Shown here piece by piece: positions 1-64,000 of a stretch of DNA of 64,000 nt. Both the position numbers and the translations under genes were made by a program. Each line of letters opens with the position of its first letter. Position 1 is the first letter of the stretch. Location: contig JAVJQK010000014.1 in the NCBI GenBank assembly GCA_040218145.1, positions 1 to 64,000 of the forward strand. Reading direction: 5' to 3'. Source of the stretch: Sandaracinaceae bacterium (GTDB taxonomy: Bacteria > Myxococcota_A > Polyangia > Polyangiales > Sandaracinaceae). The notes below the pieces were generated by a model that saw only the letters and a list, made by a program, of their open reading frames with translations, ran no database searches and was not told the DNA's origin.

Positions 1-118
1 CTCCCGCGCCGCGTCTAACCCGACGTGGACAAGAACCACGAAAACCTGGCGATGGGCATCGGCGCGGCGCCGGCCTCACTCCCCTCAAGCAGCGTGCGCG
101 AGATCCGCCGTCTGAACC

Positions 119-1744
119 TCAGACACCTCGCCCGCTAACACCACGGACGAGCGGAGATCGCCCCCACACGGTTCGGTGGTCTTCGGCGTCCGACCAGCGA
201 ACGCTGCGCGCCCCTTTCCGCCAACGCGCCCAGGTGATGCGCTCCCGGATGGCCGTGGTCGCGAGCGCGCGAGCCAGGTCGTGCTCGTCGCTCCCGTCGT
301 CGGCTCGCTCGAGCCAGCGCTGGTCGAGGGGCGGGATGGGACGTCGGATCGCCTCACGCCCCGCGGGCGAGAGTGACAACTCCCCCTCCGCCGCGGCCAG
401 GGCCACCAAGAGCCCCTGCACGGTCTGGGGCGTGCCCGCACGCGCCAGCTCGAAGACGGCGCGCTCCACCGCCTTGATCACGCGGCCCCAGGAGGCAGGC
501 GCGTGGTTCCCCTGGCCGACGCGGCGGAGCGCGTCCATCCAGCGGCCCAAGGCGGGGTCGATCAGGTCGACGTCCGGGTTGCGTTGGACCTGCCAGCGGC
601 CCAGAGGCGTCGCGAAGTAGGACTTGCCGTTGCGCTGGTGGAAGCCGAAGCGCGCGAACTCCGCGATCCCTCGGTCCACCCCGAGAGAGCCGACCGCGCG
701 CGCGAAGTCGACCGCGTGCACGGCCCGTCGACGCTGAACGTCGGCGCGGCCTTCCCCGAACAGCCGAGCCAGCTCGGTGCGCCCCGTGGGCGCTTGCCAC
801 AGAGGGAGCCAGAGCTCGTTCCGTGAGCCCCCTTCGTCCGCGCCGCTGGAGCTTGCGTAGTCCGCGCCGACGGCTCGTACGGAGAAAGGAAACACGAGCG
901 ATCCACGCGACGCCTGCTCCATCTTGCGAGTGGTGGCCGACGCGAGGAGCAGGGTCCCTTCGATGATCAGGACGAAGTCCCAGGGGTTCACGAGCGAGTT
1001 GCCCTCGAAGCCAGGAGCTGCGTTTCCGCCGCCTGCGCCTCCCGGATCGAACTGGCCGATCGCGGCCTTGGCCATTCCAGAGACCGACTCCCCGAACATC
1101 GCCGCGCGCAGCGTCGTCTCGGAGCGAGCTGCCGCGGCGCCGGACTCGAAGCTCGTCAGCTCGTCCAGGCGCTGATAGAAGTTCGACGCGAAGTCGAGGT
1201 TTCCTTCCGTCCCGCCCGTCCCCAGCACCGGCGGAAAGCCGAGCGACTCGACGTCCACGACGAGCACCGCGTCGAGCCAGGCGACCGCGGCATCGGGCAG
1301 ACGGTCGCGGAGCTCGTTGACCAGCGCCGCCTTGTCCTCGTTCTTCGGCGCCTCTTCGAAGCCGAACTTCGCGACACACCGCTCTGCGATCTCCACTGCT
1401 GCGCGCAGAGAGGCGAGGCGGGCGGCTTTCGACTCCTTCACTTTGGCGAGCGCCTTGGTGGCGGTCGTCGCCTTGGTTCGACGTCCGGTCTTCTTGTCCT
1501 CGCGGAAGTAGAATCCACCCGCACCGTTCCACGGGTTCGCGACCGGACTCGGCTCATACTCCTCGGTGAAGAAGCGGAGCAGGCTCGGCTCGTCCAGCTC
1601 CGTTCGCAGAACGAACCCCTCGGGAGTCCACCATCCGGCCGCCGCCGGGTCTTTCTGCTCGGCGACGAGACGAAGGATGCCGAGGGCTTTCAGGTAGCTG
1701 CCGAGCGGCTCGGGCTGGCAGCCGCGCAGAACGTGCTCGTGCAT
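119..1744 (-). CDS. csx17: Csx17 (Cas8g-like large subunit), type I-G CRISPR-Cas; 3' end probably frameshifted
   Basis: 541 residues matching the Csx17 family, the proposed large subunit of the type I-G (I-U) Cascade. The N-terminus has the family hallmark GCxPEPLGSYLKALGILRLV followed by an NPWNGAGGF segment near residue 72. The second half carries ATPLGRWQV and a long helical region, as in the family. The ATG lies one base after the cas3 stop codon, so the two genes form an operon with the WYL regulator. The protein stops soon after RTVWGRSPLVRGV, where family members normally run on for some tens of residues with an Arg-rich segment. A different frame just downstream encodes CLRFRRRISRTLLEGSEAG, so I infer a frameshift near position 125-140. 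csb1 and csb2 would be expected beyond the left edge. Confidence 0.85.
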   Translation of the reverse strand: MHEHVLRGCQPEPLGSYLKALGILRLVAEQKDPAAAGWWTPEGFVLRTELDEPSLLRFFTEEYEPSPVANPWNGAGGFYFREDKKTGRRTKATTATKALAKVKESKAARLASLRAAVEIAERCVAKFGFEEAPKNEDKAALVNELRDRLPDAAVAWLDAVLVVDVESLGFPPVLGTGGTEGNLDFASNFYQRLDELTSFESGAAAARSETTLRAAMFGESVSGMAKAAIGQFDPGGAGGGNAAPGFEGNSLVNPWDFVLIIEGTLLLASATTRKMEQASRGSLVFPFSVRAVGADYASSSGADEGGSRNELWLPLWQAPTGRTELARLFGEGRADVQRRRAVHAVDFARAVGSLGVDRGIAEFARFGFHQRNGKSYFATPLGRWQVQRNPDVDLIDPALGRWMDALRRVGQGNHAPASWGRVIKAVERAVFELARAGTPQTVQGLLVALAAAEGELSLSPAGREAIRRPIPPLDQRWLERADDGSDEHDLARALATTAIRERITWARWRKGARSVRWSDAEDHRTVWGRSPLVRGVSGRGV

Positions 1745-1745
1745 G

Positions 1746-4142
1746 TCACCGACCTCCCTTCGGGTCGTGCAGGGCCGAGGCCCCCCAGTCCGCGACGCGG
1801 ATCAGGGTCTCGAGCAAGGCCAGCCGGAAGGGGCCGTAGGTCTCGAGGAGACCAAGGGAGCGAGCCGTCCAGCTCGGGCCTTCCCCCTCGCCGAGCTCCA
1901 TCACCCTCAGGCTGAGCTCCACCTCGGGCGCGACGAGCCCGTCGCCGAGGGCGGTCTCCGGGAGCCGGTCGCCTTGCCATACGCCGAGGGCGAAGGGGCG
2001 CCCGTCGGGAGGCGCGGTCTCGGTCGGCCGAGAGCGGATCGCGACGCGGACCTTGCCGTGGTGACACGCCGCGAGATAGGCGGAGAGGTCGCTCTCCCCC
2101 GCCTGAACCATCGCGAGGGCGCTGGCGAGCTCATGGCGGAAGTGCGAGCGGACGCAGCGTCGTCCTCCGGGCCGGCCATCGCTCTTGGCCCACGGCCCCT
2201 CAGCTCGAAGCGCATCCTCTTCTTCGAGCGCGGACAGCAGCATCTCTTGGAATGCCTCGTGCGCCTTGCCTCGATCGTGCCAGTGCGTGGCGCGGATGAG
2301 GTCGCTCCACGGGGCGTCGTAGGGGAGCGCGTCTGAGAGCTCTACGGCGGCGCTGCGCGCCTCGCGGCTGTGCTGCTCGAGCGTGATGAAGGCCGCGCTC
2401 CCGTACGTGAGCGTATCGGCCGCGTCCTCGTCCTGCGCGAGCGCCGGAGCGGTCACCGCGGTCGGCCTCGACTTGGGGTCGGCTGTCCAGCCCAAGGCCT
2501 CGTGGTAGCCGCCCGCCTCGAGCCTCAGCAGATAGCTGACACCCGGTACCAGCGGCTCGGTCGCCTGCAGCCAGCGCCCCTCGAGCGCGTCCCAGCGCAC
2601 GCAGGCGCTGCGGTCCTTCTTCCGCGCCTTCTCGACGAGCTTTTGCGCGTCGGCCAGCGGAACCGAGCAGAGCTCATCGCGATGCAGGGCCGGCGCATCG
2701 GCACGAGGGCTCTCACCTTGCGGCCATGAGCGCCAGGCCAGCTGAACGTCCGGTAAGCCACGGTCTCGTACGTACCTGGAGACGTCCAGGTCACGACCGC
2801 CGAGATCGACGGTGGTGTCGAAGAGCTCGTAGACGTCTCGCCTGCGGATTACGGGCCCGGTCGGCTCTGCCGTCTCCGGAAGCCCCTTGGGCAGCTGCGC
2901 TGGGCTCCCGTCCGCGCACTCGCCGATCAACCCGCGGGCTCGGTCGAGCTCCTCCGCCGTGTAGGGGAGAGCGGCCGTTCCGTACGCCTTGAGCGCCTTC
3001 GCATCATCGTCGGCGGGGCGGGGCAGATCGATGACCACCAGTCGCGCCGGGTCGTCCGCGGGCCACTCGCCGGTTCGGTTGCATCGACCGAACCGCTGCA
3101 CCAACGACGACCAGGGGGCGAGCTCCGTGAACAGCGTCTTGGAGGTGATGTCGACACCCGCCTCGATGGCCTGCGTGGCCACCAGGACGCCCGACCACGT
3201 CGGGTCCAGCACCGAAGCCTCGATCTGCCGTCGCTCCACCGGACGGAAGCGGGAGTGGAGGAGCGCGGTCGGGTGCTCGGCCTTCTCCAGCGCCTGAAAG
3301 ACGGCACGGGCTCGAGGCACCCGGTTGCAGACCACCAGCGTCCGCGTGCCGGGCACGTGGGCCTCGCTGACGGCAGCGGCGAGCCGCTTGGCGTAGTCAC
3401 TGTCGCCCGGGTCGAGGTCGCTCCGAACCGACACGGTCTTCGACGCCTGGAGGCGGCGGGCCAAGAGCGGATGGCCTCGGTCCTCGTCCGAGAGGGAGTG
3501 CGTCTCGAGCCCCGCGTGTGGGTGGTCCACCGTGCCCAGCAGGCGGGTGTCCATCGTCGCGCTCATCCAGAGCGCGTGCGTCGTGCCATAGGTTCGCCAC
3601 CGCCTTCGCAGGGCGGCCAGCTGGGCAGTGGTGGAGAGCCCCACTCCCATCAGCTGAACCTCGTCCATGACCCAGAGGCAGTCGTTGTTCAGCAATGCGA
3701 AGTGCATCGGCCACTTGAACCGGCTCATCGCGAAGCCGCGGTTCAGCGCCCGGGAGAGCAGCTGGTCCTGCGTGCCCACCAGCACGGTGTCGCGGATGGG
3801 GTCTCCCTCGAAGTCGTTGTCGACCGCCCCTCCGAGCAGGGAGTGGACGCGAACCTCCCCTTCCACATCGAGCGCGCCCACCCACTTCCGAGCGACTCTT
3901 GCGGTCTGGCTCACGAGCGAGCGCATGGGGAGACAGAAGACCAAGCGCCGCGGCGTCGCTTCGCGGATGGCCGGACTGGCCTCGCGCCGGCGCCAGAGCC
4001 ACACCAACACCGCGGTGGCGGTCTTGCCCGCCCCGGTCGGCGCTTCCAGTACATCTGGGAGCCGTTCACACCGGGCCATGGCCGACTGGAAGGGGAACGG
4101 GGGGTGGCCAGTGGCTCGCTCGAAGAACTGTTCGAAGGTCAT
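1746..4142 (-). CDS. cas3: Cas3 helicase with C-terminal HD nuclease domain, type I-G
   Basis: 798 residues. It is the helicase-nuclease that degrades DNA bound by Cascade. Walker A is EAPTGAGKT (residues 33-41). The DEVQ box is at residues 160-163, followed by a SAT motif and the motif VI QRFGRCNRTGEW. A nuclease HD domain follows in the last quarter: WHDRGKAH, then a His in RHELAS, then CHHGK. HD after the helicase is the arrangement typical of type I-G. The start ATG overlaps the regulator stop by 4 bases (ATGA), and the stop is one base before csx17, so translation is likely coupled across the three genes. No missing catalytic residue was seen. Confidence 0.93.
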   Translation of the reverse strand: MTFEQFFERATGHPPFPFQSAMARCERLPDVLEAPTGAGKTATAVLVWLWRRREASPAIREATPRRLVFCLPMRSLVSQTARVARKWVGALDVEGEVRVHSLLGGAVDNDFEGDPIRDTVLVGTQDQLLSRALNRGFAMSRFKWPMHFALLNNDCLWVMDEVQLMGVGLSTTAQLAALRRRWRTYGTTHALWMSATMDTRLLGTVDHPHAGLETHSLSDEDRGHPLLARRLQASKTVSVRSDLDPGDSDYAKRLAAAVSEAHVPGTRTLVVCNRVPRARAVFQALEKAEHPTALLHSRFRPVERRQIEASVLDPTWSGVLVATQAIEAGVDITSKTLFTELAPWSSLVQRFGRCNRTGEWPADDPARLVVIDLPRPADDDAKALKAYGTAALPYTAEELDRARGLIGECADGSPAQLPKGLPETAEPTGPVIRRRDVYELFDTTVDLGGRDLDVSRYVRDRGLPDVQLAWRSWPQGESPRADAPALHRDELCSVPLADAQKLVEKARKKDRSACVRWDALEGRWLQATEPLVPGVSYLLRLEAGGYHEALGWTADPKSRPTAVTAPALAQDEDAADTLTYGSAAFITLEQHSREARSAAVELSDALPYDAPWSDLIRATHWHDRGKAHEAFQEMLLSALEEEDALRAEGPWAKSDGRPGGRRCVRSHFRHELASALAMVQAGESDLSAYLAACHHGKVRVAIRSRPTETAPPDGRPFALGVWQGDRLPETALGDGLVAPEVELSLRVMELGEGEGPSWTARSLGLLETYGPFRLALLETLIRVADWGASALHDPKGGR

Positions 4143-5206
4143 CCTGCCGTTGCCTCATCTGTCTGCGCGGAGTCGGGCTCGTCGTGGTCGTGGCCAGTTC
4201 GAGGGATAACCCCGCTCTGTCTCACCATGCGCGAGACACCTCGTGGGTCGTCGGTCTCGTATTGGTCGAGGGCCGCCTGGAGCTCGTCCCGCATGGCATC
4301 GACGAGCTCGTCGGGGGCGACCGCGGCTGCGTGGCGGCCCCAGGACAGGACCCACCGCACTGTCTCGACCAACCCGGCGACGGTGGCGTGGACCAGCACG
4401 GCGCCGTCCGGCCGCGCCTCCACGGTCTGCTCGGCGACCAGTGGATACTCCGAGGCGAGTCGGGCCACGGGCGCCGCCAAGCGCACCGTGACGTCCACCG
4501 GATCTCCGCTCCAGACGCGGACGGCGCGCGAGAGGTCGGTGACCTTCTCCAAGCCGGGATGGGGCACCGCCGGGACGTCGAGCACGGTCACGCTCGCGAT
4601 CCGGGCCACCTTGAAGGTCCGCCAGTCGTCGCGGTCGAGCGCCCAGGCCCAGAAGTAGAGCTGACCATCGCGGACGTGGAGCGCGCCGGGGTCCACGCGC
4701 CTCACCGTCCCCGCTTCGTCGGACATCCCGCGGTAGAGAAGGTCGACCCGGAGCCGCCGGGACAGGGCCGCCTCCAGCTGGGCGACCACCGTGGGCGTGT
4801 GCGCAGGCCGGACCTTGTGAGCCGTGACCGCCGCGCCCGTCGGGCTCCGCGCCTGGACCAGCGAATCCAGAGTCGCGAGCAGCCGCGTGCCTTCCAGAGG
4901 CGCCAGGGTCTCTCGCGCCAAACGCAGCGCCGACACCTGGTGTGAGCTCAGGTCGTACTTGGCGAACACCTCTCCCGGGAGGCGACGGCGCACTTCCCCG
5001 TTCACCCTCTCGGCTACGGGCTCCAACCCTGCGTCGCGGAGCACGGCCAGGTCGCGATACACGGTCGAACGACTGGCCCCCGTGCGTTCCTCGATCGCCG
5101 CGATCGTCAGGCCGCGACGGCTGCCGCGCAGCGCCTCGAGCAGTACACAGATGCGTGTGAGCCTCTCTCGCACGACGATCCCCCAGAGAGCGCGTGGCTC
5201 GCACAT
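4139..5206 (-). CDS. WYL-domain transcriptional regulator of the CRISPR-Cas operon
   Basis: Up to 355 residues. The N-terminus is a DeoR-type helix-turn-helix (LTIAAIEERTGASRSTVYRD). The centre holds a WYL domain; the signature stretch LYFWAWALDRDDWRTFKVAR keeps the shape of the motif, although the WYL triad itself is altered. A C-terminal WCX-like region follows. WYL proteins often control defence operons and are thought to sense nucleic-acid ligands. This one is first in the operon and overlaps cas3 by 4 bases, so it probably regulates cas3-csx17. A GTG at 5173, with GGGGGA a few bases upstream, is a good alternative start giving 344 residues. Confidence 0.85.
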   Translation of the reverse strand: MCEPRALWGIVVRERLTRICVLLEALRGSRRGLTIAAIEERTGASRSTVYRDLAVLRDAGLEPVAERVNGEVRRRLPGEVFAKYDLSSHQVSALRLARETLAPLEGTRLLATLDSLVQARSPTGAAVTAHKVRPAHTPTVVAQLEAALSRRLRVDLLYRGMSDEAGTVRRVDPGALHVRDGQLYFWAWALDRDDWRTFKVARIASVTVLDVPAVPHPGLEKVTDLSRAVRVWSGDPVDVTVRLAAPVARLASEYPLVAEQTVEARPDGAVLVHATVAGLVETVRWVLSWGRHAAAVAPDELVDAMRDELQAALDQYETDDPRGVSRMVRQSGVIPRTGHDHDEPDSAQTDEATAG

Positions 5207-5332
5207 GCGCCGGGTCGCGCCCGGTGAAGCGCAACGCCAACTTGCAGCAAGCTACATCAGGGCCCGCTGAGATTGCGAGCACTGTTTGCGCAGTCGGGTA
5301 CCCGTCTTGGCGAGGTGCGTCCTCGAGCTACC

Positions 5333-5353
5333 GCGCGGCGTGCGGCGCCGCGC
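5333..5353 (-). terminator. Possible terminator hairpin after the FHA hybrid kinase
   Basis: A 7-bp stem GCGCGGC/GCCGCGC with a 7-base loop lies directly after the kinase stop codon (minus strand). There is no T-tract, so intrinsic termination is uncertain. Confidence 0.3.
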
Positions 5354-6925
5354 TCAGGGCCGGTACGACGGGCGGGCGGCGGGGTACGAGGGGCGGACGC
5401 TCACGGGGGCGCTCGGGGTGACGAGCGAGGCGACGGTGCGGCGGAGGACGGAGGCGTCGACGGGCTTGGCGAGGTAGGCGGCGGCGCCGAGGCGGATCAG
5501 CTCGGCGCGGCGGGTGGGGTCCCAGTGGCCGGAGATGACGACCATGGCCGGGGGGTTGGGGAGGCCGCCGAGGACTTCGATGACGTCGCGGCCGGTGAGG
5601 CCGGGCATGTCGAGGTCGACGAGGACGAGGTCGGGCTTGCGCTGGGACTCACGGTAGACGCGCAAGGCTTCTTCGCCGTCCGCGGCGAAGGTGACCTCGT
5701 GGCCGGCTGCGACGAGGAGGCGGCCGAGGCTGCGGCGCACGAGCTCCTGGTCGTCGGCGACGAGGATGTGCGCGCCGCGCTGGCCGGGCGCGAGGATGCG
5801 CTGGGAGGGGGTCCTCGAGGTGCGCTTCGCCGGGGGCGGGGGGGCTTCGGTGCGCGGGGGCGACGCGAGGGGCAGGCCGATGCGGAAGGAGGTGCCGCGG
5901 CCGAGCTCGCTCTCGACGTCGATGCTGCCGCCCATGCCCCGCACGAGCTCCGCGACGGTGGCGAGGCCGAGGCCGGTGCCGCGCCCGGTGGGCTTGGTGG
6001 TGAAGAAGGGCTCGAAGGCGCGCTCGAGGGTCTGGGGCGCCATGCCGACGCCGGTGTCGCGCACGCGCACGACGCAGCTGGTGCCCACCTTCGAGGCGGT
6101 GATCGCGATGCGGCCGCCCTCGGGCATGGCGTCGCGCGCGTTGATGCAGAGGTTGAGCAGGACCTGGTGCAGCTCGGTCTGGCTGCCGAAGATGAAGAGG
6201 TCCGGCGGGGCGTCGCACTGGATCTGGTGGCCGGCGCGGAAGGTGCGACGGCAGAGGCGCGCGACCTCCTGGCAGACCTCGTCCAGGGCGACGAGGGCGC
6301 GGGGGGTGTCCTCGCGGCGGCCGAGGGTGGCGAGGGAGCGCGTCAGCTCGACCGAGCGATCGAGGGCCGAGGTGAGGTCGTCCATGCAGTCGCGCGCCTC
6401 GTCGGGGAGCGCGTCGGGGAGCGCGCCGAGGAGCGACTCGAGGTGGGAGAGGGTGGCCTGCGCGGCGCCGACGACGTTGTTGAAGTCGTGCGCGATGCCC
6501 GCCGCCATGCGGCCGATCGCCTCCATCTTCTGCCGCTCGCGCAGCTCGCGCTCGAGCGGGTCCTCGAGGGCGAACAGGAGGGTGACCTTCTGCCCCAGAT
6601 CGATCCGCGTGCCGGCGCGCAGGGTGGCGCGCTCGACCTTGTGGCCGTCGACCCAGACGCCGTTGCGGCTCTGCAGGTCCTCGACCTCGAAGCGCCCGTC
6701 GGCGCGCTCGGAGACGCGCGCGTGCCAGCGCGAGATCGAGCTCTCCTGGATGTGGATCTCGCACTCCGAGGAGCGCCCGATGGTCGTCAGCCGGGTCAGC
6801 TCGAAGCTGCTACCGGGCGAGCCGCCGCGGAGCACGACCAGCTTGGGCCGCCCTTCGGGTGCGGGAGGGACCGGCGTGCGGAAGGCCGGGAACTGCGCGG
6901 TGGTGGCGTCGTAGGGGTCGCTCAA
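5354..6925 (-). CDS. FHA-domain hybrid histidine kinase
   Basis: 523 residues with no membrane segment, so cytosolic. Residues about 27-118 form an FHA phosphothreonine-binding domain (GRSSECEIHI, SISRWHARV, RNGVWVDG). A HisKA domain follows with the phospho-accepting His146 in GIAHDFNN. The HATPase_c region contains the N-box NLCINARDAMPEG and the DTGVGM and GTGLGLATV boxes. The C-terminal receiver has the DDQ acidic pocket and the phospho-acceptor Asp in LVDLDMPG. FHA domains usually read Ser/Thr-kinase phosphorylation, so this protein may link Hanks-type kinases to a phosphorelay. It stands alone; no separate response regulator is adjacent. Confidence 0.92.
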   Translation of the reverse strand: MSDPYDATTAQFPAFRTPVPPAPEGRPKLVVLRGGSPGSSFELTRLTTIGRSSECEIHIQESSISRWHARVSERADGRFEVEDLQSRNGVWVDGHKVERATLRAGTRIDLGQKVTLLFALEDPLERELRERQKMEAIGRMAAGIAHDFNNVVGAAQATLSHLESLLGALPDALPDEARDCMDDLTSALDRSVELTRSLATLGRREDTPRALVALDEVCQEVARLCRRTFRAGHQIQCDAPPDLFIFGSQTELHQVLLNLCINARDAMPEGGRIAITASKVGTSCVVRVRDTGVGMAPQTLERAFEPFFTTKPTGRGTGLGLATVAELVRGMGGSIDVESELGRGTSFRIGLPLASPPRTEAPPPPAKRTSRTPSQRILAPGQRGAHILVADDQELVRRSLGRLLVAAGHEVTFAADGEEALRVYRESQRKPDLVLVDLDMPGLTGRDVIEVLGGLPNPPAMVVISGHWDPTRRAELIRLGAAAYLAKPVDASVLRRTVASLVTPSAPVSVRPSYPAARPSYRP

Positions 6926-6983
6926 CGGGAAGCCTCGGCTCGGCTCGAACGGCCGGCGTCCCCTGTCCTGAAGGGTCGGGTCA

Positions 6984-7499
6984 TCATTTGGAGACCCACC
7001 CCCCGAACGGGCCCTGCCCTTCGTCGAATCGATAGTCGGTGTGCCGGCGGATGAGGTCGTCGAGCAGGGTTTGGAGCCGGCCCCCCGCGATGGCCGAGTA
7101 GGGGCCGTCGACGTGCAGCTCGTGGAGCTGGGCGCAATGGAAGCAGATCGAGAGCTCCACAGGTCGCGCGCCGCCGTGAATCCGCAGGCCGTGGTGAGGT
7201 TCGTAGCAACTCGTCACGAGGTCACCCTGCGCGACCGCGTCGTCGAGGGCTTCCGCGATGCCGGCGTGGTGCGAGGCATGCACGTCGAAGACCGCGAGGA
7301 CCTCGCGCCCATCGAAGCCGTCCGCCGAGGGCCTCTCGAGCCGCTCCCCGAGCACGAGCAGCTCCACTCGCTCGGGGGCGTTCAGGGCGCGCCGGGTCTC
7401 GGCAGAGAGCCGCGGCGGGGAGTCGTCCGGCTCCGGCTCGCCGCAGGCGTACACCACCGAGAGGACGCAGAGGAGCGAAAGGCCGCCGGCCAGCTTCAT
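6984..7499 (-). CDS. Hypothetical lipoprotein
   Basis: 171 residues. The ATG at 7499 gives a clean lipoprotein signal peptide (MKLAGGLSLLCVLSVVYACG) ending in a VYAC lipobox. The mature part has a CFHC pair and several His residues (DVHASHHAG, EPHHGL), which could bind metal, but I recognise no family. The start overlaps the stop of the upstream lipoprotein by 4 bases (ATGA), so the two are co-translated. Confidence 0.75.
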   Translation of the reverse strand: MKLAGGLSLLCVLSVVYACGEPEPDDSPPRLSAETRRALNAPERVELLVLGERLERPSADGFDGREVLAVFDVHASHHAGIAEALDDAVAQGDLVTSCYEPHHGLRIHGGARPVELSICFHCAQLHELHVDGPYSAIAGGRLQTLLDDLIRRHTDYRFDEGQGPFGGWVSK

Positions 7500-8539
7500 C
7501 GAGCGAGCAGGTGCGCGCGCGCGTCGCCTTCGTAGAGCTCGAAGTCGGCGAAGCGGACGGTGAAGTCGGAGCGGTTGCTGCTCGCCCAGGGGCCGAAGAG
7601 GATGTGGTCGACGCGGGTGTCGGCGTTCGGCGCGGTGCGCATCATCAGCTCGCTGCTGTCGACCACGGGGGTGAAGGCGTCCTCGCCCGGGAAGCGCAGC
7701 GCGAGGTAGCCGAGGCCGTCGAAGCTGCCCGGGGTGTTGAGCCGCACGTAGTAGATGACCTCGACCCAGTCGCCGACCGCCATGACCTTGGTCGCCTCGG
7801 TGGGCTGCGCGGTCCAGCCGCTCTGGCCGGTGTAGGTCTCGAGGCCGCCGTCGCAGGGATCGCCCCAGCACCAACCGCGCACGGACGGGTCCTGCTGCAT
7901 CGACTGCTGGCAGCCTCCGACGGAGCGGTCCTCGGTGACGCCGAACAGATCGGTGTTGCCGTGGGCGCAGTTCATGGCCTGGTTGTCCTGCAGCTTGAGC
8001 GCCCACTCGCCCTCGAAGCCGCTGTTCGACGGCTCGAAGTAGAGGGTCATGTGGCTGTTGGCGGGGGAGCCGCCGAGGCTCGAGATGCCGTAGAAGCCGT
8101 GCAGGGTGCTGCCGAGCACGTAGCCCGCGCGGACCTGCTCGCGGAAGTGGAGGGTGAGCTCCTCGAGGCCGCCGGGGACATCGAACCGGGAAGAGTCGTT
8201 GCCCCCTATCGGGCTCGAGGTGCCCGCCTCGAAGGCGCACTCGATGACGTCGCGGCCGAGCACATCGTCGCGCACGGGGGCGCAGCGCTCGAGGTCCCGG
8301 CTCCAGCCGCGCGCGCTGAGGTCGGCGCGCTCGAACGGCTCGTCGACGAGCGGCGTGGGCGGCGGCTCGACGCCGGCGTCGGGTGAGGCGGCGTCGGGTG
8401 CGGCCGCGTCGGGTGAGGCGGCGTCGGGTGCGGCGGCGTCGGCGGGCGGCTCGGCGGCGTCGAGCCTGGCGGCGTCGGGCGGATCGTCCGAAGGCGCGCA
8501 GCCGGCCAGCAGGGCGACACAGAGGAGTACGCGGAGCAT
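7496..8539 (-). CDS. Lipoprotein with a jelly-roll, polysaccharide-lyase-like domain
   Basis: 347 residues. The signal peptide ends in the lipobox LLAGC. It is followed by a low-complexity linker built from near-identical Ala-Pro-Asp-Ala units (15- to 18-base tandem repeats around 8380-8470). The mature domain (from about residue 65) is rich in beta strands and has features of secreted concanavalin-like polysaccharide-binding or lyase folds: a SHMTLYFEPSNSG segment, CWGDPCDGG and a closing DHILFGPWASSN segment. No catalytic residues can be assigned with confidence. It overlaps the next lipoprotein gene by 4 bases. Confidence 0.7.
   Translation of the reverse strand: MLRVLLCVALLAGCAPSDDPPDAARLDAAEPPADAAAPDAASPDAAAPDAASPDAGVEPPPTPLVDEPFERADLSARGWSRDLERCAPVRDDVLGRDVIECAFEAGTSSPIGGNDSSRFDVPGGLEELTLHFREQVRAGYVLGSTLHGFYGISSLGGSPANSHMTLYFEPSNSGFEGEWALKLQDNQAMNCAHGNTDLFGVTEDRSVGGCQQSMQQDPSVRGWCWGDPCDGGLETYTGQSGWTAQPTEATKVMAVGDWVEVIYYVRLNTPGSFDGLGYLALRFPGEDAFTPVVDSSELMMRTAPNADTRVDHILFGPWASSNRSDFTVRFADFELYEGDARAHLLAR
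8380..8470 (-). repeat. Tandem repeats encoding the Ala-Pro-Asp-Ala linker
   Basis: GCGTCGGGTGAGGCG-type and GCGTCGGGTGCGGC-type units alternate about five times inside the lipoprotein gene. They encode the linker between the lipid anchor and the folded domain. Such repeats can expand or contract by slippage. Confidence 0.6.
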
Positions 8540-8627
8540 GTGATGACGATCTCCCGCGCGGCCGCAGAAAGCCAGCCACCGAACTGGGCGACGGACGATT
8601 CCGCGGAGCGGCTATGCTCCACGACGG

Positions 8628-10304
8628 ATGCGCACGTCGTTCCGCCTGAAGATCGCGCTGCTCACGATCGGCGTCGCCGCGCTCCCGCTCGCGCTCGTCG
8701 GCTGGCTGCTGATCGACGTCAACGCGCGCGAGGTGGAGTCGTCGTCGCAGGCGCTGCAGATCGCGCTGACCGAGCAGCTGGCGGAGGCGGTGGACGGCGA
8801 GCTGTCGCGCGCGCGGGCCGGGCTTGGCGCGATCGCGAACGCGCTGACGGACGACTCGCTCCCGGAGGAGGCGCGGCTCGCCACGGCGCTCCGGCTCCTG
8901 GACGCGCACGAGGGGCTCGACGTGGTCGCGGTGTACGACGCGGACGGGGCGCTGATCGATCGCATGCGCGACCCGAGCGCGCGGGAGGTGTCCACGCCGG
9001 ACGCGCTCGACGCGGCGACCCGGGAGCGAGGGCTCGGCGAGGCGACGCGCGCGGGCCGCGACGCGGAGGTGCGCGTGCTGGTGCTGACGCAGCTGTCGGC
9101 GCAGGGACGCGCGACGGGCTGGATCGCGGCGCCGGTCTCGCTCGACCGGGTGCAGCGGCGGCTGGCCGAGCTCTCGAGCGCGCAGATCGCGTCGCGGCGT
9201 GGGCGCATGGTGCTGCTCGACGAGCGGGGCCGGCGGCTCGCGCATCCGCAGATGGAGCTCCTGCTCACCGAGGCCGAGCGGCCGCCCGCCACGCTCTCGC
9301 GCGCGCCGACGTCGAGCGAGCGCGACGGCTGGCTGCGCACGTCTGTGGCGACCGAGGGCGCGCCGTGGGCGGTGGTCACGGAGATCCCGAAGGACGTGGC
9401 GTACGCGTCGCTGGCCGAGATGCGCGCGATCGTGATCGGGACCATCGCGGGCACGCTCCTGCTCGCGGTGCTCGCGTCGTTCTTCCTCGCGCGGCGGCTC
9501 ACCGCGCCGATCGCGACCCTGGTGGAGTTCACCAAGCAGCTCTCGGCCCGGCGCTTCGACGCGCGGGTGCAGGTTGAGACCGGCGACGAGCTGGCGGTGC
9601 TGGGCGACGCGCTGAGCGAGGCGGCGGCGGCCCTCGAGCGCTCGGAGGAGGCGATGCGCCAGGAGCAGGCCATCCGCGGCGACCTCGGGCGCTACCTCCC
9701 GGCGGAGCTGGTCGAGGCGATCATCCGGCGCGAGGCGTCGATGGAGCTCGGCGGGCAGCGGCGCGAGATCACCGTGCTCTTCGCGGACGTGGTCGCGTTC
9801 ACGCCGCTGTCGGATCGGCTGCCGCCCGAGCAGGTGGTCTCGCTCCTCAACGAGCTGTTCACGCTGCTGACGGGCGCGGTCTTCCGGCACGAGGGCACGG
9901 TCGACAAGTTCGTGGGCGACTGCGTGATGGCGATCTGGGGCGCGCCCACCGCGCAGCCCGACCACGCGGAGCGCGCGCTCGCAGCCGCGCGGGACATGAT
10001 GCGGTTTTTGGAGAGCGCGAACGCGGGGTGGAGGGAGTCGGTGGGCGTGGAGATCCAGCTCGCGATCGGGGTCAACACGGGCGAGGCGGTGGTGGGCAAC
10101 GTCGGCTCGAAGGAGCGCATGGAGTACACGGCGATCGGCGACGTGGTGAACGTGGCCGCGCGGCTCGAGACCATCGCCCGGCCGCAGCAGATCCTCGTCA
10201 CGCGCGCGACGGCGGACGCGGTGGACAGGGAGCTGGCGCGGGTGGGAGAGCGCGAGGTGCCGGGGCGCGCGGCGCCCGTGGAGCTGTTCGAGGTGAGCTG
10301 GTGA
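8628..10304 (+). CDS. Membrane-bound class III adenylate/guanylate cyclase with HAMP and sensor domain
   Basis: 558 residues. TM1 is at about 6-27, followed by an extracytoplasmic sensor region of about 240 residues, probably Cache-like. TM2 is at about 269-290, then a HAMP domain, then a class III cyclase domain. The cyclase keeps both metal-binding aspartates (TVLFADVVAFT and KFVGDCVMAIWGAP) and the transition-state Asn/Arg region (GDVVNVAARLE), so it should be active. Substrate choice between ATP and GTP cannot be decided by eye. The stop overlaps the GTG of the following Ser/Thr kinase (GTGA), implying coupled synthesis. Confidence 0.92.
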   Translation: MRTSFRLKIALLTIGVAALPLALVGWLLIDVNAREVESSSQALQIALTEQLAEAVDGELSRARAGLGAIANALTDDSLPEEARLATALRLLDAHEGLDVVAVYDADGALIDRMRDPSAREVSTPDALDAATRERGLGEATRAGRDAEVRVLVLTQLSAQGRATGWIAAPVSLDRVQRRLAELSSAQIASRRGRMVLLDERGRRLAHPQMELLLTEAERPPATLSRAPTSSERDGWLRTSVATEGAPWAVVTEIPKDVAYASLAEMRAIVIGTIAGTLLLAVLASFFLARRLTAPIATLVEFTKQLSARRFDARVQVETGDELAVLGDALSEAAAALERSEEAMRQEQAIRGDLGRYLPAELVEAIIRREASMELGGQRREITVLFADVVAFTPLSDRLPPEQVVSLLNELFTLLTGAVFRHEGTVDKFVGDCVMAIWGAPTAQPDHAERALAAARDMMRFLESANAGWRESVGVEIQLAIGVNTGEAVVGNVGSKERMEYTAIGDVVNVAARLETIARPQQILVTRATADAVDRELARVGEREVPGRAAPVELFEVSW

Positions 10305-11542
10305 TCGGGACCGTCGTGGCGGGGCGCTACCGCGTCGAGGCGGAGCTCGGCCGCGGCGGCATGGGCGTGGTCTATCGCGCGGTGCAGCTCCCCATCGAGC
10401 GGCCGGTGGCTCTCAAGGTGCTGCGCCGCGAGCTGGTCGACGCGCCGAAGGCCCGCGCGCGCTTCGAGCGAGAGGCCCGCGCGCTGAGCGCCCTGCCCCA
10501 CCCCTCGGCGGTGGCCATCTACGACTTCGGCGAGCACGAGGGCATGGCCTACCTCGCGATGGAGCTGCTCCACGGTGAGACGCTCGCCGAGGCGCTGCGC
10601 GAGGGCGCGTTCGGCGCGGCGCGCGCGATCGACGTCGCCACCCAGCTCGCCGACGTGCTCGCCGCGGCCCACGGCGTGGGGCTCGTGCACCGCGATCTGA
10701 AGCCCGAGAACATCGTGCTCGAGGGCGAGACGGTGCGCGTGCTCGACTTCGGCCTGGCGTTTCTGGCCGCGCGTGAGGGACCGGCCGGGCGCATGACCCG
10801 CGAGGGCGTGGTGGTGGGCACGCCGGCGTATCTCTCCCCCGAGCAGGCGCGCGGCGAGGACGTGGGCCCCGCGACGGACGTCTACGCGCTCGGCTGCGTG
10901 CTGCACGAGCTGTTGACCGGCAAGGCACCCTTCGTCGGCACCGAGATGGAGGTGCTGACCAAGCAGATGTTCGCGCCCGCGCCGCCGCTCGAGCGGGAGG
11001 GCGGCCTCGACGTGCCGGCCGCGCTCGACGTCTTGCGCCGCGCGATGCTCGACAAGGTGCCCGACCGCCGCCCCGGCGCGGCGGAGATCCGCGACCGCCT
11101 CGCGCTCCTCGACCCCGACCCCGACCGCGGCCGCGTGCGAGCCAGCGCCGACGGCTACCTCGGCGCCCGGGCCGCGCGCATGGTCGACGCGAGCGCGGCG
11201 CCTGCTTCGGAACCGAGCGCTGACGTCCCGGAGATCGGCGTCGTCGGCGAGATCTCGCCGGAGCTCATGCTCGGCCTCACCGCCAACGGCATCGCCGCCT
11301 TCGTGCTCAGCGACGCCGAGCCCATCGACGGATCCACCCGCGCCCTCTACGCGCCGGGCGCCGACGAGGCCGCGCTGCGCGCCCTGTCCGCGCACGGCCT
11401 CCCCATCGTCACCGACCACGCCAAGGGCGACATCGCCGGCCTCACCGCGCGCCTCGCCGCCGGCGCCGCCGACGTCGTGCTCCGCCCCGTCGCCGCCGCC
11501 GACCTCGCCCGCAAGCTCCTCCGCGTCACCCGCGACGGCTGA
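10301..11542 (+). CDS. Hanks-type serine/threonine protein kinase with C-terminal pseudo-receiver-like domain
   Basis: 413 residues from the GTG overlapping the cyclase stop. The kinase domain is complete: glycine loop GRGGMGVVY, catalytic Lys in VALKVL, HRDLKPEN, DFG and a PAYLSPEQ activation segment. No membrane segment is present. The last 100 residues (from about 308) look like a degenerate receiver: hydrophobic strands and an ending GAADVVLRPVAAADLARKL that resembles the GADDYLxKPF end of REC domains, without an obvious acidic pocket. Together with the cyclase it forms a two-gene signalling unit. Confidence 0.9.
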   Translation: MIGTVVAGRYRVEAELGRGGMGVVYRAVQLPIERPVALKVLRRELVDAPKARARFEREARALSALPHPSAVAIYDFGEHEGMAYLAMELLHGETLAEALREGAFGAARAIDVATQLADVLAAAHGVGLVHRDLKPENIVLEGETVRVLDFGLAFLAAREGPAGRMTREGVVVGTPAYLSPEQARGEDVGPATDVYALGCVLHELLTGKAPFVGTEMEVLTKQMFAPAPPLEREGGLDVPAALDVLRRAMLDKVPDRRPGAAEIRDRLALLDPDPDRGRVRASADGYLGARAARMVDASAAPASEPSADVPEIGVVGEISPELMLGLTANGIAAFVLSDAEPIDGSTRALYAPGADEAALRALSAHGLPIVTDHAKGDIAGLTARLAAGAADVVLRPVAAADLARKLLRVTRDG

Positions 11543-11618
11543 TCGACCGGGGACGATCCTATACAAACATCCAAACTCGCGACGCGCGGTCCTGGGAGCT
11601 GGAGACGCCACAGGTCGC

Positions 11619-12713
11619 TCATGGCCTCCGCGTCGCGGGGACGGCCTCCACCGCGTAGGCGAGCGAGATGTGCTCGCACACGGTGGGATCCTCGGCGCTC
11701 GGGCTCACGTCGGCGACAGCCTGGAGGACGTTTCTGGCCGTCTCGGCGTCGATGCGCCCCCCGAGGGGCGCTCGTTCTCCCGTCCACTGCTCGACCATGG
11801 CCTCCACCGGGGTGAGCGCGGCCAGGTACCCGTGGAAGAGGCCACGCTCGCAGATGGCGGCGCGAAGCCTCGGGCGCGTCAGCTGCTCCGGGTAGCCGAA
11901 GCGCTCCCGAGGGAGCGACAGCTCGGACCAGGAAGCCTCGAGCCGACCGTGGAGGATGCTCCCCGTCGATGGCGCAGCCAGCGTGGCCACGGTCTCGAGC
12001 TCCTGGCCGGCCGCGATCACGTCGCCGTCGAGGGCGGGCGGCGACCCGTCGGTCGTCCGAACCGCGTACATCGCGACGTTCACCTCGGGATCGTGCTCGA
12101 AGCTGTCCACGCCGGTGACCTCGACGATCATGAGGAGCCGCCCGGCCCGCAGATCCTCCGAGAGGCGCGCGTCGATGCACCCATCTCTCATCCCCGCGGG
12201 GCACTCGGAGGAGTCCATGAGGCCCTCCATCGTGCCGATCAGCGCCTCGAAGACGTTGTCGATACCGGTCACCCCCGGCTCGATGGCGCTGGCGTGGTCC
12301 TCACCGAACTCCTCGCAGGTGGCGTCGGCGAGGGTGGATCCGAACCCGCTGTCGAGGCCGTCGAAGTCGGCCCCGATCCCGCTCGCGACGTCGCCGGACC
12401 GACGCGTCGCTTCGGGCAGCGCCAGGTGCGAGACGAGGTACGAGAAGGTCGCCCCGTCCAGCTCGGCGCTCACGTCCACCGTGCGCGCTTCGTCGGAGTG
12501 GAGGGGGACCGTGAGTGGGCAAGGCGTCGCGGCGCCGTCCGCGCACACCCGATCGCGCGGCGGGAACGTCACCGTGTCGACGACCGGCCCGGTCGAAGGC
12601 TCGCATGGCGCGCGGGGCGGCCACGTCGTCTCGCCCTCCAGCTGACAGCCGGTCAGCGCCCAGACGAGGAGGGAGAACGCGAGGAGCGCGTGCTTGTTCA
12701 ACGCTGTGTGCAT
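11619..12713 (-). CDS. Hypothetical lipoprotein
   Basis: 364 residues from the ATG at 12713; an in-frame TTG six codons upstream is less likely. The signal peptide ends in the lipobox ALTGC. The mature protein has several paired Cys residues, is acidic and shows no family I recognise. It stands alone, convergent with the Ser/Thr kinase. The role is unknown, probably in the cell envelope. Confidence 0.7.
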   Translation of the reverse strand: MHTALNKHALLAFSLLVWALTGCQLEGETTWPPRAPCEPSTGPVVDTVTFPPRDRVCADGAATPCPLTVPLHSDEARTVDVSAELDGATFSYLVSHLALPEATRRSGDVASGIGADFDGLDSGFGSTLADATCEEFGEDHASAIEPGVTGIDNVFEALIGTMEGLMDSSECPAGMRDGCIDARLSEDLRAGRLLMIVEVTGVDSFEHDPEVNVAMYAVRTTDGSPPALDGDVIAAGQELETVATLAAPSTGSILHGRLEASWSELSLPRERFGYPEQLTRPRLRAAICERGLFHGYLAALTPVEAMVEQWTGERAPLGGRIDAETARNVLQAVADVSPSAEDPTVCEHISLAYAVEAVPATRRP

Positions 12714-13116
12714 GGACCGTGCGCTCTGCAAGCGCCGAACCGAGCGACCGCGTCGACCGGAAGCGCCCGAGCCTGTGAAAGCGGCTCACACCTCGGCACA
12801 GGACACGACCACACGGCTGCGTGCTGGCACACCTTTGCCTGGCACCGCTGCAGGGACCAACATTCGATCGTCCCGGGGCGGCTCGCGCTGCGACCGCTGA
12901 GCTGCCGGGTCTTGACAGCCGAGACCTCATGTTCAGCTTGCCAGGACTCTGACCTTTCACGCCTTCGACGCAGCGGCGCTGTGTGCACGCTTCCCGCCTC
13001 GGTTCCGCGACGAGAACAAGCGGCGCGCGCACGACTGGCTGCGCGCGACGCACGCTCCTTCGGGCACGCTCGCGGTCTCGCGCACGCACGAGCGTGAGCT
13101 GCCGGCCGAGTATCGT

Positions 13117-13887
13117 GTGCCGGGTGGCCCGGACGTGCGGTGCGTGGACACGTACTACGACTACCCCGCGTCGAGCGACGAGGCGCGGCACTGGCACGTG
13201 AACTTCGCGCACTCGGATCTCTTCGTGGCGTACGGCGGCCCGGGGCTCGCGCAAGACGAGCTGCAGGTGCTCGAACACCCGGTGCTGGCGTCGTTGCGCG
13301 AGCGTCTCGTCCAGGAGCCCATGGCGGAGCTGCCGCCCGCGACGGTCTTCGACGGCGCGCCGACCCCCATCCTGATCGAAGGCGCGCTGCGCCTGGGCCA
13401 GCTCGAGACGCGGGAGCTCTACGGGCGGCGGTTCAGCGAGGCGGGGGAGGAGGCGCTGCGGAGCGCGCTGACCATCTTGCCGCGGCCACACGCCACCCAC
13501 CTCATCGCGATGGAGGCGATCCCCGGCGGGCGCGGCGCATACTCGCTCGACGAGATCGACTACCTGCTCGCGACGGCCTACACGGGCTTCTTGACCGCCG
13601 TCGCGCGGACCCGGTCGCGCGGAGACGCGGACACGGTCATCCACACCGGCTTCTGGGGATGCGGCGCGTATGGCGGGAATCGGCGACTGATGACGCTGGT
13701 CCAGCTCATCGCCGCGAGGCTCGCCGATGCCGACGAGCTCGTCTTCCACGCGCCCGGCGCCACGGACGCCTTCGACGACGCGCGACGCGAGCTCGCCCGG
13801 ATGGCCCCTCGCACCCTCGCGACCGAGCGCCTGCTGGCCGCGATCGAGCGCTGCGGCTTCGCGTGGGGCGTGTCGGACGGAACCTGA
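13117..13887 (+). CDS. PARG-like poly(ADP-ribose) glycohydrolase macrodomain protein; true start upstream unclear
   Basis: At least 256 residues from a GTG. The signature region YGGPGLAQDELQVLEHP resembles the PARG loop GGG-x(6-8)-QEE, with Gln-Asp-Glu in place of Gln-Glu-Glu. Further on, GFWGCGAYGGNRRLMTLVQL matches the PARG GNWGCGAFGGD block. Enzymes of this family remove ADP-ribose chains from proteins. The frame stays open back to 12916 and encodes plausible protein (PPRFRDENKRRAHDWLRAT), but has no ATG, GTG or TTG there. An ATG at 12930 sits in another frame, so a frameshift or an unusual CTG start at 12949 is likely. It is followed at once by a small membrane protein. Confidence 0.72.
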   Translation: MPGGPDVRCVDTYYDYPASSDEARHWHVNFAHSDLFVAYGGPGLAQDELQVLEHPVLASLRERLVQEPMAELPPATVFDGAPTPILIEGALRLGQLETRELYGRRFSEAGEEALRSALTILPRPHATHLIAMEAIPGGRGAYSLDEIDYLLATAYTGFLTAVARTRSRGDADTVIHTGFWGCGAYGGNRRLMTLVQLIAARLADADELVFHAPGATDAFDDARRELARMAPRTLATERLLAAIERCGFAWGVSDGT

Positions 13888-13890
13888 GCG

Positions 13891-14169
13891 ATGGGGATGG
13901 CCAGGTCGGCCGCCGCTGTCTTCGCGCTCGCGGTCTGCAGCGCGCCGGGGGTCGCCCACGCGCACTCCCCCGACTGCGCGCGGAACGTGGGCCTCGCCTC
14001 GTTCGTGGTCTTCCTCGCCGCGCTCCTGGGCGCCGCGTTCGTGATGGAGCGCCGCTTCGGTTCCGACGACAGCGGCGCGCTGCCCATGACGGCGTGGCTG
14101 GGGCTCGCGCTCCTCGCGCTGCTGGCGGCCGCGCTCTTCGCCTCCATCGGATACGTCAGCCTATGTTGA
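13891..14169 (+). CDS. Small membrane protein
   Basis: 92 residues. There is a cleavable-looking signal sequence (AAAVFALAVCSAPGVAHAHS), then two hydrophobic segments (about 33-50 and 69-88). The ATG follows the PARG-like gene's stop by three bases, so the two are probably co-expressed. No family recognised. Confidence 0.6.
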   Translation: MGMARSAAAVFALAVCSAPGVAHAHSPDCARNVGLASFVVFLAALLGAAFVMERRFGSDDSGALPMTAWLGLALLALLAAALFASIGYVSLC

Positions 14170-14188
14170 CACTCACATCTACCGTGAG

Positions 14189-14208
14189 GGAGCCGTCTCA
14201 GCGGCTCC
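14189..14208. terminator. Hairpin between convergent genes
   Basis: A 7-bp stem GGAGCCG/CGGCTCC with a 6-base loop includes the stop codon of the minus-strand lipoprotein and follows the small membrane protein gene. It may act in both directions; there is no clear T-tract. Confidence 0.4.
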
Positions 14209-15232
14209 ACGCCTCGAGCAACGCCCGGGCTCCCGGGGGGAGCCGGCCGTAGGACGGGTCGTCCGTGAAGGGCAGCTCGCTCACCGTGGCGAGCAGCAGG
14301 GCCCGGTTGTAGGGGTCGAGCCGGTCGTCGTCGATCCAGCGGCGCACGCGCGCGACGAAGTCGGGGCCGAGGTCCGGCACGACGCGACGGCGGTCGGCCA
14401 GAGCCAGCCGCCTCCGATCGCCCGGGAGATCGATGAGCAGGCCGAGCATCAGCTGCTGCGGGTCGACGCCCACCTCTCGCAGGAGACCCAGGTGGCCCTG
14501 GGGGTGCGCCTGGCCATAGCTCGACCACGCGGTGCGCGGGCTCGACCAGTAGCCGACTGTGTCCATCCACCCCTGCACCGCCCACCCGGTCCGGCCCGCC
14601 TGGGCGGCGGCGTGCGCGCGGATCTGCGCGACGGTCTGAGGCGTGGTGTCCATCGAGCAGTAGCCCCGGGGGTGATATCGGCGCAGCGCCTCGAGGTGCG
14701 GGACCAGGTCGACCCCGGACGGCCCCGCCCAGGCGCCCTCCGGGAGGTCGATGGCGTCCACCAGCTCGTCTTCGTCGTAGACGTTCAGCTCGCCCTCGAA
14801 GGCGAGCAAGGTGTGGGCGTAGGCGACGTGCTCGGCGAGCTCCTCCGGGAGTGGCGGGCTCGCGCCGAGGGTCGGCTCGGTGACGAGGCCTTCGTGCCAC
14901 GCGCAAGGGAAGCGCTCGCAACCTTCGGGGGGCGGGTCGAAGCCCTCCGACGTGAACCAGACGATGAGCTGCCACTCGTCGTCCTCGCGCCCGACGAGCG
15001 CGTGGCGGCCCGCGTCACCGCCGCCCACCTCCACCATCGACCACGGCCGGGGGAGAGACTCCCGGGTGGCGCGAAAGGCCGCGTCGGTGGGCCAGCTGCG
15101 TGACGTCCTGGGCGCGACGGCCGCGTCCTCGGGGGGCGGCGGGTGATGGGCCGGGGGCGCGGTCTGCAGGCCGCCCGCCTCCAGCGCGCAGGCCGGGAGG
15201 GCGAGGAGGGCGAGTGGGAGGAGTCGGTGCAT
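14198..15232 (-). CDS. Hypothetical lipoprotein
   Basis: 344 residues with a short signal peptide and lipobox LPAC. The mature protein is soluble and Trp/Pro-rich, with segments such as GWMDTVGYWSS and YHPRGYCSMDTTPQT. No recognised domain. It is divergent from the LysM-FecR gene. Confidence 0.68.
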   Translation of the reverse strand: MHRLLPLALLALPACALEAGGLQTAPPAHHPPPPEDAAVAPRTSRSWPTDAAFRATRESLPRPWSMVEVGGGDAGRHALVGREDDEWQLIVWFTSEGFDPPPEGCERFPCAWHEGLVTEPTLGASPPLPEELAEHVAYAHTLLAFEGELNVYDEDELVDAIDLPEGAWAGPSGVDLVPHLEALRRYHPRGYCSMDTTPQTVAQIRAHAAAQAGRTGWAVQGWMDTVGYWSSPRTAWSSYGQAHPQGHLGLLREVGVDPQQLMLGLLIDLPGDRRRLALADRRRVVPDLGPDFVARVRRWIDDDRLDPYNRALLLATVSELPFTDDPSYGRLPPGARALLEAWSR

Positions 15233-15322
15233 GGTGAATGGAGCGTCTACAGCACGGAACCTTGGGTCTGTTCCCTGCTACGGCGGGGAGGAGGAAGATC
15301 GTCCCTGACGCGCGCCGGCGCG

Positions 15323-17638
15323 GTGAGGCACGATCGGGGCATCCGGTGCTTCGGCCTCATCGCGCTCTGTTCGTGGCTCGCGCTCTGTCTGTGCGCGGGC
15401 GAGGCGCGGGCGCAGGCGACCCGGTACACGGTGCGCGAGGGGGACACGTGCCGCGGGATCGCGACGCGGGTGTACGGGGACGGCGAGGCGTATCGACGGA
15501 TCCACGACGCGAACCCGCAGCTGGGGCCGCCTCCGCACGATCTCGAGCCGGGGACGGTGCTCACGCTGCCCGCGCCCGAGCCGCCGGCGGAGCTGAGCGC
15601 GGTGCATCGGCGAGTGGAGCGGCGGCCTCCGGCGGCGGCGGCGTTCGCGGACGCGCGTGCGGGGCAGCAGCTGCCGCGCGGGACGCAGGTGCGCACGCAC
15701 GACGCGGCGAGCGCGGAGATCACGTTCGCGGACGACGCGCAGGTCACGGTGCGCGAGCGGACGCTGGTGATCGTGTACGGCGGCGAGCGGCGGCTCGCGC
15801 AGCGGCGCGTCACCCGGGCGGAGCTCGAGCGCGGGGCGCTGCGGAGTCGGCTCGGGGAGCTGGCCGGGCGCGCGCCGCTCGAAGTGGAGACGCCCAGCTC
15901 GCGCGCGAGCCTCGACGGCGACGGCGTGGTGAGCGTCGAGGAGGACGGCACGAGCCGGGTCGCGAACCATGGAAGACGGGTTGCGACCGTGGAGGCGGGC
16001 GGAGAGCGGGTGCGGCTGCCGCCGGGCACGGGCACGGTGGTGCGGCGCGGGGAGCGACCGACCCGAGCGCGACGCCTCTTGCCCCCGCCGCGCTGGACGG
16101 TGGAGCGCAGCGGGCCTGTGATCGGCTTCGTCGGGCTCGGCGGCAACCTGCGGGGCGGGTTCGAGCCGGTGCGCGGGGCGGCGCGCTACCGCGTCGAGGT
16201 GGCGGCGTCGCCGCGCGGCGCGGAGCTGTTGACCACGCTCGAGGTCCCGGGCGACGCGCGCAGCTTCGCGGCCGAGGGCTTGCCGGAGGGCACGGTCTAC
16301 GTGTCGGCAGCGAGCATCGACCCGCGCGGGCTCGAGGGGCGGCGCTCGCCCTGGCGCGCCTACACGGTGAGGCTGGCCCGGCTGGTCGAGCCAGGGGGCG
16401 GCACGCCCGAAGGCGACGCGCGGCCGCCTCGGGTGTGGCCGGGCACGTGGCTGGTCGCGCCACGCACGATGGACTGTCGCGACGACGAGGGGGTGTGGAG
16501 CGGCATCGTCACGCTCCGCGAGACGGGGAGCCGGAGCGTGACTTGCCGGGACCGGGCGGGGGACGAGCCGGCGCCGCTCGCGGTGGTGGTGCGGGACGTG
16601 CGCGTGGAGGCGGAGGCGGACGCGAGGCTGGTGCGCGACCGGACGACGACGCTGCGCCTGCGCCTGCCGGAGGGCGGGCCGCCGACGCGCACGCTGGTGG
16701 CCGATCTCCCGGACGGGTTCCGCGCGGGGCCAGCGCGCGCGATCGAAGACGGAGTCTCGCTCGAGGTGTACGCGGCGCCGGACGCCCCGGCCGAGGCGCG
16801 GGTGGGGCTCGCGGTGGCGGCGGGCAGCGAGCGCGTCCCGCTCGGGTCGCTGGTGCTCGCGGTGACGGATCCGGCGCCGCTCGAGCCCGCGCCGACGCCC
16901 GCCCGGCCCGATCCGCCCTCGCCCCCGCCGCGCCCCGTGCAGAGCGCGTTTGGCGACCTCGCGTGGCCGAGCGCGCTGAGCCTGCGCGACGAGCGCCGCG
17001 GTGGGTTGGCGGCGTGGATCCAGGCGGGGGCGCTCGAGGCGCCGGGCGACCCGCAGGTGCGCGTGGGGGTGGGCGCGCGGGCGCAGCTGCCAGATCTCCC
17101 GCTGCGGGTCGGCTTCGCCAGTCAGCTCGACGTGCTCGCGCGGCCCGAGAGCCCCGAGCGACGCGGCGACGCGGACCTGCTCGCGAACGTGGGCGCGCTG
17201 CTGCTGGACGAGGGGCCGCTCGGCGCCGCGATCGATCTGAGCGTCTGGATCCCGACGCGCGCGGAGCCGGACAGCCTGGGCCGGGTGCGCTTCGCGCCTT
17301 CGCTCGAGGGCTCGTGGCGGCCGCTGCCCTGGCTGGCGCTGCGCACGCGACAGGGCGCGCTGGTCGACGCCACGGAGCGCGGCGCGCGGCTCTGGTCCGG
17401 CGCGATCGGCGTGGACTTCGCGCCCATCGACGCGCTGGCGTTCGGGGCGGCGCTCGAAGGCACGGCGGGGCGCTTCTCGGACCGGGAGGGCGCGGCGCTC
17501 GGGGTCAGCGGCGGGGCGGAGCTGCGGCTCGGGCTGCTCGACGTGGCCCTCGGCGCGCGGGTCGCGCTCACCGACGAGGCGCGCGCCCTGCTCGGCGCGT
17601 GGGCGGTGACCGGGAGCGTTCGCCTCTTCGCGCGTTGA
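15323..17638 (+). CDS. LysM-FecR envelope protein with C-terminal beta-rich domain
   Basis: 771 residues from the GTG at 15323, chosen because it begins a good signal peptide (GLIALCSWLALCLCAGEARA). A LysM peptidoglycan-binding module follows (YTVREGDTCRGIATRVYGD). A FecR-like domain comes next (QQLPRGTQVRTHDAASAEIT and VETPSSRASLDGDGVVSVEE). A Pro-rich stretch precedes about 230 residues of alternating hydrophobic strands ending in Arg, which may form an outer-membrane barrel. The layout suggests a protein that bridges peptidoglycan and the outer membrane. It is not a sigma-factor-linked FecR, as no sigma factor is nearby. Confidence 0.8.
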   Translation: MRHDRGIRCFGLIALCSWLALCLCAGEARAQATRYTVREGDTCRGIATRVYGDGEAYRRIHDANPQLGPPPHDLEPGTVLTLPAPEPPAELSAVHRRVERRPPAAAAFADARAGQQLPRGTQVRTHDAASAEITFADDAQVTVRERTLVIVYGGERRLAQRRVTRAELERGALRSRLGELAGRAPLEVETPSSRASLDGDGVVSVEEDGTSRVANHGRRVATVEAGGERVRLPPGTGTVVRRGERPTRARRLLPPPRWTVERSGPVIGFVGLGGNLRGGFEPVRGAARYRVEVAASPRGAELLTTLEVPGDARSFAAEGLPEGTVYVSAASIDPRGLEGRRSPWRAYTVRLARLVEPGGGTPEGDARPPRVWPGTWLVAPRTMDCRDDEGVWSGIVTLRETGSRSVTCRDRAGDEPAPLAVVVRDVRVEAEADARLVRDRTTTLRLRLPEGGPPTRTLVADLPDGFRAGPARAIEDGVSLEVYAAPDAPAEARVGLAVAAGSERVPLGSLVLAVTDPAPLEPAPTPARPDPPSPPPRPVQSAFGDLAWPSALSLRDERRGGLAAWIQAGALEAPGDPQVRVGVGARAQLPDLPLRVGFASQLDVLARPESPERRGDADLLANVGALLLDEGPLGAAIDLSVWIPTRAEPDSLGRVRFAPSLEGSWRPLPWLALRTRQGALVDATERGARLWSGAIGVDFAPIDALAFGAALEGTAGRFSDREGAALGVSGGAELRLGLLDVALGARVALTDEARALLGAWAVTGSVRLFAR

Positions 17639-17659
17639 GCGGTGAGGTAGGGTCCGCGC

Positions 17660-18001
17660 ATGTTGGTCAAGAAGGGTCAGGGCTTCCCACGCGACGCGCT
17701 CTTCGGCGGCGAGGGCACGGTGACGGTGTGGGATCTGCTGGGTCGCGCGGCGGCGCCGCCGTTCACCGCGATCCTCGGCTGCGAGCTCGAGGCGCGCGGG
17801 AGCGTCGGTCGACACGTGCAAGAGGAGTTCGCGGAGATCGTGATCGGCCTCGAGGGCGAGGGCGTGGCGACGGTGGACGGCGCGGAGCGCGCGCTCGGGC
17901 CGGGCGACGTGGTGCACCTGCCGCTCGGCGCGGTGCTCTCCATCGACAACCGGGGTGACACCCCCCTGCGCTACCTGATCATCAAGGCCTCGGCCGGGTG
18001 A
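17660..18001 (+). CDS. Cupin-domain protein
   Basis: 113 residues with a single cupin barrel: the first motif region is around GRHVQEEFAEIVIGLEGEG and the second around LGPGDVVHLPLGAVLSIDN. The metal-binding His/Glu set is partly present (H, EE, H). Enzyme or sensor role unknown. It is convergent with the DUF2267 gene, only three bases apart. Confidence 0.85.
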   Translation: MLVKKGQGFPRDALFGGEGTVTVWDLLGRAAAPPFTAILGCELEARGSVGRHVQEEFAEIVIGLEGEGVATVDGAERALGPGDVVHLPLGAVLSIDNRGDTPLRYLIIKASAG

Positions 18002-18004
18002 GGC

Positions 18005-18595
18005 TCAGCGCTGCCCGGGCGGCCGCCCCTCGGCGAGCGTCTCGTGCTTCTGCTCCTGGGTCAGCCCGTGCGCGGTCGAGACGGCGTCCTCCGAGCCCGG
18101 GCGGCCTTCGGCGAGTGTCTCCGCCGCGCGCTCCTGGGTCAGCCCGCGTGAGCTCGAGAGCTTGGTGTCGGCGTGATCGTCGTCGCGGCTGCGCGGCATG
18201 CGGGGCGGGGGCCGGCTCTCGGAGCGACGCTGCACCCACGGGCGGAGATCCTCCGGGAGCTCCCGCTCGAGCAGCGCGCGCTCGTCTTCGTCCAGCTCGG
18301 CCGCGATGGCCGCGAGCACCGCGCTCGCGTGCTCGGCCGCGTGCCCGTCCGCGAGGTGCTCCGAGTCCGCGACCTGGGCCACGAGCGCCTCACGCCCGAA
18401 GTCGGGGTCGTAGTGCGCGTCGCGGAAGCCGTCGCGCGCGGCCGCGGGGAGCTCGGTCGCCAGCAGCTCGCGATGCGCGTGGCCCACGCAGGCGCCGAGG
18501 GCCTCACAGGTGACCTGGATCATCGCGTCGACGGCGTCGTCACCCTCTACGGGCACATGCTCGCGGACCCGAGCGCGGAGGCGATCTTCGTTCAT
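18005..18595 (-). CDS. DUF2267-family protein with a duplicated C-terminal motif
   Basis: 196 residues. The N-terminal 125 residues match DUF2267 (VTCEALG, a central Leu-rich core and LERELPEDLRPWV). The tail carries two copies of GLTQE-x(4)-ETLAEGRPG about 28 residues apart, which may be short interaction motifs. The function of the family is unknown. Confidence 0.75.
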   Translation of the reverse strand: MNEDRLRARVREHVPVEGDDAVDAMIQVTCEALGACVGHAHRELLATELPAAARDGFRDAHYDPDFGREALVAQVADSEHLADGHAAEHASAVLAAIAAELDEDERALLERELPEDLRPWVQRRSESRPPPRMPRSRDDDHADTKLSSSRGLTQERAAETLAEGRPGSEDAVSTAHGLTQEQKHETLAEGRPPGQR

Positions 18596-18663
18596 GTACG
18601 CGAAGGTAAGCCCCGCGCGAGGTACGTCACGGGGGGCTTTCGAGAGGCCGCCGTCGGACCTGT

Positions 18664-18927
18664 ATGGACGACATGGCCAAGGACCACGGACCGACGATCC
18701 AGGACGACGAGAAGTACGAGGCGCTGCGCGACGACGGCATGTCCAAGGAGAAGGCCGCGCGCATCGCCAACACGGACGGGAAAAAGGCCGAGAAGCGCGG
18801 CGGGAAGTCGCCCCCGTACGAAGCGTGGACCAAGGAGGAGCTCTACGAGCGCGCCCAGGAGATCGGCATCGACGGCCGCTCCGACATGGACAAAGAGCAG
18901 CTCATCGACGCGCTGCGGAACCACTGA
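18664..18927 (+). CDS. Rho-N/SAP-like small protein
   Basis: 87 residues, highly charged. The N-terminal half has ALRDDGMSKEKAARIANTD. The C-terminal half (KEELYERAQEIGIDGRSDM to LIDAL) is a Rho N-terminal-like helix pair. Similar proteins occur widely as stress-associated small proteins; the function is not established. It is divergent from the DUF2267 gene. Confidence 0.8.
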   Translation: MDDMAKDHGPTIQDDEKYEALRDDGMSKEKAARIANTDGKKAEKRGGKSPPYEAWTKEELYERAQEIGIDGRSDMDKEQLIDALRNH

Positions 18928-18931
18928 GAAG

Positions 18932-19528
18932 TTGAGCGAGGAGCAAAGCCCCCGGGAGGGCGAGGAGCCCCGTGAGCCCCGCGACCCCGAGCCCGGAGAG
19001 CAGCGGCGGTGGACCATCGACCTCTGGCGGGCCGGCGCGGGCGGGCTCGTGGGCGGTGGGCTCATCACGGCGACCTTCTGGTTCCTCGGCAGCGTGCAGG
19101 CGTGGGAGGCCGCGCAGCTCCTGTCGACCATCCTGGAGACGCTCCCCTACTTCTGCAGCGCGGTGCTCGGGGCGACCGCCACCATCCTCGCCCTGATGCT
19201 CACCGTGCTCTCCCTCAGCGCGCAGACCGACGTGCAGCTGAGCGAGTTCCACTACCGACGCATCCGGAACATCGCGCGGCTCGACGCCATCGTGTTCGTG
19301 TTCACGATCGTGTTCTTCGTCTTCATCGGCATGCCCTACGACCAGGCGGACGGGTTCCCCGAGAGCGCGATGACGTGGGTGCTCTACGCGGTCATCATCT
19401 GCTCTTCGCTGATCACGGGCGTGATGATCACGATCGTGCTCAGCCTCTACCAGACGGTGAGCGAGACCATCGAGGTGGTCGGCCTCGGTCGCGAGTACGC
19501 GCACATGGTGCACGTCGAAGACGACTGA
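18932..19528 (+). CDS. Four-helix membrane protein
   Basis: 198 residues from a TTG at 18932, five codons or fewer after the previous gene, with GAGAAG upstream. A charged N-terminus is followed by four hydrophobic segments (about 36-55, 75-95, 115-135 and 146-170) and a short cytosolic tail. It resembles DUF2254-type membrane proteins only loosely. Function unknown. Confidence 0.72.
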   Translation: MSEEQSPREGEEPREPRDPEPGEQRRWTIDLWRAGAGGLVGGGLITATFWFLGSVQAWEAAQLLSTILETLPYFCSAVLGATATILALMLTVLSLSAQTDVQLSEFHYRRIRNIARLDAIVFVFTIVFFVFIGMPYDQADGFPESAMTWVLYAVIICSSLITGVMITIVLSLYQTVSETIEVVGLGREYAHMVHVEDD

Positions 19529-19535
19529 GGACGGA

Positions 19536-21110
19536 TCAAGGCTCGGGCACGTCGCCGCGCTCGATGCCGTAGTCGATCGGGCAGCACACGAGCACGACGC
19601 CTTCGGGCGGCTCGCGCAGGGCGTCGGCGAGCTCGGCCGGCCCGTCGACCGCGACGCCGCGCGCCCCGAAGGCCTCGGCGAGCTTCACGAAGTCGGGGTT
19701 GCCGAAGCGCACCGCGTCTCTCGCGTAGCCGTCCTTGGCTTGCTTCCACTCGATCATGCCGTAGCCGTCGTCGGCGAGGACCAGCACATGCAGATCCAGC
19801 CCGAGGCGCACCGCGGTCTCGAGGTCCTGCACGTTCATGAGGAAGCCGCCGTCGCCGCAGACCGCGAGGGCGCGCCGCTCCGGGTACACGCGCTTGGCGG
19901 CCATCGCGCCGGCGAGCCCCGCGCCCATGCTCGCGAGCGCGTCGTCGAGGAGCAGCGTGTTCGGCGCGCGCGTCTCGTAGCCGGACGCGAACCAGAGCTT
20001 GTAGAGGCCGTTGTCGAGCGAGACCACGTCCTCGTCTCCCATCGCGTCGCGCACGGCCGCGACCACCTCGTCGAGGGAGTCGTCGCGGGGACGCTCGGGC
20101 ACGTCGGGCGGCGTGTGCGCGCCGGTGCGGCGGGCGGGCAGGCGCGAGGCGAGCGCGTCGAGCGTCGCGTCGAGCGCGCCCACCACCGCCACGCCCGGCA
20201 CGTAGCCCTCGCGCGCGTCCGGCGCCGACTCGTCGAGGTGCACCACGGCCTTGCCCGCGCAGGGGTTCCACGCCTCGGGCGGGAACTCGATGGCGTCGTA
20301 GCCCACCGTGAGGGTCACCTCGGCCCAGCGCAGCAGCTCCGCGTGGCGTCCGGGCGAGTGCGCGCCGAGGCAGCCCAGGGCGCGCGGGTGCGACTCCGGG
20401 ATGGCGCCCTTGCCGAGCTGCGTGGTGACGCAGGGGATCTCCGTCGCCTCGACGAAGCGCAGCAGCGCCGCGCTGGCTGACTGGGCGCCGCTCGACGCGA
20501 GCACCACCGCGCGCCGCGCTCCGATCGCGGCCAGCGCCGCGTCGATCGCGCGGGGTGACGGATGCGGCCGCGCCGGCGACTCGGGCCTCACGGGCTGCGC
20601 GTCGGTGCGCGCGCGGGCCACGTCCTGGGGCAACACGAGGTGCACCGGGCCAGGCCTCCCCTCCATCGCCAGCGTCCACGCGGCGGCCAGCTCGGCCGGC
20701 ACCGACGACGCGCGACGGATCAGGCGCGAGCGCTTGGTCACGGGCGCGAACAGCGCGGTCAGCGGCAGGTACTGGAAGTCTCCCTCCGGGTCCCCCTCGA
20801 GCGGCCGCTGCGCGCTGATCGCGATCATCGGCCAGCGCCCGAGGTGCGCGTGCGCGACCCCGGTGATCAGGTTGGTCGCGCCCGGGCCGAGGGTGGAGAA
20901 GCAGACGCCCGGCCTCCCGGTGAGCCGCCCCTCGGTGGCCGCGAGGAACGCCGCGACCTGCTCGTGCCGCGTGACCACGACCTCCACCCCCGCGGCCGAG
21001 AGCGCGTCCGTCAGGGCGAGCGTCTGCTCCCCCGGCACGCCGTAGATGCGCTCGACGCCCGCCTCCGCGAGCCCGCGCGCGAGCAGCTCCGCCCCGGTCG
21101 ATGTCGCCAT
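19536..21110 (-). CDS. Thiamine-diphosphate enzyme, acetolactate synthase large-subunit type
   Basis: 524 residues with the three-domain layout of TPP enzymes. Glu50 in TRHEQVAAF is the cofactor-activating glutamate. GPGATNLITGVAHAH, the central domain and the TPP/Mg motif GDGGFLMNVQDLETA are present. It lacks an adjacent small regulatory subunit, so it may be a paralogue with another substrate, such as an oxalyl-CoA or sulfo compound decarboxylase relative, rather than the valine/isoleucine enzyme. Confidence 0.88.
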   Translation of the reverse strand: MATSTGAELLARGLAEAGVERIYGVPGEQTLALTDALSAAGVEVVVTRHEQVAAFLAATEGRLTGRPGVCFSTLGPGATNLITGVAHAHLGRWPMIAISAQRPLEGDPEGDFQYLPLTALFAPVTKRSRLIRRASSVPAELAAAWTLAMEGRPGPVHLVLPQDVARARTDAQPVRPESPARPHPSPRAIDAALAAIGARRAVVLASSGAQSASAALLRFVEATEIPCVTTQLGKGAIPESHPRALGCLGAHSPGRHAELLRWAEVTLTVGYDAIEFPPEAWNPCAGKAVVHLDESAPDAREGYVPGVAVVGALDATLDALASRLPARRTGAHTPPDVPERPRDDSLDEVVAAVRDAMGDEDVVSLDNGLYKLWFASGYETRAPNTLLLDDALASMGAGLAGAMAAKRVYPERRALAVCGDGGFLMNVQDLETAVRLGLDLHVLVLADDGYGMIEWKQAKDGYARDAVRFGNPDFVKLAEAFGARGVAVDGPAELADALREPPEGVVLVCCPIDYGIERGDVPEP

Positions 21111-21159
21111 GCCATGGAGCTAGTCCCCCGGAACAGCGATTCATGTCAGAACCCCTCTC

Positions 21160-22353
21160 TCAGGTGCGACACATCCCGCCCGAGCAGGTCTGCCCGGGTC
21201 CGCAGCCGAAGTCGCAGCGGCCGCAGTTCCGGACGTCGTCGTCGAGGTTCACGCAGTTGCCGCCGCAGCAGGTGTCGCCCGCGCCGCAGGTCGTGCCGCA
21301 GGCGCCGCAGTTCATCTCGTCGTTCTGGAGGTTCGCGCAGCGGTCGGTGCACGACGTCAGCGGCGGGATGCACGTCACCTCGCACGCGCCGTCGATGCAG
21401 AGATCGGGACAGGTCGCGCCGCAGGTGCCGCAGTTCATCGGGTCGTCGGCCACGCGCGCGCAGCTGCCGCCGCAGCACTCCTCGCCCGCCGCGCAGCGGA
21501 TACCGCAGCCGCCGCAGTTGAGGCGACTGTTCGTGGTGTCCGTGCAGCTGGTGCGGCAGCAGCCCTCGCCCGCGGCGCACGCGTTACCGCAGCTCCCGCA
21601 GTGGCGCGGGTCTTCGGACGTCTCCACGCAGCCCCCATCGCAGCACCGCGCGGTCCCCTCGCAAGCCGCGCCGCACGCGCCGCAGTTGAAGACGTCGCTC
21701 GTCACGTCGAGGCACGCGCCCATGCAGCACGCCTCGCCGGCGCCGCACGCGTTGCCGCAGCCGCCGCACGCGGTCCGGTCGTTGAGGATGTCGCGGCAGC
21801 CGCCCATGCAGAAGCTCAGGCCCGCGCCGCACTCGGACGCGCAGCTCCCCGCGCTGCAGACCTCCCCTCCGGTGCAGGCCGCGCCGCAGGCGCCGCAGTT
21901 CGCCGGGTCCGCGTCGAGCCGCACGCAGGTGCCGCCGCAGTCGGTCTCGCCGTCGGGGCAGCCGCCCTCACACACGCCCGCCTCGCAGGTCTCGTCCGCC
22001 GCGCACGCGACGCCGCAGCCGCCGCAGTTCCGCGCGTCGGTGGTCGCGTCGACGCAGCCACCGCTGCACTCCGTGGTGCCGGCCGGGCAGCCCGCCACGC
22101 AGACGCCGTCCGCGCAGACCGTGCCCGCGCCGCATCGCGCCCCGCAGACGCCGCAGTTCATCGGGTCGCTGCGTCCGTCGACGCAGACCCCCGCGCAGTC
22201 CATGAGCGGCGTGGCGCAGCCCTCCGGACCGCCGTCCTCTCCGGGAGGCACGCGCGCGTCCATGCCCTCCATCGCTCCGTCGGGAGGCGTCTCTCCCGAA
22301 TCGCAGCCGACCACCAAGAACAAGCACGCCCCGAGCACCACCCCATACCGCAT
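21160..22353 (-). CDS. Cysteine-rich repeat lipoprotein (ten NCGxCG repeats)
   Basis: 397 residues. After the lipobox VVGC and an acidic linker, ten repeats of about 34 residues follow the pattern CxGxCVD-x(4)-D-x-x-NCGxCGxxC. The sixth, DPRHCGSCG, and the fourth, DRTACGGCG, vary the Asn. Such repeats are typical of secreted myxobacterial proteins and are probably disulphide-bonded or metal-binding. A surface or adhesive role is inferred. Confidence 0.85.
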   Translation of the reverse strand: MRYGVVLGACLFLVVGCDSGETPPDGAMEGMDARVPPGEDGGPEGCATPLMDCAGVCVDGRSDPMNCGVCGARCGAGTVCADGVCVAGCPAGTTECSGGCVDATTDARNCGGCGVACAADETCEAGVCEGGCPDGETDCGGTCVRLDADPANCGACGAACTGGEVCSAGSCASECGAGLSFCMGGCRDILNDRTACGGCGNACGAGEACCMGACLDVTSDVFNCGACGAACEGTARCCDGGCVETSEDPRHCGSCGNACAAGEGCCRTSCTDTTNSRLNCGGCGIRCAAGEECCGGSCARVADDPMNCGTCGATCPDLCIDGACEVTCIPPLTSCTDRCANLQNDEMNCGACGTTCGAGDTCCGGNCVNLDDDVRNCGRCDFGCGPGQTCSGGMCRT

Positions 22354-22429
22354 GGGATCAGGGTAGCGGATCCGTGCATGTCGAGGTGCATTCGGCGCAG
22401 CGGCGCGGGTTCGACTATCCTCCCACCCG

Positions 22430-23731
22430 ATGAAGCGCCGTCACTTCCTTCGCCGAAGCCTCGGAGCGGGCGCCGGCTTGTTTCTCCCGACGAGCTTGCT
22501 CGGCTGCGACGGCGAAGAGGCGCCGCTCGAGGACGCGGGACGGGGGCGCGACGCGTCCTTCGTCGACAGCGGGCCGCCGCCGGACTTCCGCGGCGTGAGC
22601 AAGGGGCCGTTCGTGCAGCTGCTGGGGCCGGGGCGCGCGCGGCTGCGCTTCGAGTCGCGCGTGGAGGAGCCCTTCGCGGTCCGCGTGGGGCGCGCGGGCG
22701 GCGACGACACGCCCACCCCGACGCTCGCGCCGATGGAGCTGACCTACGCCCGCGACGCGCTCGGCATGGAGCGCTACTACCCCGACGAGCCGGGGCTGCA
22801 CGTGGTGCAGGAGGTCGTGCTCGAGGGCCTCGAGGCGGGCGAGGCGGTGACCTGGGAGGTGACCCCGCTCGAGGGCGCCGCGCGCACGGGCGGGTTCAAG
22901 GCGCCCGTCGCGCCGGACGTGGGCTTCCGCTTCGGGTGGCTCTCCGACACGAGCTTCCCGCACGCGGAGGCGGGCATCGAGGTGCTCGCGGGCCAGGGCT
23001 GCGACCTGGTGCTGCACGGCGGAGACATCACCTACCAGGCGAACCCGTTCGACACCTGGAACCACATGGCCGCGGGCATGGCGCCGCTCTTCACCCAGGG
23101 CGCGGTGCAGCTCTGCGTCGGCAACCACGAGTTCGAGAACGACGACGAGATCACCGTGCAATACGAGCGGCTCTTCGGCGGGCAGGGGGACGAGGGCGGA
23201 GACGCGCGCTGGTTCGCCTACACCTACGGGGGCGTCCGCTTCATCCACGTCGACACGGAGAGCGGCGCGCTGCTCGAGATGAGCGACACGCAGATCGCCT
23301 TCATCGAGCGCGAGCTCTCGGCCGCGGCGGCGAGCCCCGACATCCACCACCCCATCGTCTGCTTCCACCGCCCGACCTACACCTTCTCGAAGCACGCGCC
23401 GGGCAACCTCTCGGTGCGCGACTACCTGCACGGCCGCTTCCTCGAGCACGGCGTGAAGCTGGTCCTCGCCGGCCACGCGCACTGCTACGAGCGCTTCGAC
23501 GTGGACGGCGTCACCTACGTGGTCGACGGCGGCGGCGGCGCGGTGACCTACGACCCGGACGAGGACCGCGAGATCATCATGCGCGAGCGCCCCGACGAGA
23601 TCGCGCTCCGCCAGATCGCGTCGCGCACGCACGGGGTCACCACGGTCGACGTGGCCGCCGACGGCGCGCTCACCCTGACCCGCCACGAGAACACGGGCGT
23701 GGTGCAGGACGTGTTCGAGATCCCGGCCTGA
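22430..23731 (+). CDS. Tat-exported metallophosphoesterase lipoprotein (purple-acid-phosphatase type)
   Basis: 433 residues. The N-terminus MKRRHFLRRSLGAGAG is a Tat signal, ending in the lipobox LLGC. An FN3-like domain (about 55-150) precedes a calcineurin-like phosphoesterase core with LHGGDITY, VGNHEFEN, CFHRPTY and AGHAHCYERF. The first metal motif is WLSDTS, which keeps the Asp. It probably hydrolyses phosphomonoesters outside the inner membrane. Its stop codon abuts the stop codon of the convergent gene with no spacer. Confidence 0.88.
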   Translation: MKRRHFLRRSLGAGAGLFLPTSLLGCDGEEAPLEDAGRGRDASFVDSGPPPDFRGVSKGPFVQLLGPGRARLRFESRVEEPFAVRVGRAGGDDTPTPTLAPMELTYARDALGMERYYPDEPGLHVVQEVVLEGLEAGEAVTWEVTPLEGAARTGGFKAPVAPDVGFRFGWLSDTSFPHAEAGIEVLAGQGCDLVLHGGDITYQANPFDTWNHMAAGMAPLFTQGAVQLCVGNHEFENDDEITVQYERLFGGQGDEGGDARWFAYTYGGVRFIHVDTESGALLEMSDTQIAFIERELSAAAASPDIHHPIVCFHRPTYTFSKHAPGNLSVRDYLHGRFLEHGVKLVLAGHAHCYERFDVDGVTYVVDGGGGAVTYDPDEDREIIMRERPDEIALRQIASRTHGVTTVDVAADGALTLTRHENTGVVQDVFEIPA

Positions 23732-25228
23732 TCACCAGCCGGGACTCTCGCCGTCGGTCCGCAATCCGGCCCGCGCCAGCTCCACGCCGTCGCGGCTCTC
23801 GAGGCTGATCACCACCTGCGCCCGGTCGAGCGCACGGTCGAGCCCGAGCGCGTCCGCGCGCTGCACCTCCGCCCCCGCGAAGTGCGCGCCTTCGGCCGGC
23901 TCGCCGTCGGTCACCACGAGCCGCTCGCCGCGGACCCGCGCGCCATCGGCGAACACGTGCCGCACCCGCCCGTCGACGAGCAGGCGCGCGCCGCCGAGAT
24001 CCCCGCGCCCGCGCTGCCACCCCGCGAGCGAGAGCTCCACGTAGTCCGGCCCCGCCTCGGCGAAGGAGACGATGGGCGCCTCGCGCTCCTCGCTCTCGCC
24101 CGGGAACGGTCGACGCGTCGCGTAGAGGTCCCAGCTGCCGTTGCGCGCGTCCTGCCAGACCAGCCAGTCGTGGCCGGAGACGAGGTTGCGCTGGTCGGCG
24201 GGGTGCGTCGTGATGCGCTCGCCCGCGCCTCCGGGCAGGCCGACGCCGACGTCCCAGTTGCCGTCGCGCCCGTCGCGGTAGCCGATCCAGGTGCCGACGC
24301 TCTCGACGATCTGCGCGCCCGGCCCGCTCGCCCACGGCTCGACGTGCTCCGCGGAGACGCTCGGCCCGCCGAGGCGCGCGCAGTAGACGTCCCAGTCGTC
24401 GCGCTCGTCCGCGGCGTCGGTCACGTGCCGGCCGTCGGTCCAGCAGCGGCCGACGAGGTTGAAGAACGGACCCACGGCGCCGGGGATGGGCTCGTGGTGC
24501 GCGATCTCGTAGAGGAAGTTGTCCGGCCACTCCGAGTAGTGGGGGCGCTCGTCGGCGAGATAGACGGCGTGATGCACGCTGCCCGCCTCGAGCCCGGGCG
24601 CGCGCTGATCGCCCGCGAGCCCGCCCGGCTGGTGCAGCGGTCGCGCCGCGGCGCCGCGCGGCCACTCGATCCAGAGGTCCCACTGCGCGCCGTCGTACTC
24701 CGTCCAGACGACCTCGTCGGCGGCGCCGAGGGCCGGCGAGTCGGAGGTCTGGTCCGAGAGCGCGCGCTCCTCACCGAGGACGAGGTCGTAGAGATACGCC
24801 CGCCGCCGCTCGCCCTCGCCGCGCACGTAGGCCACCGCGGTGCCGCGCACCGAGAGGGCCCGCTCGTCCTCCGGGCTGTCCGTGATCCGGAACGGGCGGC
24901 CCATCCCCATGTGCATGCCCCAGACGTCGTACTGCCCGTCCTCGTTCGAGAGGTAGACGAGCAGATCGCCGTGCATCGCGGGGGACACGAGGTCGTGTTC
25001 GGCGCGCAACAAGGGGACGATCGCGCGCACGTCGTGCGCCGCCGCCAGCTCCGCCGCCGCGATCAGCGGCTCTTCGTCGCAGCGTGGCGAAGTGCCCGAG
25101 CACGCCTCGGGGACGCCCGCGTCGCCCTGTAGGACGGCCCGAGGGCCCGAATCCGCCGGGGTTGCGGCCACATCGGCGCAGCCGAGGGCGAGGATCGAGA
25201 GCAGCAGGAGCAGGGGGGAGCGCGCCAT
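23732..25228 (-). CDS. Beta-propeller (TolB/PD40-like) lipoprotein with C-terminal beta domain
   Basis: 498 residues from the ATG at 25228. The signal peptide ends in ALGC. Several propeller-like blades repeat the form x-DG-x-W-D-V/L (EDGQYDVWGM, YDGAQWDLWIE, GRDGNWDVGVG, ARNGSWDLYAT). The last 120 residues form a lamin-tail-like beta sandwich (DYVELSLAGW). Ligand unknown. Confidence 0.75.
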   Translation of the reverse strand: MARSPLLLLLSILALGCADVAATPADSGPRAVLQGDAGVPEACSGTSPRCDEEPLIAAAELAAAHDVRAIVPLLRAEHDLVSPAMHGDLLVYLSNEDGQYDVWGMHMGMGRPFRITDSPEDERALSVRGTAVAYVRGEGERRRAYLYDLVLGEERALSDQTSDSPALGAADEVVWTEYDGAQWDLWIEWPRGAAARPLHQPGGLAGDQRAPGLEAGSVHHAVYLADERPHYSEWPDNFLYEIAHHEPIPGAVGPFFNLVGRCWTDGRHVTDAADERDDWDVYCARLGGPSVSAEHVEPWASGPGAQIVESVGTWIGYRDGRDGNWDVGVGLPGGAGERITTHPADQRNLVSGHDWLVWQDARNGSWDLYATRRPFPGESEEREAPIVSFAEAGPDYVELSLAGWQRGRGDLGGARLLVDGRVRHVFADGARVRGERLVVTDGEPAEGAHFAGAEVQRADALGLDRALDRAQVVISLESRDGVELARAGLRTDGESPGW

Positions 25229-25309
25229 GACGGCCGGATGTGCACGCGCCGAGCCAGCGCCGATCGCCGCTTTGGTTCCCGTCGGCCCGAGTTGGGATAT
25301 CCTGCCGCC

Positions 25310-26812
25310 GTGAGTGGTGGTCCCAAGGCCGCCGAGGACCGCGCGCGGTGGGCGCAGAGGGCGAGCGAGCTGCTCGGTCAGGTCGTCGGGGGGAAGTATC
25401 GCGTCGAGCGGATCCTCGGCCGTGGCGGCATGGGGACGATCTATGTCGCGGAGCAGCAGCCCCTGGGGCGAAAGGTCGCGCTCAAGGTCCTGCACTCGAC
25501 CCTGGGGGACGGCGGCGCGGACCCCGAGTTCCAGAAGCGCTTCCTGCTCGAGGCGGCCACGGTGGCGCAGCTCAGCCACCCCAACATCGTGGTGGTGCAC
25601 GACTACGGCGGCCTCGAGCACGACGCGGCCGCCTGCTACATGGTCATGGAGCTCCTCGAGGGCCGGACCATCAGCGAGGCGCTGCAGCTGGACGGGCCGA
25701 TGCAGCCGGCCCGCGCGCTGCGGATCACGCGAGAGATCGCCCGCGCGCTCCGCGCCGCGCACGAGCTGGGCGTCATCCACCGCGACCTGAAGCCCGGCAA
25801 CGTCATGCTCATCGACGGGCCGGAGGGCGAGCTGGTGAAGGTGCTCGACTTCGGCCTCGTGAAGGTCATGCGCGACGACAGCGAGGAGCTGACCGCCGAG
25901 GGCCGCTTCCTGGGCTCGCCGCGCTACATGTCGCCCGAGCAGATCACCCACTCGCCGATGGACGGGCGGAGCGACCTCTACTCGCTCGGCGTGATCCTCT
26001 ACCGCATGCTCTCGGGCGAGTGCCCCTACGCGGGCGACCACGCGGTGCAGACCCTGATGATGCACCTGCAGCAGCCCTACCCGCCCATCGCGCACAAGAC
26101 CGGCGTGACGGTGGCGCCGCAGGTCGAGGCGATCGTGCATCGGCTGATGCAGAAGGAGGCAGACGACCGCTACGCCTCCGCCGAGGCGCTCATCGCGGAG
26201 ATCGACGCGCTCTGGCCGCAGCTCTCGACCGACACGCTGCCCCGGAGCGGCGAGCACGTGGTCCCGCGCGTGCACGTCTCGGAGCCGACGCCGTCGCTGA
26301 CGATGGGCGCGCCGCTGACCGCCCCCGAGCCGCAGAGCTCGCGGGTGCCGCTGCTCGTGCTGATCGCCTTCGGGCTGCTCGCGGGCGTGGCCGGCGTGGC
26401 GGTGGTGTTCGCGCTGGTGCGGAGCGACCCGGAGCCCGTGGCGACGACGACCCAGCCGGCGCCGACGACGACGCCCGACGAGCCGGCGGAGCCGATCCCC
26501 CCGGAGCCCGCCGAGGCGCCGCAGCCGACCGAGTTCACGCTCACCGTCACGAGCACCCCGACCGGCGCCACCGTCTGGCGGGGCGACGAGGCGCTCGGCG
26601 AGACGCCGCTCTCGCTGCGCCTGCCGCGCGACACCGAGCCGGTGACCTTCAGCGTGCGCCTGCGAGGGCGGCGCTCGGTACAGCTGACCCAGGGCGCGTC
26701 CGAGCAGGACGTGACGCTCGTCGCCAACTTGCCTCGCATCCCCTCGCGTCCACCGCGCCGCTCTGGCGGCCGGTCCGGGGGCGGGGGCAGCAGCATCAAG
26801 ACCACCCGGTGA
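25310..26812 (+). CDS. Transmembrane Ser/Thr kinase with extracytoplasmic PEGA domain
   Basis: 500 residues from the GTG at 25310; the ATG codons upstream would add an implausible leader. The kinase domain has GRGGMGTIY, VALKVLH, HRDLKPGN (about 157), DFG and the YMSPEQ activation segment. One TM lies at about 345-370, then a Thr/Pro-rich linker, then a PEGA domain (TSTPTGATVWRGDEALGETP). PEGA domains are thought to bind surface partners. The following receptor gene also has PEGA domains and begins within or just after this gene's stop codon, so the two probably act together. Confidence 0.92.
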   Translation: MSGGPKAAEDRARWAQRASELLGQVVGGKYRVERILGRGGMGTIYVAEQQPLGRKVALKVLHSTLGDGGADPEFQKRFLLEAATVAQLSHPNIVVVHDYGGLEHDAAACYMVMELLEGRTISEALQLDGPMQPARALRITREIARALRAAHELGVIHRDLKPGNVMLIDGPEGELVKVLDFGLVKVMRDDSEELTAEGRFLGSPRYMSPEQITHSPMDGRSDLYSLGVILYRMLSGECPYAGDHAVQTLMMHLQQPYPPIAHKTGVTVAPQVEAIVHRLMQKEADDRYASAEALIAEIDALWPQLSTDTLPRSGEHVVPRVHVSEPTPSLTMGAPLTAPEPQSSRVPLLVLIAFGLLAGVAGVAVVFALVRSDPEPVATTTQPAPTTTPDEPAEPIPPEPAEAPQPTEFTLTVTSTPTGATVWRGDEALGETPLSLRLPRDTEPVTFSVRLRGRRSVQLTQGASEQDVTLVANLPRIPSRPPRRSGGRSGGGGSSIKTTR

Positions 26813-26817
26813 GAACA

Positions 26818-29751
26818 GTGCCTTCTTTCATCGCGGCCGCGGGCTCGCTCGCGGTCAGTCTCTGTGTGGCCGGCCTCTTCATGGTCAGCGCGGCGCACGC
26901 CCAGCGCGACTCCCGCCTCGACCTCGCCACCGAGGCCGACCTGCACTTCGAGCGCGGCGTGGAGCTCCAGCGACGCGGCGACTGCGACGGCGCGCTCGAG
27001 CACTACCTGCTCAGCAACCGCCTCGCCTACAACAAGAACGTCGTCTTCAACATCGCCGCGTGCTTCGAGGAGCTCGGGCGGCACAGCCAGGCCTACCGCT
27101 ACTACGCCGACTACGCGGCGGAGGAGCTCGAGGACGCCGACCGCGAGGCGGCCGAGCAGGCGCTGGCCCGGATTCGGCGTCGCGTGGCGCTGATCCGCAT
27201 CGAGTCCGACCCGCCCGGCGCGACCATCTACCTGAACCGCACGGAGCTCGGCGCGCGCGGCCGCACCCCGCGGACCCTCGCCGTGGAGCCGGGCGGCTAC
27301 CGCGTGATCCTCCGCCGCGAGGGCTACGAGGAGGCCGCCATCGAGGTGACCGCGTCGCGCGGCGCGGAGCGCACGGTGGAGCTCTCCCTGACGCCCATCC
27401 TCGGCACCGTGCAGCTCGTGGGCGGCCCGGCCGGCGCGGAGGTGCGCGTCGACGACCCCGAGTCGGATCCGGTCGGCACGGTGCCTGGCGACGTGCAGAT
27501 CGTCCCGGGCACGCACACCCTCATCATCGACGCCCCCGGTCACCAGACCGAGCGCGTGGAGGTCGAGGTCGCCCCGCGGCAGACCCTCCGGCGCAGCGTG
27601 GAGCTCGCGCTCCAGACCGGGACCGTGCTGGTCGACGTGCAGGAGCGCGGCGCGCTGATCGAGCTCGACGGCAACGCGGTCGGCTTCACCCCCGCCGTTC
27701 TCGACGACGTGCCCGCCGGCCCGCACACGGTGCGCATCAGCCGCTCGGGCTTCCGCGCGTTCGAGGAGTCGATCGAGGTCACGCCCAACGCGCAGACCGA
27801 GGTCGAGGTGCGCCTGCGCCTCCAGCAAGAGGTCACCGCCGCCTCGCGCCAGACGGAGAGCGTCTACGAGGCGCCCGCGAGCGTCACCATCATCCCGCAA
27901 GAGGAGCTGCGCGCCTTCGGCTTCCAGACGGTCTGGGACGCGCTCGGCGGCCTGCGCGGCGTCTACCAGACCAACGACCGCAGCTACGCCTCGCTCGGCT
28001 TCCGCGGCTTCTCGCAGCCGCAGGACTACGGCAACCGCCTGCTGGTCCTGACGAACGGGCACGTCATGAACGACGACCTGCTCGGCTCGAGCTACGTCGG
28101 CTTCGACGCGCGCAGCGACCTGATGGACATCGAGCGCATCGAGGTGGTGCGCGGCCCGGGCTCGGCGCTCTACGGCACCAACGCGTTCCTCGGCGTGATC
28201 AACCTGGTCAGCCGGGACCGGGACACGCTGATGCCGCCGCACGCGTCGATCGCCACCGAGGGCATCCGCATGGCGCGCCTGCGGGTGGGCGGCGGCACGC
28301 GCTTCGACCGCGACACGGGCTTCTGGGCGAGCGCGAGCGGCCTCTACTCGCAGGGCGAGGACCTCTACGCGCCGGACCTGACGACGGCGCCCGACGGCTT
28401 CGTGCGCGACGCGGACAGCTTCTACGCCGGGACCGCGATGGCCCGCGCGTGGGCCGGCGACTTCACCCTCGAGGGCTACTGGCACCGCCGCCGCAAGCAG
28501 ATCCCGACCGGCGCGTTCGGCACCCTCGTGGGCGACCCGCGCACCCAGAACACCGACAGCCGCGGCTTCGTGGAGCTGCGCTGGGAGCCGCGCTTCTCCG
28601 ACGAGGTGAGCCTCTCGGCCCGCACCTTCCTCGACTACTACGAGTACGAGGGCGACTTCGCCTACGACCCCGAGGACACCCCGCCCGACATGCTCGAGAC
28701 CGGCGTCGTGCGCGACCGCTGGCTCGGCTACTGGGCGGGCGGCGAGGCGCGCTTGATGCTGCGCCCCCTCTCCTGGCTCAGCTTCACCGTCGGCGCCGAG
28801 GGCCGCGGCTCCCTGGTGGCCGACCTGTCGAGCGAGAACGACGTGGACGGCCGCTACCTAGACGAGACCCCGCGCTTCTTCGTGCTCGGCGGCTACGCGG
28901 TGGCGGACGTCAAGCCCATCGACGAGATCTCCATTCAGCTCGGCGGCCGCTACGACTTCGTCTCGACCTTCTCGGACGGGGCGTTCAGCCCGCGCGCGGC
29001 GGTGGTGCTGCGCCCCTGGGAGACCGGCATCTTCAAGCTCATCGGCGGAAGCGCCTTCCGCGCGCCGAGCGTCTACGAGCTCCGCTACAACGACGGAGGC
29101 GTCTCCCAGGTCGCCCCCGACAGCCTCTCCCCCGAGCGCATCTGGACGGGCGAGCTCGAGTTCACGCAGCGCATCGAGGAGGAGCTCAGCGCGATCGCGA
29201 GCGTGTTCTACAACTACATCGACGACGCGATCACCACCGAGACGATCCCCGGCGACGTCTTCCGCTACACGAACAGCGCGGAGATCGTGCAGACCCTCGG
29301 CGCCGAGGCCGAGCTCCGCCGCGAGTGGCGCCAGGGCTGGATGGCCAGCGTGCAGTACAGCTACCAGCGCACCCGCGTCGGCGACCTCTTCTCGAACCGC
29401 GAGGCGTTCCGCGTCCCGAACTCGCCCGAGCACCTCGTCGGCTTCCGCGGCGCGGCCCCGCTCATCCCCGAGCACATGATCCTCGCCATGCGCCTGCGCT
29501 TCGAGGGCCCGCGCCTCGGCGCCATCGTGCGCCCGGACGGCGAGGTCGACCTCGGCCAGGGCGACGCCGCCTTCCTCGCCGACGTGATCCTCAGCGGCGA
29601 GTTCCGCAGCATCGGCCTCAGCTACGCCTTCGGCGTGCGCAACCTCTTCGACTGGCAGTACGGCCACCCCTCGGGCGAAGACATCAGCGTGCCTTTCATC
29701 CCCCAGGCCGGCCGCACCTTCTTCCTCCAGACCACCGTGCGCTTCCGCTGA
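26818..29751 (+). CDS. TPR-PEGA-TonB-dependent receptor fusion
   Basis: 977 residues from the GTG at 26818, preferred because GGTGAGA lies 5 bases upstream; a GTG at 26809 overlapping the kinase stop is the alternative. The order is signal peptide (ending SAAHA), TPR-like helices (about 40-105), three PEGA domains (about 123-180, 195-255, 267-322), TonB plug (about 349-460; APASVTIIPQEEL and ERIEVVRGPGSALYG), and a 22-strand-type barrel ending in VRFR. Receptors usually have one carboxypeptidase-like domain at the front. The PEGA array is unusual and matches the coupled PEGA kinase. Ligand unknown. Confidence 0.9.
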   Translation: MPSFIAAAGSLAVSLCVAGLFMVSAAHAQRDSRLDLATEADLHFERGVELQRRGDCDGALEHYLLSNRLAYNKNVVFNIAACFEELGRHSQAYRYYADYAAEELEDADREAAEQALARIRRRVALIRIESDPPGATIYLNRTELGARGRTPRTLAVEPGGYRVILRREGYEEAAIEVTASRGAERTVELSLTPILGTVQLVGGPAGAEVRVDDPESDPVGTVPGDVQIVPGTHTLIIDAPGHQTERVEVEVAPRQTLRRSVELALQTGTVLVDVQERGALIELDGNAVGFTPAVLDDVPAGPHTVRISRSGFRAFEESIEVTPNAQTEVEVRLRLQQEVTAASRQTESVYEAPASVTIIPQEELRAFGFQTVWDALGGLRGVYQTNDRSYASLGFRGFSQPQDYGNRLLVLTNGHVMNDDLLGSSYVGFDARSDLMDIERIEVVRGPGSALYGTNAFLGVINLVSRDRDTLMPPHASIATEGIRMARLRVGGGTRFDRDTGFWASASGLYSQGEDLYAPDLTTAPDGFVRDADSFYAGTAMARAWAGDFTLEGYWHRRRKQIPTGAFGTLVGDPRTQNTDSRGFVELRWEPRFSDEVSLSARTFLDYYEYEGDFAYDPEDTPPDMLETGVVRDRWLGYWAGGEARLMLRPLSWLSFTVGAEGRGSLVADLSSENDVDGRYLDETPRFFVLGGYAVADVKPIDEISIQLGGRYDFVSTFSDGAFSPRAAVVLRPWETGIFKLIGGSAFRAPSVYELRYNDGGVSQVAPDSLSPERIWTGELEFTQRIEEELSAIASVFYNYIDDAITTETIPGDVFRYTNSAEIVQTLGAEAELRREWRQGWMASVQYSYQRTRVGDLFSNREAFRVPNSPEHLVGFRGAAPLIPEHMILAMRLRFEGPRLGAIVRPDGEVDLGQGDAAFLADVILSGEFRSIGLSYAFGVRNLFDWQYGHPSGEDISVPFIPQAGRTFFLQTTVRFR

Positions 29752-29780
29752 GTAGGGTCCTCTTCCGGTACCATGTCGGG

Positions 29781-31031
29781 ATGCGATTGCACCCGGCCGT
29801 CTCTCTCGCCTCGTTCTGCGTCACCCTCGCGTGCTCCGAGCCGCCCGCGGCGGAAGACGCCGACGTGCGCGCGGACGCTTCGATCGACGACGACGCGGGC
29901 GCGAGGGACGGCGGGCGCGAGGACTCGGGCCTCGAGGATGGCGGCGGCGACGCTGGCGGCGGCGTGGACGGAGGGACCAGCCGGGCGCCGCTGCGGCTCT
30001 TCACGATCGACCTCGGCGACCACCCGAACGCGGTCTGCAGCGACGGGAGCCCGGGCGCGTTCCACATGCGGCTCGGGTCGGGCGCCAACGCCAACCGGTG
30101 GGTCTTCTGGTTCAAGGGCGGCGGGTACTGCTACGAGGAGGAGGCCTGCCGCCGCCGGGCCACCGATCGCGAGACCGTCAGCTCCGTGGGCCTGCCCGAG
30201 ATGCGGTCCGAGGGCGGGATCCTGAGCGATGACCCGGCCGAGAACCCGGACTTCCACGACTGGACGCATGTCCGCATGTCGTATTGCAGCTCGGATCGCT
30301 GGGCCGGGCAGCGCATGGACTCGGCGTTCGAGGGGCTCTTCTCGGGCGACCCGACGCGCCCGTTCTACTTCCGCGGGCGATTCATCGTCGACGCGATCCT
30401 CGCCACCCTCAGCGAGCGTCGCGCCGGCATGCCCTCGCTCTCCGACGCGACGGACGTGATCCTGACCGGCTCCTCCGGCGGCGCGCACGGCCTCCGCTCG
30501 AACCTCGACCGGGTGGCGGAGCTGCTCGGGAGAAACGGGACCAGCGTCCGCGGGCTGAACGACGCCGGCATCGACGGCTACCTCGAGGCCTCGGTCCAGG
30601 CGACCGAGGACGAGATCCTCCGCGGCGCCTACCCGGTGTGGCAGTCCTTCGCGGACGCGTCCTGCCGGACCGTGCACACGTCCGAGCCGTGGCGCTGCCT
30701 CGACCCGAACCTGCTGCTGACCGAGGGGCACTTCGAGACCCCGATCTTCTACGTCACCGACCAGCTGGACCCGACGCGCCTGTTCGGGACGCTGGGCTAC
30801 GACCGGAGCGACACGGCCGCGATCGAGGCGTTCGGGCGCGGGCTGCGGGAGCGCCTGGCGATGCACGCGACGGGGGCGTTCGCGCCCCGCGCGGGAGACC
30901 ACGTGATCGTCACGACGGGGCGCTTCGGCGGCCCCGGGGCGACGCGCATCGAGGGGCGCAGCCTCGCGGAGGCCTTCGGCGACTGGTATTTCGAGCGCCC
31001 CGGAGAGACGGTCCTGATCGAGGCGCCCTGA
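29781..31031 (+). CDS. Pectin-acetylesterase/NOTUM-family lipoprotein
   Basis: 416 residues. The signal peptide ends in LAC, followed by an Asp/Gly-rich linker. The mature enzyme matches the PAE family: WVFWFKGGGYCYEEEAC, the nucleophile motif GSSGGAHGL, an Asp in TDQLDPTR and a His in GDHVIVTT. Known members deacetylate plant pectin or remove palmitoleate from Wnt; here a carbohydrate or lipid ester substrate is inferred. Stop codons of this gene and its convergent neighbour share one 12-base palindrome. Confidence 0.88.
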   Translation: MRLHPAVSLASFCVTLACSEPPAAEDADVRADASIDDDAGARDGGREDSGLEDGGGDAGGGVDGGTSRAPLRLFTIDLGDHPNAVCSDGSPGAFHMRLGSGANANRWVFWFKGGGYCYEEEACRRRATDRETVSSVGLPEMRSEGGILSDDPAENPDFHDWTHVRMSYCSSDRWAGQRMDSAFEGLFSGDPTRPFYFRGRFIVDAILATLSERRAGMPSLSDATDVILTGSSGGAHGLRSNLDRVAELLGRNGTSVRGLNDAGIDGYLEASVQATEDEILRGAYPVWQSFADASCRTVHTSEPWRCLDPNLLLTEGHFETPIFYVTDQLDPTRLFGTLGYDRSDTAAIEAFGRGLRERLAMHATGAFAPRAGDHVIVTTGRFGGPGATRIEGRSLAEAFGDWYFERPGETVLIEAP

Positions 31032-31035
31032 GCGC

Positions 31036-31680
31036 TCAGAACGCGCCGACGAGGCCCGCCGTGGCCCCGCCCTCGCGCGGCGACAGGAACGGGAGGAGGC
31101 GCGTCGTCTGCGCGTCGGTCGAGACGGGCCGGTCCTCGAAGAGCAGCACGGCGTAGAGTGGTGTGAGGAAGACTTGCGCGAACGCGCCGATCCCGGCGCC
31201 GAGGATCATGCCCCAGACGCGGCCGAGGCCCCAGGTGTTGTCCGACTCGTCGACGGCGAGGCCGATCGAGAGGCCGAGCCCGAAGAGCGCGTGGTTCGTC
31301 AGCAGCCCGAGCGCCCACACCGCCAGCCCTTCGTCGTCGCGGAGGCCCGCGCCCCGCGAGGCGCCGACGCCAGGTCCGATCATCCAGCCGAGGGCGACCC
31401 CGGCGAAGCCGCCTCCGAGCGTGCCCGCCACGCAGCCGACCTCGTCCAGGACGGAGCAGCCCGCGGCCAGCCCCGCGAGCGCGCCCGTGATGCCCACCCC
31501 GGCGATGACGAGCCCCGTCCCAGCGCCCGTCCCCGCGAGCGCGTCGACGTAGCGAGCGCCCAGGTCGCGGGGCATGTCCCGGGGCGCGGCGTCTTCGGTC
31601 CGAGGCGAATCCTGGGCGCTGGCCGGAGCTGCGAGGAAGCAGGTCGCGAGCCACAGCGCGGTCGCGAGAGCGCGCTTCAC
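31036..31680 (-). CDS. Hypothetical Gly/Ala-rich membrane protein
   Basis: 214 residues from a GTG overlapping the lipase stop (GTGA). A signal peptide (ending PASA) is followed by three or four Gly-rich hydrophobic segments (GTGLVIAGVGITGALAGLAAG and GMILGAGIGAFAQVFLTPLY). It may be a companion of the lipase, for example a membrane-anchored chaperone, but this is inference. Confidence 0.65.
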   Translation of the reverse strand: MKRALATALWLATCFLAAPASAQDSPRTEDAAPRDMPRDLGARYVDALAGTGAGTGLVIAGVGITGALAGLAAGCSVLDEVGCVAGTLGGGFAGVALGWMIGPGVGASRGAGLRDDEGLAVWALGLLTNHALFGLGLSIGLAVDESDNTWGLGRVWGMILGAGIGAFAQVFLTPLYAVLLFEDRPVSTDAQTTRLLPFLSPREGGATAGLVGAF

Positions 31681-33347
31681 TCGGCCTCCAGGAACGACAT
31701 GAAGACCGTCACCCCCGCGTCGAACGCGTCGCCGTCGAACCAGAGGTCTTCGCGTTCGTAGAAGCCCCGGACCGCCTCCACGAGCAACGCGTACTCGGCC
31801 CGTGTGCCGGCGGCCAGCGCGTCGCGCTCCGGCGTCAACGTGGCAGGCTCGTGGTATGCCCACGCCTCGGCCGGGAGCCGCTCCGGGTCGCGCAGGGTCT
31901 CCAGCAGCAGCGCCCGCATGTTGGTCGGCTCGTGCGCCGCGAAGTCGCCGTGCGAGAGGATCTCCAGCGCGTCGCCCTCCTCCAGGTAGACCGTCTGGCC
32001 GACGTGGGCGCCCCCCGCGATGAGGTCGGTCGTCACGGGATCCGAGGGGGTCAGCACGCGATACGCCGCGGGCTGCTCCGGGTCATTGAGCCGAGGGAGG
32101 ATCTCCAGGGCGGTGACCCCGACGGCCTCGGAGTCGAACGGCGCGAGCTGGTCGACGTAGAAGCGGGAACGCAGCGCCTCGGTGCTCAGCGCCTCGGCCC
32201 AGGTCCCGTTGCCCACGCGGGGCGCGCCGTAGGTGATGAGCTTCATGCGCGACCACGGCCAGGCCCGGAGCGAGTCCGGCATCCGTGGGCCGTCCACGCC
32301 GTAGCGGTCGCCGAGCAGCACGGCGCTGACGAGCTGCTGCGCGAGCGCGCCGCCGAGGCTGTGCCCCGTGACGTAGATGTGGGTCGGCGCGATGGCGCGC
32401 TCCCGCCCGCCGACGTGGTCGAGGCAGTGGAAGAGCTGCGGCAGGATGGACGCGATGCTCGTCGCCATGCCGCGGCTGACCGCGTGACCCTCGCGCGCGC
32501 TGACGAGCGGGCGCTCCACCTCGCGGTAGCCGAGGTCGGTGATCCAGTCGGGGTTGCCGCCCGCCTGTCCCGTCGACAGCGCCTCCCGGACCGCGCGGCC
32601 GGCCGACCCGCTCCGGCTACCGCGAAAGGCGATGTGCACGTCGTAGGTCTCGGGGCCGGTCGCGCGCAGCAGGGCGAAGCCCATCAAGCTCTGCGACGCG
32701 GGCTGCCCCGGCTCGCCCTTGTCCCCCGTGCCTCCTTCGAACGCCACGAGCACGTCCTCGGCGTCGGGATCGGCGTCGTCGCGCCGGGCGGGCAGCGCGT
32801 GGAGCTCCACCGTGCCGTCCAGCCCCGCCTCGACGTCCTCCTGGGTCGCGCCCAGCGCGCGCGTACACATCCAGGCGCTCCCGATGCGGGAGGTGATCCG
32901 GCGCGGCGTCCGATACTCGGTCCAGCGCTCCCCCGGGAACGTCAGCGTGTGACTCCACGGGTGCAGGCGGCTGTACTGGTAGACGATGGGATCGTGGGCC
33001 GGGTTGTCGTCGAAGCCGCCGAGCAGACCGGGGCCGCGGTAGGCCTCGATACCCACACCCTCCTCGACCTGCGCCGGTCCGGTCGCCTCGGCCCACGCGC
33101 GGACCTGCTCGATCAGCGCCTCCCGGCCCGGCCCGGCGTCCTCGTAGTAAGGATCGAACGGCCAGGCGAGGGTCTGCCCGTAGAGCTGGTAGGCGAGGAT
33201 CGACAGATCCAGGTGGTAGACGAGCGGGTGGTACGGGAGCGTGCCGAGATCCTGCGCGCGCACCCGCTCGGCCGCCTCCTCCGAGCGGTCGAGCTGCGGG
33301 ACCGCGCAGCCGAGCGCCAGCCCACTCGAGAGAACGGCCGAGAGCAC
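31677..33347 (-). CDS. Class 3 lipase-like lipoprotein
   Basis: 556 residues. A very short leader ends in the lipobox LALGC. The alpha/beta-hydrolase core has the oxyanion region HIAFRGSRSGS and the nucleophile elbow VTGHSLGGALAQQL. A later Asp (TPSDPVT) and His (GAHVGQ) can complete the triad. It is probably an outer-surface lipase. The start (GTG) gives only 13 residues before the Cys, so the true start may lie upstream. Confidence 0.85.
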   Translation of the reverse strand: MLSAVLSSGLALGCAVPQLDRSEEAAERVRAQDLGTLPYHPLVYHLDLSILAYQLYGQTLAWPFDPYYEDAGPGREALIEQVRAWAEATGPAQVEEGVGIEAYRGPGLLGGFDDNPAHDPIVYQYSRLHPWSHTLTFPGERWTEYRTPRRITSRIGSAWMCTRALGATQEDVEAGLDGTVELHALPARRDDADPDAEDVLVAFEGGTGDKGEPGQPASQSLMGFALLRATGPETYDVHIAFRGSRSGSAGRAVREALSTGQAGGNPDWITDLGYREVERPLVSAREGHAVSRGMATSIASILPQLFHCLDHVGGRERAIAPTHIYVTGHSLGGALAQQLVSAVLLGDRYGVDGPRMPDSLRAWPWSRMKLITYGAPRVGNGTWAEALSTEALRSRFYVDQLAPFDSEAVGVTALEILPRLNDPEQPAAYRVLTPSDPVTTDLIAGGAHVGQTVYLEEGDALEILSHGDFAAHEPTNMRALLLETLRDPERLPAEAWAYHEPATLTPERDALAAGTRAEYALLVEAVRGFYEREDLWFDGDAFDAGVTVFMSFLEAE

Positions 33348-33384
33348 GGCCCTCGCCAGCGCGCGCAGCTCGGGGTGGCGGAGC

Positions 33385-33858
33385 TCAGAAGAAACAGCTG
33401 GGCTCCCAGCGATCGCCGGCCGTCATGCCGAAGCGGAGGTCGGACTCCTCGAAGACCAGGCGGCCGCCCGCCTCGGTGTCGGCGACGAGCCGGACTCCGT
33501 CGAGCTCCCAGTCGTTGCCGTCGAAGCTGAGGTCGGGGGCGTCGCCGCGGTTCTCGAGCGCGACGCCCGCGAGGTCGCCCGCCATCACGCTGGTGCTGAC
33601 GCGGTAGGTGCCGATGCTGCCGACGTCCCAGTCGTCGACCCCGGTCTCACCCAGCATGGTGCAGTCGCGGCTGGCGTCGCTGAACCGCTCGACGCAAAAG
33701 AAGATGTCCGCGTCGGTCGCGTTGGAGCCGGTCGCGATCGTGATCTCGAAGCCGGAGAGATCCCCGGCCGGCACGTCGCAGGCGACGGCTGGCGCGTTGC
33801 TGCAGCCCGCGAGCGCGGCGACGGCGGCGAGGAGAACGGAGCGTGAATTGCCTGACAT
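33385..33858 (-). CDS. PLAT/LH2-like lipoprotein
   Basis: 157 residues from the ATG at 33858, supported by GGGAGG six bases upstream. The lipobox is ALAGC. The mature part (FEITIATGSNATDADIFFCV to WELDGVRLVADTE) has the strand order of PLAT/LH2 domains, which bind lipids or proteins. It lies 37 bases upstream of the lipase on the same strand, and PLAT domains are common partners of lipases, so a joint role is plausible. Confidence 0.72.
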   Translation of the reverse strand: MSGNSRSVLLAAVAALAGCSNAPAVACDVPAGDLSGFEITIATGSNATDADIFFCVERFSDASRDCTMLGETGVDDWDVGSIGTYRVSTSVMAGDLAGVALENRGDAPDLSFDGNDWELDGVRLVADTEAGGRLVFEESDLRFGMTAGDRWEPSCFF

Positions 33859-34068
33859 GGGACCTCCCGGGAGTCGCATGCCGCGTGTTCGCCCGAACCC
33901 GCGAAGTCACGGCGTCGTCCACACACTCCCCCAACCAGGACGACGCCCGACGAAGCTACGAGTCGCGCTCGAGTCCGTCAATGGAGGTCGCTGTTTATTG
34001 GATTTTTTTGACACTCTTGTACACACGGCTCGCGAAACGGTTAGGGTGTCCCGGAATTGGGGGGCGCG

Positions 34069-35787
34069 ATGAGAACGAATATCGGTACCGAAGTCCTGCT
34101 CACGGGGCTGCTGCTGGGCATGACGGCGTGCTCCGGGACGGTGGCCCCCGACGCGGGACCGCCGGTCGGGGACACGGGGACGACGAGGGTGGACTCGGGG
34201 CCGGCCGAGCCGCCGCCTCCGCTGCGCGAGTCGGTCGACCTCCTGCTCGTCGTCGACAACTCCAACTCGATGACCGAGGAGCAGGCCAGCTTCGGCGCGG
34301 AGCTGCCGGAGCTCATTCGCAGCCTCTCTCTGATCACCGACCAGCTCAGCGTGGGCATCGTGACCACGGACATGGGCACCGGGGGCTTCACGGTCCCCAC
34401 CTGCGCCCGCTCGGACCTCGGCGATGACGGAGTGCTCCGCACCACGGGCCAGACCGCCATCGCGGGCTGCGCCGCCACCTACCCGAGCTTCCTGGAGTTC
34501 GACCCGGCCGTGGGCGCGGACGCCTTCGCTGCGGACCTGGGCTGCGTGGCCGCCGCAGGGACCGGGGGCTGCGGCTTCGAGCAGCAGCTCGACGCGATGC
34601 TGAAGGCCATCAGCCCGGCCGCGCCGACCGACTGGACCGCGCCCGGCTACGCGCCGCCCACCTTCTTCGGCGGCTCGGCGGGTCACGCGGATGGCGCGAA
34701 CGCAGGTCTCATCGAGGCGGGATCCGTGCTCGCGGTCGTGCTCCTCACGGACGAAGAGGACTGCTCGGCCTCCGACCCCGATCTCTACAACCCGAGCAGC
34801 GCGACGTACGGCGCGACCGATCTGAACCTGCGCTGCTTCGCGCACGCCGACGCGGCGCTCCACGCCACGAGCCGGTACGTCGACGGGCTCCTCCAGCTGC
34901 GGCACCGCCCCGAGCGGGTCGTCTTCGTCCCGATCGCGGGTGTGCCGTCGGACCTGACTCCGCTGCCCGGGGCCAGCATCGACTGGCCGAGGCTCATCGG
35001 GCCCGCGGGGACGCGGGACCCGAGGATGGACGAGCGGGTGGATCCCGCCAACCCGAGCCGCCTCACCCCTTCGTGCAACACGCCGCGAGGGCTGGCGTTC
35101 CCGCCCATCCGCATGTTGCAGGTCGCGCAGGCGCTGGAAGAGCGCGGGGCCACCGTCGGGATCGGCAGCATCTGCGATGAGGTGGGCTACGCCCAGCCGG
35201 TCTACGACGCGATCAGCCGCGCGCTCTGCGGCCCCGCGGGATGCACGCCGTCATGCGCCCCGAGCTGCGCGGACCGCGCGTGCGGCGACGACGGTTGTGG
35301 CGGCTCGTGCGGCAGCTGCGGCGCGGGCGACGAGTGCGTGCCGGCTGCGACGAGCGCCTCGTGCCTGAACCAGTACCGAGGCCAGATCATGGGCGGTCGG
35401 GCGTTCGCGAGCACGAGTGAAGGCAGCTGTGGCGTCGACTTCGTCGCGCGGATCGCCGACGACGGGCGCGTCACGTTCCTCGACTCCGCCGGGGGGAGCC
35501 TCTCGAACTTGCCGTGCGGCATGAGCGTCGGGGGCCGCACGCTGACCCTGCGCCTCAACGATCGGTCCGACTACCGGGTCTCGCCGACGGGCGAGATCAC
35601 GGGGACCGTGACCGTCCGCGCCGAGTATGTCCGCGGGAGGACGTTCGAGGCCGGCATGGATGGGATGCTGACCGGCGACGGGACCCTCTTCGACGGGAGA
35701 ATGACCGGCCTGCCGCAGACCGTGGACCTCACCGAGATCGAAGTGACGGTGCGAGAGGTGACCTTCCAGGCGCCGTGGCCCCGCTGA
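34069..35787 (+). CDS. VWA-like lipoprotein with a Cys-rich module
   Basis: 572 residues. The lipobox is MTAC. A VWA-type fold follows with a MIDAS-like DNSNS (in VVDNSNSM) and VLLTDEEDC. A short Cys-rich block (CAPSCADRACGDDGCGGSCG) precedes a final beta domain. The family is common in myxobacterial genomes; binding of a ligand through a metal is inferred. It is co-directional with the next lipoprotein, three bases apart. Confidence 0.8.
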   Translation: MRTNIGTEVLLTGLLLGMTACSGTVAPDAGPPVGDTGTTRVDSGPAEPPPPLRESVDLLLVVDNSNSMTEEQASFGAELPELIRSLSLITDQLSVGIVTTDMGTGGFTVPTCARSDLGDDGVLRTTGQTAIAGCAATYPSFLEFDPAVGADAFAADLGCVAAAGTGGCGFEQQLDAMLKAISPAAPTDWTAPGYAPPTFFGGSAGHADGANAGLIEAGSVLAVVLLTDEEDCSASDPDLYNPSSATYGATDLNLRCFAHADAALHATSRYVDGLLQLRHRPERVVFVPIAGVPSDLTPLPGASIDWPRLIGPAGTRDPRMDERVDPANPSRLTPSCNTPRGLAFPPIRMLQVAQALEERGATVGIGSICDEVGYAQPVYDAISRALCGPAGCTPSCAPSCADRACGDDGCGGSCGSCGAGDECVPAATSASCLNQYRGQIMGGRAFASTSEGSCGVDFVARIADDGRVTFLDSAGGSLSNLPCGMSVGGRTLTLRLNDRSDYRVSPTGEITGTVTVRAEYVRGRTFEAGMDGMLTGDGTLFDGRMTGLPQTVDLTEIEVTVREVTFQAPWPR

Positions 35788-35790
35788 GGG

Positions 35791-36426
35791 ATGAAAGCGA
35801 GCACGATGATGAGACGACGAAACCTCTGGCCCCTCCTCGGGGCGACGCTGTTGCTGTCCATGCCGGCCTGCCAGCCCGACGACGACCCCGTCGATTCGGG
35901 CTCGGCGACCCGGCGAGACTCGGGCCCCGGCCGGGACTCGGGCCCGACTTCGGTAGACGCGGGGCCAGCTGGGCTCGTGATCGACACGTCCGGGATGCCC
36001 GGGAACCCGATCCCCTGGTCGGAGTCGCCCGAGGAGATGATGTCCTTGTGTGGCACCCTCGAAGGCAACGTCCTTCGCCTGAGTGAGCTGGCGGGCCGCG
36101 ACTGCGGCGGTGAGACCGAGCCGATCCTGCTCGCGCAGCGAACCGGCGACACCGTGAGGCTCCTCGCGCGCACCAGCCCCGCGGTGGAGATCGTCTCCTC
36201 GACCACGGGCACGGTGACGTCGCCGCAGCAGGCGACCGATCTGCTCGACACGACGATGGACGAGGACGGCTGGGCCAGGGGCTCCGTCGTCATCCGGGTC
36301 AGCGCCTCGGACGGCGGCGAGCCTGCGACGATCCGGGTTCACATCGAGCACTTCTCCCGCTTCGTGGGGCCGACGACGACGCGCGCGGCCGCGTTCAACT
36401 ACGATCGGGTGTTCCCGGCGATGTAG
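35791..36426 (+). CDS. Hypothetical lipoprotein downstream of the VWA-like gene
   Basis: 211 residues. A signal peptide ends in SMPAC, then an Asp/Ser/Gly linker with repeated RDSG units, then a beta-rich domain of about 145 residues. No family recognised. Operonic with the VWA-like gene. Confidence 0.7.
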   Translation: MKASTMMRRRNLWPLLGATLLLSMPACQPDDDPVDSGSATRRDSGPGRDSGPTSVDAGPAGLVIDTSGMPGNPIPWSESPEEMMSLCGTLEGNVLRLSELAGRDCGGETEPILLAQRTGDTVRLLARTSPAVEIVSSTTGTVTSPQQATDLLDTTMDEDGWARGSVVIRVSASDGGEPATIRVHIEHFSRFVGPTTTRAAAFNYDRVFPAM

Positions 36427-36463
36427 CGCCGCCGCATTCTTGACAGCCGTTCATGGGCGGCGC
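36426..36463. terminator. Possible terminator hairpin
   Basis: An 8-bp GCGCCGCC/GGCGGCGC pair with a 22-base loop starts at the stop codon of the lipoprotein gene. The loop is long and no T-tract follows, so this is a weak call. Confidence 0.25.
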
Positions 36464-36555
36464 GAGGCTGGTCGGCCACGCGAGGCGGTTCGGTCTCGTG
36501 GCCTCCGGGAGGCGCAGCATTGCCCTCCCGCGAGCATGACCACATAAGGATGACC

Positions 36556-36906
36556 ATGGCAGATTCCATCGTGAACAAGGTCGGACGGCGGCACTCGCTT
36601 CGCGTCCTCGGCGTCGGCGGGCTCTCCGCCGTCGGGCTCCTCTCGCTCGTCGGCTGCGGCGGTGAAGAGGAAGGCGGCGGCGGCGAGTGCACGGGCGAGG
36701 TCGACGCTCAGTCCCAGCAGCTGCGCCAGACCCTGCAGTACGTCGAGCAGTCGACGCAGGAGGGCAAGTGGTGCCACAACTGCGTTCAGTACACGGCCGG
36801 GACGCACGGCGCGTGCGGCAGCTGCACCGTCTTCACCGGCCCGGTGCAGCCCGACGGGTACTGCCTGAGCTGGGCCGCGATGCCCGAAGCCCCCGCCGAG
36901 GGCTGA
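36556..36906 (+). CDS. HiPIP-type high-potential iron-sulfur lipoprotein
   Basis: 116 residues from the ATG at 36556, with AAGGA six bases upstream; an ATG two codons earlier is the alternative. A Tat-like leader (GRRHSLRVLGVGGLSAVGLL) ends in the lipobox LVGC. The mature C-terminus has the HiPIP pattern: C-x2-C (CHNC), a third Cys in GACGSCTVF and the last in GYCLSW, with the usual QYVEQS helix in front. There are five Cys in this region, so which of CGSC ligates the 4Fe-4S cluster is open. Electron carrier outside the inner membrane. Confidence 0.85.
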   Translation: MADSIVNKVGRRHSLRVLGVGGLSAVGLLSLVGCGGEEEGGGGECTGEVDAQSQQLRQTLQYVEQSTQEGKWCHNCVQYTAGTHGACGSCTVFTGPVQPDGYCLSWAAMPEAPAEG

Positions 36907-36912
36907 GCGAGC

Positions 36913-38310
36913 TCAGCGGCTCATGATCGCGTCGCGCACGCTCTCGAGCGGCGCGGCGCGGAGCCGGCCTCCGCGGCCCACGCCGAGCCTCTCCAGCAGC
37001 GCCGCGGTCGGCGGGAACGCCACGCGCCGCGCGTAGGTGTCGCGCAGCGGGCCGAGCACCGGGGCGTCGAAGGAGCGGTCGAGGAGCGCGGTCAGCCGCT
37101 CGCTCCGCCACACGCCGCGCCCGCCTCGCCACGTGCGCGCGCCCCGCCGCAGCGCCTCGTCCAGCGACGACCCTCGCTGGCGCAGGGCCACGTCCGCCTC
37201 GAGCGCGAACGCGGTCCCCGCCCAGTAGACGCGCTGGTAAGCGTAGGTGCGGTGCATGTTCTCCGCCTCGACCGCGAGCGCGTCTCGCTCGCGACCGCGG
37301 GCGCCGCGTCGGAATCCGTCACGCAGCGCAGCCCAGGCCTGCTGCGGGCTCTGGACCCCCATCCGAGCCTGCAACACCTCTTGATAGTACGTGGCGAGAC
37401 CCTCGTAGAGCCAGGCGTCCTCTTGCACCATCGGCGGCAGCTGCAGATGCGACAGCTCGTGCCAGGTCACCCAGCTCTCGCGCAGCGCGTCGGCGCTCGA
37501 GTGTCGTCCGACGATGAAGCCGACCGAGCAGCCGCCGCCTCTGCGCACCATGCCGAAGCCGACGCCGCTCCCGTCGCCGGGCGCGAAGACGATCAGGAGG
37601 TTCGAGACCGGGAACCGCCCTTGCACCGTGGAGACGCCCTCGATCGCGGTGCGCAGCCACGCGGTCGTGTCCTCCGCCGTGAAGTCCCAGCCGTCCCCGA
37701 GCCGGACGAGCTCCGCGTCGACCCCATGCGAGGAGACGCGGATGGGCTCGAAGCGGCCGAACGCGACGAAGGCCGGGCGACGGAACGCGGAGCGGTTCAG
37801 GCGGTAGCCGTCTCCTTCGCGTGGCCAGGGCGCCGCGACCCGGAGGCCATCGGGCAGATCGAAGCGGATCGTCGCGTGCTCGGGCGGCCTGCGGCGCGAG
37901 CGCCAGAGCCAAGCGCCCTGCGAGCCGACGAAGTCGACGCCTTGGCGGTTGGAGAAGCGCGACGCGCGGCGCGCCTGGTCGAGGTCGACGCGGTAGGTGA
38001 GGCAGTCGCCGTCGGAGAGCCCCGAGGTGTCGATGCGACCGCGACGGACCGTGAGCGCCTGCGCCCCCTTGCGGGCGTCGAGCAGCGCGGGGCCCGCGCG
38101 GTCGATCCCGGGGCCGAGCGACCGGGGAGGCGCGCCGGCGAAGCAGACCTCCACCGTCATGCGCTCGAGGGCGGCGTCGGTGCGGACCCGGTAGCGGACC
38201 TCGGCCGCGTCGTCCTCCTCGTCTGCGGCGCTCCGGATCGGCGCGACCGCGAGCCCGAGCGCGATCAGGGAGAGCCAGGGCAAGCTTCGACGAACGCGCA
38301 CGTGCCTCAT
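36913..38310 (-). CDS. Secreted gluzincin metallopeptidase-like protein
   Basis: 465 residues from the ATG at 38310, which begins a signal peptide (SLPWLSLIALGLAVAP). Beta-rich N-terminal domains are followed by a zinc site WHELSH (HExxH) and YEGLATYYQ, whose Glu fits the third ligand of the M1/M61 (gluzincin) clan. It resembles M61 glycyl-aminopeptidase-type proteins. The substrate is unknown. Confidence 0.82.
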   Translation of the reverse strand: MRHVRVRRSLPWLSLIALGLAVAPIRSAADEEDDAAEVRYRVRTDAALERMTVEVCFAGAPPRSLGPGIDRAGPALLDARKGAQALTVRRGRIDTSGLSDGDCLTYRVDLDQARRASRFSNRQGVDFVGSQGAWLWRSRRRPPEHATIRFDLPDGLRVAAPWPREGDGYRLNRSAFRRPAFVAFGRFEPIRVSSHGVDAELVRLGDGWDFTAEDTTAWLRTAIEGVSTVQGRFPVSNLLIVFAPGDGSGVGFGMVRRGGGCSVGFIVGRHSSADALRESWVTWHELSHLQLPPMVQEDAWLYEGLATYYQEVLQARMGVQSPQQAWAALRDGFRRGARGRERDALAVEAENMHRTYAYQRVYWAGTAFALEADVALRQRGSSLDEALRRGARTWRGGRGVWRSERLTALLDRSFDAPVLGPLRDTYARRVAFPPTAALLERLGVGRGGRLRAAPLESVRDAIMSR

Positions 38311-38513
38311 CCTAGGCCGTGGAGCGTGAGCGTCGAGCGGCATGCCTTGGCACGGGCCTTCAGCCCGACCGCGGCGTCTTCGAGACAGGTTGGCGCGATC
38401 ACCGTGGGGACGACCCGGCCATCTCCCGAAATCATTTGGTTTTGTGGAGCGTGAAGAGCGACGGCACGAGAGCTGCTCTACCGTGTCCGGACCTCTGTGG
38501 GATGGAGACGACG

Positions 38514-40172
38514 ATGAGAACCCTGACCCTCGCCACGCTGGGCGCCGCGACGGCCGCCGCCGCGCTGCTCTCGGCCACCCCGACCGCGCACGCGTGCGGC
38601 GGCTTCTTCTGTAACCGCCAGGCGATCGACCAGTCGGGCGAGAACATCGCCTTCATCTACAACGACGACGGCACGGTCACGACGGTCGTGCAGATCCTCT
38701 ATCAGGGCCCGTCGGAGGAGTTCGCGTGGATCCTGCCGATCCCCGCCGAGCCCACGGTCGACGTCGGCACCGACGCGCTCTTCCAGGCGCTCGCGCGGCA
38801 GACCACCCCGCGCTTCGTGACGCGCACCGAGATCCACGGGACCTGTCGCAACGAGCCGGGCTGCTACGACCACTGGGCCCGTGACGACGCCGACGGCCCG
38901 ATGGCGGGCGGCGGGTTCGCCGACGCGGGCGTCGCCCCGCCGGCCGGAGAGGTCGACGTCCGCTTCCGCGGCAGCGTGGGCCCCTTCGACGTCGCGGTCC
39001 TGCGCGCGGGCGACGCGGACGTCCTCCGCACCTGGCTGACCGACAACGGCTACGAGATCCCGGAGAGCGCGGGAGCGGAGCTGGATCACTACGTCGCGCT
39101 CGACCACTACTTCGTGGCCCTGAAGCTCCTCAAGGATCGCGAGACCGGCGAGATCCAGCCGATCGTGCTCACGAGCGAGAACAACGAGCCCTGCATCCCG
39201 ATCCGGCTCACCCGGATCGCGACCGTGCCGGACATGCCCATCACGGCGTACTTCATCGCCGACCAGCGCGTCCGGCCGCTCAACTTCATGATGGTGCAGC
39301 CCGACCTCGACGACTTCGGCTTGTGGACGGGCGAGACGCGCTACTTCGACGCGGTGACGCGGGCGGTGGACGACGCGGGCGGCCACGCCTTCGTGACCGA
39401 CTACGCGGGCGACGTGCCGACCATCTCGATCGGCATGGACCCGATCGAAGACCTCCGCAGCGTGACCGAGCCCGGGCCGTTCCTGCGGGAGCTGCAGAGC
39501 CGCGGCTTCAACGGCGACTCGCAGCTGCTCGGCATCCTCCTGCGCAACCTGCCGCCGCCGGACGGCTACGACGCGCAGATGTTCTACAACTGCCTCACCC
39601 AGGGCTGGTGCGAGACGGACGCGGACGTCGTGGCGCACCTCGAGGCCGTCGGCTTCGACCCGAACGGGCTCGTCGACGACCTCGACCGGGGCATCGTCGC
39701 GCCGCGCAACCAGGCGCAGGACTGGGTCGACGCGGGTGAGCACCTCACGCGGCTCTTCACCACGATGAGCGCGGACGAGATGGACGAGGACCCGATGTTC
39801 ATGCGCAGCGCCGAGCTCGCGCGCGAGCACTCCAACGTGCACGAGGCGGTGCAGCACGTGGACTGCAGCGAGGAGTACTTCCGCTGGACCGCGCCCACCC
39901 GCCTGGTGCTCCCGAGCGGGCGCGAGCGCGTGTTGCAAGAGGGCGTGCCGTACTACGGCAGCGACGACGAGTACTGCGAGGACCGCTACGGCGGCGACTT
40001 CCGCCCGGGCATGCCCACCGAGCGCCTGCGTGAGGTCTCGGACGAGCGTGGGGTGACGCCGGGCGGCGGCGCGCTCTGCAGCGCCTCGCCCGTCAGCACC
40101 GGCTTCGGCGCGGCGGCCCTGCTCGGGCTCGGCGCCGCGGCCCTCTTCTGGCGTCGCCGCAAGTCGGCCTGA
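38514..40172 (+). CDS. DUF2330-family protein with C-terminal membrane anchor
   Basis: 552 residues from the ATG at 38514, with GGAG five bases upstream. The signal peptide ends in HA and the mature protein starts CGGFFCN, the DUF2330 hallmark. About 500 residues of DUF2330 follow (EEFAWILPIPAEP and VRPLNFMMVQPD). The tail has a Cys, a hydrophobic segment (GAAALLGLGAAALFW) and RRRKSA, a MYXO-CTERM-like sorting signal. The function is unknown; predicted on the cell surface. Confidence 0.88.
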   Translation: MRTLTLATLGAATAAAALLSATPTAHACGGFFCNRQAIDQSGENIAFIYNDDGTVTTVVQILYQGPSEEFAWILPIPAEPTVDVGTDALFQALARQTTPRFVTRTEIHGTCRNEPGCYDHWARDDADGPMAGGGFADAGVAPPAGEVDVRFRGSVGPFDVAVLRAGDADVLRTWLTDNGYEIPESAGAELDHYVALDHYFVALKLLKDRETGEIQPIVLTSENNEPCIPIRLTRIATVPDMPITAYFIADQRVRPLNFMMVQPDLDDFGLWTGETRYFDAVTRAVDDAGGHAFVTDYAGDVPTISIGMDPIEDLRSVTEPGPFLRELQSRGFNGDSQLLGILLRNLPPPDGYDAQMFYNCLTQGWCETDADVVAHLEAVGFDPNGLVDDLDRGIVAPRNQAQDWVDAGEHLTRLFTTMSADEMDEDPMFMRSAELAREHSNVHEAVQHVDCSEEYFRWTAPTRLVLPSGRERVLQEGVPYYGSDDEYCEDRYGGDFRPGMPTERLREVSDERGVTPGGGALCSASPVSTGFGAAALLGLGAAALFWRRRKSA

Positions 40173-40195
40173 CGCACTCCAGCCCTCACTCCGAC

Positions 40196-40228
40196 GGCGC
40201 CTTCACCAATCGCAGGTTGAAGGCGCCG
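40196..40228. terminator. Hairpin between convergent genes
   Basis: A 10-bp stem GGCGCCTTCA/TGAAGGCGCC with a 13-base loop sits between the convergent DUF2330 and SprA-like genes. It could stop transcription from both sides. No T-tract. Confidence 0.4.
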
Positions 40229-40265
40229 TTCTGCGTCGCGCCGTAGATGCGAACCCCGCGGATCC

Positions 40266-40949
40266 TCAGCGGCTGTGACCCTGACCGCAGTCGCCACAGG
40301 CGGTGATGTCGAGGGTCGCGGTGGGGACCTCGGGGGTCGACGCCTTCTGGTAGGCGCCGGCCGCGCGGCTCGCGGCGGGGTCGCCCGACTCCTCGGCCTC
40401 TGCCGTGCTGGCCTTCTCCTCGACCATCTCGGCCCGCAGCCGGGCGATCTTGGCCCGCGCCTGCGCGGCGACCTTGCGGTCCTGCCCCGAAGGCTGCGCG
40501 GGCGCCATGGCCGCGCGCGCGACCTGCTCGAGCTTCTGCAGCGAGCCTCGGGTGTCGCCCTCGATCTCGCTGGTGTCGATGGACACCTCGCCCGACACCG
40601 CGTAGCGCTTGCCGTCCGGGCCGGTCTCGTAGCCGTAGCTCGGCGCGCCCGCGTGGGCGCCGCCCGACGCGGCGTGCGCCTGCTCGTGCGCGCGCACCTC
40701 GGCGTCGCGCTTCTTCAGCCGCTCCACCTCGCGCTGCTCCTTCGAGGTCAGCGCCTCTCCTTCGGGTCCCTCGGCCGCGGCCTGCGGGTTGACCCGACCG
40801 CCGTCCACCGGCGCGCGCTGCCCGGCCTCCGAGCCGACCTCGGTGCTCGGCATCGGGGCGGCTTGTTCGGGCGCCGTCTGGGCGCGCTGCGGGGCGAAGA
40901 GGCGAGGGGACAGAGAGTGGATCACGGATGACCTCCAACCGTGATCCAT
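40266..40949 (-). CDS. SprA-family putative metalloprotease-like protein
   Basis: 227 residues, with no signal peptide. The centre carries the SprA-related signature RAHEQAHAASGG, GYETGPDGKRYAVSGEVSID. The flanks are Ala/Gln/Glu-rich and coiled. The HEQAH resembles a zinc site, but activity has not been shown for the family. A CGDCG pair lies near the C-terminus. Confidence 0.85.
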   Translation of the reverse strand: MDHGWRSSVIHSLSPRLFAPQRAQTAPEQAAPMPSTEVGSEAGQRAPVDGGRVNPQAAAEGPEGEALTSKEQREVERLKKRDAEVRAHEQAHAASGGAHAGAPSYGYETGPDGKRYAVSGEVSIDTSEIEGDTRGSLQKLEQVARAAMAPAQPSGQDRKVAAQARAKIARLRAEMVEEKASTAEAEESGDPAASRAAGAYQKASTPEVPTATLDITACGDCGQGHSR

Positions 40950-40958
40950 CGGATGGCC

Positions 40959-42890
40959 TCAGCCGGACTTGAGCGTGGTCTCGATTTGGAACAGCTCGGA
41001 CAACTTCTCGCGCAGGGCCTTCGGCGTGAACGGCTTCTCGAGGAAGAGCGCGCCTTGCGCGATCAGGGCCTCCACCTCGGGATCCACGCTGTAGCCGCTC
41101 GCGAGGAGGACGCGGGCCTCGGGGTCGCGCGCGCGGATTCGCTCGAAGGCGGCGCGGCCACCGCCCTTCGGCATGACGAGGTCGAGCACGACGCCGTCGG
41201 GCTGGTGCGTGAAGTAGGCCGACACGCCGCTGTCCACGCCGTCGGCCTCGAAGACGCGGTAGCCCGATCGCTCCAGCAGGCGCCGCACGACGGTCCGGAC
41301 GACCTTCTCGTCGTCGACGATCAGGACCGATCGCGCGGGCGCCTCCTCCGCGCCCGGGCGACGACGACGATCGGGCTTCTCGCGTGAGCGCGGGAGCAGC
41401 ACCCGCATGGTCGTGCCCTCGCCGAGCGCCGACTCCGCGACGATGGTCCCGCCGTGGCCGCGCACGATCCCGTGCGCCGCCGCGAGCCCCAACCCCCTGC
41501 CGCCCCCCATGGGCTTGGTCGTGAAGAAGGGCTCGAAGACGCGCTGCCGCGTCGCCTCGTCCATGCCGCGCCCCTGGTCGACGACGGCGAGCTCGACGTA
41601 GGCGCCCGCCGCCACCTCCTCGCCGGGGCCGACCTCCCGGTCTCGGGCCTCGACGCGGATGGCGCCTCCGCCGCTCGCGTCGGCCGCGTTCATCAGCAGG
41701 TTGTGAAACACCCGCTCGAGCTGGCCGCGATCGCCGCGCACCACGCGAGGCTCGGGGCCCAGCCGGACCTCGAAGGAGACCCCCGGGTGACTCCGTCCGA
41801 GCGCCCGCGTGACGTCGTCCAGGAGCGCGGCGACCTCGAACGGCCGCACCTCGTAGCGACCGCGGCGCGCGTACCCGAGCAGCTCGCGGGTCAGCACGGC
41901 CGCGCCCTGCACGAGCTCCTGCAGCTCCTGGAAGTAGCCGTGCGCCCGCTCGCTCTCGTGCGCGTCCTCGAGGCCCAGCGCGACGGTCCCCTGCATGGCC
42001 ATCAGCAGGTTGTTGAACTCGTGCGCGACCCCGCCCGCCAGGGTCCCCAGGGCCTCGAGGCGGTGCTTGCGCGTCAGCTCGATCTCGAGGCGCCGACGCT
42101 CCTCCTCGGAGCGCTGCTGCGCGGTCACGTCGACGATCACGCCGGCGAAGTGGGTGACCGCCCCGGCCTCGTCCCGGACCGGGCTCGAGATGGCGTGGAC
42201 CCACCGCCACTCGTCGCGGTCCGGGTGCCACACGCGCATGATCTCGCTGAAGCGTCGCGACGAGCGGGCGGCGTCCGCGTTCGCGTCTCTCACCCGCTCG
42301 GCGTCCTCGGGATGAATGTGCTCGAACCAGCGCTCGAAGGGCGCGTCGGCCGCCACCCCGAGGACGCTCGTCAGCGAGGGGCTGACCATGTCGACCTCGG
42401 CGTGGTGGTCCTCGGAGACGACGCGCAGTCGGTAGACCACGAAGTCCGCCGCGCTCTCGAGCACCGCCTGGAAGCTCGCCTCCAGCCTCGCGTGCTCGGC
42501 CTCGAGCTCGGCCAGCTCGGTGGCGTCCTGGAACGTCTGCACGATGAGTCCGCTCGCGAGCACGATGGGCGGCATGACCCGGAGGTGACGATGCTGCCCG
42601 TCACCGCCCTCGACGCGGATCGACACGGGCGCGGGCGCCACGCCGTGCGTCTGGGCGTGCTCGACCGCGCGGCAGAGCGCGGAGCGCCCCATCTCCTCGC
42701 CGAAGAGCTTGGCGCCGACGTCGGCGACGGTGCGGAGCGCGGAGGGAGGGTAGCCGAGCAGCCTGGACGCCTCCTCGGAGACGTGCACGACGTCCTGCGC
42801 ACCGTGCACGACGACGCCCAGCTTGGACGCCTCCAGGAACGCGCGCAGATCGTCGCTCAGACCGGCTCTCTCGCTCACCCTACCCCGCAC
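40959..42890 (-). CDS. PAS-PAS hybrid histidine kinase
   Basis: 643 residues from a GTG; another GTG at 42878, four codons later, is equally possible. Two PAS domains (about 12-125 and 135-265; the second has the HPEDAERV and DEWRWVHA features) are followed by HisKA with the His in GGVAHEFNN, a HATPase_c with NLLMNAADAS, DQGRGM and GRGLGLAA, and a receiver with the acidic IVDDE and phospho-acceptor Asp in VVLDLVMPKG. No membrane segment: a cytosolic sensor, possibly of redox state or small ligands. Confidence 0.92.
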   Translation of the reverse strand: MRGRVSERAGLSDDLRAFLEASKLGVVVHGAQDVVHVSEEASRLLGYPPSALRTVADVGAKLFGEEMGRSALCRAVEHAQTHGVAPAPVSIRVEGGDGQHRHLRVMPPIVLASGLIVQTFQDATELAELEAEHARLEASFQAVLESAADFVVYRLRVVSEDHHAEVDMVSPSLTSVLGVAADAPFERWFEHIHPEDAERVRDANADAARSSRRFSEIMRVWHPDRDEWRWVHAISSPVRDEAGAVTHFAGVIVDVTAQQRSEEERRRLEIELTRKHRLEALGTLAGGVAHEFNNLLMAMQGTVALGLEDAHESERAHGYFQELQELVQGAAVLTRELLGYARRGRYEVRPFEVAALLDDVTRALGRSHPGVSFEVRLGPEPRVVRGDRGQLERVFHNLLMNAADASGGGAIRVEARDREVGPGEEVAAGAYVELAVVDQGRGMDEATRQRVFEPFFTTKPMGGGRGLGLAAAHGIVRGHGGTIVAESALGEGTTMRVLLPRSREKPDRRRRPGAEEAPARSVLIVDDEKVVRTVVRRLLERSGYRVFEADGVDSGVSAYFTHQPDGVVLDLVMPKGGGRAAFERIRARDPEARVLLASGYSVDPEVEALIAQGALFLEKPFTPKALREKLSELFQIETTLKSG

Positions 42891-42996
42891 GTTGGTCGAA
42901 TCATCGAGCCCCCCGGTGGCGAGACCCGCTCCATGGGGCTCTCATCTCGGGACGTCCAGCCCTTGCGTCGCGCGACGCGATGCACAGCTTCAGAAC

Positions 42997-43902
42997 GTGC
43001 CTGGGATCATAGCTCGAAACCGCTTCGCCAACCTGGCGCGCTCTGGACTCATTCTGACCGCGATGGTCGGCGTGCTGGCCGGGCTCGGCTGGCTCTTCGG
43101 CGGCGCGACGGGCGTGCTCTGGAGCGTCGCGTTCGCGGTGGTCCTCGCCGCGCTGCTCCCCTCGCCCTCGCCCGCGCGCTGGCTGCGCGCGAGCGGCGCC
43201 CGACCCCTGCACCGGTTCGAGCTCTTCGATCTGCAGCGCGCGGTCGCGACGCTCGCGCGCGACGCGGGGCTCGAGCGCGCGCCGACAATCTACCTGGTGC
43301 CGATCCCCGGCCCGCAGGCGTTCGCGGCGGAGAGCGGCGACGAGCGCGCGATCGGCGTCTCCCCGTCGCTCCTGCGCCTGCTCACGCCCCGCGAGGTGGT
43401 CGCGGTGATCGCGCACGAGCTGAGCCACCTGCGGCACCGGGACCTGTGGGTGATGCGCCTCGCGGAGACGGTGCGCCGCCTCACCTCCTCGATGAGCACG
43501 GTGGGCTGGGTGCTGCTGCTGCTGAGCGTGCCGTTCCTCCTCGTGGGCGAGGTGACGCTCCCGTGGCTCCCGATCCTCGCGCTCGCGATCGCGCCGCGGC
43601 TCGTCGCCATGCTCTCGCTCGCCCTGTCCCGCTCGCGGGAGCTGGACGCCGACGTCGGCGCGGTCGCGCTGACGGGCGATCCCATGGGCCTCGCGCGCGC
43701 GCTCGTGAAGATCGAGGCGAGCCAGCGCGGCCCCTGGTGGGCGCGGCTCTTCACGTTCGAGATCCCCGAGTCGCTCCGCACGCACCCGAGCACACGGGAG
43801 CGCGTGGTGCGCCTGGAGGAGATGGCCGCGGCCCCGCGTCGCCGCCCGGTCCGCGGCCGGAACGTGGTCGAGCCGATCTGGCGTCGCGCGAGAGAGAGCT
43901 GA
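42997..43902 (+). CDS. M48-family zinc metalloprotease (HtpX-like)
   Basis: 301 residues from a GTG at 42997. Two N-terminal TMs (about 13-55) are followed by the catalytic VIAHELSHLRHRDL (HExxH) and two more hydrophobic segments (about 168-207). The third zinc ligand is probably the Glu in SRELDADVGAVALTG. This is the HtpX layout: an inner-membrane protease for damaged proteins. Upstream frame without a start extends to 42823 but adds nothing convincing. Confidence 0.88.
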   Translation: MPGIIARNRFANLARSGLILTAMVGVLAGLGWLFGGATGVLWSVAFAVVLAALLPSPSPARWLRASGARPLHRFELFDLQRAVATLARDAGLERAPTIYLVPIPGPQAFAAESGDERAIGVSPSLLRLLTPREVVAVIAHELSHLRHRDLWVMRLAETVRRLTSSMSTVGWVLLLLSVPFLLVGEVTLPWLPILALAIAPRLVAMLSLALSRSRELDADVGAVALTGDPMGLARALVKIEASQRGPWWARLFTFEIPESLRTHPSTRERVVRLEEMAAAPRRRPVRGRNVVEPIWRRARES

Positions 43903-43905
43903 GGC

Positions 43906-44343
43906 TCAGCCAGGGCTCGGGAGCAGCTCGGCGAAGGCCAGGGCGACCCGCGAGTACTCGTCGGCGACGGCCAGCACCGCGCCCCGGAGCTCCGGCAGAT
44001 CCATCGTCTCGGTGATCTGGGAGTGGAAGACGCGCAGGGTCGAGCCCTGATCCTCCTCGTCGAGCCCCCAGTGTCCGAAGATGACGTCGGCGTTGCGCTG
44101 CAGCGCGAGGATGAGCAGCGGCATCTTCTCGGCGTCGTTCTCGGGCAGCCGGAGCCCCCCGCTCGAGAACTCGAGCACCTCTTTGCCGTGCATCTCACCG
44201 CACGCGCGCACGAAGACGTCGACCCCGGGCGCGTCGTCCATCGGCACGCTGATCTTCACGTGGGTGCCGTCGGTCGGATCCACCTCGGTGAACCCGAGGT
44301 CGCGCGCCATCGTGGTCACCTGCTCGACGAAGGGCTCGCTCAC
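43906..44343 (-). CDS. YbjN-like domain protein
   Basis: 145 residues from a GTG at 44343. It looks like the YbjN / type III secretion chaperone-like fold: HVKISVPMDDAPGVDVFV, a central LPLLILAL helix (MPLLILALQRNADVIFGHWG) and a final helix around residue 110-140. No signal peptide. It lies convergent with the M48 protease, and their stop codons share one palindrome. Confidence 0.65.
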   Translation of the reverse strand: MSEPFVEQVTTMARDLGFTEVDPTDGTHVKISVPMDDAPGVDVFVRACGEMHGKEVLEFSSGGLRLPENDAEKMPLLILALQRNADVIFGHWGLDEEDQGSTLRVFHSQITETMDLPELRGAVLAVADEYSRVALAFAELLPSPG

Positions 44344-44473
44344 GAGGCGGACTCTATCGGCTGGGGCCCCGCCACGGCAACGCCGATGGTGTGCGGTTCT
44401 TCTGACAACGGCGCCGAAGTGCGATAGGCATGGCGGTTCGAGGTCCGGGGCGGCCTTCGGGGAACCGACACGC

Positions 44474-45976
44474 ATGAGCGAGGAACGCGCAGGCAAGCGA
44501 GTCGCGATCGAGACGACGGTCCGTTTTCGGACACCGATGCTCGCCGACTTCGTCGACAGCTACAGCGGCAACGTGTCGCAAGAGGGGCTGTTCATCCGTC
44601 ACGAGGAACCGCTCAAGAAGAGCACGCTCCTGAAGCTCGAGATCGAGCTCGAGGACGAGACGCTCTCGGCGGTGGGGCGCGTGGTCTGGGTCCGACGGCC
44701 GACGCAAGCGTCCGACGACAGCCCGCCAGGCATGGGCATCAAGTTCGTGAAGCTCGACGCGGCGGCGAAGGACAAGATCGCGGCACTGGTCGAGACGCGA
44801 GGCATGGAGGGGCCAGGGACGTTCGCCAGGTCCGAAGGGGCCAGCGTCGACTCGGCCGCGCCCGCGGGTGCGTCGGTGCCGGCGCCCGGTGCGGCGAGGA
44901 GCGCAGGCGCGAAGCAGGCTGCGAGCGAGGCGGAGGTTGCTACCGCTGCCGCGTCCGGGGCCGCTACCGCGTCCGAGGCCGCTACCGCTTCCGAATCCGC
45001 TACCGCGTCCGAATCCGCGGCCGCGCCCGAGTCCGAGGCCGCTACCGCGTCCGAATCCGCTACCGCGTCCGAATCCGCTACCGCGTCCGGATCCGCCACC
45101 GCGTCCGAGTCCGCTACCGCGTCCGAGGCCGCTACCGCGTCCGAATCCGCTACCGCGTCCGAGTCCGCTGCCGCTTCCGAGGCCGCGTCCGAGTCCGAGG
45201 CCGCGTCCGAGGGTCCCTCCGAGGAGGCTGCCGCTTCGGAGGAGGCTGCCGCGTCCGAGGAGGCTCCCGGGTCTGGGTCCGGGGCCGCCGCCGCGGCGAC
45301 CGCTGCGGCGGAGGTGGCTGCCACGGCCGCGGCCGCAGCCAAGAGCGCCGCCGCTGCCGCGACCGCCGCGGCGGCGAAGGCAGCCGAGGCCGAGCAGGAT
45401 GACGCCGACTCGGACGAGGCTGACTCGGACTCCGACGATTCGGGCGACGCCGACGCGGGCGACGCCGACTCGGACACGGACGATTCAGGCGACGCCGACT
45501 CGGACACGGACGATTCAGGCGACGCCGACTCGGGCGACGCCGACTCGGACACGGACGATTCAGACGACGCCGACTCGGGCGACGACGCCGAGGCAGCCGC
45601 GGCGTCTCCAGGTGGCGCGCCGCGCAAGAAGAAGAAGAAGACGAAGCGCAAGAAGACCAAGCGCGAGCGGAAGCAGCAGGCGCGGGCCCGGAAGCGGGAG
45701 CGCAAGAAGAAGCAGAAGGAGCCCGACGACGCTCCCGCCCCCGCGGCGGCCAGCGGAGGCTCCGGGGCGTCCGCGCCCAGCCCGAAGAAGAAGAAGGCCT
45801 CCGCGCCCGAGACGGACTCGGGGCGACCGTCCGGTCGAACCTCCGTGCGGCCCGCGGCGCCGGAGCCGGAGCCCGCGAAGGAGAAGCCGACCATCAGCGC
45901 CGGGTTCTGGCCCCTGCTCGTGGTGCTCGGCGTCGTCGCGCTGATCGCGGTCTACGTCCTCTTCTTCCGGGACTGA
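44474..45976 (+). CDS. PilZ-domain protein with long low-complexity region and C-terminal membrane anchor
   Basis: 500 residues. The N-terminal 110 residues form a PilZ domain of the Myxococcus paralogue type (TIGR02266-like): DSYSGNVSQEGLFIR and GMGIKFVKLD. The RxxxR part of the c-di-GMP motif is not obvious, so binding is uncertain. Residues about 140-315 are Ala/Ser/Glu repeats, followed by Asp/Ser/Gly repeats (about 320-375), a block of Lys/Arg (about 385-420) and one TM at the extreme C-terminus (PLLVVLGVVALIAVYVLFF). The last residues are outside, so the protein is tail-anchored with the PilZ domain in the cytoplasm. Confidence 0.85.
   Translation: MSEERAGKRVAIETTVRFRTPMLADFVDSYSGNVSQEGLFIRHEEPLKKSTLLKLEIELEDETLSAVGRVVWVRRPTQASDDSPPGMGIKFVKLDAAAKDKIAALVETRGMEGPGTFARSEGASVDSAAPAGASVPAPGAARSAGAKQAASEAEVATAAASGAATASEAATASESATASESAAAPESEAATASESATASESATASGSATASESATASEAATASESATASESAAASEAASESEAASEGPSEEAAASEEAAASEEAPGSGSGAAAAATAAAEVAATAAAAAKSAAAAATAAAAKAAEAEQDDADSDEADSDSDDSGDADAGDADSDTDDSGDADSDTDDSGDADSGDADSDTDDSDDADSGDDAEAAAASPGGAPRKKKKKTKRKKTKRERKQQARARKRERKKKQKEPDDAPAPAAASGGSGASAPSPKKKKASAPETDSGRPSGRTSVRPAAPEPEPAKEKPTISAGFWPLLVVLGVVALIAVYVLFFRD
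44953..45185 (+). repeat. Tandem repeats of about 18 bases encoding Thr-Ala-Ser-Glu-Ser-Ala
   Basis: Units of the form CTACCGCGTCCGAATCCG, with GAGTCC and GAGGCC variants, follow one another about a dozen times within the PilZ gene. Copies are nearly identical at the DNA level, which suggests recent slippage or recombination. Confidence 0.8.
45430..45590 (+). repeat. Acidic tandem repeats encoding Asp-Ser-Asp-Thr-Asp-Asp-Ser-Gly-Asp-Ala
   Basis: Units around GCCGACTCGGACACGGAC followed by GATTCAGGCGAC recur four to five times. They encode an Asp/Ser stretch resembling Sdr-type surface linkers, directly before the Lys-rich block. Confidence 0.75.
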
Positions 45977-45997
45977 TCTCCCGGAGGACCGCGGCGA

Positions 45998-46627
45998 CTA
46001 CGCGGGCAGCTCGATGCGAAAGCGCGCGGCGAAGACGGGGACGCCGTGCGCCTCTCCATCCGCGTCGAGCGAATCCCACGCGATCGTGTGGTCCTCGGCG
46101 CCGTTGCGGCGGAGCACCTCGGCGATGAAGGTCTCCGTCACGATCTGATACCAGCGCACGATCGGTCCGGGCAGGCCGCGGCAGACGCCGGACACCACGC
46201 GCCCGTCGGCGCTCGACTCGACGGCGACGAAGTCGAAGTACGACGCGTTGAGCGAGGGGACCCGGAGCGCGAGCGAGCGCGCGCTCAGCACGCGGAGGAG
46301 CACGCGTCGGACCAGCCCGAGATCGCGCTCCACCTGATGCTGCGCGCGGACCCGCACGAACTCCTCGAAGGGCTTGCCGACGACCTTCCCGCACGCGCGG
46401 CCCGCCTGGATGAGGGGCCAGACGTCGTACCAGCTCGTCGTGAAGAACGTCTGGGCGAAGAAGCGCTGGAGCGCGGGATCGTCGAGCGCCTCCCCCTGCG
46501 CGGCCAGGCCCCCGGGCAGGCCCTCCCGGACGAACTCCATGTGGAACGCGTACGCCGTCCCCTTGATGCGGAAAGGGGACTCCCCCACCGCCCACGGCCA
46601 CTCCGTCGGTAACTCGTCGGTCCGCAC
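45998..46627 (-). CDS. DUF2378-like protein
   Basis: 209 residues. The order and spacing FRIKGTAYAFHMEFVREG, TTSWYDVWPLI, a long central helix and VCRGLPGPIVRWYQIVTETFI fit the DUF2378 / TIGR02265 family of Myxococcus paralogues. No signal peptide. The function of the family is unknown. Confidence 0.6.
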   Translation of the reverse strand: MRTDELPTEWPWAVGESPFRIKGTAYAFHMEFVREGLPGGLAAQGEALDDPALQRFFAQTFFTTSWYDVWPLIQAGRACGKVVGKPFEEFVRVRAQHQVERDLGLVRRVLLRVLSARSLALRVPSLNASYFDFVAVESSADGRVVSGVCRGLPGPIVRWYQIVTETFIAEVLRRNGAEDHTIAWDSLDADGEAHGVPVFAARFRIELPA

Positions 46628-46670
46628 CCGTCGCCCAGGATACTCCCTTCCCGGCCACGGGACGAAATGG

Positions 46671-46723
46671 ACCAGGCTCCTGACAGCACGTTGGCAGGAG
46701 AAGGCCCGCGAACCGAGCCTGGT
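46671..46723. other. Nested inverted repeat in a divergent promoter region
   Basis: ACCAGGCT (46671) pairs with AGCCTGGT (46716-46723), and CTCCTG (46677) pairs with CAGGAG (46695-46700). The gap lies between the DUF2378-like gene and lhr, which are divergent, so it may hold an operator or a stable leader structure. Confidence 0.35.
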
Positions 46724-46764
46724 CGGAGCGACACCCGCCGGCCCATGCCATCCTGATCGCTCGC

Positions 46765-49700
46765 ATGACCGACCCCCTCTCCTTCGCGCATCGCTGCACT
46801 CGACGATGGTTCGAGACCTCGTTCGAGGCGCCGACCGCCGCGCAGGCGGAGGGCTGGCCCCCGATCACCTCGGGAGACTCGACGCTCCTGCTCGCGCCGA
46901 CCGGGAGCGGCAAGACGCTCAGCGCCTTCCTCGTCGCGATCGACCGCCTGATGTTCGGCCCGCCGAAGGCCGACCCGGGCGTCCGCGTGCTCTACATCTC
47001 GCCCCTCAAAGCGCTGGGCGTGGACGTGGAGCGCAACCTGCGCGCGCCGCTCAACGGCATCCGCGTCACGGCCGAGCGCGCGGGGGACGCGCACCGCGTG
47101 CCGAGCGTGGCGGTGCGGAGCGGCGACACCCCGCAGTCCGAGCGCGAGAAGATGCGGCGCAACCCGCCCGACATCCTCATCACCACCCCCGAGTCGCTCT
47201 ACCTGATCCTGACGTCGCGGGCGCGCGAAATGCTGAAGACCGTCGAGACGGTGATCGTCGACGAGATCCACTCGATGGTGGACACGAAGCGAGGCGCGCA
47301 CCTGGCCTTGTCACTCGAGCGCATGCAGTCGATGCTCGACCACCCGGTGCAGCGGATCGGGCTCAGCGCGACGCAGCGCCCGCTCGACGAGGTCGCGCGC
47401 TTCCTCGGCGGCTTCGAGGTGAGCGGGGACCGAGCACGGGCGCGGCCCGTGTGCATCGTCGACGCCAGCTCACGCAAGGACTTCGATCTGAAGGTCGAGG
47501 TCCCCGTCGAGGACATGGCCAAGCTCGCCGAGGTGGAGGAGCTGCAGAGCGGGCCCGCCGCCGCCGGGCCGCGACGCACCTCCATCTGGCCGTCGATCCA
47601 TCCGCGCCTCGTGGAGCTGATCCGCGCGCACCGCTCGACGATGATCTTCTGCAACTCGCGGCGGCTCGCCGAGCGCCTCGCGCAGGCGCTGAACGAGCTG
47701 GCCGAGGAGGAGATCGCCAAGGCCCACCACGGCTCGGTGGCGAAGGACATCCGCGCGGAGATCGAAGATCAGCTCAAGCGCGGCGAGCTGCCCGCGATCG
47801 TGGCCACGAGCTCGCTGGAGCTCGGCATCGACATGGGCGCGGTCGACCTCGTGATCCAGATCGAGGCGCCGCCCTCCGTCGCGTCGGGCGTGCAGCGCAT
47901 CGGGCGCGCGGGCCACCACGTGGGCGCGGTGAGCCGCGGCGTGATGTTCCCCAAGTTCCGCGGTGACCTGCTCGCCTGCGCGGCGGTGACCGGGCACGTG
48001 GTGGAGGGCAAGGTCGAACAGACCTTCTACCCGAAGAACCCGCTCGACGTGCTCGCGCAGCAGATCGTCGCGCACGTCGTCGACACCCAGCGCACGGTCG
48101 AGGAGGTCTTCGATCTGGTCCGCGGCGCGGCGCCCTTCACAGAGCTGCCCCGCCGGAGCTTCGAGGGCGTGCTCGACATGCTCAGCGGCCGCTACCCGAG
48201 CGAGGAGATGGGCAGCTCGCTCCGGCCGCGGGTCACCTGGGACCGCATCGCGGGCACCCTCAGCGCGCGGCGGGGGGCGCGGATGCTCGCCATCTCGAAC
48301 GGCGGCACGATCCCGGACCGCGGCCTCTACGGCGTGTTCCTCGCGTCGAGCGACAAGCCCATCCGCGTCGGCGAGCTCGACGAGGAGATGGTCTACGAGT
48401 CTCGCGAGGGCGACGTCTTCCTCCTCGGCGCCAGCTCGTGGCGCATCGAGGAGATCACCCACGACCGCGTCCTCGTGACCCCGGCCCCGGGCGAGCCCGG
48501 CAAGATGCCTTTCTGGCATGGAGATCGGCCCGGCCGCCCGCTCGAGTTCGGCAAGGCGATCGGCGCGCTCACCCGCGAGCTGTCGTCTACCACGCGGCCG
48601 GCCGCGCTGAAGAAGCTCGAGTCGCACCACGCGCTGGACCCCCGCGCGGCCGAGAATCTCCTGCGCTACCTCGAGGACCAGAGCGAGGCGACGGGTCGGC
48701 TGCCCACGGACCGCGCGATCGTCATCGAGCGCTTCATCGACGAGATCGGCGACTGGGTGGTGACGGTCCTGTCGCCCTTCGGCGCCCGCGTGCACGCCCC
48801 GTGGAGCACGGCCGTCAACCAGCGCCTCGCGCACGAGCTCGGCCTCGATCCGGACGTCATGTACTCGGACGACGGGATGGTGTTCCGGCTGCCGGACGCC
48901 GACGAGCCGCCGGACGACGCCTGGTTCCTGCCCGACCCGGAGGAGGTCGAGCGGCTCATCGTCGACCAGCTCCCGTCCACGAGCCTCTTCGCGGCGCGCT
49001 TCCGTGAGAACGCCGGCCGCGCGCTGCTCTTGCCGAAGCGGCGCCCCGGACAGCGCACGCCGCTCTGGGCGCAGCGCCGCAAGGCCGCGCAGCTCCTGAA
49101 GGTCGCGTCGCGCTTCAGCGACTTCCCGATCGTGCTCGAGACGTACCGTGAGTGCCTGCGCGACGTGTTCGATCTCCCGGGGCTGATCGAGATCCTGACC
49201 GACATCCGGGAGCGGCGGATCCTCGTCACGAGCGTCAAGACGCGCTCGCCCTCGCCCTTCGCGTCGTCGCTGCTGTTCAACTACGTCGCGAGCTTCATCT
49301 ACGAGGGCGACGTGCCGCTGGCCGAGCGGCGCTCGCAGATGCTGACGCTCGATCACGCCCAGCTGCGCGAGCTCCTCGGCGAGCCCGAGCTGCGCGAGCT
49401 GCTGGATCTGGAGGCGATCCACGAGGTGGAGCATCGCCTCCAGCGTCTGGGCGGCCGGCTCGTCGGGCACGTCGACGCGCTGCACGACCTCCTGCTCGGG
49501 CTCGGTGACCTGAGCCGCGCGGAGATCGACGTGCGGTGCGAGGACGACGCCGACGTCGAGGGCTGGCTCACGACGCTGACGCGCGCGCGGCGGGTGGTGC
49601 CGGTCTCCATCGCGGACGAGCCGCGCTTCATCGCGGTCGAGGACATGGCGCGCTACCGCGACGGCCTCGGGCTCGTGCCGCCGCAGGGCTTGCCGCAGGC

Positions 49701-51225
49701 CTTGCTCGAGGCGGTGCACGATCCCCTCGGCGAGCTCGTCGCGCGCTACGCCCGCACGCACGGGCCGTTCACCGTCGAGGCGCTCGCCGACCGCTACGGG
49801 CTCGGGGTGGGCGCCGTGCGCATCGTGCTCGAGCGGCTGCAGGAGGCGGACAAGGTGCTCGAGGGCGAGCTGCTCCCGGGCGGGCGCACGCGCGAGTGGG
49901 TCGGCGTCGACGTGCTGCGGCAGATCAAGCAGCGCTCGCTCGCGAAGCTGCGCCAGCAGATCGAGCCGGTGGAGCCGGACGCGCTCGCCCGCTTCGCGCT
50001 CGACTGGCACGGGATCGGCCGAGGGCGCTCGGGCCCGGAGGCCCTGGTGAGCGTCATCGAGCAGCTCCAGGGCGCGCCGATCCCGGCGTCGTCCCTCGAG
50101 GCGCACACCCTGCCCTCCCGGCTGCGCGGCTACGACCGCCGCGATCTCGACGAGCTGTGCGCGAGCGGCGAGGTGATCTGGCGCGGGGTCGGCTCGCTCG
50201 GGCCGAAAGACGGGCGCGTCGCGCTCTACCTCGCCGACCACTACGCGCTGCTCGCGCCGCCGCCCGAGCCCGTCGAGGGAGCGCTCGCGGGCCAGATCCG
50301 TGACTGCCTCTCGCAGCGCGGCGCGGTCTTCTTCCGCGAGCTGACCGACGCGACGGGCGGCTTCTCGCACGACGTGCTGGAGACCCTCTGGGACATGGTC
50401 TGGGCGGGCGAGGTGACCAACGACACGCTCATGCCCGTCCGCCACCTGCGCGGCGGGGACGAGCGACCGCGCGGGAGGCAGCGGCTCTTCAAGCGGGCCA
50501 CGCGCCGGGCGGGCCCTCCGGGGTCCGAGGGGCGCTGGTCGCTGCTGCCCACGGTGGAGGGGCCCACGCCGACCGAGCGGGCCGAGGCGCTCGCGACCCA
50601 GCTTCTGGAGAGGCATGGCGTGCTGACGCGAGAGGCCGTGCAGTCGGAGGGGATCCCCGGCGGCTTCTCGGCGGTGTACCCGGTGCTCAAGGCCATGGAG
50701 CAGGCCGGGCGAGTGCGGCGCGGCTACTTCGTGGCGGGGCTCGGCGCCGCGCAGTTCGCGCTGCCGGGCGCAGAGGATCGCCTGCGCAAGCACCGCGAGG
50801 CGGAGGACGAGGACGAGGTCCGGCTCATCGCCTCCGACGACCCCGCGAACGTGTACGGCGCCGCGATCCGCTGGCCGGAGTCTTCGGGGCGGCCGGCCCG
50901 CACCGCGGGGGCGCGAGTGGTCCTGCGCGCGGGGCACCTCGTGGGCTACGTCGGCAAGACGGGGCACAGCGTCACGACGTTCCTGCCGCCGGTCGACGAG
51001 CCCCTCGACCACGCCCGCGCGATCGCGGCGCTGGTTCGCGGTCTGGCCGACGCGTCGGGCCGGGGCCGCAACGCGCGCGCGGTCCTGCTCAAGCGCGTCG
51101 ACGGGGGCGACCCGGCCGAGTCCGTGCTCGCCGAGCCGCTCCGGGCGGCGGGCTTCAGCGCCACGAGCCGAGGCTTCCACCGCCGCGTGGACGCGGGCGA
51201 CGACGCTCCGGCGTACCTGAACTGA
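46765..51225 (+). CDS. lhr: Lhr-family long ATP-dependent DNA helicase
   Basis: 1486 residues, full length for the family. Walker A is APTGSGKT (about residue 43). The DEIH box is at about 165, followed by SATQRPLDEVA, TSSLELGIDMGAVD and motif VI QRIGRAGHH. The central Lhr winged-helix/core region and the long C-terminal region of Lhr-CTD are both present. This is a 3'-5' helicase with a role in DNA repair. No frameshift seen. Transcribed divergently from the DUF2378-like gene. Confidence 0.95.
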   Translation: MTDPLSFAHRCTRRWFETSFEAPTAAQAEGWPPITSGDSTLLLAPTGSGKTLSAFLVAIDRLMFGPPKADPGVRVLYISPLKALGVDVERNLRAPLNGIRVTAERAGDAHRVPSVAVRSGDTPQSEREKMRRNPPDILITTPESLYLILTSRAREMLKTVETVIVDEIHSMVDTKRGAHLALSLERMQSMLDHPVQRIGLSATQRPLDEVARFLGGFEVSGDRARARPVCIVDASSRKDFDLKVEVPVEDMAKLAEVEELQSGPAAAGPRRTSIWPSIHPRLVELIRAHRSTMIFCNSRRLAERLAQALNELAEEEIAKAHHGSVAKDIRAEIEDQLKRGELPAIVATSSLELGIDMGAVDLVIQIEAPPSVASGVQRIGRAGHHVGAVSRGVMFPKFRGDLLACAAVTGHVVEGKVEQTFYPKNPLDVLAQQIVAHVVDTQRTVEEVFDLVRGAAPFTELPRRSFEGVLDMLSGRYPSEEMGSSLRPRVTWDRIAGTLSARRGARMLAISNGGTIPDRGLYGVFLASSDKPIRVGELDEEMVYESREGDVFLLGASSWRIEEITHDRVLVTPAPGEPGKMPFWHGDRPGRPLEFGKAIGALTRELSSTTRPAALKKLESHHALDPRAAENLLRYLEDQSEATGRLPTDRAIVIERFIDEIGDWVVTVLSPFGARVHAPWSTAVNQRLAHELGLDPDVMYSDDGMVFRLPDADEPPDDAWFLPDPEEVERLIVDQLPSTSLFAARFRENAGRALLLPKRRPGQRTPLWAQRRKAAQLLKVASRFSDFPIVLETYRECLRDVFDLPGLIEILTDIRERRILVTSVKTRSPSPFASSLLFNYVASFIYEGDVPLAERRSQMLTLDHAQLRELLGEPELRELLDLEAIHEVEHRLQRLGGRLVGHVDALHDLLLGLGDLSRAEIDVRCEDDADVEGWLTTLTRARRVVPVSIADEPRFIAVEDMARYRDGLGLVPPQGLPQALLEAVHDPLGELVARYARTHGPFTVEALADRYGLGVGAVRIVLERLQEADKVLEGELLPGGRTREWVGVDVLRQIKQRSLAKLRQQIEPVEPDALARFALDWHGIGRGRSGPEALVSVIEQLQGAPIPASSLEAHTLPSRLRGYDRRDLDELCASGEVIWRGVGSLGPKDGRVALYLADHYALLAPPPEPVEGALAGQIRDCLSQRGAVFFRELTDATGGFSHDVLETLWDMVWAGEVTNDTLMPVRHLRGGDERPRGRQRLFKRATRRAGPPGSEGRWSLLPTVEGPTPTERAEALATQLLERHGVLTREAVQSEGIPGGFSAVYPVLKAMEQAGRVRRGYFVAGLGAAQFALPGAEDRLRKHREAEDEDEVRLIASDDPANVYGAAIRWPESSGRPARTAGARVVLRAGHLVGYVGKTGHSVTTFLPPVDEPLDHARAIAALVRGLADASGRGRNARAVLLKRVDGGDPAESVLAEPLRAAGFSATSRGFHRRVDAGDDAPAYLN

Positions 51226-51267
51226 CGAAGAGTTGCGTCCTGGCGCCATTGCCCTCAGAGCGGATCG

Positions 51268-51504
51268 GTGGGGTCCCTCTTCGACGACGTCTGCGAGCGG
51301 TCGGCCATCCCGCGGGTCGTCCAGCGGCCGGCCATGCGGCGAGCGCTCGCGCGCGCGGGCCTGAGCCCCGAAGATCTCACGTCGACCAACCTCGCCCGCG
51401 CTTTGGAGTCGATCCACGAGACGCTGCGCGTCTACCATGACGACGCGGAGGCCGAGACGCGCCTCCAGCACCTGCGCGAGCTCTGCGCGGCGGAGGAGGC
51501 GTGA
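51268..51504 (+). CDS. Small helical hypothetical protein
   Basis: 78 residues from a GTG. Probably all-helical (AMRRALARAGLSPEDLTS and two following helices). It overlaps the PAS gene by 4 bases (GTGA). No family recognised. Confidence 0.55.
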   Translation: MGSLFDDVCERSAIPRVVQRPAMRRALARAGLSPEDLTSTNLARALESIHETLRVYHDDAEAETRLQHLRELCAAEEA

Positions 51505-51848
51505 CCCATCCCGAGATCCCGGCGCTCTTCGATCACGGCCCGGTCCAGCTCTGGACCGCGCGCCCGAACGGGGAGCTGGACTACGTGAACGCGGCGGTGC
51601 TGACGTACTTCGGGCGCAGCCGCGAGCAGATGCTCGACTGGGGCTGGGCGGAGCTGGTCCACCCGGACGACCTCGAGGAGGTCGGTGAGCGCTGGGGCGA
51701 GTCGCTCGAGACCGGCTGCGTGTACCGGGTCCACTTCCGGCTGCGCCGCCACGACGGCGAGTACCAGCAGCACCTCGCCACCGCCATCGCGCACCGGGAC
51801 GAGGCGGGGGCGATCGTCGCGTGGAGCGGCGCGAACACGCCGCTCTGA
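51501..51848 (+). CDS. Single-domain PAS protein
   Basis: 115 residues forming one PAS domain: GELDYVNAAVLTYFGRSREQ, WAELVHPDDLEEV, FRLRRHDGEY and AHRDEAGAIVAW. No output domain. Probably works through another protein; coupled to the small helical gene upstream. Confidence 0.85.
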   Translation: MTHPEIPALFDHGPVQLWTARPNGELDYVNAAVLTYFGRSREQMLDWGWAELVHPDDLEEVGERWGESLETGCVYRVHFRLRRHDGEYQQHLATAIAHRDEAGAIVAWSGANTPL

Positions 51849-51957
51849 ATTCACTGGCCGAGGGGCCCGCGCGTGCTCATCTTGCGGCGCCCGGATCCCG
51901 TCGTTGGCCCACCGCTTCCTCTCCGCTCTGGCGCGCGTCGCCAACGCCAGGCCCATC

Positions 51958-53250
51958 ATGCGGCCGGGGCTCCTCGCGCCCGGCACGCTCGCGCCGGCCG
52001 CTCCGTCGGCGACCAGCGCGTCCCGCCACGACCGGCGCCGCTCGCTCTGGGCCAACATCGCCGAGGGGGCCGTGGCCGAGGTCTTCGTCGCCTGCGCGAC
52101 CGGCGCCGTCGTCACCGGGTGGGCGCTCCACCTCGGCGCGGACGCGACCACCATCGGCGCGCTCGGCGCGATCCCGGTCGCGTCGCAGATCATGAACCTG
52201 CCCGCCGGGTGGTGGACGAGCCGGGTCGACCGTCGGCGCCTGGCCATCGTCAGCCTCACCCTCGCGCGCCTCGTCTGGGCGCCGATGGCGCTCGTGCCGG
52301 CGTTCGGCGTCGAGGCCGCGGTCGCGCTGAAGATGCTCGTGGCCATCACCCTCGCGTCGGGCGCGCTCACGGTGGTGGGCACGAACGCGTGGAGCGCGTG
52401 GGTCGGCGACCTCGTCCCGGCCCGGATCCGTGGGCGCTTCTTCGGCGTCCGGACCGCCTGGCTGACGGGCGCCGGCGCCGTCGCGGCGCTCGGGACCGCG
52501 GCGCTCCTCGACGGGACGGACGACCCCGCGCCCGCCCTGGCCATCCTCTCCGCCGTCGCCGCGGCGACCGGCGTCGCGAGCGGAGTGTTCCTCGCGCTCC
52601 AGGTCGATCCGGGCCACGGCCAGCGCCACCCCGGTGACCTGCGCGACTTCCTCGACGTGCTGCGACACCCGCAGGCGCGAGACTTCCTCCTCTACCAGCT
52701 CGCGTGGGGCGCCGCGATCGCCCCCGCCGCCTGCTTCTGGGCGCTGCACGTGCTGGACTCGCTCGCGCTGGGCTTCTCGTTCCTCGCCATGCACGGCCTG
52801 ATCGTCGCGACCTCGCGCATCGCGACGGCCAACATGTGGGGACGCTACGTGCAGCGCCACGGCGCCCGCCGCGCGCTCGCGCTCTGCTCGATGGGCATCG
52901 CCGCCATGCCGCTGCTGTGGGCGATGAGCACCCCGGAGGCCTGGTGGCCGCTGCTGCTCGACGCCGTCGTCGCGGGCGTGCTCTGGGGAGGTCACGGCAT
53001 CGCGTCCCTCGACTGGCCCCTGGCCGTCAGCCCGCGCAAGCAGCGCCCGTTCTTCCTCGCCGCCTTCGCGGCCGCGGCCGGCGTGGGCTTCGCCCTCGCG
53101 GCCCTGGCCTCAGCCAGCGTGGTCGAGGTCGCGGGCGCACCGATCCTCCGCACGCTCTTCGTCGTGTCGGCGCTCGGGCGCTTCTCCTGCGGCCTGTGGG
53201 CCCTGCGGCTGCACGAGACCGCAACGCGCCCTGCCCTCGCGCCCCGCTGA
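51958..53250 (+). CDS. MFS transporter
   Basis: 430 residues from an ATG at 51958; a TTG at 51904 would add 18 residues. About twelve hydrophobic segments, with the MFS loop between helices 2 and 3 (WTSRVDRRRLAI). Substrate unknown. Its stop begins the 314-base hairpin-rich gap. Confidence 0.85.
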   Translation: MRPGLLAPGTLAPAAPSATSASRHDRRRSLWANIAEGAVAEVFVACATGAVVTGWALHLGADATTIGALGAIPVASQIMNLPAGWWTSRVDRRRLAIVSLTLARLVWAPMALVPAFGVEAAVALKMLVAITLASGALTVVGTNAWSAWVGDLVPARIRGRFFGVRTAWLTGAGAVAALGTAALLDGTDDPAPALAILSAVAAATGVASGVFLALQVDPGHGQRHPGDLRDFLDVLRHPQARDFLLYQLAWGAAIAPAACFWALHVLDSLALGFSFLAMHGLIVATSRIATANMWGRYVQRHGARRALALCSMGIAAMPLLWAMSTPEAWWPLLLDAVVAGVLWGGHGIASLDWPLAVSPRKQRPFFLAAFAAAAGVGFALAALASASVVEVAGAPILRTLFVVSALGRFSCGLWALRLHETATRPALAPR

Positions 53251-53255
53251 CATCC

Positions 53256-53306
53256 GAAGCGCGGGACTCGCGCGCCGAAGGCGCGCGGAGTGGGTTGGGG
53301 GGGAGG
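53256..53306 (+). repeat. Structured repeat, copy 1
   Basis: Begins GAAGCGCGGGACTCG, then an 8-bp stem with GAA loop (53269-53287), then GGGTTGGGGGGG. It matches copy 2 over the same 51 bases; the stems differ by two compensatory pairs. Confidence 0.75.
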
Positions 53307-53405
53307 GGGCGGACCCGACCCCGCCCAAGAGCCCGAGGCCCGATCCCGCGGCAGCGGGCGGCCAGCTTTCGCGAAGCGAAAGCGCGAGCCGCGTGGCTCA
53401 CGCGC

Positions 53406-53456
53406 GAAGCGCGGGACACGGGCGACGAAGTCGCCCGACTTGGGTTGGGGGGGCCC
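53406..53456 (+). repeat. Structured repeat, copy 2
   Basis: Begins GAAGCGCGGGACACG, then an 8-bp stem with GAA loop (53419-53437), then GGGTTGGGGGGG. The stem keeps pairing although 53421/53435 and 53425/53431 differ from copy 1. Confidence 0.75.
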
Positions 53457-53463
53457 CGCGGAG

Positions 53464-53522
53464 CCGGGTGAGCGATGTTTGCGGAGGGCGCGCAGCGCCC
53501 GGAGCGAACATCGCTCACCCGG
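53464..53522. terminator. Long nested hairpin
   Basis: A 16-bp perfect stem (CCGGGTGAGCGATGTT pairing with its complement at 53507-53522), an internal loop, then GGGCGC-GCA-GCGCCC. It could be a strong transcript end for both convergent genes or an RNA-processing site. Confidence 0.5.
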
Positions 53523-53564
53523 CGCAGTGGGGGGGAGGGGCTTGAAAAGCCCCGCCCCACAAAC

Positions 53565-54875
53565 TCAGTCGTCCCCCCACCGCACGGTGAAGGCTTCGCA
53601 GGTCCAGGGGCCAGAGAAGCGGACCACGCGCACGTACGCCGTGCCCGTCTCGCTGCTCCCCACGCAGCTCGGGCTGAAGCGCACCTCGTCCGCGGCGGAG
53701 GCCCCCCGTCGGCTGCAGCAGCCGTTCAGCCCGCCGAAGGAGTCGGCCGATCCCTCGATGCAGCTGACGCCCACGTCGGCGCCGTCGCAGTCCCAGTACA
53801 CGCAGAGGTCGTAGTCGTTGGCCGGAGGGACGGAGCTGAGCTCCACGCGGGGCTCGACCTCGCCGCCGATGTCGTCGGTCACGCGGAAGCGGAACCAGTC
53901 CTCGTCGGAGACGGGATAGAGGCTCGCCTGGAACGAGCCCTCGGGCCACGCGGCGCGATCCGACACCGTGCCGAGGAGGCGCGCCGCGGTGCGGCTGTCG
54001 TTGGGCTCGGAGGAGTCCCGACGCGGCGTCCCGGTGCACGTGCCCGAGCCGTCGCAGGCGTCGTCGTCGGTGCACGCGTCGCCGTCGCTGCAGGAGAGGC
54101 CGACCTCGCTCGACCACTCCGTCGGCGCAGCGCGGTCGCAGACCTCACACTGGCTCCCCGGCCGACGCTCGCCGTCGCTCCAGCACATGCCGTCCACGAG
54201 GCACTGCCCGGCCGCGGGGCGTGACTCGCACTCGAAGGCGCCCGGTCCCGTCGACACGCAGGCGTCCGCGCTGCACGAGACCCCGTCATCGCAGCTCGCG
54301 GCGGGCCCGGGCAGGCAGACGCCGCCCCGGCAGCTGTCGCCCATCGTGCAGCCGTCGTCGTCCGCGTTGCAGGGCGCGCCCTCGGGGCGGGGGCCGCCGT
54401 CCGTGCACTCGCCCGTCGCAGGGTCGCAGGCGCCTCCGTCGAGGCACGGGTCGTCGCTGCTGCACTCCACCGGGTCCCCGACGCACTCCGCGCCCGCGCA
54501 GCGATCGAACTGGGTGCAGAGCTCGCCGTCCTCGCAGGGCGTGCCTTCTCGCTCGGGGTTCGGCACCCGCACGCACGCGCCGCCTTCACACCTGACGAGC
54601 CCGCAGGGACCCGGCGCGACGCGCCCCTCGCAGTCCGCCTCGGACTCACAACGCAGACACTCGGGATCTTGGAGGTGGCCGCATCCCCCTTCGACACAGC
54701 GGTCGAGGGTGCATCCGTCCCCGTCGTCGCAGTCGACGTCTTCGAAGCAATCCGGCGTGGGCCCCGCGTCCTCCGCGGAGGCGTCCATCGTGCCGCCGTC
54801 CGGCGCGGCGGGCGCCGAGCAGGCCAGCGCGGTCGCGGCGAGGAGGCTGAGCAGGCTTCTCACTCGTCCGCTCAC
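53565..54875 (-). CDS. Cys-rich lipoprotein with C-terminal PPC-like domain
   Basis: 436 residues from a GTG that overlaps the upstream gene's stop (GTGA). The lipobox is ALAC. Multiple Cys-rich units follow the pattern C-x-DG-x-x-C, such as DCDDGDGCTLDRC, CNADDDGCTMGDSC and CSDGDACTDDDAC. The last 130 residues form a PPC-like beta sandwich (EPNDSRTAARLLG, SDEDWFRFRV). Predicted outer-surface protein. Confidence 0.8.
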   Translation of the reverse strand: MSGRVRSLLSLLAATALACSAPAAPDGGTMDASAEDAGPTPDCFEDVDCDDGDGCTLDRCVEGGCGHLQDPECLRCESEADCEGRVAPGPCGLVRCEGGACVRVPNPEREGTPCEDGELCTQFDRCAGAECVGDPVECSSDDPCLDGGACDPATGECTDGGPRPEGAPCNADDDGCTMGDSCRGGVCLPGPAASCDDGVSCSADACVSTGPGAFECESRPAAGQCLVDGMCWSDGERRPGSQCEVCDRAAPTEWSSEVGLSCSDGDACTDDDACDGSGTCTGTPRRDSSEPNDSRTAARLLGTVSDRAAWPEGSFQASLYPVSDEDWFRFRVTDDIGGEVEPRVELSSVPPANDYDLCVYWDCDGADVGVSCIEGSADSFGGLNGCCSRRGASAADEVRFSPSCVGSSETGTAYVRVVRFSGPWTCEAFTVRWGDD

Positions 54876-56350
54876 ATGCAGTAGGCGGGGGAGCGCTCGT
54901 CGGGTCGCTCGCAGCGCGCCCCGCACTCGACCACGTTCAGCGCGCCGGCCCGACAGTAGCGGAGGCTCGCGCCGTGACAGGCGCCGCCCCCGTCCACGTC
55001 GCCGCAACCCTCCACGCAGGCGAACCGATCCTCACCGTGCGCGAAGCCGCAGCCGAGCCCCTCGAGGGCGCAGTCGCGGACCACCACCTCGCCGTCCACG
55101 CAATCGGTGAGCACACCCGCGAGGCAGCTCCCCTGGGGTGGGACCTCGCCACAGCTCGAAGCCGGGGGCGGGGGCTCGGGCGGCGTCATCAGCGCCTCGC
55201 TCGTCTCCGACTCGTGGAACACGAGCCCGACGTCGAAGAGCTGCCGGTCCCAGACCCCGAGCGCGCTCCCGATGACGGGGACCTGCGCGTCGATCCCGAC
55301 CTCGCCGTAGACGCCCACCGTGCCCAGGTGCCACCCGTCGTCCCGCACCATGCGCACGTTCGGTTGCACGTGCACGTACGGCCCGGCGACGTCGTAGAGC
55401 ATCACGGAGAGCTTGGCGTAGACGAACATCTGCACCGCCGCGAGCGAGCCGCTCCCCGAGACCGAGGCCCGGGCGTCGCGGATCTCGAAGGTGCGCTCGC
55501 CGATGTCGCTCCACTCGCCGTCCTCGAGGACCGTGCCGAGGGCCACGGTGGAGTCGATCCCGCCGCCGATGTCGACGACGAGGTTGCCGTCGACCTCGAG
55601 CCCGACGCCGACCCCGAGCTCGAGCGTGACGACCTCCACCACCGGCACGGGGCCGATGAAGTGGAAGAACGGTCGCTCCCACTTCCAGAGCTCGTGGCTG
55701 TAGCCCAGCGACTGGTTGTCCGCGCGAACGTCGACGTGCACGTGGAGGTCCGCCTGGAGGTCCCCCGCGGCGCGCAGCAGCAAGTGGTCGACCCGGCGAT
55801 CGTGGACGTCGAGCTCGAAGTCGAGCGCGGGGTCGAAGTCGAGCTGGCCCTCGACGTCGACGTCCATGCTCAGCCCCTCGTGGACGCGCTGCGGACCGAA
55901 GACCGTGCGGAACTCCGCGACCTCGAGCGCCTCGCGCGCGGCCCCGACGGATCCCTCCGCGCTGTCCGAGAGCTGGCCGCCCCGCTCGATGAGCCGCTCG
56001 CGCAGCCGCATCTCCACGACCGCGTCGCCCAGCTCCGCGGGCGCGGTGGTGATCACCACCTCGTCCCCCACCGCCTCGACGCTGCGCACGTGCCGAAGGA
56101 AGCCGCCCCGCACCGCGCTCGCCACGACGTGCGAGGTGTCGAGCGCGAGGAGATCCTCGTGCCCGCCGAGGGGGAGACGCACGGTCTCGGCGTCGAACAC
56201 CACGGCCTCGTCGTCGATGACCACGACCCCCTCCGACGCGATCCCGGTGACCCCACCGGGCGCGTCACTGGCGCACGCGGTGAGGAGCGCGATGAGGAAG
56301 GGGAGGCACGCGGTCGACGCGAAGCCGGCGGAACTGCGGAGGAAAGTCAC
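54872..56350 (-). CDS. Hypothetical lipoprotein with C-terminal Cys-rich region
   Basis: 492 residues from a GTG at 56350, giving a leader with the lipobox LLTAC; an in-frame start at 56422 would add 24 residues. The centre is a large beta-rich domain with no recognised family. The last 80 residues contain twelve or more Cys residues. Its upstream region is the palindromic element at 56426-56594. Coupled to the next lipoprotein. Confidence 0.7.
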   Translation of the reverse strand: MTFLRSSAGFASTACLPFLIALLTACASDAPGGVTGIASEGVVVIDDEAVVFDAETVRLPLGGHEDLLALDTSHVVASAVRGGFLRHVRSVEAVGDEVVITTAPAELGDAVVEMRLRERLIERGGQLSDSAEGSVGAAREALEVAEFRTVFGPQRVHEGLSMDVDVEGQLDFDPALDFELDVHDRRVDHLLLRAAGDLQADLHVHVDVRADNQSLGYSHELWKWERPFFHFIGPVPVVEVVTLELGVGVGLEVDGNLVVDIGGGIDSTVALGTVLEDGEWSDIGERTFEIRDARASVSGSGSLAAVQMFVYAKLSVMLYDVAGPYVHVQPNVRMVRDDGWHLGTVGVYGEVGIDAQVPVIGSALGVWDRQLFDVGLVFHESETSEALMTPPEPPPPASSCGEVPPQGSCLAGVLTDCVDGEVVVRDCALEGLGCGFAHGEDRFACVEGCGDVDGGGACHGASLRYCRAGALNVVECGARCERPDERSPAYCM

Positions 56351-56425
56351 GACGCGCGACCCTACCGCGACACGTGGGCATGTGCCACAGCCCGCGGGCC
56401 ACGAGGCGACGCGCTTCCGCACCGG

Positions 56426-56594
56426 CTAGCAGGGTCCGGCGAAGATGCGCGCGATGCATCGCCGAGCGCGACGGCGTGTCCAGCGCGCTGGGCCGACGAC
56501 GAAATGCTGAAGCATTTCGGAGGAGCGACTGGCGCGCTGGGCGCGCTGTCCCGCCGGCGAGGCGCGCGCAGTCATCTTTGCCTGACACTGCTAG
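56426..56594. mobile_element. Palindromic MITE-like element, copy 1
   Basis: 169 bases. The ends are CTAGCAG and CTGCTAG. The two arms (83 and 84 bases) pair over most of their length; matching blocks include AAGATG, TCGCCG and CAGCGCGC. The centre is GAAATGCT-GA-AGCATTTC. No transposase lies inside, and no target-site duplication was seen. It has the same ends and centre as copy 2. It lies between the lipoprotein gene and egtB. Confidence 0.75.
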
Positions 56595-56603
56595 AGTTCG
56601 CGC

Positions 56604-57827
56604 ATGCTGGATCTGCGCGCTCGCTATCGTGACGTCCGGGCCTTCTCGAGGGAGCTGGCCGCGCCGCTGGCCCCCGAGGACATGGTCGTGCAGTCGATGC
56701 CCGACGTCAGCCCGACGAAGTGGCACCTCGCCCACACGAGCTGGTTCTTCGAGACGTTCGTGGTCAGCGAAGCCCTGGCCGGCTACGAGCCGCTCGACCC
56801 CGCCTACGCGGTGCTCTTCAACAGCTACTACAACACCATCGGCGCGCAGTTCCCGAGGCCGCGGCGCGGTCTCCTGTCGCGCCCCACCGTCGAGCAGGTG
56901 ATGGCCTACCGCGCGCACGTGGACGCGAAGATGGAGGAGGTCTTCGCGGCGGGCGTCAGCGACGCGCTGGCGTCGGTCATCGAGGTGGGCTGTCACCACG
57001 AGGAGCAGCACCAGGAGCTGCTCCTGACCGACATCAAGCACGTCTTCGCGCAGAACCCGCTGCACCCGCGCTACCAGGACGCGCTCGACGAGCGGCCGGG
57101 AGAGAGCCCCCCGCTCGCCTGGACGCGCTTCGACGAGGGCGTGCGCGAGATCGGGTTCGAGGGCGCAGGCTTCCACTTCGACAACGAGGGGCCGCGGCAC
57201 CGCGTGTTCCTGGAGTCCTTCTCGCTCGCGTCGCGGCCCGTGAGCTGCGGCGACTACGTCGCCTTCATCGAGGACGGCGGCTACGGCCAGCACGCGCTCT
57301 GGCACTCCGAGGGCTGGGCCGCGGTCCAGGAGCACGGCTGGGCGGCGCCCGCGTACTGGAAGAAAACGCAAGACGGGTGGCATGTGTTCACGCTGCGAGG
57401 GCTCCGCCCGTTGAACCCGGCCGAGCCGGTCGCGCACGTGAGCTGGTTCGAGGCGTCTGCGTACGCGGAGTGGGCGGGCGCGCGGCTGCCGACCGAGGCC
57501 GAGTGGGAGGTGGCGTCGGCCGACGCGGGCGCGGAGGGCGCGTTCGTGGACGACCGACGCTTCCACCCGAAGCCGTCGGCGGCGGGGGAGCTGTCGGGCA
57601 TGTTCGGCGACGTCTGGGAGTGGACCGCGAGCCCCTACGTGCCCTACCCGGGCTACCGGGCGCTGCCGGGCGCGCTCGGCGAATACAACGGAAAGTTCAT
57701 GGCCAACCAGTACGTGCTGCGAGGCGGGGCGTGCACGACGCGACGGGCCCACACGCGACCGACCTACCGCAACTTCTTCCCGTCGGGCGCGCGCTGGCAG
57801 CTCTCGGGGTTCCGGCTCGCGAAGTAG
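56604..57827 (+). CDS. egtB: Ergothioneine biosynthesis sulfoxide synthase EgtB
   Basis: 407 residues. The DinB-like N-terminal domain supplies iron ligands: His44 in HLAHTSWFFE and His132/His136 in HHEEQHQEL. The C-terminal FGE-sulfatase domain (from about 180) contains VAHVSWFEASAYAEW, RLPTEAEWEVAS, FGDVWEWTAS and LRGGACTT. EgtB joins a hercynine-type substrate to a thiol (cysteine or gamma-glutamylcysteine) in ergothioneine synthesis. The methyltransferase EgtD is not in the window. The start lies 9 bases after palindromic copy 1. Confidence 0.93.
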   Translation: MLDLRARYRDVRAFSRELAAPLAPEDMVVQSMPDVSPTKWHLAHTSWFFETFVVSEALAGYEPLDPAYAVLFNSYYNTIGAQFPRPRRGLLSRPTVEQVMAYRAHVDAKMEEVFAAGVSDALASVIEVGCHHEEQHQELLLTDIKHVFAQNPLHPRYQDALDERPGESPPLAWTRFDEGVREIGFEGAGFHFDNEGPRHRVFLESFSLASRPVSCGDYVAFIEDGGYGQHALWHSEGWAAVQEHGWAAPAYWKKTQDGWHVFTLRGLRPLNPAEPVAHVSWFEASAYAEWAGARLPTEAEWEVASADAGAEGAFVDDRRFHPKPSAAGELSGMFGDVWEWTASPYVPYPGYRALPGALGEYNGKFMANQYVLRGGACTTRRAHTRPTYRNFFPSGARWQLSGFRLAK

Positions 57828-57862
57828 GGCCGCTTGGCCCGATCCCTGCTGACTCAGTGCCC

Positions 57863-58765
57863 ATGACGCGATCTCGGCTCATCGTGGCACAGCTGTTCTG
57901 CGCCCTCCTGGCGTTCGGCTGCGGCGACTCCCACGGGCGCGGCGACGACGCGGGCCGCGTCTTCACGGACGCGAGCGATCCTCCGCGCGACGCCGGCCGC
58001 ATCTTCGTGGACGCGAGCGACCCTCCGCTGGACGCCGGCGGCCCCCGCGAGCTGTGCGACCCGCAGGACGCGCGGGCCGAGATCTGCCCCGAGCTCCTGT
58101 GCGACGGTCCGCCCAACTTCTACTGGCAGGGCGACCGCTGCGTCGTCGTCGACTGCGGCGCCTGCGTCGGCGCGGACTGCGGGACGACCTGGGGCTCGCT
58201 CGAGGCCTGCGAGGCCGCGCACGCGAGCTGCGAGGCCCAGCTCTGCCGCAGCACGGGCGGCGACTGGCGCTGGTGGGCCGAGGAGTGCGGGCACTACACG
58301 TGCGGCTTCCCGCCGCCCATCGACTGCTTCGTGGGAGGCCCGGTCTGCGACTGCGGGCTCGGTCAGCGCTTCGAGCCCGGGGTCGGGTGCGTCGACGCGG
58401 ACTGCCCGACGTTCCCGCCCCGCCCGGACCGGGAGACGCTCTGCCTCGACACCGGCGGACGCTGGGAGAACACCTGCTGCGACAGCGTGTGCGGGGAGCT
58501 GTGCGCGGACGCCTGCACCGCGCCCGCCTGCAACTGCGGACCGCTCGAGATCTTCGACGAGGCCTTCGGCTGTCAGCAGGCGACGCGGTGCTACGAGCGG
58601 CGGGCGGGCGAGTCCTGCCACGACGGGGCGCGCTGCGCGGACGGGACGATCTGCTGCGATCGCTGCGGCGGCGCCGGCTGCGAAGGCGCCCCTCGCTGCG
58701 TGCCGCCGGTCTGCGACGGAGACGAGAGCCGCGACGAGTGCGGCAACGACCGCGACGCGCCCTGA
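57863..58765 (+). CDS. Cys-rich lipoprotein
   Basis: 300 residues. The lipobox is FGC, then an Asp/Gly linker with repeated DASDPP units. The mature part has over thirty Cys in variable spacing (CGACVGADCGTTWG, CCDSVCGELCADAC). No family recognised; likely disulphide-rich and secreted. Confidence 0.75.
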   Translation: MTRSRLIVAQLFCALLAFGCGDSHGRGDDAGRVFTDASDPPRDAGRIFVDASDPPLDAGGPRELCDPQDARAEICPELLCDGPPNFYWQGDRCVVVDCGACVGADCGTTWGSLEACEAAHASCEAQLCRSTGGDWRWWAEECGHYTCGFPPPIDCFVGGPVCDCGLGQRFEPGVGCVDADCPTFPPRPDRETLCLDTGGRWENTCCDSVCGELCADACTAPACNCGPLEIFDEAFGCQQATRCYERRAGESCHDGARCADGTICCDRCGGAGCEGAPRCVPPVCDGDESRDECGNDRDAP

Positions 58766-58771
58766 GGGAGA

Positions 58772-60808
58772 CTACGCGTCTCGCGGGACGCGCTCGTCCC
58801 AGCTCGCGGCGTGCACGCGCGTCTCTCCCTCGAACGCCTCGAGCTCGGCCTGCACCCGGAACGACGCGGCGTCGGAGGAGAGGCGCGTCCGCGTGATCAC
58901 GCGCGTCTGCCAGTCGCCGCGGCGGTAGATGGCGTCGTGCACGACCTCGCCGGTGGCCGAGAGCGGGTCGCCCTCGAGGATCCGGAAGCGCTCGACCATG
59001 CCGTGGCCGTGCTCCATGCCGGTCGCCTCGACGCGGGTCATCGCGGGCGCGCCGTCGTCGTCGAGGTCGGTGGTGAGCGTGTGCGTGACCACCCCCGTGA
59101 TGGCGTCGCGCTCGATGGTGCGCACGGCGCCGCCCGGGTGGAGGTCCACGATGTCGGTGCCCGGCGCGGCCTCGGCGGGCGCGAACGCGCGGAGCGCCGC
59201 GTCCTCGGCGCGCGGCGGGCGTGTGGGGAGGGTCAGCGCGCTCCCCGCCGTGTGCACGTCGAGGGTCACGGGCGTCGGCGCCGGCCAGGCCATGGGCCAG
59301 TAGCTGGTGGAGAGGGCGAGGCGGAGGCGATGGCCGGCGTCGAAGGCGTGCGCGACGTCGTTGAGCCGCACCTCCACCTCGACCACGCGGCCAGGCTCGA
59401 GGGGGGACGGCGTCTCGTGGCTCTCCCGGTGCGTAAGCGCGAGCAGGCCGTAGGTGACGAGGTTGGACGCCCCCGTCGGCGCGACGTCGCAGAGGCGCAC
59501 GGCGAGGAGCGCGATGGGAGAATCGGACGCGACCCGGAGCCGCAGGACGGGCGCGCCGAGGATCTCGAGCGGCGCGTCGAGCGTGGCCGACGAGAAGGCG
59601 AGGCTGCGCCCGTCGTCCTCGCGCTGATCGCGCGGCATCTCGCCTTCCATGCCGAACGCGCACCAGCTGCCGCCCGCGAGGCCGGTCACCTGCGGCGAGC
59701 GCACGCGGAGCACGACGTTCTGCGCCTCGACGGTCTCCGCGTCGGAGGGCGACACGAGGCGTCCGTCGGCGAGCCCGAGCGCGCGCGGCTCGATCCGCGG
59801 CGAGGGCCAGGTCTCCTCGGCGACCCAGCGGCCCGGGCGCTCGTCGTAGTAGGACTTCGGCGGGACGCTCCGCTGCATCCACACCCGGTAGCGCGGGTCG
59901 TCGTCGGGCTGGCCGCCGTTCAGCCAGGCGTCCCACCATCGCAACGCTTCTTGCAAGAACCCGATGGCCGGCCGCGGGATCCCCTCGTGCGGATAGACGT
60001 GCGCCCAGGGACCGACCAGGCCCTTGCGGGGCACGTCGAGCGAGGCGAGCAGGCGCGGCACGGCGTTCGAGTAGGCGTCGGCCCAGCCGCTGACCAGGAA
60101 GACGGGGCAGCGGATCCGGGACGGGTCCTCGCAGACCGAGCCGTGCTTCCAGTACGCGTCGCGATGCGGGTGGCGCATCCAGCGCGCGACGTAGAGGGGC
60201 AGCGCCTCGAGCCGGCGCATCCACATCTCTCGCCAGCGCGCGCCGACCACCTGCGGGTCGGGCGGCAGCGCGGCGAGCGTGAACAGCCCCGAGCCCCAGA
60301 TGAGGTTCTCGTTCAAGAGCGCGCCGCCCATGTAGTGCGCGTCGTCGGCGTACCGATCGTCGGACGCGCAGACGACGAGGATGGCGGCGAGGGCGGGGGG
60401 CTGCCGGGCCGCGACCTGCAGCGCGTTGAAGCCGCCCCACGACTTCCCCATCATGCCGACCTTCCCGCTGCACCAGGGCTGGGCGGCGATCCACGCGATG
60501 ACCTCGAGCGCGTCGTCGATCTCCTGCGCGTCGTACTCGTCGACCAGCACCCCGCCCGAGTCCCCGGTGCCGCGGAGATCCACCCGGACGGCCGCGTAGC
60601 CATGCCCCGCGAAGTAGCGGTGCATCGGATCGTCCCGCTCCCGCGTCCCGTCCGCCTTCCGGTAGGGGATGTACTCGAGCACCGCCGGCGCGGGCACGTC
60701 CTGGTCGGGGATCCAGAGCCGCGCGGCGAGCCGCGTGCCATCCGAGAGCGGGATGAAGACGTTCTCGATCTCGCGAAAGCGCTGCGGCAGATCGGAGATG
60801 ACACGCAT
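58772..60808 (-). CDS. CocE/NonD-family hydrolase (X-Pro dipeptidyl-peptidase S15 type)
   Basis: 678 residues. The nucleophile Ser123 sits in GKSWGG. The second and third triad members fit SGWADAY and GPWAHVYP. The C-terminal beta-jelly roll typical of the family begins about residue 360. Members cleave cocaine esters, glutaryl-7-ACA-like amides or X-Pro peptides; which applies here is unknown. The start is 16 bases from palindromic copy 2. Confidence 0.9.
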   Translation of the reverse strand: MRVISDLPQRFREIENVFIPLSDGTRLAARLWIPDQDVPAPAVLEYIPYRKADGTRERDDPMHRYFAGHGYAAVRVDLRGTGDSGGVLVDEYDAQEIDDALEVIAWIAAQPWCSGKVGMMGKSWGGFNALQVAARQPPALAAILVVCASDDRYADDAHYMGGALLNENLIWGSGLFTLAALPPDPQVVGARWREMWMRRLEALPLYVARWMRHPHRDAYWKHGSVCEDPSRIRCPVFLVSGWADAYSNAVPRLLASLDVPRKGLVGPWAHVYPHEGIPRPAIGFLQEALRWWDAWLNGGQPDDDPRYRVWMQRSVPPKSYYDERPGRWVAEETWPSPRIEPRALGLADGRLVSPSDAETVEAQNVVLRVRSPQVTGLAGGSWCAFGMEGEMPRDQREDDGRSLAFSSATLDAPLEILGAPVLRLRVASDSPIALLAVRLCDVAPTGASNLVTYGLLALTHRESHETPSPLEPGRVVEVEVRLNDVAHAFDAGHRLRLALSTSYWPMAWPAPTPVTLDVHTAGSALTLPTRPPRAEDAALRAFAPAEAAPGTDIVDLHPGGAVRTIERDAITGVVTHTLTTDLDDDGAPAMTRVEATGMEHGHGMVERFRILEGDPLSATGEVVHDAIYRRGDWQTRVITRTRLSSDAASFRVQAELEAFEGETRVHAASWDERVPRDA

Positions 60809-60823
60809 GAAGCGGGGGATAGT

Positions 60824-60990
60824 CTAGCAGTCCGTTGAAGAACCTCGCTCCTCGTCTCTCGGGCGGGACGACCCGTCTCTCGGCCCGTGTCTCCTCGGAA
60901 ATGCTCAAGCATTTCCTCGTCGCCCCGAACCGAGAACCGGGCCGTCGCGCTCCGAGATCCTTCGGGCTCGGTACTTCAACGGCCTGCTAG
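60824..60990. mobile_element. Palindromic MITE-like element, copy 2
   Basis: 167 bases. The ends are CTAGCAGTCCGTTGAAG and its near-complement with CTAGCAGGCCGTTGAAG, pairing 15 of the first 16 bases. The arms pair through to the centre GGAAATGCT-CA-AGCATTTCC. No gene inside. The position, between the CocE-like and ATP-grasp genes that are divergent, could affect both promoters. Confidence 0.78.
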
Positions 60991-61002
60991 GAGTCGATTC
61001 TC

Positions 61003-62268
61003 GTGCCGACCATCCGCGTCGTCTTTCCCACCGAGTGGGACCAGAGGCAGCTCGCGCGCGTCGCCGAGGCGGAGGGCTACGACGTGCAGTGGGCGACGCC
61101 CGACGACGACGCCTGCCCGTGGGACCTCGACGCGCTCGGGCTCATCGAGGCGGAGGTCGCGCGCGGAGGCTTCGACGGGGTGTTCAGCTCGAGCGACTAC
61201 CCGGGCGCGACGGTGGCCGGGGCGATCGCGACGCGCCTGGGCCTGCCCGGGACGCGCCCCGAAGACGTCATCCGCTGCTCCCACAAGTACTACTCCCGCG
61301 TCGCCCAGCGCGAGGTCGCGCCCGACGCCACGCCGCCCTTCTGGCTGGTGGACCCGGACGCCCCGGGCGACGACATCGCGTTCCCCTGCTTCGTCAAACC
61401 GGTGAAGGGCGCGTTCAGCGTCATGTCGGCCCGCATCGGATCGCGCCCCGAGCTGCTCGCGTTCTTGAACAAGCCCTCCGCGCGCGAGTTCCTCAGCAGC
61501 TACGTCGCGATCTTCAACCAGCTGGTCCGCGGCCTGACCGACCTCGAGGTCGACGGACGCTTCTTCCTCGCGGAGGGCCTGCTGACCGGGCGGCAGGCCA
61601 CGGTCGAGGGCTACGTGGGCGAAGACGGCGCGCACCTCGTCGGCATCGTCGACTCCGTCCGACACCCGCGCACCAAGAGCTTCGTTCGCTTCGACTACCC
61701 CTCGTCGCTGAGCAAGCGCCTGCAAGAGAAGGCGTGGGAGGTCAGCCGCCGCGCGGTCGAGCGGCTCGGCCTGAGGCACTCCATGTTCAACGTGGAGGTG
61801 ATGATCGACGCGGCGCGCGAGCGGGTCTCCATCGTGGAGATCAACCCGCGCATGTGCGGCCAGTTCGCCGACCTCTACGAGCTGGTCGACGGAGTGGGCG
61901 GCTACTCCATCGCGCTCGCGCTCGCCGCGGGCCGGCCCCCGCCGCGGAAGAGGCGACAGGGCGCGCACGCGGTCGCGGCGAGCGTCCCCTTGCGCATCTT
62001 CGAGCGCTCGGTGGTGGAGCACGCGCCGAGCGAGGACGACCTGCGGCGCGCGGAGGCGCTCTTCCCCGGCACGCTCTGCTGGAGCGAGTGCGAGACCGGC
62101 GCGCGCCTCGACGACTTCGAGACGTGCGAGGACGGCCAGAGCGCGCGCTACGCGATCGTGAACCTCGGGGCGCCCAGCCGGGAGGCGCTCCAGGCCCGGC
62201 TCGCCCAGGTGAAGGCCACCCTGGGCTTCCGCTTCGTCTCGCTCGACGCGACGCCGTCCGCGCCGTAG
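61003..62268 (+). CDS. ATP-grasp domain protein
   Basis: 421 residues from a GTG. ATP-grasp fold: CFVKPVKGAFSVMSAR is the nucleotide-binding segment and SIVEINPRMCGQFADLYE carries the metal ligands Glu and Asn. Substrate unknown; such proteins often make amide bonds in peptide or natural-product pathways. The next gene is a lipoprotein, and no obvious pathway partners are nearby. Confidence 0.88.
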   Translation: MPTIRVVFPTEWDQRQLARVAEAEGYDVQWATPDDDACPWDLDALGLIEAEVARGGFDGVFSSSDYPGATVAGAIATRLGLPGTRPEDVIRCSHKYYSRVAQREVAPDATPPFWLVDPDAPGDDIAFPCFVKPVKGAFSVMSARIGSRPELLAFLNKPSAREFLSSYVAIFNQLVRGLTDLEVDGRFFLAEGLLTGRQATVEGYVGEDGAHLVGIVDSVRHPRTKSFVRFDYPSSLSKRLQEKAWEVSRRAVERLGLRHSMFNVEVMIDAARERVSIVEINPRMCGQFADLYELVDGVGGYSIALALAAGRPPPRKRRQGAHAVAASVPLRIFERSVVEHAPSEDDLRRAEALFPGTLCWSECETGARLDDFETCEDGQSARYAIVNLGAPSREALQARLAQVKATLGFRFVSLDATPSAP

Positions 62269-62278
62269 CTTCGCGCGC

Positions 62279-62986
62279 ATGCGTGCCCTCTGGCTCTCGC
62301 TCCTCCTGGCCACGCCCGGCCTGACCGCGTGTGGAGGCGCCTCGAACGCGGCGCCCGAGGAGCCCCCTCCCCCGGAGCGCAGCCCCGCCGAGGAGGCGGC
62401 CGACCTGCGCCAGAGCTTCGATCGGAGCCCGAGCGCGGGGGAGCGGCTCCTGCGCGCCGCCCGCTACCGAGACGCCGACGTGGAGTCCGCGCGGATCGGC
62501 TGCCTCGCGGCGATCGACGCGGCGCGGGCCGAGGACGACGACGCCTACCGGGCGGCGCAGGAGACCTGCTTGAGCCGGGTGGACGCCGTGGCCGCGGCGC
62601 ACGAGCTGGACCCGCTGACCCAGCCCGGGCGTCAGCCCCCCGAAGACTTCGCTCCGGTCGCCGACGTCTTCGAGCACGCGGGCGAGCTGGCCGCGGGAGA
62701 CTCCGTGGTCGAGGACGACGGGTCCTTCTACGACGCGTACCCGGTCGATCTGCGCGCCGGCTGGACCCTGCGGGTCTCGATGGAGAGCGCGAGCTTCGAC
62801 ACCTATCTCTGGCTGATCAGCCCGAGCGGGGAGTCGCTCGTGCAGGACGACGACGGCGGCGAGGGCACGAACTCGTTCGTCGAGTGGTTCGTCGAGGAGA
62901 CCGGCCGCTACACCGTCCGCGCGAACAGCTACGCCGGCGACATGACCGGCCCCTACACGCTGCGCATCGAAGCCATCCGGCCCTAG
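62279..62986 (+). CDS. PPC-domain lipoprotein
   Basis: 235 residues. A signal peptide ends in LTAC. Residues about 140-235 form a PPC beta sandwich (DSVVEDDGSFYDAYPVDLRA, SASFDTYLWLISPSGE, GRYTVRANSY). Ten bases after the ATP-grasp gene. Confidence 0.85.
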   Translation: MRALWLSLLLATPGLTACGGASNAAPEEPPPPERSPAEEAADLRQSFDRSPSAGERLLRAARYRDADVESARIGCLAAIDAARAEDDDAYRAAQETCLSRVDAVAAAHELDPLTQPGRQPPEDFAPVADVFEHAGELAAGDSVVEDDGSFYDAYPVDLRAGWTLRVSMESASFDTYLWLISPSGESLVQDDDGGEGTNSFVEWFVEETGRYTVRANSYAGDMTGPYTLRIEAIRP

Positions 62987-62995
62987 CTCTCCGTC

Positions 62996-63778
62996 ATGCC
63001 CGAGGGCGACACCATCTACCGGGCCGCGCGCACCTTGCGGAAGGCCATCGGAGGAAAGCCCGTGCGCGCGTTCCGGAGCGCGCTGCCCCAGCTCGCCGAC
63101 GCCGCGCTGGTGGGGACCACGGTCGAGGCGGTGGAGGCGCGCGGCAAGAACCTGCTGGTGCGCTTCGACGACGGCCACACCCTGCACACCCACATGATGA
63201 TGGTGGGCAGCTGGCACGTGTACCGGGTGGGCGAGCCGTGGCAGCGCGGCGCGGACCGCGCGTTCGCCGTCATCGAGACCGACGACTGGCTGGCGGTCTG
63301 CTTCGACGCGCCGATCTGCAAGCTGCTCCGGCCGGGCGAGCGGAGCCCGCAGCTGGACGCGCTCGGCCCCGATCTTCTCGACCCGGGCGCCGATCTGGAC
63401 GAGGCGCTGCGGCGACTCCGTCAGAACGACGAGCTCCCGCTGGGGGTGGCGATCATGCGGCAGCACGTCGTGGCCGGCGTCGGCAACGTCTACAAGTCCG
63501 AGGTGCTCTTCCTGCGGCGGCTCGACCCCTTCGCGCCGGTCTCGAGCGTCTCGGACGAGGCGCTGCGCGACGCGCTCCTGCTGGCGCGGAAGCTGATGAA
63601 GCAGAACGTCGGGCACGCGCGCATGCGCACCACGCGGCGGCGGTTCGGCTCGAGCCGGCTCTGGGTCTACGGGCGCAAGAACGAGCCCTGCTTCGAGTGC
63701 GGGACGCCTCTCGACATGCGCCGCCAGGGCGAGCAGGGGCGCTCGACCTATTTCTGCCCGCGATGCCAGGCCGGATGA
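62996..63778 (+). CDS. nei: Fpg/Nei-family DNA glycosylase
   Basis: 260 residues. It begins MPEGDTI, with Pro2 and Glu3 as the catalytic N-terminus. Lys in GKNLLV is the usual beta-hairpin lysine. The helix-two-turn-helix VVAGVGNVYKSEVLF and the zinc finger C-x2-C-x18-C-x2-C at the C-terminus are present. The GDTI start favours the Nei rather than Fpg (GELP) group. Base-excision repair of oxidised pyrimidines is inferred. Nine bases after the lipoprotein gene. Confidence 0.93.
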   Translation: MPEGDTIYRAARTLRKAIGGKPVRAFRSALPQLADAALVGTTVEAVEARGKNLLVRFDDGHTLHTHMMMVGSWHVYRVGEPWQRGADRAFAVIETDDWLAVCFDAPICKLLRPGERSPQLDALGPDLLDPGADLDEALRRLRQNDELPLGVAIMRQHVVAGVGNVYKSEVLFLRRLDPFAPVSSVSDEALRDALLLARKLMKQNVGHARMRTTRRRFGSSRLWVYGRKNEPCFECGTPLDMRRQGEQGRSTYFCPRCQAG

Positions 63779-63881
63779 GGCAGAACGCGACCCACCAGAT
63801 CGCGACCAAGGGGTCACGCCACGGCGTGGATGAATGCTTTCGCCGGACACAGACAATGACGTAGGCTGATCGCGCTCCCTG

Positions 63882-64000
63882 ATGGCTGATGTACCCGACG
63901 CGGGAGGCTTCGACCTCTACGACGACGAAGAGGATTTCCGCACCGTCGTCGACACGAGCTTCTGGAATCAACCGAAGATTCCCGACTACACCCCTCTTGC
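63882..64000 (+). CDS. Start of a gene running off the right edge
   Basis: Forty acidic residues (MADVPDAGGFDLYDDEEDF and a further 20) with an ATG at 63882. Too little to identify the product; no signal peptide. Confidence 0.55.
   Translation, partial: MADVPDAGGFDLYDDEEDFRTVVDTSFWNQPKIPDYTPL

Follow-up and report, generated by a model that had tools for sequence, protein, structure and literature searches.

The protein encoded at 44474..45976 (+) in the window, by which the whole analysed stretch of 64,000 nucleotides is meant, is probably a tail-anchored c-di-GMP sensor that carries its PilZ domain on a long disordered chain, the Ser/Ala-rich part of which stems from repeat arrays found across the chromosome. 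The same type of array, in which a fixed CCG alternates with three free bases, lies in several unrelated proteins of the genome.

PilZ proteins are numerous in myxobacteria; in Myxococcus xanthus 24 have been counted, 14 of which consist of the PilZ domain only while the others are fused to other domains, according to the accessible text of PMC8316039. The M. xanthus proteins PlpA, PixA, PixB and CdbS, which are myxobacterial c-di-GMP receptors or candidates, resemble the window protein: their PilZ domain carries RxxxR and a further conserved motif. However, M. xanthus PilZ proteins are stand-alone or domain-fused, whereas the window protein has a 369-residue linker and a tail anchor. The terms 'transmembrane' and 'membrane' are absent from the accessible text of PMC8316039, which describes no tail-anchored PilZ protein, and 'transmembrane' and 'disordered' are absent from that of PMC10313047 on M. 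xanthus PilZ proteins. A literature search for tethered PilZ domains, at the level of titles and the first part of abstracts, returned none describing a PilZ–linker–tail anchor arrangement.

PilZ domain, anchor and relatives

The open reading frame is complete, running from the ATG at 44474 to the stop codon at 45976 (500 residues), and its start and plan agree with those of two orthologues. Residues 5–107 (44486..44794, +) match the Pfam family PF07238 with 38.5 bits, above the curated cut-off of 22.5; for TIGR02266, a Myxococcus paralogous PilZ-like domain, the score of 65.8 bits lies just below the cut-off of 68.7, and membership is not claimed. An AlphaFold2 model of the domain, built from five sequences, was of moderate quality (pLDDT 64, pTM 0.57), and its best Foldseek matches were mostly PilZ domains, including those of Alg44, BcsA, MotI, MrkH and YcgR. 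A profile search of PDB sequences with the domain gave four matches, all of them PilZ-type 'type IV fimbriae assembly' proteins. An RxxxR motif is formed by R5 and R9 (44486..44500, +), both invariant in five aligned relatives, and an NxSxxG motif by N33, S35 and G38 (44570..44587, +), invariant in the three orthologues. The full form of the second PilZ motif is D/NxSxxG, and both c-di-GMP motifs of binding PilZ domains are present. The PilZ domain claimed in the preliminary description is thus borne out by the PF07238 score, the motifs and the PilZ folds that head the structure search, and the structure prediction does not refute the fold. Judged from its sequence, the domain would bind c-di-GMP. 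An adhesin-like nature of the Ser/Asp repeats was also considered; the match to ClfA reached 44 bits against a cut-off of 1150 and reflects low-complexity similarity only.

A hydrophobic helix is predicted at residues 480–498 (45911..45967, +), two residues before the end of the protein, and no other helix of this kind is predicted elsewhere, in agreement with the single C-terminal tail anchor proposed earlier. The helix is likewise single and extreme C-terminal in both orthologues, lying 2–3 residues from the C-terminus in all three proteins. It would insert into the inner membrane with the N-terminus of the protein in the cytoplasm.

When a PilZ-domain profile was run against 317 genomes of the class, the window protein scored 207 bits, its counterparts in two further genera of the family (one gene each, in G004 and G002) scored 202 and 201 bits, respectively, and the next match scored 118. 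The two orthologues share the plan of the window protein and form one clade with it (support 100/98) on a long stem branch (1.59). PilZ identity across the three genera is about 52%, with the open frame, the motifs and the plan kept. An orthologue was not found in three of the six genera of the family, one of which is known only from a 75% complete genome.

The clade lies within a wider PilZ–linker–helix family, the plan of which is a PilZ domain, a linker and one helix, often with PEGA. In a set of 30 family proteins, from which L039, L045, L052 and L064 were left out as truncated or distant, the helix was predicted in 28, and PEGA was found in at least 15 of the 30 aligned members, a minimum figure, since many of the loci are cut short; in A5, L033 is represented by L062 from the same contig, which the tree omits as a duplicate. 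Members outside the clade have their helix starting between residues 171 and 465, and one PEGA-type paralogue is carried by the same genome as the window (G000:C122). These proteins of the same order are like the window protein in their homologous PilZ domain, low-complexity linker and single helix. However, most of them extend well beyond the helix, in many cases with a PEGA domain, whereas the proteins of the window clade end 2–3 residues after it, and the clade also differs in a linker longer than most and in a conserved basic block; the window protein has no PEGA domain. A family member of 207 residues outside the clade (L061:4296-4916, +) has a short linker and extends only 18 residues beyond the helix, and is thus another near-tail-anchored form. 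No paper on Myxococcus proteins combining PilZ and PEGA turned up in a literature search.

The PilZ gene is adjoined in all three genera by a divergent gene encoding 166 residues (43906..44406, −, in the window), which is 68% identical in both orthologous loci and shows only a YbjN/CesT-like similarity below the cut-off in Pfam. The large helicase downstream, which we take to be Lhr-like, is also common to the window and the G002 locus. A 209-residue open reading frame at 45998-46627 (−), with no Pfam match, lies between the PilZ gene and the helicase gene.

The linker and its variation

The 369 residues between the PilZ domain (after residue 110) and the helix are of low complexity, and because only 2.7% of them are order-promoting, the linker is most likely, as far as composition can tell, a flexible chain that sets a reach rather than a fixed height. 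Its blocks follow in the order Ser/Ala/Thr/Glu, acidic Asp/Ser/Gly, Lys/Arg and a Pro/Ala/Lys stretch. The Ser/Ala/Thr/Glu block (44941..45233, +) is a (CCGNNN)n array according to TRF and hexamer analysis: CCG is present in 45/45 units of 44941-45210, and TRF reports an 18-bp array at 44943-45204 with 14.2 copies and 82% matches. The acidic block (45401..45584, +) contains 30- and 45-bp tandem units, the 30-bp unit being found by TRF at 45458-45533 (2.5 copies, 100% matches), and has a net charge of −27 over residues 321–380. Next to these residues, the Lys/Arg-rich block (residues 384–415; 45623..45718, +), which aligns with blocks resembling KKERREEARARK in the orthologues, has a net charge of +17 over the next 30 residues.

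Repetition is present at the DNA level and not at the protein level alone, as indicated by codon usage in residues 148–263, where serine is encoded by TCC in 26/28 codons (37/208 in six neighbouring open reading frames; P about 8e-18) and alanine by GCT in 18/47 codons (42/477 in the same neighbours). This skew rules out mere codon bias as the cause of the near-identity of the repeats. The preliminary description had spoken of hundreds of residues of near-identical and hence recent repeats. Their existence stands and their recent origin is supported, but the repetitive stretches amount to some 160–190 residues (about 97 Ser/Ala, about 61 acidic, plus shorter Glu- and Ala-rich pieces), and near-identity holds for the 30-bp acidic unit only, the Ser/Ala array being degenerate and the Lys/Arg block being compositional rather than a near-identical DNA repeat.

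Linkers of 369 (window), 331 and 331 residues were found in the three genera, and their repeat types differ (Ala/Thr/Ser/Glu, Ala/Asp/Lys and Glu/Ser/Pro). Despite these unrelated repeats, the order of acidic stretch, basic block and anchor is kept in all three. The linkers align poorly outside the basic block, which is the best conserved part of the proteins outside the PilZ domain and the anchor, always stands directly after the acidic stretch and has the shared positions K-ER---ARARK.

Repeat number could be compared between strains by means of G056, a further genome of the species (84% complete, 720 contigs). In G056 the PilZ gene is cut by a contig end midway through the Ser/Ala array, and the N-terminal half is absent. 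Relative to the window, its Ser/Ala array carries indels of −6 and −6 bp, its acidic block indels of −24 and −15 bp (39 bp shorter) and its Lys run one of +3 bp, all of them in frame, while 3/399 bases differ downstream of the acidic block as far as the stop codon, a stretch covering the basic block and the anchor. The repeats are therefore not invariant, and the strain indels argue against a precisely fixed linker length, although assembly collapse in G056 may have contributed to them.

A chromosome-wide family of CCGNNN arrays

Searches with the window region gave 89 matches in its own genome (G000), the window included, and 70 in G056, most of them to the Ser/Ala repeat. The element common to the matches is a degenerate hexamer of a fixed CCG and three free bases. 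The exact pattern (CCGNNN)9CCG occurs at 2940 + 2477 = 5417 positions of G000, against 80 + 23 = 103 for a reversed-pattern control, and this count is the highest among the 317 class genomes searched; the same-species genome G056 has 2111, and the other eight genomes of the family have 0 to 468. Separate bursts of CCGNNN were seen in distant genomes of the class, namely G122 (5299), G124, G125 and G126 of family f22, G042 of family f4, and G258 and G293 of family f12; reversed-pattern controls were low in the distant burst genomes.

About 170 arrays are estimated for G000 by extrapolation from contigs C7 and C14 (404 kb), from which alone the unselected counts were taken, the loci L131–L159 having been picked by similarity to the window array; G000:C7:191805-192335 and G000:C14:95552-95758 are examples of arrays. 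To escape the bias of a query that contains CCG, all six frames were searched for alternation of [STAP] and [AEDGV] residues, a criterion blind to the third base. This search found nine distinct segments in the 404 kb, with C as the free third base in 394/412 units although the other bases vary, and no segments over 400 kb from a complete genome in the family. Two frames of the arrays, NCC GNN on one strand and NCG GNN on the opposite one, give hydrophilic linkers when translated. Codon usage in the flanks agrees on both sides in 15/34 arrays, 12 of which are in the two linker frames; these frame calls come from a crude codon score trained on six window open reading frames, and the coding status of many arrays is uncertain.

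Ten open reading frames that host arrays were scanned with Pfam, one of which gave no match and one a sub-threshold match only. In an acyltransferase (E2; L143:392-2050, −), the array occupies residues 82–213, between a lipoyl domain (8–79) and an E3-binding domain (251–286); an acyltransferase with a hexamer array was matched at a strict cut-off in 2/10 genomes of the family, only in this species. In four Ser/Thr kinases an array follows the kinase domain, and in two of these the array is itself followed by PEGA. In ScpA (L139:2-2890, −), the domain at residues 55–267 is followed by an array at 326–583 in the tail, and the open frame of 1357 residues, a large share of which is array-derived tail, compares with 330–710 in five other genomes of the family. 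A nucleoside transporter has an array at residues 66–135 and its transporter domain from 169, and a ketoacyl-synthase/FabA protein is also among the hosts. Since the Ser/Ala repeat is a genome-wide DNA array in unrelated proteins, it is not a design of the PilZ protein, and the arrays account for its origin without a special role in PilZ signalling.

From G056, 30 stretches were taken, 11 of which could be paired with stretches of G000, and six of these 11 spanned a whole array. The six spanned arrays differ in length by −57, −234, +27, −54, −18 and −78 bp, all multiples of 3 (the coding status of each being putative), and five of the six are shorter in G056; several contigs of this genome end in arrays, and repeat collapse in its assembly could exaggerate the length differences. 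Gaps in the aligned arrays were multiples of 6 in 22/33 cases and of 3 in 28/33. The flanks of the compared arrays differ at 65/7047 sites and the aligned CCG positions at 9/978, whereas the NNN positions differ at 102/907, a figure that is not a count of point mutations because the alignment favours matching CCG. Selection conserving the CCG core between the strains was considered and rejected, since CCG changes at the rate of the flanks. Change at the flank rate in CCG and far more change in NNN point to exchange of whole units in register, and the simplest reading of array evolution is the gain, loss and exchange of such units.

The chances are about even that this hexamer family, with an estimated 170 arrays on a bacterial chromosome, has repeatedly inflated disordered linkers and tails of unrelated and also core proteins by in-register gain, loss and exchange of 6-bp units, with bursts in separate lineages of the class; it would then produce disordered linkers throughout the genome, the PilZ tether being one product. 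The nearest parallel found in a literature search of limited depth, which leaves novelty in print unproven, is the tandem repeats of archaeal Borgs (PMC9879509). According to the accessible text of that paper, Borg repeats lie in frame in many unrelated genes, where they make disordered regions and vary in number, and are largely absent from host genomes. The arrays are alike in these in-frame repeats and in keeping the frame in 6/6 spanned length differences (coding status putative). However, Borg units are described in the same text as perfect and A-rich, as coming in many lengths and as being almost always confined to a single locus, whereas one degenerate GC-rich hexamer rule is common to the arrays. 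Bacterial genomes in general are poor in short tandem repeats (PMC12699852, in its accessible part); the simple sequence repeats that they do contain share short units and indel polymorphism with the arrays, as far as PMC12699852 and PMC4700210 were accessible, whereas the arrays are long, degenerate and often inside protein linkers.

Competing explanations and significance

In the reading that we prefer, the PilZ domain would bind c-di-GMP in the cytoplasm and reach a putative partner from the inner membrane on a disordered, charge-patterned chain. The chain would give reach, local concentration and perhaps electrostatic control, and the basic block beside the acidic stretch may have that stretch, anionic lipid or nucleic acid as its ligand. 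The sequence and length of the chain would be under weak selection, and the (CCGNNN)n arrays would evolve by 6-bp units being added, removed or exchanged and would survive in genes mainly where they encode hydrophilic [STAP][AEDGV] linkers.

The layout had been proposed to place the PilZ domain at a set distance from the membrane, with linker length selected so that the domain sits at one height. An anchor that is absolutely terminal in all three orthologues and linkers of 369, 331 and 331 residues despite unrelated repeats agree with this proposal, and such lengths are also compatible with selection on length. However, the same three lengths are not equal, the linker composition is disordered, length differs in frame within the species, the helix of relatives lies anywhere between residues 171 and 465, and the Ser/Ala array is a genome-wide DNA element. 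Composition, strain indels and the spread of the helix in the family rule out the set distance as the main reading, and we regard it as improbable altogether. Adaptive changes of array length that tune the sensor, at a phase-variable or strain-tuning locus, would fit the length polymorphism between the strains; this polymorphism, however, is shared by all spanned arrays rather than peculiar to the PilZ gene, and since all of the spanned differences (6/6) are multiples of 3, no on/off switching is seen, which makes this explanation very improbable.

The basic block may instead be the main effector, tying nucleic acid or ribosomes to the inner membrane under the control of c-di-GMP, with the acidic stretch as a competing internal ligand. 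Such links exist elsewhere: YqjD and ElaB are tail-anchored ribosome-binding proteins. A basic stretch before a membrane helix is, however, also predicted by the positive-inside rule. CdbA, a c-di-GMP-responsive DNA-binding protein (PMC7156744, in its accessible part), is a further example of such a link. The conservation of the block, its constant place after the acidic stretch and the mere three substitutions in 399 bp between the strains over block and anchor favour such a bridge, but the Pfam scan of the window protein found no nucleic-acid-binding domain and the three linkers align poorly elsewhere; a bridging role is possible, although we consider it unlikely. Less is to be expected of the notion that the protein is a degenerate remnant of a PilZ–linker–helix–PEGA protein that lost its periplasmic part and has a functionless linker drifting by repeat expansion. 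PEGA in 15/30 family members and in the paralogue of the same genome, the long stem of the clade and the lack of a detected gene in three of six genera (one from the 75% complete genome) would fit such decay, yet three genera retain the frame, motifs and plan with PilZ domains about 52% identical, and the strain indels are all in frame, so that decay seems rather improbable.

The preferred reading, a tail-anchored sensor on a disordered chain, provides a likely c-di-GMP sensor with a naturally varying linker between fixed ends, in which the role of a disordered tether in membrane signalling is directly testable. The kinases, ScpA, the acyltransferase and the nucleoside transporter of one genome indicate that a common DNA-level process can lengthen bacterial linkers, under an array rule that is rare in most of the family. 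The arrays thereby provide a bacterial model in which the origin of low-complexity regions, and the constraints on them, can be studied.

Follow-up and report, generated by a model that had tools for sequence, protein, structure and literature searches.

Palindromic MITEs of a Sandaracinaceae bacterium share a conserved hairpin tip and a better-folding strand across families with different terminal repeats

The palindrome at 56426-56594 of the analysed window, by which we mean the whole stretch of 64,000 nucleotides, is a non-autonomous mobile element (MITE), as shown by its ends, its flanks and an empty insertion site. By comparison of related elements at the sequence level, the tip of its hairpin is the best-conserved part from family to family, while the terminal repeats and arms have changed. 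We give roughly an even chance to the complete explanation, namely a MITE of which the hairpin of one particular strand, the GA strand, most likely acting as RNA, is needed for the element's own spread or persistence.

The element, termed A, is exactly 169 bp long, starting with CTAGCAG and ending with CTGCTAG, just as the first-pass annotation had described it. Its plus strand is the GA strand, that is, the better-folding strand, and near-identical copies are found elsewhere in the genome. The ends are of the CTAGCAG-N-CCGTTGAAG type. The left terminal inverted repeat CTAGCAGGGTCCGGCGAAGA (56426-56445, plus strand) aligns with the IS5/IS1182-like terminal repeat of other families and has its counterpart in the right terminal inverted repeat (56575-56594, minus strand). 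The outermost CTAG on the left (56426-56429) and on the right (56591-56594) are target-site copies, as indicated by the sequence, the flank comparison and the empty site. The centre, GAAATGCT-GA-AGCATTTC (also given as GAAATGCTGAAGCATTTC), occupies 56501-56518. From sequence and folding, it forms the tip stem-loop GAAATGC-TGAA-GCATTTC on the plus strand, framed by GA-C-GA (56495-56499) and GA-G-GA (56520-56524), the 5' and 3' sides of two GA/GA internal loops on the same strand. All of these lie in the conserved tip module (56483-56536, plus strand), which scored 71.9 bits (E 1.5e-11) with R1, a model of the tip comprising 54 positions. The end-to-end fold of the element has a predicted energy of -129.5 kcal/mol, compared with a mean of -89.9 (sd 4.2) for 200 dinucleotide shuffles, none of which was as low (z = -9.5). 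Mismatches between the arms had been described as scattered; they are indeed present, but near the tip they are regularly G opposite A rather than scattered.

The same ends and centre had been noted to recur at 60824, and we located a second hairpin MITE there, of 167 bp (60824-60990), which was assigned to subfamily C from its sequence, the comparison of copies and model R1, with its GA strand on the minus strand. Its terminal repeats are CTAGCAGTCCGTTGAAGAAC (60824-60843, plus strand) and CTAGCAGGCCGTTGAAGTAC (60971-60990, minus strand), and its tip module (60880-60933, minus strand) scored 70.3 bits (E 3.5e-11). Within the window, the centre was found only in the element at 56501 and at 60898, and never in 100 shuffles. 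Both elements occupy gaps between divergent genes, the start codons of which are 9-75 bp away. Element A lies between a gene without a Pfam match (54872-56350, minus strand; start about 75 bp away) and a gene with DinB_2 and FGE-sulfatase domains (56604-57827, plus strand; start 9 bp away), for which we infer an EgtB-like architecture. The neighbours of the second element encode a peptidase S15 (X-Pro dipeptidyl-peptidase; 58772-60808, minus strand; start 15 bp away) and an ATP-grasp protein (61003-62268, plus strand; start 12 bp away).

A search of the genome for further copies had been proposed in the first-pass annotation, where their absence was to count against a mobile repeat. In the 11.06-Mb genome (148 contigs), copies turned out to be abundant: the inner 14-mer of the centre occurs 82 times, the centre with N at one position 41 times, and the corresponding reversed control patterns not at all. 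R1 gave 124 matches, and the terminal repeat CTAGCAGNCCGTTGAAGAAC was found about 100 times with up to three mismatches. Three subfamilies could be distinguished, A (GGGTCCGGCG ends; the element at 56426), B (CGCGCGGCG ends) and C (TCCGTTGAAGAAC ends; the element at 60824), each with near-identical copies, and subfamily C also includes rearranged ones. One copy (L135 1499-1667; G000:C120:34998-35166) is a hybrid, belonging to subfamily A in its left half and to B in its right, which we take as evidence that copies have recombined near the tip. Many contigs start or stop inside a copy, and the assembly is fragmented because repeat copies sit at the contig breaks. None of the plasmids and phages searched carried the element, and Rfam returned 0 matches above the gathering cut-off for 14 loci, the majority of which contain elements.

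The flanks of the copies are unrelated except for CTAG, which is present on both sides. An empty site, GGGGCTAGAAGCGCC, with one CTAG, is uninterrupted in L022, L037 and L138, and in L144 with one nearby difference. In the same repeated unit when filled, element B (L006) or A (L014) begins at that CTAG, and the opposite half-site was found in L001 and L011. One CTAG in the empty site and a CTAG on each side in the filled one, for which the half-sites were drawn from different copies of the unit, indicate target duplication on insertion. The tetranucleotide is about eightfold depleted in the window (8 occurrences versus about 61 expected), and four of the eight are element ends; the 58 free CTAG sites in the sampled sequence are intergenic in 44 cases, form stop codons in 8 and lie inside genes in 6. 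No copy interrupts a gene as predicted with a simple codon-usage script. At 23 of the 64 gene ends facing a copy, the TAG stop codon is part of the element's own CTAG, and many other genes end within 10 bp. A special mechanism for targeting stop codons was considered and is unneeded, since CTAG is nearly absent from coding sequence; scarcity of the target together with selection against gene disruption accounts for the stop-codon positions.

We scanned 84,980 species genomes for TTCAACRGNCTGCTAG and obtained at least 119 stretches, those listed including Pseudomonas, Planctomycetota, Bradyrhizobium, Nitrospira, Myxococcales and others. In these other genomes, paired ends enclose either hairpins of 64-280 bp or elements of 1.2-1.6 kb, and several of the latter encode IS5-family (NF033581, E 4.7e-72 and 4.6e-82) or IS1182-like transposases. 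Autonomous elements sharing the terminal repeats were L191, L206, L189, L259 and L273, all from other genomes. A DDE transposase with matching ends, which the first-pass annotation had suggested looking for, is accordingly present in other genomes and not in this assembly. A search of this genome for DUF772 proteins found none, and G002 and G034, two other hairpin-rich genomes, are also without DUF772, an absence that weighs little because small multi-copy contigs may be missing from assemblies. Mobilisation in trans by an IS5/IS1182 enzyme would be the presumable route in this lineage. The only DDE_Tnp_1 gene of the genome was rejected as the partner, as it belongs to an IS1380 element with different ends. 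This IS1380-type insertion sequence (L287; G000:C119:1-2918) starts with CTAGGCCCCAATCAAGCGCC, and a multi-hairpin unit of about 180 bp starting CTAG[CTG]CCCGAATCAAGCGC, which may be its MITE, lies beside many copies of the palindrome.

Many unrelated sites, shared terminal repeats, flanking CTAGs, empty sites and IS5/IS1182 genes with the same ends elsewhere all bear out the earlier suggestion of a MITE-type mobile repeat, and the element is short, non-coding, multi-copy and bounded by terminal inverted repeats. It resembles the MITEs of IS5/IS1182-type insertion sequences in its CTAGCAG-N-C[CT]GTTGAA terminal repeats, the CTAG on both sides, the lack of coding sequence and the many copies, but differs from them in being palindromic over its whole length and in having an interior tip conserved above the terminal repeats. 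The intergenic repeats R0 and R2 of Pseudomonas fluorescens also form hairpins, and resident insertion sequences have inverted repeats identical to theirs; as judged from their description, R0 and R2 differ in their length of 80-110 bp and variable core (PMC2718517). Correia/NEMIS, ERIC and YPAL are likewise short mobile hairpins beside genes, able to fold in transcripts, with ends and targets different from those of the present element (PMC2229807).

On one strand, the tip reads GA-C-GA, a stem of 6-8 bp with a short loop, and GA-G-GA, forming two or three GA/GA internal loops with single C-G pairs between them. At least one GA/GA loop was found in all 14 folded families, and at least two in 12 of the 14. 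R1 matched 94 times in G002, a relative from the same family, and it also matched within the same order (G004, G015, G017, G018, G023 and G034), in G052, G238 and G042, and in G063 and others from another family of the phylum. Where these matches were read out, most were full palindromes with other terminal sequences, of at least eight kinds (CTAGAGCACATCTC, CTAGAGCACCGATCCG, CTAGAGCGCTGACC, CTAGACTTGATTACG, CTAGACCGCGTGC, CTAGTGCAGAGATCC, CTAGAGAGTTGAACC and CTAGACCGCTCACGG), and G063 has one R1-tip palindrome with TTACTACGG ends. Several weaker matches in the phylum (e.g. G219, G183 and G137) lacked, by the script used, a GA core within a palindrome. The tip therefore outlasts the ends, the reverse of what is expected of a plain MITE. 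The open literature yielded no mention of the terminal sequences, which may be noted in ISfinder or in subscription journals, both outside the search. To our knowledge, and with ISfinder and closed journals outside our check, a strand-specific conserved tip common to families with unrelated ends is undescribed, and we know of no tandem GA/GA tip in Correia/NEMIS, ERIC or YPAL.

A locus from another family of the order, L365 (G238:C225), carries an F-type element (TGCAGGGATCCGAC... ends) close to the F type of the genome analysed here, which suggests transfer between families or long persistence. The type E hairpin in L100 (1579-1838; G002:C501) has four tandem CATGCCGGAGCACTCCGA-like tip units, possibly an expansion by slippage at the apex. 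L098 and L099, also from G002, contain half elements that break off at the tip (..CGAAATGCTGG), the state that loss of one arm at the apex would leave behind.

Outside the phylum, the 148-bp elements of Pseudomonas that have CTAGCAG ends differ in their tip (CAAGGCAAAAAC..GGCGAAAAAGCGGAGTTTAC..GTAAATGAGCATTTTGAGCC..TTTTTAACGCAGC), which likewise contains a GA/GA loop. Elements of Halomonas and Pseudomonas amygdali share this tip but have other ends (GGAGCCTCTGATTAAC and CTAGGGTCTGTACGAAAAG, respectively), which brings the terminal sequences seen with it to at least three. In about 45 unselected elements from other phyla, GA/GA loops made up 22 of the roughly 100 two-by-two loops, compared with 19 of 1334 (1.4%) in simulated mutated random palindromes. 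A regular expression for the exact GA-C-GA tip gave one chance-like match in other phyla, and R1 gave weak matches only, so it is the general occurrence of GA/GA loops and the separate gammaproteobacterial tip that link the phyla, not sequence identity. We tentatively suggest that the tandem GA/GA single-strand module might be the real unit of inheritance, carried, in two or more bacterial groups, by transposon ends with several specificities unrelated to one another, as a cassette that either recruits an available DDE transposase or makes a two-ended MITE out of a transposon end.

Besides an A-like copy, G002 holds type E, with other ends and the same 109-bp interior, and type D, with the centre GAATCC/GGATTC. 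Families A, B, A', C, D and E align over their whole length, and 91.5% of the pair cells of their 46-pair consensus hairpin pair. Both sides had changed in 45 cells (16 +/- 3 in shuffles), and 24 pairs had double changes (12.5 +/- 2.2 in shuffles); with the partners slid by 1-3 columns, the control gave only 3-8 pairs. The sequences are few and the structure was derived from them, so that the slid control favours the hairpin, and the shuffles ignore relatedness. Standard pairs reached by a one-sided change between A-E were found in only 3 cells. Within the subfamilies, one-sided breaks predominated over double changes, with 43 versus 11 within A/B and 50 versus 3 within C (93 versus 14 in total). 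Inserted copies thus lose pairing, which indicates that it is the lineage of active elements, and not the inserted copies, that maintains the hairpin; the structure probably serves the spread of the element and not the host. A lack of pairing conservation among copies had been named as an argument against a conserved hairpin; between families, pairs are kept and double changes occur, whereas copies of one subfamily mostly break pairs.

To compare the strands on the arms alone, the tip was cut out and replaced by a tetraloop in 15 families, with the orientation taken from the tip alone. G-U pairs in the arms numbered 79 for the GA strand and 17 for the opposite strand, which would correspond to a binomial probability of 1e-10 for independent counts, whereas the families are related and their counts not independent. 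The GA strand was the more stable one in all 15 families. Folding of full elements favoured it in all 17 families, both with RNA parameters (by 7-35 kcal/mol) and with DNA parameters. In G052, a held-out family (L356) had G-U pairs at 8:0 and -111 versus -78 kcal/mol in favour of the GA strand, and the G063 family agrees (5:1). Changes inside subfamilies, which arose after insertion, lean the same way (24:12; p = 0.06 for the contrast with fixed differences), and part of the G-U lean may be mutational. The strand with the gammaproteobacterial tip was the more stable one in 12 of 15 cases, and elements from other phyla oriented by their GA loops had no G-U excess (72 versus 66). The earlier proposal of an RNA folding into one long hairpin agrees with the pairing across families and the better-folding strand, but single-stranded DNA would give the same signal.

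In the mechanism that we favour, an IS5/IS1182-type DDE transposase supplied from elsewhere would recognise both terminal repeats and insert the element into CTAG, leaving CTAG on each side. The GA strand would form one long hairpin, the tip of which consists of a short stem-loop above two or three GA/GA loops. This one-strand hairpin, most likely as RNA read from the element, would be needed for spread or persistence, for example as a landing site for a protein protecting or promoting the element. As inserted copies lose pairing, the structure apparently does not serve the adjoining host gene. RNA is favoured over single-stranded DNA, although not decided, because G-U pairs are so well tolerated; no promoter has been demonstrated for a GA-strand RNA.

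The same MITE might instead depend on single-stranded DNA, one strand of which is recognised as a hairpin in transposition or replication, like integron attC sites or the ends of IS200/IS605, and this is the least unlikely of the alternatives. It agrees with a strand specificity independent of gene direction and with DNA folding energies that favour the GA strand in every family. In addition, IS1272 of the IS1182 family was reported to target and replace stem-loops (PMC5678879, PMC4923244), and such interaction of IS1182-family enzymes with stem-loop DNA makes a structural role in transposition credible. IS1272 replaces a host stem-loop without target duplication, whereas here the stem-loop itself is mobile, with CTAG on both sides (PMC5678879, PMC4923244). 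The 4.6-fold G-U excess in the arms suits RNA better, as G-T is a mismatch in DNA, and the terminal repeats are those of DDE elements, which normally act on double-stranded ends. Moreover, neither Y1 locus of the genome has a hairpin copy alongside, and hairpin-rich G002 has no Y1 transposase.

An ordinary palindromic MITE, with a tip retained by common descent only, ends that drifted with the transposases and no role for a single strand, is unlikely. Palindromic MITEs are common (PMC2229807), and the decay after insertion by breaking of pairs would be expected of them. Terminal repeats, however, normally change last and here changed first, and neither the arms-only asymmetry nor the paired double changes would be expected without a single-strand constraint or copying between arms. 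Such copying is itself an explanation, which we consider rather unlikely: the palindromes would be renewed by a DNA process in which, owing to the tip, one arm is rewritten from the other by snap-back synthesis or arm conversion, and an adjoining transposon end would become a two-ended MITE. It would explain why the tip is kept while the ends and arms change in both arms together, and why there are so few G-U intermediates between A-E (3 one-sided cells as opposed to 45 changed on both sides), but it does not by itself predict a better-folding strand, and we found no autonomous insertion sequence with subterminal sequence matching the arms.

An RNA element serving the host at gene ends, as a terminator, an mRNA stabiliser or an RNase III site, is improbable. 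The avoidance of predicted genes and the frequent stop codons in or near the element's CTAG would fit it, and MITEs of Neisseria and Yersinia act on transcripts in published work (PMC2229807, PMC3733652). The near-absence of CTAG from coding sequence explains those positions, inserted copies lose pairing, and the GA strand shows no sense bias at the ends of neighbouring genes (19 sense, 30 antisense). There is thus no sign of read-through selection, and a cis-regulatory RNA of the host was rejected for this lack of bias.

Least probable, and rejected here, is the REP-type repeat offered in the first-pass annotation, a REP or REPIN mobilised by a REP-associated tyrosine transposase (RAYT): the genome has two Y1 transposase genes and the hairpin a conserved TAG motif at its foot, but neither of the two Y1 loci is flanked by hairpins, G002 is rich in hairpins without such a gene, and the ends match DDE elements. 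REPs are defined as imperfect palindromes of 20-40 bp with an unpaired GTAG or CGTC foot, or inverted pairs of these (PMC3733652), whereas the element is a single hairpin of 160-170 bp with CTAG within the paired end. REPs and REPINs with their RAYTs share with it the intergenic hairpins, the tens to hundreds of copies and the TAG foot, and differ in length, ends and the presence of a flanking RAYT (PMC3733652, PMC2817692). Another small repeat of the genome does look REP-like, with GTAGCAGGCAGCTGAAGAACGCGAGCGTTCTTCAGCTGCCTGCCCCTTGCCC followed by TGCCC runs (L150 2819, L151 2579, L152 2546, L155 2891, L156 3035 and L157 2751). A full Y1 (IS200-like) transposase gene, whose frame opens with translated CCCTTGCCC-type repeat runs, was found in L166 (1459-2295; G000:C113) and is possibly the partner of that repeat.

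Whereas MITEs are commonly regarded as empty transposon ends, in the present elements it is the folded interior that is kept and the ends that are exchangeable, with evidence that one particular strand must fold. The element accounts for the breaks of the 11-Mb assembly at repeats and for the many genes ending in the element's TAG. If the proposed explanation is true, bacterial repeats of a class that extends from Pseudomonas to Myxococcota would contain a signal in the form of structured RNA or single-stranded DNA, for which we found no assay, and the question of why so many bacterial MITEs are near-perfect palindromes would become directly testable.
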